From Myxococcales bacterium (GTDB taxonomy: Bacteria; Myxococcota_A; Polyangia; Polyangiales; Polyangiaceae), in contig JAAFHV010000082.1 in the NCBI GenBank assembly GCA_013297655.1, forward strand, positions 1 through 33,635: a stretch of DNA of 33,635 nt, in the 5' to 3' direction. This document shows positions 1 to 33,635 of this stretch, piece after piece. Numbering within the stretch: the stretch's first letter is position 1; each line of letters begins with the position of its first letter. Both the position numbers and the translations under genes were made by a program. The notes under the pieces were generated by a model. That model worked only from the letters and a program-made list of their open reading frames with translations. It was not told the origin of the DNA and did not search any database.

Positions 1-503
1 GCCACCGAGGCCAACGCTCGAACGGCGCCCGCCGGCCAACGTTCATCGAGAAAAATAGGCCAACGCGCGCAACTCACATTCCGTCGTTCATTCGCGCAAT
101 GCGGGTGTTCGTCGGTGCAACGTGCGACTCATCGCGATCGGGGCAAAGCCACGATTCCATTCCCGCGCGGGTTGGCCCGGTCCTAGCAATAGGCCTCTAC
201 GGCGGCGCACGGAACGGTCATCCCCCCCCACCCGAACCGTGCTCCGCCGAATTGTTCCCCGTCGACGTCACGCTCTGCGCGCCCTCCCCGTCCCCTTTCG
301 ATGCGCAGAGCGTGACGTACGGCCCTCCGCTCTCGTCCGCGAGCCCAACCCATCCGAGCGCCGCGATTTGGGGCGCTTTGCCACGGACGCTCGTGAGACG
401 TGCGAGGTCCGAGGTCGTCGGCTAGGCTTACGCCTCCCAAGGATCGCACGCGCTTCCAGCGTCAGGAGGCACACGCTTTCCGCGTCGCTCGAGGAGAGAA
501 GCC
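1..503. other. Gene-free leader with short spaced repeats and a hairpin
   Basis: I see no convincing gene here; the open frames lack the third-position G/C bias of the neighbouring real genes. The 8-mer GGCCAACG occurs at 9-16, 34-41 and 58-65, spaced 25 and 24 bases, and may continue outside the window. A strong inverted repeat lies at 265-318 (separate entry). A Shine-Dalgarno-like GAGGAGAG precedes the ATG at 504. The stretch may hold the promoter of the downstream gene and the end of an unseen upstream unit; this is inference. Confidence 0.5.
265..318. repeat. Perfect 16-bp inverted repeat, 22-base loop
   Basis: Bases 265-280 are the exact reverse complement of 303-318, giving a GC-rich stem with a pyrimidine-rich 22-base loop. 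No T-run follows on either strand, so it is not a textbook intrinsic terminator. It lies 186 bases before the start of the DUF962 gene and could be a leader RNA hairpin, a protein-binding palindrome or the end of an upstream transcript. Confidence 0.7.
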
Positions 504-1037
504 ATGGCCAAAGCCAAAGAAGAGAAGTCCGGCTCCGCGTGGGCCGTATCCGGAATGGTCGCGCTGCTTTCCGGGCGCAAAATGGCCGGTCTCGGCATGT
601 TCGCGCGCGGCCTCGCGGTGCTCGAGCAGGGCTGGCGCGCCAAGCACCCCGACTTCAACGGCGGGCTCGGCGAGCGCTGGGAAGCGGCCACCGAGTTCTA
701 CGAGGCCACCCACCGCAACAAGGTGAACCGCGTCCTCCACATGACGGGCATTCCGCTCATCGTCGGCGGCGCGGCCGGACTCCTCGCGTTCAAGCCTTAT
801 CGCCCTGCGTGGGCGGTCGCGGCCGGCTCGTTCGCGGTCGGCTGGGGGCTCAACATCCTCGGTCACGCCGTCTTCGAGAAGAACGCGCCTGCGTTCAAGG
901 ACGACCCGCTCAGCTTCCTTGCGGGCCCCGTGTGGGACCTCCAGCAGTTCCTCGGCAAGCGCGCCGCAGAGAAGCGCGCCCCTGTCGAGGCGGTGCACAC
1001 GAACGGCGTCGCGAACGGCTTCGTCGCCGAGGCCTGA
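504..1037 (+). CDS. DUF962/Mpo1-like membrane protein
   Basis: This 177-residue protein matches the DUF962 (YGL010w/Mpo1-like) family. The family signatures are visible: a histidine-bearing segment HRNKVNRVLHMTGIPL (residues 70-85, His70 and His79), a hydrophobic segment at about 82-97, a second at about 103-122, and the conserved GHAVFEKNAPAF (120-131, His121). Yeast Mpo1 is an iron-dependent dioxygenase acting on 2-hydroxy fatty acids; whether this bacterial member has that activity is not shown by sequence alone. The residues after about 152 are variable and look disordered. The ATG is chosen because GAGGAGAG lies just upstream and codon bias begins there. The gene stands alone and faces the kinase gene, with a hairpin at 1071-1098 between them. 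Confidence 0.85.
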   Translation: MAKAKEEKSGSAWAVSGMVALLSGRKMAGLGMFARGLAVLEQGWRAKHPDFNGGLGERWEAATEFYEATHRNKVNRVLHMTGIPLIVGGAAGLLAFKPYRPAWAVAAGSFAVGWGLNILGHAVFEKNAPAFKDDPLSFLAGPVWDLQQFLGKRAAEKRAPVEAVHTNGVANGFVAEA

Positions 1038-1070
1038 TCGCGAACCAGCCTACGATTTAAGGCATTTCAT

Positions 1071-1098
1071 CGAGGACGGCTCCCCGGGGCCGTCCTCG
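1071..1098. terminator. Putative hairpin terminator between convergent genes
   Basis: CGAGGACGGC at 1071-1080 pairs perfectly with 1089-1098 around an 8-base loop, 34 bases after the DUF962 stop codon. It lies between two convergent genes and could serve both strands. There is no T-run, so function as an intrinsic terminator is inferred from position and stem strength only. Confidence 0.5.
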
Positions 1099-1167
1099 AC
1101 TCATTTAGCGCCCGCGACCATTCCGGCGAATGTGCGCCTCGGCGCCAAACGAGGCTATCGCGGCCCC

Positions 1168-1188
1168 ACACGCGACACGCGACACGCG
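1168..1188. repeat. Three tandem copies of a 7-bp unit
   Basis: The unit ACACGCG is repeated exactly three times at 1168-1174, 1175-1181 and 1182-1188, followed by a partial copy (ACACGGCG). It is a simple microsatellite just beyond the 3' end of the kinase gene. No function is apparent. Confidence 0.7.
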
Positions 1189-1217
1189 ACACGGCGCCTC
1201 GCCCAAGGCGTGCGATC

Positions 1218-2795
1218 TTAGAGCTCGGTTCGAATCTTGCGGCCTGGCTTGCTCGAGCCTTCCGTCGCCGGAGGAGGCGTCGCGGCCGAGGCAGAGGCTT
1301 TTGGCGTAGTAGCGATCTTCGTTTGGCCACCGCCACCCGTATGCGCGACGGCGGTGGGCGCGCTCGCGGGGGACGCGGGCTCACTCGTGGCCGTGGAAGG
1401 TGCCACTGGCTCGACGGAGGGCTTGGCGGCGGCGACCGGGTCCGCCGTTGGGGCGGTGGACGCGGCGGCCGAGGTCACGGGGGGCGGGGGAGGCTGACTC
1501 GCGGCGGCGCCCGAGCCGCCAGAGCCACGCATCGCCAACCCCACCAAACCGAGAATGAGCACCACCGCGGCGGCCGCGAGGCCCACCACCTTGCCCGTCG
1601 AGCTCGGAGCTCTTGCCGGCGAGGCCGCGTGCGCGTTGGGCGGGGGAGGTTGCGAGGCGCTCGTCTTCGCGAGCGCGATGTCGGACGGGTCGGTGCCCGC
1701 GACGGGGACCTTCTCCCAGCTATTCGCGGTGTCGGCGCCGGATTCGCGCGGGGCGTTCGTCGGCGTGAGCGGGCTCTTGGACCGGCCGAGATCGGACGGC
1801 GTGCGATCGGGGATGCTCTCGAACCGCGGGCGCGAGCCCGAAGCGCCGAGGCGCGGGTGAGCCCCCGACCCATCGAAGCGACCCCGCGCACCCGAGGCCT
1901 CCAGCACGCCGTCGAAGCGCGCCGGAGCGGGGGGAAGCACGATCTCCGGACGGTGCTCTTGGAGCCACAGGTCGATCGCGTCGCGCATCTCGCGCGCCGT
2001 TTGGTACCGATCCTCGGGCTTCTTCGCCATCGCCTTCTCGACGATCGGCACGAACGATTGATCGACCGCGTCGACGCGCGGGAGGAGCGGAATCGGGTCT
2101 TCGATAGCGGTCTTGAAGAGGAGCTGGGGGAGGTTCTCCGCCTCGAAACAGTGGTGCCCCGCGAGCGCGCGGTACAGGATGACACCTGCACAATACAAGT
2201 CCGAGCGGCCGTCGACGGCGGACCCGCGCGACTGCTCCGGCGACATGAAGAGGGGCGTGCCGAGGAGGGCGCCCGTCTCGGTCTTTTGGCCCATCTCCTC
2301 CGTTTGCACTTGGAACTTGGAGATGCCGAAATCGAGGAGCTTCACGACGCCGCTGTTCGCGAGAAACACGTTCGCCGGCTTCAGGTCGCGGTGGATGATG
2401 CTCGCCCCGTGCATGGCGGAGAGGCCGTCGAGCATCTGCACCACGATCGGCGAGATTTCGTGCGCTTGGAGGCGCGGCTCGCGCGTCATGAGGGAGTCGA
2501 GCGTCTCTCCCTCGAGGTACTCCATGACGAGGTACGCGTGCCCGCTCGCCAGGTCGCCGAGGTCGAGCACGTCGCAAATGTTGGCGGACCCGATCTTGGC
2601 AGCGACGCGCGCCTCGCGTTCGAAACGCCTGCGCAGATCCGGTGCATCGGCCGCTTCGGCGTGCAGCACCTTGATCGCGACACGACGCCCGATGCGGACG
2701 TTCTCGCCCTCGTAAACGGCGCCCATGCCGCCCGCGCCGAGCACGCGGACGATGCGATACTTGCCGTCGATGACGTGGCCTACCTCGAAGTTCAC
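1218..2795 (-). CDS. Transmembrane Hanks-type serine/threonine protein kinase
   Basis: This is a 525-residue kinase with a complete N-terminal catalytic domain (about 13-280). The glycine loop is LGAGGMGAVY (19-28), the ATP lysine is in AIK (Lys42), the C-helix glutamate is in FEREA (Glu61), the catalytic loop is HRDLKPAN (135-142), DFG is at 155-157 and SPEQ at 185-188. All catalytic residues are present, so it should be active. A Pro/Ser-rich juxtamembrane linker leads to one membrane segment (about 403-422) and a roughly 100-residue Ala/Pro/Thr-rich outer tail with no sensor domain I recognise. The layout is that of the PknB/Pkn family abundant in myxobacteria; the substrate is unknown. 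The start is a GTG with GGAGG about 12 bases upstream. The gene is transcribed alone. Confidence 0.93.
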   Translation of the reverse strand: MNFEVGHVIDGKYRIVRVLGAGGMGAVYEGENVRIGRRVAIKVLHAEAADAPDLRRRFEREARVAAKIGSANICDVLDLGDLASGHAYLVMEYLEGETLDSLMTREPRLQAHEISPIVVQMLDGLSAMHGASIIHRDLKPANVFLANSGVVKLLDFGISKFQVQTEEMGQKTETGALLGTPLFMSPEQSRGSAVDGRSDLYCAGVILYRALAGHHCFEAENLPQLLFKTAIEDPIPLLPRVDAVDQSFVPIVEKAMAKKPEDRYQTAREMRDAIDLWLQEHRPEIVLPPAPARFDGVLEASGARGRFDGSGAHPRLGASGSRPRFESIPDRTPSDLGRSKSPLTPTNAPRESGADTANSWEKVPVAGTDPSDIALAKTSASQPPPPNAHAASPARAPSSTGKVVGLAAAAVVLILGLVGLAMRGSGGSGAAASQPPPPPVTSAAASTAPTADPVAAAKPSVEPVAPSTATSEPASPASAPTAVAHTGGGGQTKIATTPKASASAATPPPATEGSSKPGRKIRTEL

Positions 2796-3488
2796 GAAAC
2801 GACCCTAGCCTCCTACGTTTTGAGATTACACGACCACAACGCGAGGGAAAGGATCGCGCCGACATTTTTTAAGTCATGCGGGGAAACGCAGCATTTTCGC
2901 TGGGCTCGCTCACGATCGGGGAGCGCCAGCGCCACGGTGGGGAAGGCCGGCGCGTAGGCCCCGACCGAGCCGCGAACGAGCGTCGCGTCGCTCGTGAGGC
3001 GCGGGCGTCGCGTCGCTCGTGAGGCGCTCGCGTCGCTCGTGAGGCGCGGGCGTCGCGTCGCTCGTGAGGCGCGGGGGTCGCGTCGCTCGTGAGGCGCGGG
3101 GGTCGCGTCGCTCGTGAGGCGCGGGCGTCGCGTCGCTCGTGAGGCGCGGGGGTCGCGTCGCTCGTGAGGCGCGGGCCTCTTCACGCGCCCGCCACACGGC
3201 GCCGACGTGGGCGCCGAGCGCCGCCCCCGGGACGCGCAGCCAGCGCGTCGCGAGGTCCGAGCCCGCGCACGAGGCGAACGATTTTTATGGCCGACCGGCG
3301 CCGCCTCTCGACCGCACCCGAGGTGCCGTCTGGGCCAAAACCGGTGCAAAGCCTCGATACCCGCTCATGCCGTGGTGGCGTGAGGTGAACGCAATGCACA
3401 CACAAGAATACTGGATCATTCAAGGTCCATTAAAAAAGTCCATGGTGACGCCAGGATGGCTCGCGTACGGTTAGAAGTGAGGTGACTC
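2796..3488. other. Long intergenic region between divergent genes
   Basis: This stretch separates the kinase (-) from the lipoprotein gene (+). It holds a 25-bp tandem repeat array at 2981-3177 and an AT-richer segment at about 3385-3460 that is the most likely promoter area for the lipoprotein gene. A 26-codon open frame at 3394-3474 is preceded by GAGG and ends 14 bases before the lipoprotein ATG; it is a weak candidate for a leader peptide. The long open frames across the repeats are a by-product of the repeat. Confidence 0.5.
2981..3177. repeat. Tandem array of eight 25-bp units
   Basis: The core CGTCGCTCGTGAGGC recurs with CTCGTGAGGC starting at 2991, 3016, 3036, 3061, 3086, 3111, 3136 and 3161. 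All steps are 25 bases except one of 20 caused by a 5-base deletion. Units differ mainly by C or G at one position in the GCGGGNGTCGC spacer. Because 25 is not a multiple of three, the array is unlikely to encode a repeated peptide. It is a minisatellite of unknown role and may vary in copy number between strains. Confidence 0.9.
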
Positions 3489-4883
3489 ATGGCAAGACTT
3501 CGTGCGCTGTCGGCTACGGCGCTCCTCCTCGCCGCGGGATTCGTCGCGATCAACTGCGGCTCCGCTTCTGACGTAAGCCCGTTCCCCGAAGGCGACGCGG
3601 CCGGTGGCGGCGGTGGCGGTGGTGGTGGAAACAAAGAAGGCGGCGGAGGCGGCTTCGACTTCGACACCGGCGCCGGTGAAGCGAGCCGCCCATGTGTCGG
3701 CCTCGAATGCCAACAAGTCGCGTGCTCCGGCGGCGGCACCACGTCGCTCTCCGGAAAGGTCTTCGCGCCCGAAGGCACGATTCCCCTTTATAACGCGATC
3801 GTCTACGTACCCAACGCGAAGCCGGACGCCTTCAAGTCGGGTGTCACGTGCGAGCAGTGCGGCGCCGTCACGGGCTCGCCGGTCACCACCGCCCTCACGA
3901 ACGAGAAGGGCGAGTTCAAGCTCCAGAACGTCCCCGTCGGCAAAGACATCCCCCTCGTCATCCAAATTGGCAAGTGGCGCCGTCAGCTCACGATCCCGAA
4001 CGTCGCCCAGTGCGTCGACACTCCGATCGACGCCGGCAACACCCGACTCCCGCGCAACAAAGCCGAAGGCGACATCCCGCAGATCGCCTTCACCAGCGGA
4101 AACGCTGACTCCCTCGAGTGTTTCCTCCGCAAGCTCGGCATCGCCGACTCGGAGTTCACGCCTCCTACCGGCCAGGGTCGCGTCCACTTCTTCCAGGGCA
4201 ACGGCTCCGTGCTCGCCGGTGGTGTGCCCGCCGCGCAGACGCTCTGGAACGACGCCGCGACGCTGAAGAAGTACGATATCAACATGCTCTCCTGCGAGGG
4301 CAGCGAGCGCACGAACGACAAGTCCGCGCACTACGCCAAAATGCTCGACTACCTCGACTCGGGTGGTCGCGTGTTCGCGTCGCACTACCACTACGTGTGG
4401 TTCCGCTACGGACCGGCCCCGGTGCCCACCGCGGCCACGTGGAACCCGGCGCCGGGCACGAGCGGCCCGTACCAAATCGACACCGACTTCCCCAAGGGCA
4501 ACGCGTTCGCCGATTGGCTCCAGAACGTGAACGCGACCACCACCCGCGGGACCATCAACCTGAGCGAGGTGCGCGACAGCATCGGCGACTCGGCCCCCGC
4601 CGTCTCTCGTCGCTGGATTCGCTCCGAGACACCCAAGACGGCGAAGTACTTCACGTTCAACACCCCGATCGGGCAGCCGGTCGACAAGCAGTGCGGGCGC
4701 GCCGTCTTCACCGACGTTCACGTGTCGGGTACTGGCTCGAGCGGCGGCACGTTCCCGAACTTCTGCAACAACAGCCCCCTCAGCGCGAACGAGAAGGCGC
4801 TCATCTTCTTGTTCTTCGACCTCTCGTCCTGCGTCGGCGACGACACCAAGCCGCCGATTCCGCCCCCCGCGATTCCCAAGTAG
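3489..4883 (+). CDS. Secreted lipoprotein with carboxypeptidase-regulatory-like domain
   Basis: The 464-residue product has a signal peptide ending near Cys23 (FVAINCG). The lipobox is imperfect, with Asn before the Cys. A glycine-rich spacer follows, with a run of nine Gly and then five more near residues 38-54. A beta-sandwich segment (about 80-175) reads LSGKVFAPEG...NAIVYVPN...TNEKGEFKLQNVPVG, typical of carboxypeptidase-regulatory-like folds in myxobacterial surface proteins. The C-terminal half (about 195-450) has GGRVFASHYHYVWF and CGRAVFTDVHVSG, reminiscent of ThuA/glutamine-amidotransferase-like folds; that assignment is tentative. Many cysteines suggest disulfides outside the cytoplasm. 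GTGAGGTG precedes the ATG. The stop codon overlaps the left arm of the inverted-repeat element at 4882-5151. Confidence 0.8.
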   Translation: MARLRALSATALLLAAGFVAINCGSASDVSPFPEGDAAGGGGGGGGGNKEGGGGGFDFDTGAGEASRPCVGLECQQVACSGGGTTSLSGKVFAPEGTIPLYNAIVYVPNAKPDAFKSGVTCEQCGAVTGSPVTTALTNEKGEFKLQNVPVGKDIPLVIQIGKWRRQLTIPNVAQCVDTPIDAGNTRLPRNKAEGDIPQIAFTSGNADSLECFLRKLGIADSEFTPPTGQGRVHFFQGNGSVLAGGVPAAQTLWNDAATLKKYDINMLSCEGSERTNDKSAHYAKMLDYLDSGGRVFASHYHYVWFRYGPAPVPTAATWNPAPGTSGPYQIDTDFPKGNAFADWLQNVNATTTRGTINLSEVRDSIGDSAPAVSRRWIRSETPKTAKYFTFNTPIGQPVDKQCGRAVFTDVHVSGTGSSGGTFPNFCNNSPLSANEKALIFLFFDLSSCVGDDTKPPIPPPAIPK

Positions 4884-5151
4884 GAGGCTGGTGCTCCCTC
4901 GTCAGGGACTTCCAAGGGTCGTTTTCGCCAATACCTTCGCCTGAGCGTCGTCCCTCGTCAGGGACTTCCAAGGGTCGTCGGCCGTGCTCACGAACAGGAG
5001 TTCGTGGATGGCTCCTTCGCTGCGCTCGCTCGCCAAACGTAGGCCGGTCGCCTGCGGCTCCCTTGGCCTAACCGCGCGGCCTCCTAGCCCAGGCTCGGTC
5101 TTGACGAAAACGACCCTTGGAAGTCCCTGACGAGGGAGCATCCAGCCTCCT
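4882..5151. repeat. 270-bp element with 46/47-bp inverted terminal arms
   Basis: Bases 4882-4927 are the reverse complement of 5105-5151 apart from one extra base at 5141. The inner 28 bases or so of the left arm are also repeated directly at about 4950-4978, so one motif is present three times (4896-4907, 4952-4963, inverted 5125-5136). Each copy holds the near-palindrome TCCCTCGTCAGGGA. The 177-bp middle has a small perfect hairpin (CACGAAC / GTTCGTG at 4989-5006) and no ORF that looks real. The structure resembles a MITE or a REP-type palindromic unit. I see no obvious target duplication. Confidence 0.75.
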
Positions 5152-5170
5152 CCGCGTGTCGCGCGCGGAC

Positions 5171-5212
5171 GAGACGAGACCAGACCAGACGAGACGAGAC
5201 GAGACGAGACGA
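5171..5212. repeat. Pentanucleotide (GAGAC)n microsatellite
   Basis: GAGAC/CAGAC units run in tandem from 5171 to about 5212, with two units changed to CAGAC (5181-5190). The array runs directly into the left side of the terminator hairpin that follows. It is a simple slippage-prone repeat. Confidence 0.8.
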
Positions 5213-5240
5213 GCGAGCCCGCATTCCGGGGCTCGCTCGT
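5209..5240. terminator. Bidirectional hairpin terminator
   Basis: A perfect 12-bp stem (5209-5220 with 5229-5240) and an 8-base loop are followed on the + strand by TTTGTCGTTT. It lies between the convergent lipoprotein and pilT genes and could stop transcription from both sides. The T-run is interrupted, so strength is uncertain. Confidence 0.65.
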
Positions 5241-5288
5241 TTGTCGTTTAGGATCTCGTCTCGCCCGAGGGAACTCGCGGGAGCCGGG

Positions 5289-6353
5289 TCAGCGGTAGCG
5301 GTCGGCGACCTTGGCGAAGGAGTCCTTGTCTTGTGCCTTCTCGAGGGCGGTGTCGGCGGTGATCGACTTTTGCGCCAGCATACGCTCGAGGCACATGTCG
5401 ATCGTCTGCATGCCTTGCGACTGACCGCCCTGCATGAGGCTCGGAATTTGGGTCGTCTTGCCCTCGCGGATCATGGAGGCGATCGCGGGAGAGCCGATGA
5501 GGATCTCGTGCGCCGCGACCCGGCCTTTGCCATCGGCCGATTTCAGGAGCTGCTGCCCCACGATCCCAGCCAAGGCCTCCGCGAGCATGCCGCGAATTTG
5601 AGGCTGCTCGTCGGCTACGAACGAGTTCGTGATGCGCTCGATCGTCGCCGGCGCGCTGTTCGTGTGCACCGTCGCGAAGATGAGGATGCCGAAGCTCGCG
5701 AGCTGGAGCGCGAGCTTCATCGTCTCGTTCGTGCGGAGCTCCCCCACGAGCACCACGTCCGGGTTCTCGCGCCCCGCGCTGCGCATCGCGGTGGTGAAGC
5801 TGGAGGCGTGAATGCCCACTTCGCGATGGGTCACCTGCGCCATCTGCGACTCGTGGACGAACTCGACCGGATCTTCGATCGTGAGGATGTGGCAGGCGCG
5901 GGTGCGGTTGATGTGGTCGATCATCGCGGCGAGGGTGGTCGACTTGCCGGACCCGGTCGGCCCCGTCACGAGCACCAGGCCGCTCTTGCGCTCCGCGAGC
6001 TTCCGCAGCACCGGGGGGCACGCGAGATCGTCGAGGGTCTTTATCTTCTGAGGGATAATTCGGAACACCGCCGCGAAGGTGCCCCGTTTGATGAAGTAGT
6101 TCGCCCTGAAGCGCGCCTTCTTCTCGTACTGGTGGGCAAAGTCGAGGTCGAGATCGTCACGAATCTTCTTCTCTTGCCCTGGCGTGGTGATGCCGAAGAG
6201 GAGGCGATCCATTTCGTCCTCGTCGACCGCCTTTTCTCGCGCGGGGACCAGCTCGCCGCGTAGACGCAGCATGGGCGGATAGCCGACGCCGAGGTGGAGA
6301 TCGCTCGCCCCGCGGGACAAAAGCTCGTCGAAGAGGGCATCGATGACAGGCAT
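5289..6353 (-). CDS. pilT: Type IV pilus retraction ATPase PilT
   Basis: This 354-residue protein has the normal PilT length and order. The N-domain (1-100) contains SDLHLGVGYPPMLRLRGEL. The ATPase core has Walker A GPTGSGKS (131-138), Asp box TIEDPVEFVH (158-167), Walker B RENPDVVLVGELR (Glu205) and His box ATVHTNSA (His230). The PilT-specific C-terminal segment appears as SMIREGKTTQIPSLMQ (293-308), where most PilTs have AIRNLIRE. PilT is the cytoplasmic hexamer that pulls subunits out of the pilus and drives twitching. The gene lies 5 bases downstream of a second PilT-like gene on the same strand, so the two are almost certainly one operon. Which of the several pilT paralogs typical of myxobacteria this is cannot be told from sequence. 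Confidence 0.93.
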   Translation of the reverse strand: MPVIDALFDELLSRGASDLHLGVGYPPMLRLRGELVPAREKAVDEDEMDRLLFGITTPGQEKKIRDDLDLDFAHQYEKKARFRANYFIKRGTFAAVFRIIPQKIKTLDDLACPPVLRKLAERKSGLVLVTGPTGSGKSTTLAAMIDHINRTRACHILTIEDPVEFVHESQMAQVTHREVGIHASSFTTAMRSAGRENPDVVLVGELRTNETMKLALQLASFGILIFATVHTNSAPATIERITNSFVADEQPQIRGMLAEALAGIVGQQLLKSADGKGRVAAHEILIGSPAIASMIREGKTTQIPSLMQGGQSQGMQTIDMCLERMLAQKSITADTALEKAQDKDSFAKVADRYR

Positions 6354-6358
6354 TTACG

Positions 6359-8380
6359 CTACCCCTTCCTTCCGAAGAGACTGCCGAGCAGCCCCTCTGG
6401 CTTTTTGGCTTCGACTGGCTTCTGCGTGAACATGGCCTCGAGCTCTTGTGGTGCCTCCGCGACCTCTTTGGCGACCTCGAGCGACACTTTGCCCTCCCTC
6501 ACGAGGTCGGCGAGGGACTCGTCGAGGCGCACGATCCCGAGCGCCTTTCCGCGCTGCTGCAGGCTCGGAATTTGGAACGTGCGGTTGTCGCGGATGAGGG
6601 CCCAGAGCGAGGTGGAGCCGGGCAAGAGCTCCGCCGCGGCGTGGAGCGACTTGCGGTCGACGGAGGGCACCAAGCGCTGCCCCACCACGAGCCGAAGCCC
6701 GCCCGCGAGCGTCATCCGGATCTGGGCCTGATCGCTCGGGGGAAAAAGGTCGATGAGGCGCTCGATCGCCTTCGCCGCGTTGGGCGTGTTCATCGTGCCG
6801 AGCACCAAGTGGCCAGTCTCGCTCGCCGCCACCGCCATGCGCACGGTCTCCACGTCGCGCAGCTCGCCGACCACGATCACGTCCGGATCCTCGCGGAGGG
6901 AGCCCTTCAATGCAGAGAGGAACGACGCCGTATCGGTGCCGACCTCGCGCTGGCTCATGATCGCTTTTTTGCGCGGATGAACGAACTCGATCGGATCTTC
7001 CACCGTGATCACGTGGTGGGCGCGATCGCTGTTGATGAGGTCCACGATCGCGGCCAACGTGGTGGTCTTTCCGTGACCGGTGGGGCCGGTGACCACGATG
7101 AGGCCCTGGTGGTGCTGGGTCGCCTGCGCGATGCCCTGCGGGAGCGAGAGGCTCGCGAGGGTGGGCACGTTGCGCGGGATCACGCGCAGCGAAATCTTGA
7201 AGCCTGTCCGCTGTTTGGACACGTTCACCCGGAACCGACCGGTGGCCGGATCGTCGAGCGCGAAGTCGACCGAGCCGTCGACGTCGAGGGTCTGACGTTG
7301 GCGCGCGGGCACACACGAGAGCACGATCTTGTCGACCAACGCGTCCGACAGCGGCTCGCCTTTCGGCACGAGCTCGAACGCGATTCGGTAGAGGGGAGGC
7401 CGCCCGTTCACGAGGTGAAGGTCCGAAGCGTGGGTCTCCACCGCGACCCGAAGGAGGGACTCGAGCTCCGGCGGTCGCGGCGGGCCGCCCGAGCTCCGCA
7501 TCGTCGCCTCTTGAATCGACTCCGAGATCATCGGCGCGCGCGGCGCGGGTCGCGGATCGATCCGCGGCTCGGGCATCGGATCCATGCGCACGGCGGGGCG
7601 GGGCTCGGCACGTGGCTCGTGGAGCGGCGGCATCTGCACACGAGGCTGCGGCGGAGGGGAGGGCACGTGCGGGCGTGTCTCGGCCATCGTCGCAGGGGGC
7701 ATCGGCTGCGGCTCGGACTTGGGCTCTTTGCGCTCTCCGCCGATGACGGGGATCGGCTGCGGCTCGGACTTGGGCTCCTTGCGCGGGTAGGTCGCGCCTC
7801 CGGCCGGCGGCAGGTCGGACTCGAGGCGAGGGTCGCGGCGCGCCTCCCGCGCCTCGGGCTTCTGGGCCGGACGTGGGTCCATTCGCGACGAGCTGAGGGG
7901 CTCCGCGCGCTCTTCCTTCGGCCTCGCGTGCGCTCCGAGCGGACCTTGTGGCGGCGCGGCTTGCTGTGGCGCCCTGCGTGGCTCGCCGCTCGGCGTGGAC
8001 GAAGCGGGTGCAGGGGGAGCTTTTGCGCCCGTCACGTCACGCGGCGACGACGACGCGGGCTCGTCGTCCGTGCGCTTCGTCGCACGCAGGAGACAGAGGC
8101 GAATCTCGAGGATGGCCGCGACCTTCTTGGCAGAGATGGACACCGTGCCTACCGGCTCTGCGCGCGCCGTCCAAGACGCCGGCGTCTTCGCGAGCGAATC
8201 GATGTAACGACTCCCCCCGAGCGCGAAGAGCGCCGAAACGAGGCCGTCTTCGGTGAGCGTGTCGTTGCCGAACGGGATCGGCTCGCCGCCGACGAGGGCC
8301 ATGGGCCGCTCGCCGCACGTGAGCACGAGCTCGGTGACTCCAGGCTGAGAGAGGTGCGCGAGGTATGCCGAAATCTTCAT
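6359..8380 (-). CDS. PilT/PilU-like ATPase with extra N-domain and Pro-rich linker
   Basis: At 673 residues this is nearly twice the usual PilT/PilU length. Residues 305-660 form a complete ATPase: SDLHLVNGRPPLYRI (319-333), Walker A GPTGHGKT (432-439), TVEDPIEFVH (459-468), Walker B REDPDVIVVGELRD (496-509) and a His-box-like GHLVLGTMNT in which His524 precedes the usual position. Residues 1-100 (TELVLTCGERPMALVGGEPI) look like a second, degenerate copy of the PilT N-domain, with TELVL aligning to SDLHL. A Pro/Arg/Glu-rich linker (about 105-300) joins them and contains a duplicated KEPKSEPQP (201-209 and 218-226). It is probably a pilus motor accessory or a motor with an added docking module; that role is inferred. 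It is the first gene of the operon with pilT. Confidence 0.88.
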   Translation of the reverse strand: MKISAYLAHLSQPGVTELVLTCGERPMALVGGEPIPFGNDTLTEDGLVSALFALGGSRYIDSLAKTPASWTARAEPVGTVSISAKKVAAILEIRLCLLRATKRTDDEPASSSPRDVTGAKAPPAPASSTPSGEPRRAPQQAAPPQGPLGAHARPKEERAEPLSSSRMDPRPAQKPEAREARRDPRLESDLPPAGGATYPRKEPKSEPQPIPVIGGERKEPKSEPQPMPPATMAETRPHVPSPPPQPRVQMPPLHEPRAEPRPAVRMDPMPEPRIDPRPAPRAPMISESIQEATMRSSGGPPRPPELESLLRVAVETHASDLHLVNGRPPLYRIAFELVPKGEPLSDALVDKIVLSCVPARQRQTLDVDGSVDFALDDPATGRFRVNVSKQRTGFKISLRVIPRNVPTLASLSLPQGIAQATQHHQGLIVVTGPTGHGKTTTLAAIVDLINSDRAHHVITVEDPIEFVHPRKKAIMSQREVGTDTASFLSALKGSLREDPDVIVVGELRDVETVRMAVAASETGHLVLGTMNTPNAAKAIERLIDLFPPSDQAQIRMTLAGGLRLVVGQRLVPSVDRKSLHAAAELLPGSTSLWALIRDNRTFQIPSLQQRGKALGIVRLDESLADLVREGKVSLEVAKEVAEAPQELEAMFTQKPVEAKKPEGLLGSLFGRKG

Positions 8381-8626
8381 GCGAGCGGAGAGCCTTCACC
8401 ATGCAGATTACACGGCAGCGGCGGCGGTGGGGAATTCCTCGAGCGCTACGAAGTGGCGGCGCAATTAAGCCGAATGCCTTTTCGGAGAGGCTGTCGCAAC
8501 GAATGGAATCTCTTCTGTATTTCGTTCGTGTCCGACCAGCCGGACAGTCGCGGCGCGCGTGGGCGCGTCATTCGGGACGCTCCGACGTTGGCGCACCATG
8601 GCTATCCCTACACGCAGCGAAGTTCC

Positions 8627-9136
8627 CTATTGCGGGCCGCTTTTTACGATCGCGGCGAACATGCTCTCCAACGTGGCGTCGCGGCCGGGCACAAAATCCA
8701 CGAGCGAGCTGGCGCGGCTCGACTCCGAGCGAACCTCGCCACAGCCAAAACAGAAGTGAGTGCGGAGCGCGCCAGAAGAGCCGCGCCACATGACGCCGTA
8801 GTCCGCGTGAAACCCCGCGCACTTCTTGCCACTGACGTGGCTACGGTATTGGTCCGGGTCGCGGATCGCGCGTCCGAGGCGGTGCGCGTCGTCGTCGCGC
8901 ACCATGATCGGGTTCTTGTAATAGAGCTCGTCGTCGATTCGAATGGTCGGGCCGGCCCGCACCTGCGCCGGATCGCGCGGCACACCCTCGTAGAGCTCGA
9001 GCTCGGCGACCTCGGCCGCTTCGTCCACGAACGCCGGCGGCCGCGAGGGGCCGCACGCGACGAACACGACCATGACGACGAGCGCGAACGTGACCACGGC
9101 CACGATAGAGCGAGGGGAGAACGGGGACGCGCGCAT
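8627..9136 (-). CDS. Small lipoprotein of unknown function
   Basis: The ATG at 9136 gives a 169-residue product. It starts with a charged stretch and a hydrophobic segment ending at a lipobox (VFVACG, Cys28), which fixes this start over longer upstream frames. The mature part is hydrophilic, with a cysteine at 106 and a CFGC pair (129-132) in the segment ALRTHFCFGCGEV, which could bind a metal or form a disulfide. I recognise no family. The gene is flanked by 246 bases before the PilT-like start and by a flavoprotein pseudogene on its 5' side, which faces away from it. Confidence 0.7.
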   Translation of the reverse strand: MRASPFSPRSIVAVVTFALVVMVVFVACGPSRPPAFVDEAAEVAELELYEGVPRDPAQVRAGPTIRIDDELYYKNPIMVRDDDAHRLGRAIRDPDQYRSHVSGKKCAGFHADYGVMWRGSSGALRTHFCFGCGEVRSESSRASSLVDFVPGRDATLESMFAAIVKSGPQ

Positions 9137-9186
9137 GCGACGAGGATATCGGCCAAGGTCTCCCCGCGTCGCGACATTCGGCCGTC

Positions 9187-9500
9187 GGTAGCATCGTGGT
9201 GCTCCATCCCGCCCGCGCATCGTGGCCGAGTGTGCGCTCGGGATCGTGAGCTGCACGGTGCCGAGGCTCTTCGCGTTCTTCCCGAAGGACCGGTGTGCAT
9301 CGCGCCCGCGATCCACCCGAAGATGGACGCGCGCATCGATGCGCCTCATGTGGCGCGACTTCGTGAGCTCGGCTCCGCGGTGGTGGGCGGGGGACGACGC
9401 CTTCGCCTCCTGGGCCGACGTGCTCGCCCACGTGACACCCGCGCTCGAGCGACGCGCCCTCACGCTCGGACAAAAACCGGTCCTGTTCTCGGACCGGTGA
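9187..9500 (+). pseudogene. Decayed phosphopantothenoylcysteine-decarboxylase-like flavoprotein
   Basis: Pieces of one flavoprotein (PPC-DC/CoaC-like fold) occur in order but in different frames. IVVLHPAR (about 9194-9217) resembles the ATAN-box strand. AECALGIVSCTVPRLFAFFPKD (about 9225-9290) follows in a second frame. GPVCIAPAIHPKM then RLRELGSAVV (about 9293-9390) are in a third, matching the family pattern of APAMN-x-M followed by LRELG. DDAFASWADVLAHVTPALERR (9394 onwards) returns to the second frame and ends with TGA at 9500. Third-position G/C bias switches frame at the same places. The N-terminal FMN-binding start is missing. At least three frame changes and a 5' truncation argue for a dead gene. 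It converges on the LtaS-like gene 6 bases away. Confidence 0.65.
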
Positions 9501-9506
9501 GCGTCG

Positions 9507-11768
9507 TTACGGGGCCCCGTGGGCCGACGCGCTCCCCGCGGTGGGGATTGCCGCGCTGCTCGCGCCGGGCCGACACTTCGAGCCGTATCCGCGCAAGAAC
9601 GAGCCGAGGAACGCGAGCGTCGCGCGGTCACGATCGCTCGGCGCCGTCACGTCGTCGCGGGTGCGGAGCGTGTCGGTCCCGATCCCGGTGGGGCGTATTT
9701 CGCCGGTCGCGGCCACGGTGAAGAGCTGGGCGTGGGCGTCGACCCCGAAGAGCGCGCCTTCACCCACCGGCGGCGCGAACGACGTGCTCGTCGCCTGCGC
9801 ACCGAGGGTGTGCCAACGCGCCTGCTCCGGGAGCTCGCGAAGCGCGCGCGACGACGCGAGCCACGACAGCACGAGGGTGGGGAGGTCCGTGTTGGACACC
9901 GGCGCCGTCTTCGCGAGCGCACGGAAGCTCGCCCACGAAGCCTCGAATTTCTCGCGGTCGCGCGCGGCCTCGCGCATCGCGCGGGGGATCACGAGCGCCA
10001 TCGGGATCCGCGCGATGCCATCGGGCTTTTCGGCTCCCGTCCAGGGCACCCACTGGTGGGTCGTGTGGTCGGCGGCGACGACGACGAGCGTCCGCGCCGC
10101 CGCCTTAGAGCCCTCGATCCGGCTCACGAAGCGCTCGAGCATCGCGTCGGCGTAGCGCGCGGTGTGGAGGCGAGCGCAGTTCTCGCCATGGAGCCCACGC
10201 GCGGTGCACACCCCGTCGACCTCGGCGCGGAGCTCGGGGGCGAGATCTCCTGGTGCGGTGTACGGCGTGTGGTGGGAGAGGGTGAGCACGAAGTTGTAAG
10301 ATGCACCAATGTCGTCGGCGGCGAGGCCGAGCGCGGCGTCGTAGACGGGGCCGTCGGAGAGGCCACCCCACACCCCACGAGGGGCATCGCGTGGCATGTC
10401 GTCGCGCTCGTGGAGCTCCACCCCGTGGAACTTCAGGAAGGTGCCCATGTCGTCGAACGCGAGCTCGTGCCCGTAGACGATCCGAGTGCGAAATCCCGCG
10501 TCCGAGAGCACGTCCGGGAGGCAGCGGAGCGGCACGTTGCCGAGGTCGCGGCCGAGCGCGAGGTGAAACGGGAGAATGCCCACTCCGCACTGCACCGCCG
10601 CGAGCGCGTGCGCCGTGCGAATGCCACTTTGGTGCGCGCGGCGGAACGTCGCCGCCGAGGGATCACCCTCGTAGAGACGGGAGAGATAAGGGGCGATCTC
10701 TCGTGGCGCGAGCGGCTCGAGGGCGTTGATGTCGTCGGCGCGAAAGCTCTCGAGGGAGACTTGGTACACCACGAGCGGCTCGTCGCGACCGCCGAGCAGC
10801 GCGCGGGAGAGGTCGTGCGCGGCGACCACGAGCGGCGTGCCGTCGTCGTCGAGGGGGCGCGCGAGCGGGTGCGCGTCGCAGGTGGGGTGGGTCTCGTTCG
10901 CGAGCACCTTCGCGGCGGCTTCGGGGGAGAACCCGAGGGCCGCCGCGCCGCGCGTGACCTCTTGCGGCGTGCCGGACGCGGTCGCGACCAGGCGGCGCAC
11001 GTCGGCGGGTGAGCCATCGACCCTCGGGCGCCCGAAGAGCTCGGGCAACCACGCGCTCGCGGGAGACGAGACGGCGCCGCCGTTGTGCAGCTTCACGCAG
11101 TACGCGTTGGCCTTCGCCGACATCACGCCGAGCGCGCCGAACACGAGCGCGAAAGCGAACGTGGCCACCATCATCCGAGGGCGCGACGCGCGCTCGCTGC
11201 GAAGGAACGAGGGGCACGTCTTCCGCACCACCTGCACCACGGTCGCGAGGGCGAGCAGGTTCGCGAGAAGGAAGCGCCCGCTGACGATCGCGGGGAGCTC
11301 CGAGGTCCACGAGTCGAACGCGCCGAGCCCCTCCCGCGCGTCGATGGGACCGGGGAAAACACCGCGCTCCACACGAAAGAGGGTCGCCGCGTTGTGCACG
11401 AGCGAGACCGCGACGAGCAGCAAAACGAAGAGGAGCCCCAGGCTGGCGCGCCCCCGCGTCGAGCGCGATCTGCGCACGATCGTGAGACCGACGACCATCA
11501 CGAGCGCGACGAACGGGCCGACGATCGCGAGATCGGACACGAGGCCACCCGCAAAGTAGAGCGCCCGCGCGCTCACGCTCCGACCTTGTTCGAGCGCGAG
11601 GAGCGCGCGCGACGGCACCACGCACGCCGCGCTCAGCACGAGCACCGCGCCGACCAGGCGCAGCGCACCGCGCACCCCTCCTCGCGCCGGCTCGCGTACG
11701 TCGCGCGTCGCGGTCGCGGTCGCGGTCGAATCGAATGCAGGATGCACGGAAGAGGTCGGCTCGGTCAC
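9507..11768 (-). CDS. LTA-synthase-like sulfatase-fold membrane enzyme
   Basis: The 753-residue protein has the LtaS/OpgB plan: about five membrane segments (roughly 35-53, 72-98, 108-128, 165-182, 198-218), a linker, then a periplasmic sulfatase/alkaline-phosphatase-fold domain from about 332. Likely active-site elements are SLESFRADD (Glu340), GIRTAHALAAVQCG with the presumed nucleophile Thr385, YGHELAFDDMGTFLKFHG (433-449), LSHHTPY (497-503) and ADHTTH (Asp567, His568). Known relatives transfer phosphoglycerol or phosphoethanolamine from phospholipids to envelope glycans or lipids; the acceptor here is unknown. In a diderm, OpgB-like or lipid-modifying roles are more likely than lipoteichoic acid synthesis. 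The start is a GTG preceded by AGAAGAG. The gene lies downstream of the deoxyribosyltransferase-like gene with a 146-bp gap, so a shared transcript is possible. Confidence 0.85.
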   Translation of the reverse strand: MTEPTSSVHPAFDSTATATATRDVREPARGGVRGALRLVGAVLVLSAACVVPSRALLALEQGRSVSARALYFAGGLVSDLAIVGPFVALVMVVGLTIVRRSRSTRGRASLGLLFVLLLVAVSLVHNAATLFRVERGVFPGPIDAREGLGAFDSWTSELPAIVSGRFLLANLLALATVVQVVRKTCPSFLRSERASRPRMMVATFAFALVFGALGVMSAKANAYCVKLHNGGAVSSPASAWLPELFGRPRVDGSPADVRRLVATASGTPQEVTRGAAALGFSPEAAAKVLANETHPTCDAHPLARPLDDDGTPLVVAAHDLSRALLGGRDEPLVVYQVSLESFRADDINALEPLAPREIAPYLSRLYEGDPSAATFRRAHQSGIRTAHALAAVQCGVGILPFHLALGRDLGNVPLRCLPDVLSDAGFRTRIVYGHELAFDDMGTFLKFHGVELHERDDMPRDAPRGVWGGLSDGPVYDAALGLAADDIGASYNFVLTLSHHTPYTAPGDLAPELRAEVDGVCTARGLHGENCARLHTARYADAMLERFVSRIEGSKAAARTLVVVAADHTTHQWVPWTGAEKPDGIARIPMALVIPRAMREAARDREKFEASWASFRALAKTAPVSNTDLPTLVLSWLASSRALRELPEQARWHTLGAQATSTSFAPPVGEGALFGVDAHAQLFTVAATGEIRPTGIGTDTLRTRDDVTAPSDRDRATLAFLGSFLRGYGSKCRPGASSAAIPTAGSASAHGAP

Positions 11769-11914
11769 GGCGATGGCTCTTCTAGTTCAGCGCCTCGGCG
11801 TTGGCACCAACGAGCACCGGCGATCGTGTACGCGTGCCGGGCGCTCGCTCTTGGGCGACGGTATCGCCAGAGAAAACGTGTTTGCTTTCGGTTCGCTAAG
11901 AAACGAGGCGTCGC

Positions 11915-12502
11915 CTATTTGACGAGCGCCGCGCCCCCCGCGCGTACCCGTTGGGCGTCCGCAAGCGCGTCCCTGCCTGGGAGCAGCTCGGTCGGCACCG
12001 TGCCCAAGATGGGATCGTCTGCGCAGGCTTTGGCGACGACGGCGTCGAGCGTCATGACGGTGGTGAGGCAGCCCTTGACCATCCACTGACGCGAGAACTG
12101 GATGCTCGAGCCCGCGACGCCGATGACCTTCTTTTTCCACCCGAGCAGCCACCCGCACTCCATCGCGCAGTCGATCCCTCGCGCGTCGAGCAGCACGATC
12201 GCGGCCGCACACGACTCCATTTCCACGATGCACGCGTCGAAGATGGCGCGAGGCAGCACGTCGTGGGAGACCTTGGGGGCGAAGTCTTGCGGCAGTACGA
12301 GCTCGAACCTCGGTCGCAGCACGTCGCGGAGGCGCGCGTTGATGGGTGCGTTCGCGATCGCGGCAGAGAGATAAAGGCGCCCCGTTGCTATCGTCTCCAA
12401 ACGTACACGAGGCCCGAGCCAGCGAACCGCGTGTCCCACTAACGCGCTGCGTAGGTTGCGATCTCCCAGCGTTTCTCCTGCGTAGACCGAAGCCCCCCTC
12501 AC
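11915..12502 (-). CDS. Nucleoside 2-deoxyribosyltransferase-family protein
   Basis: The recognisable domain starts at RLYLSAAIANAPINARLRD (42-60), the nucleotide-binding strand-loop of the family. It continues through IFDACIVEMESCAAAIVLLD (one Asp in the usual place) to GIDCAMECGWLLGWKKKVIGV (109-129), where Glu115 matches the catalytic glutamate of the D-x-GT-x-x-E-x-G motif. Members cleave or exchange the glycosidic bond of 2-deoxynucleosides or act on nucleotides in signalling or defence; the substrate cannot be read off. The coordinates use the most upstream GTG (195 residues). G/C bias at third positions is weak before about residue 35, so GTG at 12439 or TTG at 12400 may be the real start. 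The gene diverges from the amylase gene. Confidence 0.75.
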   Translation of the reverse strand: MRGASVYAGETLGDRNLRSALVGHAVRWLGPRVRLETIATGRLYLSAAIANAPINARLRDVLRPRFELVLPQDFAPKVSHDVLPRAIFDACIVEMESCAAAIVLLDARGIDCAMECGWLLGWKKKVIGVAGSSIQFSRQWMVKGCLTTVMTLDAVVAKACADDPILGTVPTELLPGRDALADAQRVRAGGAALVK

Positions 12503-12625
12503 CTCGCGTGGGTGCCTGGCGCACGACGTGGCATACCGTCACTCTGTCCTGAGTTGACATTCGCTGTGGCCAGGTCATTCTCCAGGCGCCTCTCCTCCCA
12601 AGCGCTCTCCTCACCCCGCCGAGCC

Positions 12626-14701
12626 ATGCTTCACACCACGCTGCCACGCACCTTCGCGCTCATGCTCTCGACGTTCGCCCTCTACGTGGGCGGCTCGTCT
12701 CTCGTCGCTTGCGGCGACGAAGCGGCGCAAAACAAGGATTACGGAGCCCCGCCGGACGCGGCGATCTTCAACCCGAACCCGAACGTGGGCCCGGGCGACG
12801 GCTACGGCTCCGGTGGCAACAACGGCGGTCCGCCGGTGTGCCCGGACGACTTCAAAGCCTGTCCGCACCCGTTCACCTATCCCGCCGGAGCGGAGACCTC
12901 GGTCGAGCTTCGTGGCGACTTCGGCGGCCCCGATACGTGGCAGGCCGGCGTGCCGATGGTGAAGAACGGCAACGTGTGGGAAGCGACCGCGAAGGTGCCC
13001 TTCGGGAAGCCTGTACAGTACAAGTTCTACATCAACGGGGCGGAGTGGAAGCACGATCCGGCGCAGCCCACCGTCACCGATTCGAACCAGAACACGAACA
13101 ACACGTTCGTCGGCAAGACGTGCGAGCCCTTCACCTGCGAGGAGCCGGGGGCGGTCGCGCCGGGCGTGTTCGATTGGCGCGACTCGGTCATCTACTTCAC
13201 CTTCGTCGACCGCTTCTTCGACGGCAACGCGGGCAACAACTGCAACGTCGCCGGCGTGAGCGGCCCCATCTCCAACTACCAAGGCGGGGACTGGGCCGGC
13301 ATCAAGCAGAAGATCGAGGCCAACTACTTCAACGATCTCGGCGTAAACACGCTCTGGATCACGGTCCCGCTCAACAACACGAACAAAGTGGGCCGCGGCG
13401 TCGGCGGCGATACGCGGCAGTACTCCGGGTATCACGGCTATTGGCCGCAGATCGACGATCCGGCGAACCCGGGCAACCTCTCCCAAGAGGGCTGCTTCGG
13501 CACCATGCAAGAGCTGAAGGATCTCGTCACCTCCGCCCACGCGAAGGGCATGAAGGTGCTCTTCGACTACGCGATGGTGCACGTGCACAGCGACAGCGGC
13601 GTCTTCGCGCAGCGCCCGCAGTGGTTCTGGCCGAACGACAACGGCCGCGGCGGTAATTGCCTATGTGGCCAGGGCTGCTCGTGGGATTCGCTCCCCGATC
13701 GTGAGCGCTGCTGGTTCACCGATTACCTCCCCCACTGGAACTACACGAACGCCGAGGCGCGCAACTACTCGGTCACCAACGCGGTGGAGTGGGCGAAGCA
13801 GACCGGGATCGACGGCTTCCGCGCCGACGCGGTGAAGCACATCGACATCTCCTGGCTCACCCAGCTCCGCAATCAAATCAAGTCCGAGATCACCTCCAAG
13901 CAGACGCCGGCGCAGCGCTTCTACATGGTCGGCGAGACCTACGACTTCGGGAATCGCGACGTGCTGAAGTCGTACATCGACCCCGCTACGAAGCTCGACG
14001 GTCAGTTCGACTTCCCGCTCCGCAAGAACCTGGTCGAAGCCGTGGTCATGCGGAAATACCAAGGCATGAGCGACCTCGCGGCGTTCATGAACGGGAACGA
14101 CTTCTTCTATGGCGGCAACGCCATCATGAGCACGTTCGTCGGCAATCACGACTTGCCGCGCATCATCCACCTCGCCGCGAACAACCGCATCTGGGGCGAC
14201 GACCAAGGCGCCGACGGCAAAGATCGCTCGTGGGAGAACCTGCCCGGCATCCCGCAGGAGCGCGAGGCCTTCGAGCGCATCGCGAACGCGTTCGCGGTCA
14301 TCTTCACGAACCGCGGCGCCCCCTTGCTCTACTACGGAGACGAGATCGGCCTCCCCGGCGGCGGCGATCCGGACAACCGGCGTTTCATGCAGTGGGCGGG
14401 GCTCAACGCGAACCAGACCTGGCTCCGCGATCGCACGAAGAAGCTCCTCGAGATCCGCACGAAGCACCCCGCCACCCGCCGCGGCGTGCGCACCACCATC
14501 TCGGCCGACGCCGATTCTTGGGTGTACTCGCGTTCCACCCCGGGGGACACCGTGTACGTCGCGATCAACCGCGGCGACACCGACAAGACCATCTCCGGCC
14601 TCCCCGGCGGCGCCCTCGACGAGCTCGTCACCGGCACCACCGTGAACGGACCCTCCGCCACGATCCCCCCGCGCCAGACGCGCGTTTTCTTCAAGAAGTA
14701 A
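12626..14701 (+). CDS. Lipoprotein GH13 alpha-amylase
   Basis: The ATG at 12626 gives 691 residues with a signal peptide and lipobox SLVAC (Cys29), so the enzyme is probably anchored in the envelope or on the surface. A Gly/Asn/Pro-rich spacer (about 45-75) leads to a CBM48/E-set-like domain (about 90-165: VELRGDFGG...WEATAKVPFGKPVQYKFYING). The GH13 barrel follows. Region I is FDYAMVHVH (313-321), region II GFRADAVKH with nucleophile Asp401, region III MVGETYDFG with acid Glu437, and region IV FVGNHD with Asp509. All three catalytic acids are present. The C-terminal beta-domain ends at IPPRQTRVFFKK. It should hydrolyse alpha-1,4-glucans such as starch or glycogen; exact product specificity is not visible. 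It is a single-gene unit with its own terminator. Confidence 0.93.
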   Translation: MLHTTLPRTFALMLSTFALYVGGSSLVACGDEAAQNKDYGAPPDAAIFNPNPNVGPGDGYGSGGNNGGPPVCPDDFKACPHPFTYPAGAETSVELRGDFGGPDTWQAGVPMVKNGNVWEATAKVPFGKPVQYKFYINGAEWKHDPAQPTVTDSNQNTNNTFVGKTCEPFTCEEPGAVAPGVFDWRDSVIYFTFVDRFFDGNAGNNCNVAGVSGPISNYQGGDWAGIKQKIEANYFNDLGVNTLWITVPLNNTNKVGRGVGGDTRQYSGYHGYWPQIDDPANPGNLSQEGCFGTMQELKDLVTSAHAKGMKVLFDYAMVHVHSDSGVFAQRPQWFWPNDNGRGGNCLCGQGCSWDSLPDRERCWFTDYLPHWNYTNAEARNYSVTNAVEWAKQTGIDGFRADAVKHIDISWLTQLRNQIKSEITSKQTPAQRFYMVGETYDFGNRDVLKSYIDPATKLDGQFDFPLRKNLVEAVVMRKYQGMSDLAAFMNGNDFFYGGNAIMSTFVGNHDLPRIIHLAANNRIWGDDQGADGKDRSWENLPGIPQEREAFERIANAFAVIFTNRGAPLLYYGDEIGLPGGGDPDNRRFMQWAGLNANQTWLRDRTKKLLEIRTKHPATRRGVRTTISADADSWVYSRSTPGDTVYVAINRGDTDKTISGLPGGALDELVTGTTVNGPSATIPPRQTRVFFKK

Positions 14702-14718
14702 CCCCGCGTCACCTGCCT

Positions 14719-14768
14719 CGAAGGCCGCTGTCCTCTCGCAAGAGTGGGCCGCGGCCTTCGTTTTTTTT
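14719..14768 (+). terminator. Intrinsic terminator of the amylase gene
   Basis: CGAAGGCCGC (14719-14728) pairs perfectly with 14751-14760, and eight T residues follow at 14761-14768. It begins 18 bases after the amylase stop codon. This is the clearest Rho-independent terminator in the window, although its 22-base loop is long. Confidence 0.85.
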
Positions 14769-14864
14769 GTGCGCGGGGCGCAGGGGCTTGGGGTTTTGTG
14801 CGCGGGGCGCACGGGGCCGGGGTGGAGAAGGAGAAGCGACGGCGCGGGAGGCCGCGGGTCGGTA

Positions 14865-15002
14865 CGGTTTTGTGGCGGTGGGGGGTCCCCCCGAACTCGG
14901 CTGGACCGGTTCTTCGAAGGCGATCCGGTCAGAGATGCCGGGCTCGCGTGAACAGCACTCCAGCCTCAAACACAGGACCCACCCCCCACCGCCACAAAAC
15001 CG
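14865..15002. repeat. Perfect 22-bp inverted repeat, 94-base spacer
   Basis: Bases 14865-14886 are the exact reverse complement of 14981-15002. The arms contain TTTTGTGGCGGTGG and its complement. The spacer shows no ORF. The structure could be a large RNA hairpin, a remnant of a small inverted-repeat element, or a recombination product. Confidence 0.8.
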
Positions 15003-15034
15003 CACCCACCCACGGCCTTTCCCCGAGCCGTCGC

Positions 15035-15112
15035 GAAAGAGGGAGAGAGGAGAGAGGGAGAAGAGAGAGGGAGAGGAGAGAGTGAGAGGAGAGGGAGAAG
15101 AGAGGGAGAGAA
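15035..15112 (+). repeat. Polypurine (GA-rich) tract, 78 bases
   Basis: All bases from 15035 to 15112 are A or G except one T at 15083, arranged as GAGAGG/GAGAAG-type units. Long homopurine mirror-like runs can form triplex (H-DNA). The tract ends 99 bases before the metallo-hydrolase start codon, so it could affect that promoter. Confidence 0.85.
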
Positions 15113-15211
15113 CGAGCCGGTTTGGCTTTCGTGGCGGCTTGGCCGAATCGGATCGAAAGCTGGCCGGGTACACACTTTCGGCCACGGTCGAAACGGGTCA
15201 AATTGGGGCTC

Positions 15212-16108
15212 ATGAAGCTCGTGTCGCTCGTGTTTTGTGCTGCGATCCTCGCGTCGTCGTTCGCGAGCGGGTGTGCTCCGGTGGCCGCTCCAGTTTCGGC
15301 GCGTTCTCCGGTGACGGAGATGACCTCGAACGCGTGGGGCTTCTCGACGCAGTCGTATTGGATCGAGGGGCCGGCCGGGCTCGTCGCGATCGATACGCAA
15401 TTTCTCCCCTCCGAGGCGGAGCGCATGATCACGACCGCCGAGAAGAGCACCGGGAAAAAGTTTGCCCTCGCGATCGTGCTCCACGCCAACCCGGACAAGT
15501 TCAACGGCACCGCCACGTTCCAAAGGCACGGCATCAAGGTCGTCACGTCGAAGCAGGTGAAAGACCTGCTCCCCAGCGTGCACGAGAAGCGCACCCGCGC
15601 GTTCTACGATCGCTACGCCCCCGATTATCCGAAAGAGCTGCCCGCTCCGGACGTGTTCGGCGACAAGGACACCACCATCGAAGCGGCGGGCCTGAAGCTG
15701 AATCTCCACGTGATGGGTGCAGGGTGCAGCGAATCGCACGTCGTCGTAGAGTGGGAAAAACACGCCTTCGTCGGCGATCTGGTGGGCAATCGGGTGCACT
15801 CCTGGCTCGAGATCGGCAAGACCGACGAGTGGCTCCTTCGCCTCGCCGAGATAGGTAAGCTCGCTCCCACGGTGGTGCACCCCGGCCGCGGAAAAACCGG
15901 CGGTCCCGAGCTCCTCGTGAACGAAAGGGCGTATCTCGAAAAGGTGATTTCAATCGTCGCGGGGGAGGGGCCCACGACGCCGGTCGACGAGGCCAAGCTC
16001 GGGCGCGCCAAAGAGAAGATCGTCGCCGCGTATCCCGGTTATGGGTTTCCGGTGTTCCTCGAGATCGGGTTGCCCGCGGAGTGGGAGCGCCAAGCGCGGA
16101 AGAGGTGA
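15212..16108 (+). CDS. Metallo-beta-lactamase-fold lipoprotein
   Basis: The ATG at 15212 gives 298 residues with a signal peptide ending at ASGC (Cys21). This choice removes an unlikely N-terminal extension in the longer frame. The order of elements is that of the metallo-beta-lactamase fold: NAWGFSTQSYWIEGPAGLVAIDTQ (about 40-63), VLHANPDKFNG (89-99) in place of the HxHxDH motif, GCSESHVVVEW, AFVGDLVGNRVHSW and VVHPGRGKTGG. In the first metal site only His91 and Asp95 remain; Asn93 and Lys96 replace the second and third histidines. Metal content may therefore be reduced, or the enzyme altered or inactive. Substrate unknown. The stop codon is 4 bases from the convergent HIT gene. Confidence 0.82.
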   Translation: MKLVSLVFCAAILASSFASGCAPVAAPVSARSPVTEMTSNAWGFSTQSYWIEGPAGLVAIDTQFLPSEAERMITTAEKSTGKKFALAIVLHANPDKFNGTATFQRHGIKVVTSKQVKDLLPSVHEKRTRAFYDRYAPDYPKELPAPDVFGDKDTTIEAAGLKLNLHVMGAGCSESHVVVEWEKHAFVGDLVGNRVHSWLEIGKTDEWLLRLAEIGKLAPTVVHPGRGKTGGPELLVNERAYLEKVISIVAGEGPTTPVDEAKLGRAKEKIVAAYPGYGFPVFLEIGLPAEWERQARKR

Positions 16109-16112
16109 CGGG

Positions 16113-16547
16113 TCAGCCCGAGGCGATCGCGGCGGCGATTTTGTCGCGGATCGCGCTCTTCTCTTCGGGGGTCGCGTACTTCTTTCGTGGCCAGAAGAAG
16201 CCGCGAAGTCCGTCGCCCTTCGTGCGAGGCACTACGTGCACGTGAAGGTGAGGAACGCTCTGGCTCACCTTTTGGTTCAGCGCGACGAACGTGCCTTGCG
16301 CGTCGAGGGCGGCTTCTACCGCGATACCGATCGCGCGTACGCGCGTGAACAGGGGAGCGATCTCGTGCGCCTCGAGGTCGGCGAGGGTCACGGCGTGGCG
16401 CTTCGGGACCACGAGCACGTGCCCCGGGAACACGGGCGACACGTCCAAGAACGCGAGGTGGAGGTCGTCCTCGAACACCACGTCGGCCGAGGTCGCGCCG
16501 GCGACGATGCTGCAGAATACACACGTTCCGGGGGTCGACCGTGCCAT
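16113..16547 (-). CDS. HIT family nucleotide hydrolase/transferase
   Basis: This 144-residue protein has the histidine-triad motif HLHVHVVPR (100-108; His100, 102, 104), the zinc-site pair CVFC (9-12), and the family segment VFEDDLHLAFLDVSPVFPGHVLVVPKRH (24-51). HIT proteins of this HINT/bacterial type hydrolyse nucleoside phosphoramidates or dinucleoside polyphosphates through the central triad histidine. Length is normal for the family. Residues after 108 (FFWPRKKY) are lineage-specific. The gene lies 164 bases downstream of the lipoprotein operon on the same strand and may have its own promoter. Confidence 0.92.
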   Translation of the reverse strand: MARSTPGTCVFCSIVAGATSADVVFEDDLHLAFLDVSPVFPGHVLVVPKRHAVTLADLEAHEIAPLFTRVRAIGIAVEAALDAQGTFVALNQKVSQSVPHLHVHVVPRTKGDGLRGFFWPRKKYATPEEKSAIRDKIAAAIASG

Positions 16548-16584
16548 CGCGTGAGCCTATCATCCGTCGATATGCGGACGAGGC

Positions 16585-16596
16585 CCCTCGTCAGGG
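16585..16596. repeat. Distant copy of the 4882-5151 core palindrome
   Basis: The 12-mer CCCTCGTCAGGG found three times in the element at 4882-5151 occurs again here, about 38 bases upstream of the HIT start codon, inside AGGCCCCTCGTCAGGGCCTT. It can form a small stem. A fourth copy in an intergenic site suggests a dispersed palindromic repeat, but 12 bases in high-GC DNA is weak evidence. Confidence 0.35.
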
Positions 16597-16711
16597 CCTT
16601 GCTGTCGTCGCGCGCGCCCGAACCATCCACGAGCTCCTCGCGAAGATCACGACGTCAGATGCGCGTTTGCGCCAATACGGAACGAACGTACGGGCATGGA
16701 TGCGCGAGGGA

Positions 16712-18841
16712 TCAGAACACGCCCACGATCTGAATCCGCGGGCCGTGGAAGATATCCAATCCGCCGAAGTCGACCTTCTTGTCGACCTGGTAGGTGGTGC
16801 CCTCTGCCGTCTGCGTGGCGCGGAGGCCGGAGAGGATCGTCTGGTAAATCGCCTCGCCGTGATACTGCATCTCGAGGAGCACCCTGAGGCGCAGCTTGCG
16901 CGGGGTGAGGCGAATGCGGGCGCCGAGGCCGAGCGATCCATTGATGAGGAGCGCAGCGGGGTTCTCGGTTTGGCCGCCGGTGAGCGCGTATTTCGTGGGG
17001 CCCGCGCCGCCGTAAATGCCCACGTCGCCGAAGAGCGAGATCATGCGCCCCTCGCCTTGGCCGAAGCGAAACGTGCCGCCGCCGAGATAGCTCTGCGTGC
17101 TCACGCGCTGGGTGAGGCTCTCGCGCGCGAACTTGAAGTTCTGATTCTCGGAGCCAGGAGGGTTTACGTCTTGCAGCTCGTAGAGCACCCGCGGGAGGCG
17201 GTAGCTCATGTAGCGAAAGCCGACGAGCACCTCTTCGATCCAGAGCTTGCCCACCGTCTCGGGGGAGAGCAGGAAGGCGACGTCGTAGCCTACGTCGAGC
17301 TGGGTATACGAGAGCTGGAGCGGCGCCTTCGCGATGGTGCCGGTGTCTTGCCCGGTCACGGGATCGACCGCGATTTCGGTGACCTCGCCGTTGGTGAAGG
17401 TGGCATTCTTGAGGCGCGTGCGAATGCCCACGAGGCCGGCGCCGATGTCGAGCACGTCGCTCGCGAGCCCGGTGAGGCCGAGCTGCTGTCCGAGGGAGCC
17501 CGAGTTTTCGATGTTGCCGTTCACGCCGAAGATGCGGTCCGTCGTGAAGGCGCCGCCCAAGGTGGCTGCGTTCTGCAAGTGGAGCCAATCGAACGCGAGC
17601 TGCACCCGCCCGCCCACCATCGCGACCGGCTTCACGTCGTACGAGAGCCTTCGTGTGCGGCCGGTGTAGTCGCCGCTGACGCCCTTGGTGCCAACTTGGT
17701 TGAAGAACACGACCTCGCCGTCGAGCTTCGCGTGGGCCCGGAACGAGTCCCAGTTCACGCCCACGACCTGGTCGACGATGCTCTCTTTGTAGAGAAATCC
17801 AGCCGTTTTCTCGCGTGGAACGCGCACGTTGCCAGAGAGCACCACGTTCGTGCGCTCGAGCAGCGCCTCGTCGTGGGCGAGCATCGCTTCGGACCCGAGC
17901 ATGCGCCCCGGTACGTCGCCGAGGCCGAGCCGCTCTGCCTCTTTGCCGCGCTCGGCGACGAAGAGATCACGCTGCGCGAACGAGATGCTGCGCGCCGCCT
18001 GCTTCTCGACGATAGGAATCAACGCGCGCGTCTCGAGGGTGGTTCGCAGCACCACCGAGAGCACCTCGAGGCTGTCTTTCACGATTCGGTCGCGCACCGG
18101 ATCGGCGGTCGACGCGGCGGCGAGGCCCTCGATCGACGGCATGAGGGCGGCCTCTGCGGCGCGCACTTTTCCGTCGGCCACCCCGGTGCGCTGCTTGGCC
18201 TGCACGAGGGCGGGCGGATCGGCCGGCACCGAAGGCGGCATCGGCACGTTGCGATGGCGAAGATCCTCGACCACCTTTTGCTGCGCGAACGTAGCCTCGG
18301 CGAGGTCGTTCACCGCCGCGTCGTAGGCGAGGAACTGCGCCTTCAGATCTTTGCTCGAGGGTGAAACCGTCGCGAGGGCGTCGAGCACGCTCGGGTACAT
18401 TGGCGCGTTTTTTCGGGGCGCGAGGGCCCCTTGTTCCACCTTCTCGAGGTGAACGCGGAACACCTTCGCGGCCGGGATCTCGTGCTCGCCACCTTGGTAG
18501 GGAGGTTTGCTCTCGATCTCGGTCTTTACCCGTTTGGCCACTTCGCCTTGGAGGGCGAGGTTGGCTATCCACTCGTCGGCGGGGGCATACGGCACCTTCT
18601 CGAGGAGGCGCATCGCCACCGCGCGCGCGGCCCTCACGTCGGTCGCGCGATCGGTCACGACCTCCGTCACGGCCTCCTCGTTCGAGAACGCCCGCTGCGC
18701 CCGCACGTTGAACGTGGCCGGCGCGCAGCCCGTCGTCAGCGCCGCGCACGCGAGCACGACCGAGCCGGCCAGCGTGGTCCACCGCCCACGCCGCGCTGTC
18801 CGTTCGGCCCGGCGCCCCATCCCCCGCAACGCAGCGCTCAT
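16712..18841 (-). CDS. Predicted outer-membrane lipoprotein with C-terminal barrel
   Basis: This 709-residue protein begins with an arginine-rich stretch, a hydrophobic segment (about 22-37) and a possible lipobox TTGC (Cys39; Cys32 is an alternative). Residues 45-330 are alpha-helical in character and rich in Ala/Glu/Lys. From about 345 the sequence becomes amphipathic, Gly/aromatic-rich beta strands (LSYDVKPVAMVGGRVQLAF, LQLSYTQLDVGYDVAF, KLRLRVLLEMQYHGEAIY), and it ends in RIQIVGVF with a terminal Phe, the usual signal of an outer-membrane barrel. I recognise no named family. Its start lies 7 bases after the stop codon of the 857-residue lipoprotein gene, so the two are co-transcribed and probably work together. 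Confidence 0.75.
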   Translation of the reverse strand: MSAALRGMGRRAERTARRGRWTTLAGSVVLACAALTTGCAPATFNVRAQRAFSNEEAVTEVVTDRATDVRAARAVAMRLLEKVPYAPADEWIANLALQGEVAKRVKTEIESKPPYQGGEHEIPAAKVFRVHLEKVEQGALAPRKNAPMYPSVLDALATVSPSSKDLKAQFLAYDAAVNDLAEATFAQQKVVEDLRHRNVPMPPSVPADPPALVQAKQRTGVADGKVRAAEAALMPSIEGLAAASTADPVRDRIVKDSLEVLSVVLRTTLETRALIPIVEKQAARSISFAQRDLFVAERGKEAERLGLGDVPGRMLGSEAMLAHDEALLERTNVVLSGNVRVPREKTAGFLYKESIVDQVVGVNWDSFRAHAKLDGEVVFFNQVGTKGVSGDYTGRTRRLSYDVKPVAMVGGRVQLAFDWLHLQNAATLGGAFTTDRIFGVNGNIENSGSLGQQLGLTGLASDVLDIGAGLVGIRTRLKNATFTNGEVTEIAVDPVTGQDTGTIAKAPLQLSYTQLDVGYDVAFLLSPETVGKLWIEEVLVGFRYMSYRLPRVLYELQDVNPPGSENQNFKFARESLTQRVSTQSYLGGGTFRFGQGEGRMISLFGDVGIYGGAGPTKYALTGGQTENPAALLINGSLGLGARIRLTPRKLRLRVLLEMQYHGEAIYQTILSGLRATQTAEGTTYQVDKKVDFGGLDIFHGPRIQIVGVF

Positions 18842-18848
18842 ATGGGCT

Positions 18849-21422
18849 TTACTTTCCTGCGATCACTTTGCCGAGGTCGAACATACCGGCGCGAATCACC
18901 GAAGACTCCGAGCCTTTGGCGGCGACGGCCACGCTGGTGAACCCGGACTTCTGGAAGCGCTCGCGGTTCTGGAAGAACGAGGACTTCGTGTCGGCGGTCA
19001 CGTCGAGGCCCACTTCGAGGTTGCGCGCCGGCACGAGCGAGAGCAGCGGGAAGGCCGCGGTGTGCTCGTCCCAGAGGCGCGCGTTGATGCGATCCGCTTC
19101 CTTGTAGAGTGCATCGAACAGGCGCGACGCGGCTTTGGCGCGGTCGTGGCTCGTCGACTCGAGGAGGGCCGATTCGTAGAGCTTGGCGTCACCGCCGTCG
19201 ACGGCGAAGCGCACGCCGAGGGGGTAGGTCGCGTAGCGTTTGCCGGCGAGGGCTTGCGGGACGACACGCTCGGCCTCGGCGATGAGGCGGTAGGCGTGGG
19301 TGCTCTTTTGGAACACGGTCGCCATCGCGTCCATCTCGCCTGCCCACTTCTTGTCGACGTCTTTGCGGGTCTCTTCTTTGGAGCGGCCCTTCGCGTTCGC
19401 GACGCGATCGAGCTCGGTCGTGGCGAGGTACTCGCGGAGCGCGGCGCGGTATTGATCTTTCGATTTACCGGCGAGCACCTCGAGCGCGCGATCGTCGAGG
19501 CGGTAGTCGACGGTGATCGAGGCGTTCGGTCCGTTGAAGGCGTCCGGGTTGTCGGAGCCGACGGATTGCAGCGCGACGCGGTTCTTCGCCGCTTCGCGGA
19601 GCACCTTGCGGAAGTCTTCGGAGAGGTTCGCGATTTCGCGATCGAAGGCGGCGAGGCCTTCGGTGCGGAGGCGGATCGCGGCGGGATCGTCGAGCAGCGC
19701 GACGACACATTTTTCGTCGAGCTTGTCTGGAGTGGGGTTGCTGCGCGGGCCGCTGTTGGTGCCCTCTTTGAAGCACTTGTCTTTCACCATCGCGTCGAGG
19801 GCGTTGCCGAACTGATCGAGCGTCTCGAGCGCCTTCGGGCCGGCGAGGGCGAGGATGAGCGCGTCGCTCGCGTCGATGAGCATGTCGTCGTCGAGGTGGC
19901 TGTCGCTCGCGACGGTTTGCAAAAAGAGGTTCGCCTCGCTGGTGAACTTGTCTGGCGATTTGACGTCGAGGGTCTGCGCGGCGACGCCGGTGCGGGTGTA
20001 CCCGTGCTCGGTCTGGAACCAGCCACCGTGTTTGTTCACCGAGTCGAAGAGGATGGAGCGCGCGCCATCGGGCGTTTGCACCACGAAGGTGCCTTCGTTC
20101 TTCACGACGGCGCGGTGGTACACGTTCATGCCGAGGAGCTCGAAGCCAAAGCTGCGGGTCGACGTGGTGGAGGCGCGCACGGCGTCGAAGTCGACCGAGA
20201 CGGCCGGCTCGCGCTCGGCGAGGTCGCGGTTGTAGAGCGACTGCGCGAGGCGAACGTCGAGGCGGAGCGCGTGCTCGAGGGCGCGATTGACCTCGGTCTT
20301 GTCGCCGCGATCGAGGTGAAAGCGCAGGCGCGAGAGGCTGACGCGGCTCGAGGTGTTGGCGGCGGCGCCTTCGACCTGGAACGTGACGTAGCTGTTGAGG
20401 CGCTTCTCGACGGCCTTCTCGACGAGGCGCGCGAGATCGACATTTTTGCCGGCGAGCTCCACGCTGCGGAGGCACTTCTGGCCGTCGTCGCAGATGCCCT
20501 TGATGCCCCACGCGTCGCTCACGCCGGCGCGGACCGAGACGGCGCGCGCGTTCTCCACGCCCACGTCGACCACGACCTCGTCGCCGTCGAGGCGCACGAG
20601 CTGCACGTCGACCTGTCCGCCAATAACGGCGGAGGCGCCACCCGAGACGAGCACGCGATAGGCAACTCCGCCGGTGGGCTCGGCGACGAGGATCGGGAGG
20701 CCGAGGCCCACGTTCGCGCCCAACTGGCCCACGCCGCGGAGGGCGAACGACTCGCCCGGCTTCATCTTGCGGACCTCGTCCATGTTGCGCGGGTACACGA
20801 AGCCGCGCGCTTCTTTCACGGCTTTGAGGGGCGCGCTGACGAGCGACGAGAGGCCGTCGTCTTTGGTCGCGACGATGACGCGGGAGGAGACCTCGGTGCT
20901 CGCGTCGAAGCCGAGGGTGGTCTTCGCGGCGAAGCCGGGGGCATCGAACGACCAGCCGTGGTCGGCGCCGACGCGGAGGGCGAACCCGGACTCCACGTAA
21001 TAACCGTCGGCGCCGCTGCGGAGGCGCGCGAGGCGGACTTTGTTCACTTCTGCGCCAATTTCGCCTTCACCGAAGCGCGCGCCGAGGCCGGTGACGACCG
21101 AGTCGAGGCCTTTCACTTCGGCGTTGTTGGGGAGCACCTTGTTCGGCTCGGCGGCGACACCGAACACCGAGGGGGCGTCCACGCGGGCGGCGAAGTTGCC
21201 GACCGAGAGGCCGTCGTTCAGAGCGTCGCTCGCGAAGCCGACTGTGACCCGCGTGAGGTCGCCCAGGTCGAGCTTCTTCGCGTCTGCCCAGTACGACTTC
21301 AGCTCGGTGACGTGCTCCTCGCTCTCGCCCGTGTTTTCGTCGGGGGGGAGCTCACCGGAGCAGGCGAGGGTGGCGTTGACGAGGAGGGCGAGACCGACCG
21401 GAAAGACCGCAGAACGACGCAT
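18849..21422 (-). CDS. Large envelope lipoprotein of unknown function
   Basis: The ATG at 21422 gives 857 residues starting MRRSAVFPVGLALLVNATLAC, a signal peptide ending at a lipobox-like TLAC (Cys21). A longer upstream frame would bury this signal and is rejected. An acidic spacer (ELPPDENTGESEEH) follows. The first 300 or so residues are rich in short beta strands (VTVGFASDALNDG, GVAYRVLVSGGASAVIGGQVDVQLVRL). The second half is mainly helical with Lys/Arg/Glu. Cysteine pairs in GICDDGQKCL and in DKCF...EKCV suggest disulfides. No catalytic motif or known family is visible. It is the first gene of a two-gene operon with the barrel lipoprotein 7 bases downstream. Function cannot be stated. 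Confidence 0.78.
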   Translation of the reverse strand: MRRSAVFPVGLALLVNATLACSGELPPDENTGESEEHVTELKSYWADAKKLDLGDLTRVTVGFASDALNDGLSVGNFAARVDAPSVFGVAAEPNKVLPNNAEVKGLDSVVTGLGARFGEGEIGAEVNKVRLARLRSGADGYYVESGFALRVGADHGWSFDAPGFAAKTTLGFDASTEVSSRVIVATKDDGLSSLVSAPLKAVKEARGFVYPRNMDEVRKMKPGESFALRGVGQLGANVGLGLPILVAEPTGGVAYRVLVSGGASAVIGGQVDVQLVRLDGDEVVVDVGVENARAVSVRAGVSDAWGIKGICDDGQKCLRSVELAGKNVDLARLVEKAVEKRLNSYVTFQVEGAAANTSSRVSLSRLRFHLDRGDKTEVNRALEHALRLDVRLAQSLYNRDLAEREPAVSVDFDAVRASTTSTRSFGFELLGMNVYHRAVVKNEGTFVVQTPDGARSILFDSVNKHGGWFQTEHGYTRTGVAAQTLDVKSPDKFTSEANLFLQTVASDSHLDDDMLIDASDALILALAGPKALETLDQFGNALDAMVKDKCFKEGTNSGPRSNPTPDKLDEKCVVALLDDPAAIRLRTEGLAAFDREIANLSEDFRKVLREAAKNRVALQSVGSDNPDAFNGPNASITVDYRLDDRALEVLAGKSKDQYRAALREYLATTELDRVANAKGRSKEETRKDVDKKWAGEMDAMATVFQKSTHAYRLIAEAERVVPQALAGKRYATYPLGVRFAVDGGDAKLYESALLESTSHDRAKAASRLFDALYKEADRINARLWDEHTAAFPLLSLVPARNLEVGLDVTADTKSSFFQNRERFQKSGFTSVAVAAKGSESSVIRAGMFDLGKVIAGK

Positions 21423-21708
21423 GTGTGAACCAACCTCGAGGGTAAGAAAAACGGGATGTTGTATGCGCCGATACGCGCCCGCCCGCACGGAAATTCCCGC
21501 TCGTTTCGTCGTTTTGAATGCGGGCGCAGGAGCTACGTATCCCGCTGAATGGCGGATTTCTTACGGCGGCGTTAGGTGGCGGGCCGGGCCACTGTGGCGT
21601 GTCGTGCGCCATGCATCAGAGGTCTCCCGCGAGCTCGACCGCAGGCCGGGCTCGCGGCAAACAAAGCTACGTGGGAACGTTGGCTTCGTGAAATGGAGGC
21701 GACGCGCC
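21423..21708. other. Divergent promoter region
   Basis: This 286-base gap separates the lipoprotein operon (-) from the SOUL gene (+). It is less GC-rich at about 21440-21560 and must carry the promoters for both directions. I see no clear -35/-10 pair, repeat or gene in it. Confidence 0.4.
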
Positions 21709-22329
21709 ATGTGGGGAGTACTGATCGCATCGCTCGTGGGGCTCGGCGCTTGGGTCGCGGGGGGACTGTGGGTCAAGCGCGGCGTTGCGGAGCCGGCGTT
21801 CGAGCGGGTATCCGTCGAAGGGGACGTCGAGGTCCGCGTGTACGCGCCAACTGTGGTCGCGGTGACCGAGGTCGAAGGCGACCAGGAAGTCGCGTTGAAC
21901 GAAGGGTTTCGCAGGCTCGCGGGCTACATCTTCGGTGCCAATCGGACCAAGACCAAGATCGCGATGACGGCGCCGGTCTCGGCGCGACCTTCGGAGAAGA
22001 TCGCGATGACGGCGCCGGTCTCCGCCACCCGTCGCGAGCGAGGCTACGCGGTTTCGTTCACCATGCCAGCGGAGCGCACACTCGAGACATTGCCTGTCCC
22101 CGACGACGATCGTATCCGCCTCGAGGTCGTCCCCAAGCGGACGGTCGCGGCGGTTCGTTTCTCGGGGCGTGCGCGACCCGCGAGCGTGAAGCTCCACACC
22201 GAGCTGCTCGTCGCGTGGGCGAAGGCGGCCAAGCGTTCGACGCGGGGTGAGCCCGTTCTCGCACAATACGATCCGCCGTTCGTGATGCCTCTCCTGCGAC
22301 GGAACGAGATTCTCCTCGAGCTCGAGTGA
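21709..22329 (+). CDS. SOUL family heme-binding protein
   Basis: The 206-residue product is a SOUL/HBP-family protein. The hallmark KIAMTAPVS occurs twice within 17 residues, as in family members where IAMTAPV is repeated. Other matches are VRVYAPTVVAVTEVEG, EGFRRLAGYIFGANRTKTKI, YAVSFTMPAERTLETLPVPDDDRIRL and YDPPFVMPLLRRNEILLEL at the C-terminus. An N-terminal hydrophobic segment (about 2-22) suggests export or membrane anchoring with the domain outside the cytoplasm. Family members bind heme or tetrapyrroles in some eukaryotes; the bacterial role is poorly defined. The ATG at 21709 is chosen over the in-frame GTG at 21688 because GGAGG lies about 10 bases before it. Confidence 0.9.
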   Translation: MWGVLIASLVGLGAWVAGGLWVKRGVAEPAFERVSVEGDVEVRVYAPTVVAVTEVEGDQEVALNEGFRRLAGYIFGANRTKTKIAMTAPVSARPSEKIAMTAPVSATRRERGYAVSFTMPAERTLETLPVPDDDRIRLEVVPKRTVAAVRFSGRARPASVKLHTELLVAWAKAAKRSTRGEPVLAQYDPPFVMPLLRRNEILLELE

Positions 22330-22447
22330 GGTACGCGTTTCTCCAAACGCCACCTACCTCGCCGTCGACAGAGCGCGACCCCTCGCGCTCCCTGAGTCTC
22401 CTGCGTCATGCACGTGGTTCCGAACACCCGCCGGGTGGAATGGCAAG

Positions 22448-22834
22448 ATGCACTTTAGAGCGCTAGCGATAGCGGCAGAAGAGATGGCGGATCTCGGCTC
22501 CTTCGTGGTCGTCCTCGCAGAGCGTGACGACGGCGGAGGTCGGCGTCTCGAGCTTCAACGTGCTCTCGAGCTCGACCCGCAGGACGTGGAGCGCGGAGAG
22601 GATACGTACTGTCTCGTTACCGAGGAATGCGCCGTGCATTATGGAGGAGTCGTCGCCTGGTCCCTCATCGACAAAGAGCTGAAGCTCGAGCTCACGCCCG
22701 AGGCTGCTTCCGTCCTCGGGGTCGACGGCGGATTCTCGATTGCCCTCGAAGCCGACGCGGCGACGATCGAGCGCCTCCGAGAGGGGCTTCGTACCGTGCT
22801 GAGCGACTGCGTGGCGCGAGACACATCTCCGTGA
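22448..22834 (+). CDS. Imm10-type immunity protein
   Basis: The 128-residue protein resembles immunity family Imm10. It starts MHFRALAIAAEE, has a beta strand FVVVLAERDD, then the family-like core EDTYCLVTEECAVHYGGVVAWSL, then LKLELTPEAASVLGVDGGFSIAL and an amphipathic C-terminal helix. Imm10 proteins are linked to polymorphic toxins and protect the producer cell by binding the cognate toxin. No intact toxin gene precedes it; upstream is a SOUL gene 118 bases away. Downstream are small genes and remnants. It may be an orphan immunity gene kept after loss of its toxin, or one that protects against toxins of neighbours. The assignment rests on pattern recognition without a profile search. Confidence 0.7.
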   Translation: MHFRALAIAAEEMADLGSFVVVLAERDDGGGRRLELQRALELDPQDVERGEDTYCLVTEECAVHYGGVVAWSLIDKELKLELTPEAASVLGVDGGFSIALEADAATIERLREGLRTVLSDCVARDTSP

Positions 22835-22903
22835 GTGGTACGTCGATGTAGCGCAGGGTGAGCGTCGGTTTCGGTCCGCGCGGGTGTCATGGAGGTCATG
22901 GCA

Positions 22904-23191
22904 ATGGAAGACGAGAATTTCGTGTCGCTCCGGTTGAGTCGCGCGGAGGCGCTCGTCCTGTTCGAGTGGCTCGCGCGTGTCGACGGCGCGGGAGCCATTC
23001 CCACGGAGCATCCTGCCGAGGAGCTCGTGATGTGGCAGTTGGAGGCCCAGCTCGAGAAGCTGCTCCACGAGCAGTTCCTGCCGACCTACGGCGAGTCCCT
23101 GGAGGCTGCTCGGAGGGAGGTGCATTCCGCCATCGAAACGCCTGCCTCCGTCAACGGGGCCGAGCCGGCCAAGTCCCTGCCGAGCGAATGA
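22904..23191 (+). CDS. Small protein of unknown function next to Imm10
   Basis: The chosen ATG at 22904 is preceded by GGAGG at 22891-22895 with 8-base spacing. In-frame ATGs at 22889 and 22898 are alternatives. The 95-residue product is acidic and alpha-helical: FVSLRLSRAEALVLFEWLARVDGAG then PAEELVMWQLEAQLEKLLHEQFLPTYGESLEAARREV. The pattern LRL-S/T-RAEALVLFEWL is, as I recall it, seen in small proteins near toxin-immunity loci, but I cannot name a family. Its TGA overlaps the ATG of the next frame (ATGA at 23188-23191), which suggests translational coupling. Confidence 0.65.
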   Translation: MEDENFVSLRLSRAEALVLFEWLARVDGAGAIPTEHPAEELVMWQLEAQLEKLLHEQFLPTYGESLEAARREVHSAIETPASVNGAEPAKSLPSE

Positions 23192-23400
23192 GTAACGCTC
23201 ACCTAGCGCGATCGAATCCGGGTGGCGCCATGGCCTATCCGCGTGGTGTGCTCGGCGCACCGGGCGGTGCCTATAAACCGCTGTACAACAACTGCACTCA
23301 ACACTGCGCGCGGGTGCTCGACGCGGGTGGCGCACACGTGCCGACGGACGTCCGTCCGCTACTACTTTGGTGGGCAACCCAAACTGGGAGGCGGCTGTGA
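23188..23400 (+). pseudogene. Fragment with NNCTQHC cysteine motif, possible effector tail
   Basis: This 70-codon frame begins at an ATG overlapping the preceding stop codon and reads GAYKPLYNNCTQHCARVLDAGGAHVP near its centre. The pattern Y-x-x-x-NNC-T-x-x-A-x-x-x-L-x-AGG is typical of the cysteine region of papain-like/NlpC-type or related secreted enzyme domains, often found in bacterial effectors. The histidine-bearing part that should accompany it is absent, so this looks like a C-terminal remnant or a very short gene. Third-position G/C bias leaves this frame at about 23345-23365 and appears in the next one, so a frameshift to the following segment is possible. It could also be an intact small overlapping gene. 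Confidence 0.4.
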
Positions 23401-23712
23401 TTCGCGAAGAGCCCAGGTTCTACGCCATACTTCGGATGGCCGAGCGCGATCCGCGACTTCCTGAGGCGGTTCGCCGATCCGTCGTTGCGCTTCGCGCCGC
23501 AGACGACGAGCTCGGGAGGTGGGGAGCCGAAGTGAAGCGAGGTGAACGCTCTGGAAATCTCGACGAAGCCATCTGGCCCGTCCTCGACCGCGACGACGAG
23601 GTGATCCGCACGTGGGAGCATTTTCAATGCAGCACCGGAGGACGCCTCGGTGTCGCTCTTCGCCGCTGCTGTGGAACACGCCAAAAGAGAACGTATGCGA
23701 CTAACACACTGA
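23397..23712 (+). pseudogene. Small gene broken by a one-base T-run frameshift
   Basis: A GTG overlapping the preceding TGA (GTGA at 23397-23400) opens a frame reading MIREEPRFYAILRMAERDPR, then VALRAADDELGRWGAEVKRG, up to VIRTWEH. At TTTT (23621-23624) the biased frame changes. Removing one T gives a smooth continuation, HFNAAPEDASVSLFAAAVEH, ending RMRLTH with TGA at 23710-23712, for about 104 residues in all. Without the correction the frame runs on through unrelated DNA antisense to the ArsA-like gene. This is either a true inactivating insertion, a phase-variable homopolymer or a sequencing error. The protein looks soluble and helical; I recognise no family. The upstream frame TLVGNPNWEAAV (23367 onwards) may also belong to it. 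Confidence 0.5.
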
Positions 23713-23906
23713 GTCGTTGTCGCAAAGGCGGGCAGCACGAAGCCCCCGCTCGACCCGACCTGCGAGTCCGTTGGGGTGCCAGGTTTGGGACTGTGGATGC
23801 ACCAACGCGTCTGGCTCCGCATCGAGCTTCAGGACGAGCGGCTGCCTCACGGGAGCGACGAGAGCCGCACCGTCAGCACGCCCGGCCTGTCGCTAAGCCT
23901 CGACCC
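23713..23906 (+). other. Gap with a coding-like fragment
   Basis: No complete gene lies between the frameshifted small gene and the ArsA-like gene. However, about 40 codons from roughly 23770 to 23890 on the + strand have strong third-position G/C bias and read LWMHQRVWLRIELQDERLPH followed by SDESRTVSTPG. There is no start codon with a ribosome site and no sensible stop. It looks like another gene remnant. Confidence 0.35.
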
Positions 23907-24836
23907 TCACCCCACCCGCTTCGCCAACTTCGCGATCGCCTCGGGCCTCGCCGCATCCTCGAACAACTGCGGCAAAAACGAGGGGCTCACCGGCAACTCC
24001 TTCGACAACCTGGCCAAGCACTCCGCCTGCACACGCTCACGCGCCGCGCGGGCTGCGCCCACTTGAATGGCCGCGTCGTCCTTCGACTTTACCTCGTCGT
24101 TGGGACCCAAACCCGCGTCTTCCAGCGTTTGCCGCTCCGCCTTCGAGAACAACGGCGGAAGCACACAATTGACCACCACTTTGCCGATTGGCAACTTCAG
24201 CTCGTCGCGGAGCGAGGTGGCAAGCTCGATGGTCTCCTGCGTGGGCATCGACTCCGGGAGAGTGACGAGCACCACCGCGCACGTTTTCTCGTCCTGAAAC
24301 AGCGTCCACGCCTTCTCCGCGTCGCGACGGAGAATGCCAGGCGGCGCCACGTCCAGAATCACCTTGGGTACGCGCAACATGTCGAGGCCGTGGCCAGTAG
24401 CCGGCGCATCGAGAATGACCACGTCGTACTTGAAGGCGCCGTTGTCCAAGGTCTCGGTGGTGTGCCACCAGGCTTTGCCCAGCATCGCCCACTCGTGCAT
24501 GCCGGGCACCGCGCCGAAGAACGCGCGAACGTATTTGTTGTCGAAGAGCAGGGTGTAGAGCGCTCGGGAGTTGAGCGTCATCATCCCGTATTCTTCCATC
24601 GCCACCTCGGGCGTCATGTTCACCGCCCACACGTTGGGCGCGACCGGCATGGGCTCGGTGCCGACCAAATCGGACCCGAACATCGCCGAGAGGCGCTCCT
24701 TCGCGTTGCACATCGCGATGAGCACACGCTTGCCCTTGTGCGCGATCGCGAGGGCCTCGGCCGCGCACACGGTGGTCTTTCCCACGCCACCCTTGCCGGT
24801 GACGATGAGGAAGCGACGGGTTTCGAGGCCAGCCAT
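23907..24836 (-). CDS. ArsA/GET3-family ATPase
   Basis: The 309-residue protein starts MAGLETRRFLIVTGKGGVGK; the deviant Walker A GKGGVGKTT (14-22) is that of the ArsA/Get3/MinD class. Other family elements are YDVVILDAPATGHGLDML (switch II with the TGH of ArsA-type ATPases) and VNCVLPPLF. The ATG at 24836 has AAGGAG just upstream and is favoured over longer frames. ArsA drives arsenite export with ArsB, while Get3 targets tail-anchored proteins. The usual metal-binding cysteine set of ArsA is not evident and no arsenic genes are nearby. In myxobacteria such ATPases often occur as heterologous pairs; here only one is present. The function is therefore an ArsA-family ATPase of unknown cargo. 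Confidence 0.85.
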   Translation of the reverse strand: MAGLETRRFLIVTGKGGVGKTTVCAAEALAIAHKGKRVLIAMCNAKERLSAMFGSDLVGTEPMPVAPNVWAVNMTPEVAMEEYGMMTLNSRALYTLLFDNKYVRAFFGAVPGMHEWAMLGKAWWHTTETLDNGAFKYDVVILDAPATGHGLDMLRVPKVILDVAPPGILRRDAEKAWTLFQDEKTCAVVLVTLPESMPTQETIELATSLRDELKLPIGKVVVNCVLPPLFSKAERQTLEDAGLGPNDEVKSKDDAAIQVGAARAARERVQAECLARLSKELPVSPSFLPQLFEDAARPEAIAKLAKRVG

Positions 24837-25047
24837 ACTCGCTCCTTCGTAGCTCCTTTTTTCTCGAAAGGACAGGTGCGATCCGCCGCATTTTCCCCGC
24901 GTCAGGTGGGCTCTGCGCCCGCTCTGGGCCTGGCTCTCGGCCTGGCTCTCCGCGCTCCGTGCGGTCGCGGCGGGCACGCGTGATGGTCTCGAATTTCGTG
25001 CTGTTCTACGCCCTTGACGCCATCGCGCCGGCGCTGCACTAGTGCGC
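24837..25047. other. Divergent promoter region
   Basis: This gap between the ArsA-like gene (-) and RNase J (+) contains a short imperfect direct repeat of GGCCTGGCTCTC near 24927-24951 and no convincing ORF. The promoters for both genes must lie here. Confidence 0.4.
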
Positions 25048-26712
25048 ATGTCCGACGATCCGAGGGTGCCTCCGGCCGGAGGGGACGTCCGCATCGTCCC
25101 GCTCGGTGGCCTCGGCGAGGTGGGCATGAACTGCCTCGCGGTCGTGGTCGACGGTCGCGCGATCGTCATCGACTGCGGCGTCACCTTCGATGGAGCCGAG
25201 CTTGGGGTCGACGTGGTGCACGCCGACTTCTCCTTCCTCGACACGGTCACCCTCGTCGCCGTGATCGTCACCCACGGGCACGAAGATCACATCGGCGCGA
25301 TCCCTTATCTGCTGCGCCGCCACGACGTGCCCGTCTACGGCCCGCCCTACGCGCTCACGCTCCTCCGCGAGAAGCTCGCCGAGCACGAGGTCCTCACCCA
25401 CGCCCGCCTCCACGAGGTTGGCACCCGCGCGCGCTACACGGTGGGCCCGTTCGAGCTCGAGCACGTGCGGGTCACCCACTCCATCGCCGACGCGACCTCC
25501 CTCGTCATCCGCACCAAGCGCGGCATCGTCATCCACACCGGCGATTTCAAGGTCGACGAGACCCCGCCCGATGGCGAAGCGTTCGACCACGAGCGCTTCC
25601 GCGAGCTCGGCGACGAAGGCGTCGCGCTCCTCATGAGCGACTCCACCAACGCCGAGAGCGACGGCTTCTCCGGCAGCGAGGCCATCGTCGGAGGCGCCTT
25701 CGAGCGAATCTTGTCTACCGTCGAAGGTGCCGTCATCGTTGGTCTTTTTGCCTCCAACGTGCACCGCCTCAAGCTCCTCGGCGAGCTCGCACGGAAGACC
25801 CACCGGCGCATCGTCATCGTGGGCCGCAGCATCCACACGCACCTCAAGGTCGCGCGCGCGACCGACTACCTCGACTGGCCGAGCGATCTCGTTTTCCCCG
25901 TCGAGCGCATCCGCGAGCTGCCACGCCGAAGCGTGCTCGCCCTCGCGACCGGCACCCAAGCCGAGACCCAAGCCGCGCTCGCGAAGCTCTCCCGCGACGA
26001 GCACCCGCACCTCTCGCTCGAGCCGGGCGACGCGGTCGTGTTCTCGAGCCGCGTGATCCCGGGCAACGATCCCGAGGTGTACGCCCTCATGAGCGCCCTC
26101 TTGCGACGCGGGATCGCGCTCCACACCCGCGCCACCGATCGTGAGCTCCACGTGAGCGGGCACGGCTACCGCGGCGAGCAGCGCCACATGCTGGAGCTCG
26201 TCCGCCCGCGGGCGTTCATTCCCTTGCATGGTACACGCGTTCAGCTCGAGCGCCACGCGCGTCTCGCGCGGGAGACGGGCGTGGGCGACATTCGTGTCCT
26301 CGAGAACGGCGAGACGGCGTGGCTCACGAACGAGGGCCTCCAGTCTGCTCCGCGGGTGCACGCGGGGCGTGTGCACCGCTTCGCCAAGCGCGAGCTCACG
26401 GAAGAGACGCTGAAGGCGCGAAAGGGCATCGCCGAGGCCGGCGTGGTGGTCGCGTCCCTCGTCGTCGACGCGAAGGGCGCCCTCTTCGGCGCGCCGCTCC
26501 TCGACGAGCGCGGGGTCACGAGCGACCGCGAGCGCGCCACGTTGCTCGCCGCCGCCACGAAGGAGATCGTGCAGGCCCTCGCCGAGCTCCCGCCCCCGCT
26601 CACCGACGAGCGCATCGCCGAAGCCGCGCGCTTCGCGATCCGCCGGTCCCTCGGGAAGGCCCTCGGGAAGAGGCCCGTCCCGATCGTGCAAATCGCGAGA
26701 AAAACGACGTAA
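25048..26712 (+). CDS. rnj: Ribonuclease J
   Basis: At 554 residues this is a full-length RNase J. The N-terminus VRIVPLGGLGEVGMNCLAVV and the zinc motif HGHEDHIGAIPYLL (76-89) are diagnostic of the family. Further metal and catalytic residues are in VTHSIADATSLVI, IHTGDFKVDETP, LMSDSTNAESDGFSGSE and FASNVHRL. The beta-CASP part has VSGHGYRGEQRHMLELVRPRAFIPLHGTRVQLERH, and the C-terminal domain follows to 554. RNase J is a 5'-3' exonuclease and endonuclease acting in RNA decay and rRNA maturation. The ATG at 25048 is taken; a GTG lies two codons upstream. It is followed at 103 bases by a gene of unknown function on the same strand. Confidence 0.95.
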   Translation: MSDDPRVPPAGGDVRIVPLGGLGEVGMNCLAVVVDGRAIVIDCGVTFDGAELGVDVVHADFSFLDTVTLVAVIVTHGHEDHIGAIPYLLRRHDVPVYGPPYALTLLREKLAEHEVLTHARLHEVGTRARYTVGPFELEHVRVTHSIADATSLVIRTKRGIVIHTGDFKVDETPPDGEAFDHERFRELGDEGVALLMSDSTNAESDGFSGSEAIVGGAFERILSTVEGAVIVGLFASNVHRLKLLGELARKTHRRIVIVGRSIHTHLKVARATDYLDWPSDLVFPVERIRELPRRSVLALATGTQAETQAALAKLSRDEHPHLSLEPGDAVVFSSRVIPGNDPEVYALMSALLRRGIALHTRATDRELHVSGHGYRGEQRHMLELVRPRAFIPLHGTRVQLERHARLARETGVGDIRVLENGETAWLTNEGLQSAPRVHAGRVHRFAKRELTEETLKARKGIAEAGVVVASLVVDAKGALFGAPLLDERGVTSDRERATLLAAATKEIVQALAELPPPLTDERIAEAARFAIRRSLGKALGKRPVPIVQIARKTT

Positions 26713-26814
26713 TCAGAAAATCGTACGCGACCACGCAACAGGTCGTCGCGTGCGGACGAGACACCTTCGCCGGACACACCCCTCGGTGACTTCCCCGGCG
26801 AAAGTGAGGCTCTC

Positions 26815-27624
26815 GTGTTGCGTTCCAATTCGTCTCCCCCGCCCACCCGCTCCGTCTCGGAGGCCCCGTCCGAATGCCCCGAGCCGGTCGTCCGAAAGAG
26901 CGTGCCGCTCCCGCGCAACGTGCTGCGCGAGGAGGCCGTCACGATCCTTCGGCTCCTCCGCCGCCACTGGGAGCCCCGCGTCTCGTCCACCGGCGAGCGT
27001 CTCCAGGAAGGCTTCGTGTCGATCGGCGAGGCTCGCCTCCCGCACTCGACCGCCGACCACCTCGAAGGCTTGATCGCCAAGATCGACGCCGAAGATCGCG
27101 CCGCCGGAGCCATCGGTCGCAGCCACGTCCGCGAGCGCGCCGACGTGGGCCGTGATCTCCACGCCACGCTGTCCGGCGTCGCCAAGGCCGCGTTCCTTCG
27201 CACCGTCGACCCGGTCGAAGCCGAGCAGGCGCGCGAGCTCGAGAAGGTGCACGTCGGGGCCTCGTCGGCCCTCGAGGTCGCCGCCGCCCTCGAAGACTAT
27301 TCTGCGTTCCTCGGGCAGCACATCGCGCTCGTGGACGGCCTCGGCGGCTTCGGCCCCGAGACTCTGGTCGCAGCGAAGGCCCTCGCGGTCGAGCTCCGCG
27401 CCTACGGTTGCCCCGACGTGCAAGAGCGCTCGAAGGAGCTGTTCAACTCGCGCCCGCTCACGGCGCGCGAGACGCACCTCCTCTGCCAGCGCATTCGCCA
27501 CTACGCGAAGTTCCTCTTTCGCACCCAGCCCGAGATCTATCGGCAGTTCACGAGCGTGTACCTTCGGGTGCAGCGCGCGCGTCTCCGCCGCCAGGTCCGC
27601 GAACGAGCGCGCAAGAAGACCTGA
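26815..27624 (+). CDS. Conserved-looking helical protein, function unknown
   Basis: The GTG at 26815 is preceded by GTGAGG at 5-base spacing and yields 269 residues. After a disordered Ser/Pro-rich N-terminus (1-30) the protein is nearly all alpha-helical: VTILRLLRRHWEPRV, ALEVAAALEDYSAFLGQH, ETHLLCQRIRHYAKFLFR, and a strongly basic C-terminus (LRVQRARLRRQVRERARKK). There is no signal peptide, membrane segment or catalytic motif. The basic tail could bind nucleic acid, which would fit with the upstream RNase J gene, but that is inference. A strong terminator follows. Confidence 0.7.
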   Translation: MLRSNSSPPPTRSVSEAPSECPEPVVRKSVPLPRNVLREEAVTILRLLRRHWEPRVSSTGERLQEGFVSIGEARLPHSTADHLEGLIAKIDAEDRAAGAIGRSHVRERADVGRDLHATLSGVAKAAFLRTVDPVEAEQARELEKVHVGASSALEVAAALEDYSAFLGQHIALVDGLGGFGPETLVAAKALAVELRAYGCPDVQERSKELFNSRPLTARETHLLCQRIRHYAKFLFRTQPEIYRQFTSVYLRVQRARLRRQVRERARKKT

Positions 27625-27645
27625 TCGAGATGCCTGAAACACAAA

Positions 27646-27680
27646 GCGCCGCGTCCTTCCGAGAGGACGCGGCGCGACGT
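27646..27680 (+). terminator. Intrinsic terminator after the helical protein gene
   Basis: An 11-bp perfect stem (27646-27656 with 27665-27675) and 8-base loop are followed by GACGTTTTT. It sits 22 bases after the stop codon and before the convergent cyclophilin gene. The stem would also form on the opposite strand. Confidence 0.82.
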
Positions 27681-27717
27681 TTTTCGAACGCGGGGCTCCG
27701 CGCGCGAATCCCTACGA

Positions 27718-28290
27718 TCAGGCGGTGGGCTCGGTCTCGCTGCGGAAAATCTCGACGCGCTGGAGCACGATGTCCTTCACCGGGCGATCGCCGGGGCCGG
27801 TGGGGCTGTGGGTAATCTGCTTGATGATGTCGTTGCCGACGAACACCTGACCGAACACCGAGTGTTTGTTGTCGAGGTGGGGAGTGGCAACTTCGCAAAT
27901 GAAGAACTGCGAGCCGTTCGAGCTCGGGCCCGAGTTCGCCATCGAGAGAATGCCGGAGCCGGAGTGGCGGAGCTCGGGGTGAAACTCGTCTTTGAACTTG
28001 TAGCCGGGGTTGCCGCGGCCGTTGCCTTGCGGGCAGCCTCCCTGAATCATGAAGCGCGGGATCACGCGGTGGAAGATGAGCCCGTCGTAGTAGGGGCGCT
28101 TCGCGGTCTGTCCCGTCTTCGGATCGGTGAACTCTTGGGTGCCGGTCGCGAGGCCGACGAAGTTCTTCACGGTGTCCGGCGCGCGGTGCTCTTCGAGGCG
28201 AGCGACCATGGTGCCCATCGAGGTGACGAAGCGGGCGTAGAGCTGGCCGGAGCCGGCGACTTGAATCGGGGGGAATGCTGCTGCGACCAT
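27718..28290 (-). CDS. Cyclophilin-type peptidyl-prolyl isomerase
   Basis: The ATG at 28290 (preceded by AAAGAGG) gives 190 residues. Family elements are YYDGLIFHRVIPRFMIQGGCPQGNGRGNPGYKF (67-99) with catalytic Arg75, SGSGILSMANSGPSSNGSQFFI (110-131) with the active-site Gln and Phe residues, and LDNKHSVFGQVFVG (139-152). The enzyme catalyses cis-trans isomerisation of peptide-prolyl bonds. No signal peptide is seen, so it is cytoplasmic. The active-site Trp of human CypA is replaced by His143, as in many bacterial cyclophilins. It lies about 200 bases downstream of the bactofilin genes on the same strand. Confidence 0.94.
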   Translation of the reverse strand: MVAAAFPPIQVAGSGQLYARFVTSMGTMVARLEEHRAPDTVKNFVGLATGTQEFTDPKTGQTAKRPYYDGLIFHRVIPRFMIQGGCPQGNGRGNPGYKFKDEFHPELRHSGSGILSMANSGPSSNGSQFFICEVATPHLDNKHSVFGQVFVGNDIIKQITHSPTGPGDRPVKDIVLQRVEIFRSETEPTA

Positions 28291-28488
28291 GGTGCCTCTT
28301 TCGTTTTCGTGGGGCGCGTGAAGCTCTTTCACGCGTTCGGCGCGAAGGCTACACGGGACGTGAGCCCCGCGGCTAGACCTAGGGCCGCACCAAAGAACCG
28401 TCGGGACGACCGACGAGGCGTCCTTCGAAACGAAGAAGGCGCCAACGGGAGCTCCGTGACGCCTTCGTTGCGACCCGTAGGTCGTTGC

Positions 28489-29109
28489 TCAGTACGAGCG
28501 CTTCTTGACGGCCTTCGCGCCCTTCTTCAGCGCGGGCACGACCGGGGGCGGCGGCTCGCGCTTGGCGCCCATGCTCGCGGGCGTGCCCGTGGAGCGCGGA
28601 GCGGGGGCTTGTGCGGGCGCCTCGATCTTGCGCTGCGGAGGCGGAGGCGGAGGCGCCTTGGGGGGCGGGAGCTTGGCAGCCGCGGGGGCAGGACGAGCGG
28701 CGGGGGCGGGGCGAGCGGCGGGGGCGGGGCGAGCCGCGGGGGCAGGACGAGCCGCAGCGGCGGGACGTGCAGCGGCGGGACGGTTGCCCTCGGCGCCGGT
28801 GGTCTCCACGTAGCCACGGACGAGCGCGCCGCGCCCGATGGCGATGCGAGCGGCGCGGACGTCGCCCACGACGCGCGCGCCGTCTTCCAGATGCACGGCC
28901 TCGTCGGCCACGAGATCGCCGCGGACGGCGCCGCGGACCACGATGCGGGCGGCGCGGACGTTCGCGCCCACGAGCCCACCGGACTCCACGGTAACCTCGC
29001 CCGAGAGCTGCACGTCGCCTTCGACGTGGCCCGCCACGACGAGGTTTCCGGTGCCTTCGATGCTGCCCCGGATCACGGTTCCGGCGGCGATGGTCGTTTC
29101 GTTGGCCAT
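28489..29109 (-). CDS. Bactofilin with Ala/Pro-rich C-terminal tail
   Basis: Residues 1-105 form a bactofilin (DUF583) beta-helix: IAAGTVIRGSIEGTGNLVVAGHVEGDVQLSG, with regularly spaced Gly-Asp/Val-rich rungs through GALVRGYVETTG. Bactofilins polymerise without nucleotides into cytoskeletal scaffolds that position proteins or shape cells. Residues 110-206 are low complexity: tandem ARPAPA repeats, a run of six prolines and a basic end (KKGAKAVKKRSY). The tail is longer than in most bactofilins and may bind partners or the nucleoid; that is inference. It is the third and last gene of a run of three bactofilins on the - strand. Confidence 0.92.
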   Translation of the reverse strand: MANETTIAAGTVIRGSIEGTGNLVVAGHVEGDVQLSGEVTVESGGLVGANVRAARIVVRGAVRGDLVADEAVHLEDGARVVGDVRAARIAIGRGALVRGYVETTGAEGNRPAAARPAAAARPAPAARPAPAARPAPAARPAPAAAKLPPPKAPPPPPPQRKIEAPAQAPAPRSTGTPASMGAKREPPPPVVPALKKGAKAVKKRSY

Positions 29110-29142
29110 GTCGGTTCTCGTAAGGGTTTCGGTAGCTTACGC

Positions 29143-29457
29143 TCAGACGTCCATGTCGACGTTGCCCTTGAACTGGGCTCCGTCGGCGATGGTGATGCGT
29201 GCAGCTTTCACGTTTCCGATGACACGTGCGCCGTTCGCGAGATCGACGCGGTCGCTGGAGGTGAGGTTGCCGGTGACTTGGCCCGCGATGCGGATCGGAC
29301 CCGCGACGACGTCGGCTTCGATGACCGCGCCGGATTCGACGACGAGGCCTTCTTTTGCCTGCAGCTTGCCGCGAATCGTGCCCTGAACGACGACGTCGTC
29401 GTCGGTGGTGACTTCGCCTTCGATCGTGATGCCTGCGCCGATGACCGTGCTTGCCAT
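29143..29457 (-). CDS. Short bactofilin
   Basis: The ATG at 29457 gives 104 residues consisting only of the bactofilin core: MASTVIGAGITIEGEVTTDD, VVVQGTIRGKLQAKEGLVVESGAVIEADVVAG, VTGNLTSSDRVDLANGARVIGNVKAARITIADGAQFKGNVDMD. There is almost no N- or C-terminal extension, so it is likely a core filament subunit. It lies between the other two bactofilin genes with gaps of 33 and 65 bases, consistent with one operon. Longer upstream frames lack family similarity. Confidence 0.92.
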   Translation of the reverse strand: MASTVIGAGITIEGEVTTDDDVVVQGTIRGKLQAKEGLVVESGAVIEADVVAGPIRIAGQVTGNLTSSDRVDLANGARVIGNVKAARITIADGAQFKGNVDMDV

Positions 29458-29522
29458 GTCTCGAACGTCCTCCCGTAGAAAATCTTGGTACTCAGGCGCG
29501 AGCCTCGAGGCGCGAGGCACGA

Positions 29523-29891
29523 TTAGCGGCGCTTGGAGGCGCCTTCGGTGAGCTCGGCGGGCAGGTCGAACTCGGCGTCGAGCCGGCCCGCGAAGACCGC
29601 GCCGTCTTCGATCGCCACTTGCGCGGCGCGCACGTCGCCGCGGAATTTGCCGCTCGCCGTGACGGTGACCTCGCCCTCGGCCTGGATCCCGCCCTCGAGC
29701 GTGCCGGCCACGGTGACGTCGTTCGCGGTGATGGTGGACTGCGCTTCGGCTCCTTCGTCGAGGGTAAAGTCGCCACGGAGGACGACGTCGCCTTCGAGCG
29801 AGCCTTGCACCACCAAATCGCCCTCGCCCGAAATACGCCCCCGAATGCGGACGCTCTTTCCGAGCACGGTTTCCGAGCTGCCTTTCGCCAT
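29523..29891 (-). CDS. Bactofilin, first gene of the cluster
   Basis: This 122-residue bactofilin has a short N-terminal lead (MAKGSSETVLGKSVRIRGRI) and beta-helix rungs GEGDLVVQGSLEGDVVLRGDF, VTVAGTLEGGIQAEGEVTVTASGKFRGDVRAAQVAI, then a short polar tail ending GASKRR. It heads the three-gene run and faces an unrelated gene across 131 bases that must hold both promoters. Three consecutive bactofilins recall the bacNOP arrangement of Myxococcus xanthus, but no parA/parB/padC gene lies next to them in this window. Confidence 0.92.
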   Translation of the reverse strand: MAKGSSETVLGKSVRIRGRISGEGDLVVQGSLEGDVVLRGDFTLDEGAEAQSTITANDVTVAGTLEGGIQAEGEVTVTASGKFRGDVRAAQVAIEDGAVFAGRLDAEFDLPAELTEGASKRR

Positions 29892-30022
29892 CGCGTTCGC
29901 TACCTAGTACATGCCGGCCCACGTGTCACTGACGATGGCTCGTCGTCCGAGGCCGCCTACGCCGCCCGCCGTCGTCTCGGTCGGCACGACAGCGCCCAGG
30001 GCCCGAGGTACGCTTCGGAATC

Positions 30023-30433
30023 ATGAGCGAAGACGAAGGCCGCAAGAAGCTCCTCGGGCTCGCCGCCAAGGTCCGCGAAAAGACGGGCCCCACCGGAGTG
30101 CCCACCCTCGACGAGCAGGGCCTCGCGCTCGTGGACGACCTCGCGAAGACCCTCACCGGCACCGACGGCATGCCGGGGCTGCGCCTGCATCGCGAGTCGA
30201 CCGCCAAGTTTCGCCTCGAGCGGCCCCCGCGCAACGCCGACATCTGGGTGGAGTGGCAGCGGCCGATAGGAGCGCTCGTGGTGGTGTCGCAGCTCTTCGG
30301 CAATCCGAAGAGCACGGTTCGGTATGTGTTCGATCGCGCGCTCGGTTATTTCCGGTCGATGGAGAACGACGCCGAGGTCTATGGCGACATCTCGCGCATC
30401 CTCGTGGAGACGCTCTACCCCGAGGCCCGCTGA
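30023..30433 (+). CDS. Small cytoplasmic protein of unknown function
   Basis: The 136-residue product begins MSEDEGRKKLLGLAAKVREK and has no signal peptide or membrane segment. The middle (LRLHRESTAKFRLERPPRNADIWVEWQRPIGALVVVS) is beta-rich and the C-terminal third (YVFDRALGYFRSMEND, ISRILVETLYP) is helical. The codon bias is that of a real gene. I recognise no family. It converges on the membrane protein gene 10 bases away and diverges from the bactofilin cluster. Confidence 0.7.
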   Translation: MSEDEGRKKLLGLAAKVREKTGPTGVPTLDEQGLALVDDLAKTLTGTDGMPGLRLHRESTAKFRLERPPRNADIWVEWQRPIGALVVVSQLFGNPKSTVRYVFDRALGYFRSMENDAEVYGDISRILVETLYPEAR

Positions 30434-30443
30434 CCTCGACGAA

Positions 30444-31946
30444 TCAAGGCTCGGGAAGGTCGCGCTCGTAGACGCGCCAGTGCTCCCCGCGGAACTTGAC
30501 GTGGTAGCGGCCGTGCTCGGGGGTGTAACCGGCGCCGCGGACGAGCACGTAGTCGTAAAAGGGATAGAGCTCGCTCTGAACCGACTCGGGGGTCCACTCC
30601 CAACGCTGCATCGGGGGCCTCCCCGGGGGCGGCATGAAGCCGTCCTTGTAGGAGAAGGGCCAGTGCTTGAAGTGGGCATACGAGAACTGCACGAAGCCGC
30701 CCTTTTTTGCCTGGTAGAACGACACGTAGTGCAAAAATGGGCTGTTGTTCGTCGTCACCGAGCCGCGGTCGAAGATGAGGCCGGCCACTTTTTTGCCGGG
30801 TTCCATCGTCGCGAGCGCCTCGTCGATTTCGCCCACCTCTTGCCGCTCGAAGCGAATGAACTTGGCGCACGTGTTCAACGTCGAGTGCAGTGCGATGCCG
30901 ACGAGCGCGGTCGTCACGAGCACGCCGCGCGGCCCGCGGGGGATCCGCAAGAGAGGAATCGCCGCCATCATGCCCGGCACCGCGAAGCGCTTCGCCACGA
31001 GCCAAACGTCACCGAGCTGGTCGCCGAGGAAAAAGTAGAAAAAGCCGCACGCCAAAGGCAAGAGTGCGTAGGGCCGGCTCTCCTTGCGCGAAGGATCGGG
31101 GTCCCCCTGCGCGAGGGCCAACCCGGCGACGCCCACGAGCGCCAGCATGAGCGCGATGCCCTCGTCCGAAGTGTCGCGAAAGACGTTGAACGTCCAGCCC
31201 GGTATTTCACCGAAGCTGCCCGCGAAATCGGGGTTCCTCACGAAGAGCGTGGAGAGGCCCCCGGCGGAGCTTTTCCCGGCGCTCGCGAAGAGTGTCCACC
31301 ACGCCGCGGCGAGCACCGAAGGCACCACCGGGAGCGCGGCGCGAACCCAGCTCCGCGGGCGCGCCCAGGGGAACACCGCCGCGTATCCGATGCCGAAGAG
31401 GGCAAACGGAAAGACGTGGGTATAGAAGAGCACGAGCGCGATGACCCCGAGCAAAATGCCAGTGCCGCGGGTGGGGCGATGCATGTCGCGGATGCCCACC
31501 GCGAGGCCCCAGAACATGAACGGAATGCCGAGCAGGTAAGGCAAGAACCCGAGCGTGAACATGGCATTCACGAGCATCGGGACGACGAAGATGCAGAGGC
31601 GCGGGTCCTTCCCGAGCGCCTTCAGGAGCTCGCGTAGGGCGAGGGGAGTGCCCGCGAGGTAAACGCACGAGATGGCGGCGTGGGCATACGGAACGCCGAC
31701 CACGTACGCCATGAGCGACCCGAGCACGTAGGCGAACACGTATTGTGTGCCGCCCAAGTTCATCCGGTAAAAATCGGAGAGGTGCAGGCTCGGATCGCCG
31801 AAGTCGTGGATGACGCGCAGGGTAGCGAGGTGGAACGGCGCATCTTGCAGCGGCGGGTGCTGCACGATCCACGCGGGCGCGGACGCAAGCACGGCGAGCG
31901 CGAGGTAGGCGATCGTCTGGGGGCGGATCCGAAGCGAGGGGCGCAT
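30444..31946 (-). CDS. Multi-pass membrane protein, GT-C glycosyltransferase-like
   Basis: This 500-residue protein has roughly ten hydrophobic segments between residues 10 and 360, for example TIAYLALAVLASAPAWIV, VFAYVLGSLMAYVVGV, GILLGVIALVLFYTHVF and VLVTTALVGIALH. The first outer loop reads PPLQDAPFHLATLRVIHDFGDPS, with acidic and His residues like the catalytic loop of GT-C lipid-linked sugar transferases. The C-terminal 130 residues form a soluble domain (GLIFDRGSVTTNN, WEWTPESVQSELYPFYDYVLVRG). The best reading is an envelope glycosyltransferase using a polyprenyl-phosphate sugar, but substrate and family are unassigned. It appears to be transcribed alone. Confidence 0.78.
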   Translation of the reverse strand: MRPSLRIRPQTIAYLALAVLASAPAWIVQHPPLQDAPFHLATLRVIHDFGDPSLHLSDFYRMNLGGTQYVFAYVLGSLMAYVVGVPYAHAAISCVYLAGTPLALRELLKALGKDPRLCIFVVPMLVNAMFTLGFLPYLLGIPFMFWGLAVGIRDMHRPTRGTGILLGVIALVLFYTHVFPFALFGIGYAAVFPWARPRSWVRAALPVVPSVLAAAWWTLFASAGKSSAGGLSTLFVRNPDFAGSFGEIPGWTFNVFRDTSDEGIALMLALVGVAGLALAQGDPDPSRKESRPYALLPLACGFFYFFLGDQLGDVWLVAKRFAVPGMMAAIPLLRIPRGPRGVLVTTALVGIALHSTLNTCAKFIRFERQEVGEIDEALATMEPGKKVAGLIFDRGSVTTNNSPFLHYVSFYQAKKGGFVQFSYAHFKHWPFSYKDGFMPPPGRPPMQRWEWTPESVQSELYPFYDYVLVRGAGYTPEHGRYHVKFRGEHWRVYERDLPEP

Positions 31947-32054
31947 GAAGCGGGGGCAACCTACACGAAATGCGCGCCGCGAAGAACGGCGAGCGACGCG
32001 CTCGATGTGACGCCCTCGATGTGCCGCACGACTGTCAGCGTCGCTCGTATGGGT

Positions 32055-32300
32055 TCAGCCGTCGGCGCCGGGCACGCACGTGCCGTCGAAGCCCATCCCG
32101 TTGTGGGCTCCGTCGCAGAACGGCTTGTTTTGGCTCCCGCCGCAGCGGCACAGGTACACGGGGAACTTCTTCGGGACGATCTCCTTCTGGGTGTCGCCGT
32201 CGAAGAGCTTGCATGGCTCACGGATCTGCAGCGGGCCGTTCTTGAAGAACGTGACGTTCGGCTTGTCCCTCGTCGGGGGCTTCCCAGGGTGGTCGCTCAT
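32055..32300 (-). CDS. CDGSH iron-sulfur domain protein
   Basis: The ATG at 32300 gives an 81-residue protein. It contains YLCRCGGSQNKPFCDGAH, the full CDGSH motif C-x-C-x2-(S/T)-x3-P-x-C-D-G-x-H that binds a 2Fe-2S cluster with three Cys and one His. The N-terminal half (FFKNGPLQIREPCKLFDGD) is typical of bacterial single-domain members of about 80 residues. Such proteins carry electrons or clusters; the partner is unknown. It starts 20 bases after the stop codon of the TrmH-like gene on the same strand, so the two may be co-transcribed. Confidence 0.93.
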   Translation of the reverse strand: MSDHPGKPPTRDKPNVTFFKNGPLQIREPCKLFDGDTQKEIVPKKFPVYLCRCGGSQNKPFCDGAHNGMGFDGTCVPGADG

Positions 32301-32320
32301 GAAGCGAGCGTACCCTCGTT

Positions 32321-33022
32321 TCAGACCGGATCGCCGAGCAGCTCGCGTGCGCGATCGACCGAGAAATACAGGCCCCTCGCGTAGAGGCGGCGGATCTCGG
32401 CGGGGGAGAGGTCGCCCGCGCGCCCGCGAATGGCGGCCGAGAGCAAAATCGCCGCGGTGACGCTCACGTTCAGGCTCTCCACGAAGCCGCGCATCGGCAC
32501 GCGCACCCGCTGCTCGCAGGCGGCCGCGAGCTCCTCCGCGATACCGTCGCGTTCGCTCCCCAGCACGAGCGCGACGCGGGGCACCTCCGCGAGCGACTCG
32601 GGGGAGAGCTCGCCCTCGGGGTGCGTCGCGACGAGGGTAAATCCCCTGGATTTGGCGTGTGCGACCGCGCCCGGCACGCTCGTGTGGCGAACGATGTCGA
32701 CCCACTTCTCGGACCCACGGGCCACGCTCGTGGCGGCGAGGAAGGGCCGATCGCGCTCGACCACGTGGAGCGCTTGCACGCCGAACGCTTCGCACGAGCG
32801 CAGCACCGCGGCGCCGTTGTGGGGGTCGTAAGGCGAGTCGAAGAGCACCGCGACGCTCTCGAGGCGGCGCGAGAGCACCGACATGATCCGGTCGCGTCGC
32901 TCTTGCCGAACGAACGACTCGAGGGTCGCGATCACCCTCTCCGGATCGTGACGCTCCACGCGGCGCACGAGCTCCGGGACGAGCTCGTCGGCGTTCACGA
33001 CCCCTTCGCTCTTTCTTCGCAT
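32321..33022 (-). CDS. TrmH/SpoU-family RNA 2'-O-methyltransferase
   Basis: The ATG at 33022 gives 233 residues with all three SpoU motifs: DPHNGAAVLRSCEAFG (66-81, Asn69 and Arg75), LVLGSERDGI (152-161) and VPMRGFVESLNVSVTAAI (175-192). These form the trefoil-knot SAM-binding site. The closest match in style is TrmH, which methylates G18 of tRNA, with N-terminal and C-terminal helices flanking the knot (LSPAEIRRLYARGLYFSV). Codon bias is poor before 33022, so the longer GTG start at 33118 is not used. It lies upstream of the CDGSH gene and diverges from the AsmA/TamB-like gene. Confidence 0.9.
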   Translation of the reverse strand: MRRKSEGVVNADELVPELVRRVERHDPERVIATLESFVRQERRDRIMSVLSRRLESVAVLFDSPYDPHNGAAVLRSCEAFGVQALHVVERDRPFLAATSVARGSEKWVDIVRHTSVPGAVAHAKSRGFTLVATHPEGELSPESLAEVPRVALVLGSERDGIAEELAAACEQRVRVPMRGFVESLNVSVTAAILLSAAIRGRAGDLSPAEIRRLYARGLYFSVDRARELLGDPV

Positions 33023-33222
33023 CGAGGCGTCCAGATAGTCGAAATGCCCGCGATCAAGCGAAAAAAGGCCCTGCCATGCGCGAGGCCGAGCGGCAGGAGC
33101 GTGAGGCGCTCGCGCCACGCGAAGAGCTGAGCGGGCTCGGGCGGCGACCGCGTCGCCTCCGCGATTGCTGGGAAAATGGGGTCGTTTAGGGGTACATTTC
33201 CGCGGCGGGGAGTCCCGCGACC
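33023..33222. other. Divergent promoter region
   Basis: This 200-base gap lies between the TrmH-like gene (-) and the AsmA/TamB-like gene (+). It has somewhat lower GC at about 33030-33065 and 33160-33200, the likely promoter zones. I see no other structure. Confidence 0.35.
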
Positions 33223-33635
33223 ATGCGCCCCTCCCTCTCTTCGTCGCTGCCGGCTCGCAGGAAAACGAAGTCCGTCGCGTGGGGGAAAGGCATCGCGCGG
33301 GCCTTGTGCTTCCTCCTCGCGTTCATCGGTCTCGTGCCGGTGGTCGTCGCCGCGCTGGTGCGCTCGGAGTACGTGCGTTCGATCATCTCGCGCGAGACGG
33401 CGAAGCTCGTCAAAGGCGAGGGCATCGTCGCGCGCTACGAGGTAGGGGTCTCGCTCCTGCCGCTCGCGGTCGAGCTGAAGAACGTGCGCGTCGAGTCGAC
33501 CGACGGCCAAGGCCCCTTCCTCGAGGCCCGCCGCGCCCTCGCGAAGCCGCGCCTCTTCGCCCTCATGGCGGGCAAGCTCGACATCGACCAAATCGAGGTG
33601 GAGTCACCGCGCGCGCGTGTCGTCATCAAGGACAG
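33223..33635 (+). CDS. AsmA/TamB-like inner-membrane protein, partial
   Basis: The frame opens at the ATG at 33223 (preceded by GGGGAG) and runs off the window end after 137 codons. It has a basic N-terminus, one membrane segment (about 27-46, ALCFLLAFIGLVPVVVAALV) and then a periplasmic beta-rich start: YVRSIISRETAKLV, ARYEVGVSLLPLAVELKNVRVES, AKPRLFALMAGKLDIDQIEVESPRARVVI. This is the usual beginning of AsmA/TamB/YhdP-type proteins, with a signal anchor followed by paired phrases on levels and L-x-I-D-x-I-x-V-x-x-P. Members form bridges that move lipids or help outer-membrane protein assembly. Which subgroup it is depends on the missing C-terminus. Confidence 0.72.
   Translation, partial: MRPSLSSSLPARRKTKSVAWGKGIARALCFLLAFIGLVPVVVAALVRSEYVRSIISRETAKLVKGEGIVARYEVGVSLLPLAVELKNVRVESTDGQGPFLEARRALAKPRLFALMAGKLDIDQIEVESPRARVVIKD

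What the first reader, a model, noticed from the sequence alone, without database searches (positions are those of the whole stretch)
16712..21422. Operon of two large unrecognised envelope lipoproteins
An 857-residue lipoprotein and a 709-residue protein with signal sequence, helical N-half and outer-membrane-type C-terminus ending in Phe are encoded 7 bases apart. Neither shows a family I know. The size, tight coupling and surface location suggest a two-part surface or export assembly. This is the best candidate in the window for an undescribed system.
Basis: partly seen in the sequence, partly recalled or inferred. Interest (0 to 1): 0.5.

Follow-up and report, generated by a model that had tools for sequence, protein, structure and literature searches.

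The report
Two unlinked myxobacterial envelope lipoprotein families
Two neighbouring genes of a myxobacterium-like bacterium encode large predicted envelope lipoproteins of undescribed families, but relatives keep these genes apart, so they are probably two independent proteins rather than one two-part machine; one of them is a mosaic of two modules that also occur separately.

Summary
The two genes are real: minus strand, 7 bases apart, 857 (P1) and 709 (P2) residues. Homologs 25-63% (P1) and 34-53% (P2) identical exist in other genera. Neither has a convincing match in Pfam, NCBIfam, PHROGs, PADLOC or the PDB. Both are predicted lipoproteins; P2's Cys39 is invariant. The proposed two-part assembly is not supported. 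In the 108 genomes returned for the family, P1 is in 18 and a long P2 match in 20, both in 6 (without the window 5 against 3.0 expected, P = 0.15). They adjoin only in the window; in the five other genomes with both, the gene called after P1 is not P2. P2 is modular: its lipidated helical N-half also occurs without the C-half, and one distant homolog of the C-half occurs alone. The C-half shows strand alternation like outer-membrane proteins, though not uniquely. I read P2 as a lipid-anchored helical arm joined to an outer-membrane barrel, and P1 as a separate outer-membrane lipoprotein. Structure prediction was inconclusive.

The parts
18849..21422 (-). P1: 857-aa predicted lipoprotein gene of an undescribed family; Cys21, invariant Cys550 and Cys572, conserved G-x-F near the C-terminus
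   Evidence: no convincing family
20493..21050 (-). P1 residues 125-310, stretch with strong strand-type alternation (beta z 3.8 on the 22-row profile); fold unknown
   Evidence: low-confidence model
16712..18841 (-). P2: 709-aa predicted lipoprotein gene made of two separable modules
17807..18727 (-). P2 residues 39-345: lipidated helical N-module (Cys39 invariant), found elsewhere without the C-half
16715..17806 (-). P2 residues 346-709: predicted outer-membrane barrel; one distant homolog found elsewhere without the N-half
18842..18848 (-). 7-base gap between the stop codon of P1 and the ATG of P2
18852..18858 (-). AGGAAAG just before the P1 stop codon, a possible but distantly placed ribosome-binding site for P2
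   Evidence: read; not tested
16113..16547 (-). HIT-domain protein gene 164 bases downstream of P2; probably not part of the unit
   Evidence: three P2 relatives have a HinT-like HIT gene at the other side of P2

Best explanation
The stretch holds two independent envelope lipoproteins that are neighbours, probably co-transcribed, only in this lineage. P2 is a two-module outer-membrane protein. Its acylated cysteine would tether a roughly 300-residue helical module to the periplasmic face of the outer membrane, and its C-terminal 364 residues would insert as a beta-barrel. It would work as a pore or channel with a built-in periplasmic arm that gates it or docks a partner. P1 would be a separate lipoprotein, exported by the normal lipoprotein route and held at the outer membrane, with an N-terminal strand-rich part, a helical C-terminal part and one conserved cysteine pair, most likely a binding or adhesion protein. 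Shown: gene structure, conserved candidate lipid cysteines, family conservation, separate occurrence of the P2 modules, lack of linkage between P1 and P2. Inferred: acylation, the barrel, membrane location, disulfide, pore and binding functions, co-transcription.
For: Lipid cysteine: P2 10 of 10 and 11 of 11 rows, P1 90% or more of 22. The residue after the Cys is Ser (P1) and Ala (P2), not the Asp that keeps lipoproteins in the inner membrane (rule recalled). P2 N-half without C-half: L080 (388 aa), L081 and L082 (642 and 640 aa, with a Pro-rich linker and another C-terminal part), found by the full P2 profile at E 6e-30, 2e-17, 2e-15. C-half without N-half: L137, 371 aa, with an ordinary-looking signal peptide and no lipobox (by eye); E 2.4e-5 per genome over profile positions 201-362, 45-362 of 365 with filters off. 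Strand alternation of the C-half: z 3.4-3.5 on profiles; 12 single sequences average 2.3 against 0.21, sd 1.27, for 241 neighbouring proteins, a set that includes P1 and P2 members, and inside the 0.9-6.5 of 12 matches to two Pfam outer-membrane families in the same genome (6 of the 12 over their cut-off, two of the 12 look like the same protein). No linkage.
Against: No usable structure: the P2 model was made from a single sequence (mean pLDDT 36); the P1 model from six sequences has pLDDT 51, pTM 0.43 and no Foldseek hit with E <= 0.001. The alternation test is not specific: the 12 C-halves lie at percentiles 83-98 of the background, and several unrelated neighbours score as high. One of ten C-halves matches OMP_b-brl at E 0.0044, below the family cut-off; the C-half profile finds no solved barrel. 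L137 is a single distant homolog. Helix periodicity is absent in some N-halves, the window's included, and not significant in the C-part of P1, which is helical only by the weak model. P1 and P2 co-occur slightly more than expected in the family (5 against 3.0 without the window, P = 0.15; counting weak P2 hits 7 against 4.3, P = 0.09), so a loose functional link is not excluded. In G442 both genes lie near contig ends, so only the 7-base kind of coupling is firmly excluded there.
Confidence: 0.6

Rival explanations
1. Two-part assembly: P2 is an outer-membrane export or anchoring channel and P1 its surface-displayed partner or cargo, as with channels that move lipoproteins to the cell surface.
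For: Same strand, 7-base gap, both predicted lipoproteins, P2 with a barrel-like C-half. Slight, not significant, excess of co-occurrence in the family.
Against: Next to each other only in the window; in the 5 other family genomes with both, the gene called after P1 is another one; 12 of 18 P1 genomes lack a long P2 match and 14 of 20 long-P2 genomes lack P1. In 376 other genomes of the phylum sample 1 has both, 0.70 expected.
Confidence: 0.1
2. The C-half of P2 is a periplasmic or surface beta domain, not a membrane barrel; P2 is then an ordinary large lipoprotein.
For: No barrel family reaches its cut-off; the terminal strand lacks the classical aromatic at position -3 (signature recalled); the protein carries a lipid cysteine; alternation also occurs in unrelated neighbours.
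Against: Alternation in the range of outer-membrane controls, terminal Phe, Leu or Tyr in 12 of 12 rows (the distant L137 ends in Met), and one homolog without the lipid module but with a signal peptide.
Confidence: 0.25
3. The strand-rich part of P1 is itself a membrane-inserting beta structure, so that P1 is a pore former rather than a binding lipoprotein.
For: Residues 125-310 have strand alternation z 3.8; the model draws long hairpins there, and low-scoring VIA-align rows include OmpG, FadL, LptD and pore-forming toxins (Z 3.5-4.8).
Against: These Z values are within what the tool calls common; the model confidence is low; alternation also occurs in soluble beta domains.
Confidence: 0.1

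Closest known systems
Barrel translocators with a helical periplasmic N-domain (Slam/DUF560, BcsC, PgaA; architecture recalled; for Slam only the listing and the start of the abstract of PMC9090332 were seen)
   Same: Helical N-part followed by a predicted C-terminal barrel.
   Different: P2 has a lipid cysteine, no TPR family is among the matches of 10 members, and no conserved gene lies beside it.
Acylated outer-membrane factors of the TolC/OprM kind (recalled)
   Same: Lipid-anchored outer-membrane protein with helical and strand parts.
   Different: No outer-membrane-factor family among the matches of 10 members; the order helices-then-barrel with separable halves differs from the TolC fold (recalled). 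The TolC/OprM rows belong to P1's weak model (rmsd about 43) and mean nothing.
OMP_b-brl (PF13505)
   Same: One of ten P2 C-halves matches over 78 residues, E 0.0044.
   Different: Below the curated cut-off (17.6 against 28.7 bits); the C-half is about twice as long as the 175-position profile.
DUF4403 (PF14356)
   Same: Two of 22 P1 members match weakly (best E 0.078).
   Different: Not significant; not seen in the window protein.

Membership tests
Gram-negative lipoprotein | Signal peptide and lipobox cysteine conserved across homologs | tested here: met
   P2 Cys39 10/10 and 11/11 rows; P1 Cys21 90% or more of 22 (missing in L034, cut at its start, and not aligned in L102). In the window P1 the residue at -3 is Thr. 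A simple lipobox pattern on over-extended ORFs found no site in 5 of 21 P1 and 4 of 13 P2 proteins, the window P1 among them, and in some others hit a wrong site.
Gram-negative lipoprotein | Acylation in the cell | not testable with these tools
   needs labelling
Conserved two-gene assembly | Pair kept together across genomes | tested here: not met
   Adjacent in 1 of 6 family genomes with both; no significant co-occurrence.
Outer-membrane beta-barrel protein | Closed barrel of a countable number of strands | tested here: inconclusive
   Alternation within the range of outer-membrane controls but not unique to them; 19 windows over threshold give no reliable strand count; single-sequence model useless.
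TPR-barrel translocators (Slam, BcsC, PgaA) | TPR repeats and a family-specific barrel | tested here: not met
   No such Pfam family among the matches of 10 P2 members at E <= 1 or 10 C-halves at E <= 5; sequence level only.
TolC/OprM outer-membrane factor | Outer-membrane-factor family match | tested here: not met
   Not among the matches of 10 P2 members; sequence level only.
OMP_b-brl (PF13505) | Match above the curated score | tested here: inconclusive
   1 of 10 C-halves at 17.6 bits, cut-off 28.7; none in the window protein.

The most novel reading that the evidence does not exclude
P2 represents a new class of outer-membrane translocon, a barrel with a covalently joined, lipid-anchored helical periplasmic arm, that carries lipoproteins such as P1 to the surface; in this lineage channel and client have come under one promoter, while elsewhere P2 serves other clients encoded apart.
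Probability: 0.06. Interest if true: 0.7.

Novelty: new variant of a known kind. Interest (0 to 1): 0.3.

Why it matters
Two protein families with no convincing entry in the libraries searched are delimited here, with alignments of 22 (P1) and 10-12 (P2) members. P2 looks like domain shuffling in the envelope: a lipid-anchored helical module and a barrel-like module that occur fused or apart. It also shows that a tight two-gene layout in one genome can mislead about a shared machine.

Tried and rejected
Co-occurrence as support for an assembly: tested three ways and not found (59 relatives with the window included; 377 of the phylum; 108 of the family; statistics).

Conserved neighbours as a clue to function: none common to the P1 or to the P2 loci. 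Five P2 loci lie within a few genes of one cluster (L040, L111, L196, L201, L209) that looks by eye like prfA in the three members read, and three lie beside a HinT-like HIT gene (L041, L111, L208). I take this as an old single-gene chromosomal site, not a partner; that is inference. My crude gene caller (GC by codon position) did not call P1 in four fetched loci (L032, L100, L108, L109); they are left out of the neighbour counts, and one search shows no P2 in those four genomes (G038, G336, G170, G210). Two of the 31 called P1 loci are the halves of one gene split between contigs (G416), and two of the 25 P2 loci are fragments (L044, L045).

Structures: P1 from six sequences (pLDDT 51), searched in PDB, inconclusive; the helical matches to transporters, the top Z 8.7 among them, are taken as common arrangements. 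P2 alone (pLDDT 36), not searched. Allowed homologs of P2 for a fold were not obtained (none; only P1 relatives).

Rejected as chance or composition: the PADLOC hit of P1 (restriction enzyme, E 4.6e-5 over 88 residues of the charged part); the PHROGs hit of P2 (E 0.0068 over 28 residues at the signal peptide); NCBIfam hits of up to 3 of 22 P1 members, best E 0.0024. A weak P1 hit in G048 (E 0.006), counted in the tally, is by its look a transporter, not a relative; it was left in the counts. Outer-membrane controls were first read in wrong frames for several proteins and redone; only one search is used for them. Plasmids: no match for either. Viral contigs: none. Two paper searches (listings only, no paper opened) showed nothing on these families; this is no proof that they are not in print.

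Full report
What is there. Two minus-strand genes, P1 (18849-21422, 857 aa) and P2 (16712-18841, 709 aa), are separated by 7 bases. GC content is even across the region (63-69%), and the promoter and terminator scan found no site on the minus strand (it covers one promoter type only). Upstream lies a divergent SOUL heme-binding gene and downstream a HIT-domain gene. Both reading frames are real genes: long homologs without internal stops are found in other genera, at 25-63% identity for P1 (21 homologs, one of them, L034, cut at its start) and 34-53% for P2 (9 homologs). Titles of the five relatives found in named records are Myxococcales, Polyangiaceae and Deltaproteobacteria assemblies.

No known family. 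Pfam, NCBIfam, PHROGs, PADLOC and PDB sequences give no convincing match for either protein or for the homologs tested (Pfam: 10 P2 members; 10 C-halves; ten further proteins; 8 and 22 P1 members; NCBIfam: 22 P1 members; profiles against PDB). The most relevant weak match is OMP_b-brl for one C-half of P2 (E 0.0044, under the cut-off). A PADLOC hit of P1 at E 4.6e-5 falls in the charged part and is not believed.

Both look like lipoproteins. The cysteine after the signal peptide is invariant in P2 (10 of 10; 11 of 11) and listed as 90% or more in P1. P1 also has an invariant cysteine pair (Cys550, Cys572) and an invariant G-x-F near its end; 15 of the 22 P1 rows carry a KCD motif after the lipid cysteine, and the window protein does not (counted by eye).

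Not a conserved pair. In 59 relatives, window included, P1 is reported in 8 (one of them, G048, judged false) and P2 in 13, both in two (G000, G036). In 377 genomes of the phylum P1 is in 23 and P2 in 13, both in two (G000, G373). In the 108 genomes returned for the family P1 is in 18; P2 is in 28 at E <= 0.001, of which 20 have a long match (E below 1e-180); P1 with long P2 is in six: G000, G036, G373, G416, G421, G442. Leaving the window out, 5 are observed against 3.0 expected (P = 0.15), or 7 against 4.3 counting weak P2 hits (P = 0.09); related genomes are not independent, so these P values overstate any link. In G036, G416, G421, G442 and at both P1 copies of G373 the gene called after P1 is another one; in G373 one P1 and one P2 copy share a contig and lie about 128 kb apart. 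In G442 P1 ends about 420 bases before a contig end and P2 begins 261 bases after one, so tight coupling is excluded there but a looser neighbourhood is excluded only by a crude gene call. Of 31 called P1 loci and 25 called P2 loci only the window holds both. Fifteen of the 31 P1 genes, the window's included, have a same-strand gene downstream; ten of these genes were read and look unrelated to each other.

P2 is modular. The full P2 profile finds proteins that match only the N-half: L080, a 388-aa protein that ends about where the barrel half would begin, and L081/L082, where the module is followed by a Pro-rich linker and another part. These three then entered alignment A5, so their later scores against A5 are by construction. 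A more distant lipoprotein-like protein, L128, matches part of the module. The C-half profile finds L137, 371 aa, with an ordinary-looking signal peptide and no helical module (E 2.4e-5 over positions 201-362; ORF); with filters off the match covers positions 45-362 of 365. One distant homolog is thin evidence for autonomy of the C-half, but it was not part of the profile.

Nature of the halves. On the alignment profile residues 41-345 show helix periodicity (z 2.7) and no strand alternation, and residues 346-709 the reverse (z 3.4). Single N-halves vary (alpha z -0.4 to 3.1, the window's being lowest). Against 241 proteins from the fetched neighbourhoods (mean 0.21, sd 1.27; the set includes P1 and P2 members, and some unrelated proteins in it score about 3 to 4), twelve single C-halves average z 2.3, at percentiles 83-98, and twelve matches to two outer-membrane families of the same genome range from 0.9 to 6.5 (six of the twelve are over their family's cut-off and two look like the same protein). 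This fits an outer-membrane barrel and does not prove it. A strand count could not be made. For P1, residues 125-310 show strong alternation (z 3.8) and the part after residue 510 no significant helix periodicity.

Structure. The P1 model (six sequences) has mean pLDDT 51 and pTM 0.43, with its best stretch, mostly helical, at about 510-670; Foldseek gave nothing with E <= 0.001 and VIA-align only matches of a common kind. The P2 model without homologs is not interpretable; it draws helices in the N-half at low confidence.

Verdict. The two-part system is not supported. The most informative feature is P2's fusion of a lipid-anchored helical module to a barrel-like module.

Noticed in passing
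window 15122-16108 +: A protein with a weak metallo-beta-lactamase match (E 0.001, below cut-off); by eye it has HANPDKFNG where the zinc motif would be, perhaps a degenerate member.
   Followed up: no
window 5289-6353 - and 6359-8380 -: Two neighbouring paralogous ATPases of the type II/IV secretion kind (PF00437), 5 bases apart.
   Followed up: no
L081:1483-3411 and L082:1298-3220: P2-type N-module followed by a long Pro-Gln-Gly-rich repeat and a cysteine-containing C-terminal part.
   Followed up: partly
L041, L111, L208: A HinT-like HIT gene lies beside P2 in three genomes, while the window has a different HIT gene on the other side of P2.
   Followed up: partly
L110:5013-6359 -: A lipoprotein-like gene overlapping the end of a P1 gene by 4 bases, with a GKRDSW motif after the signal peptide; another lineage-specific neighbour of P1.
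   Followed up: no
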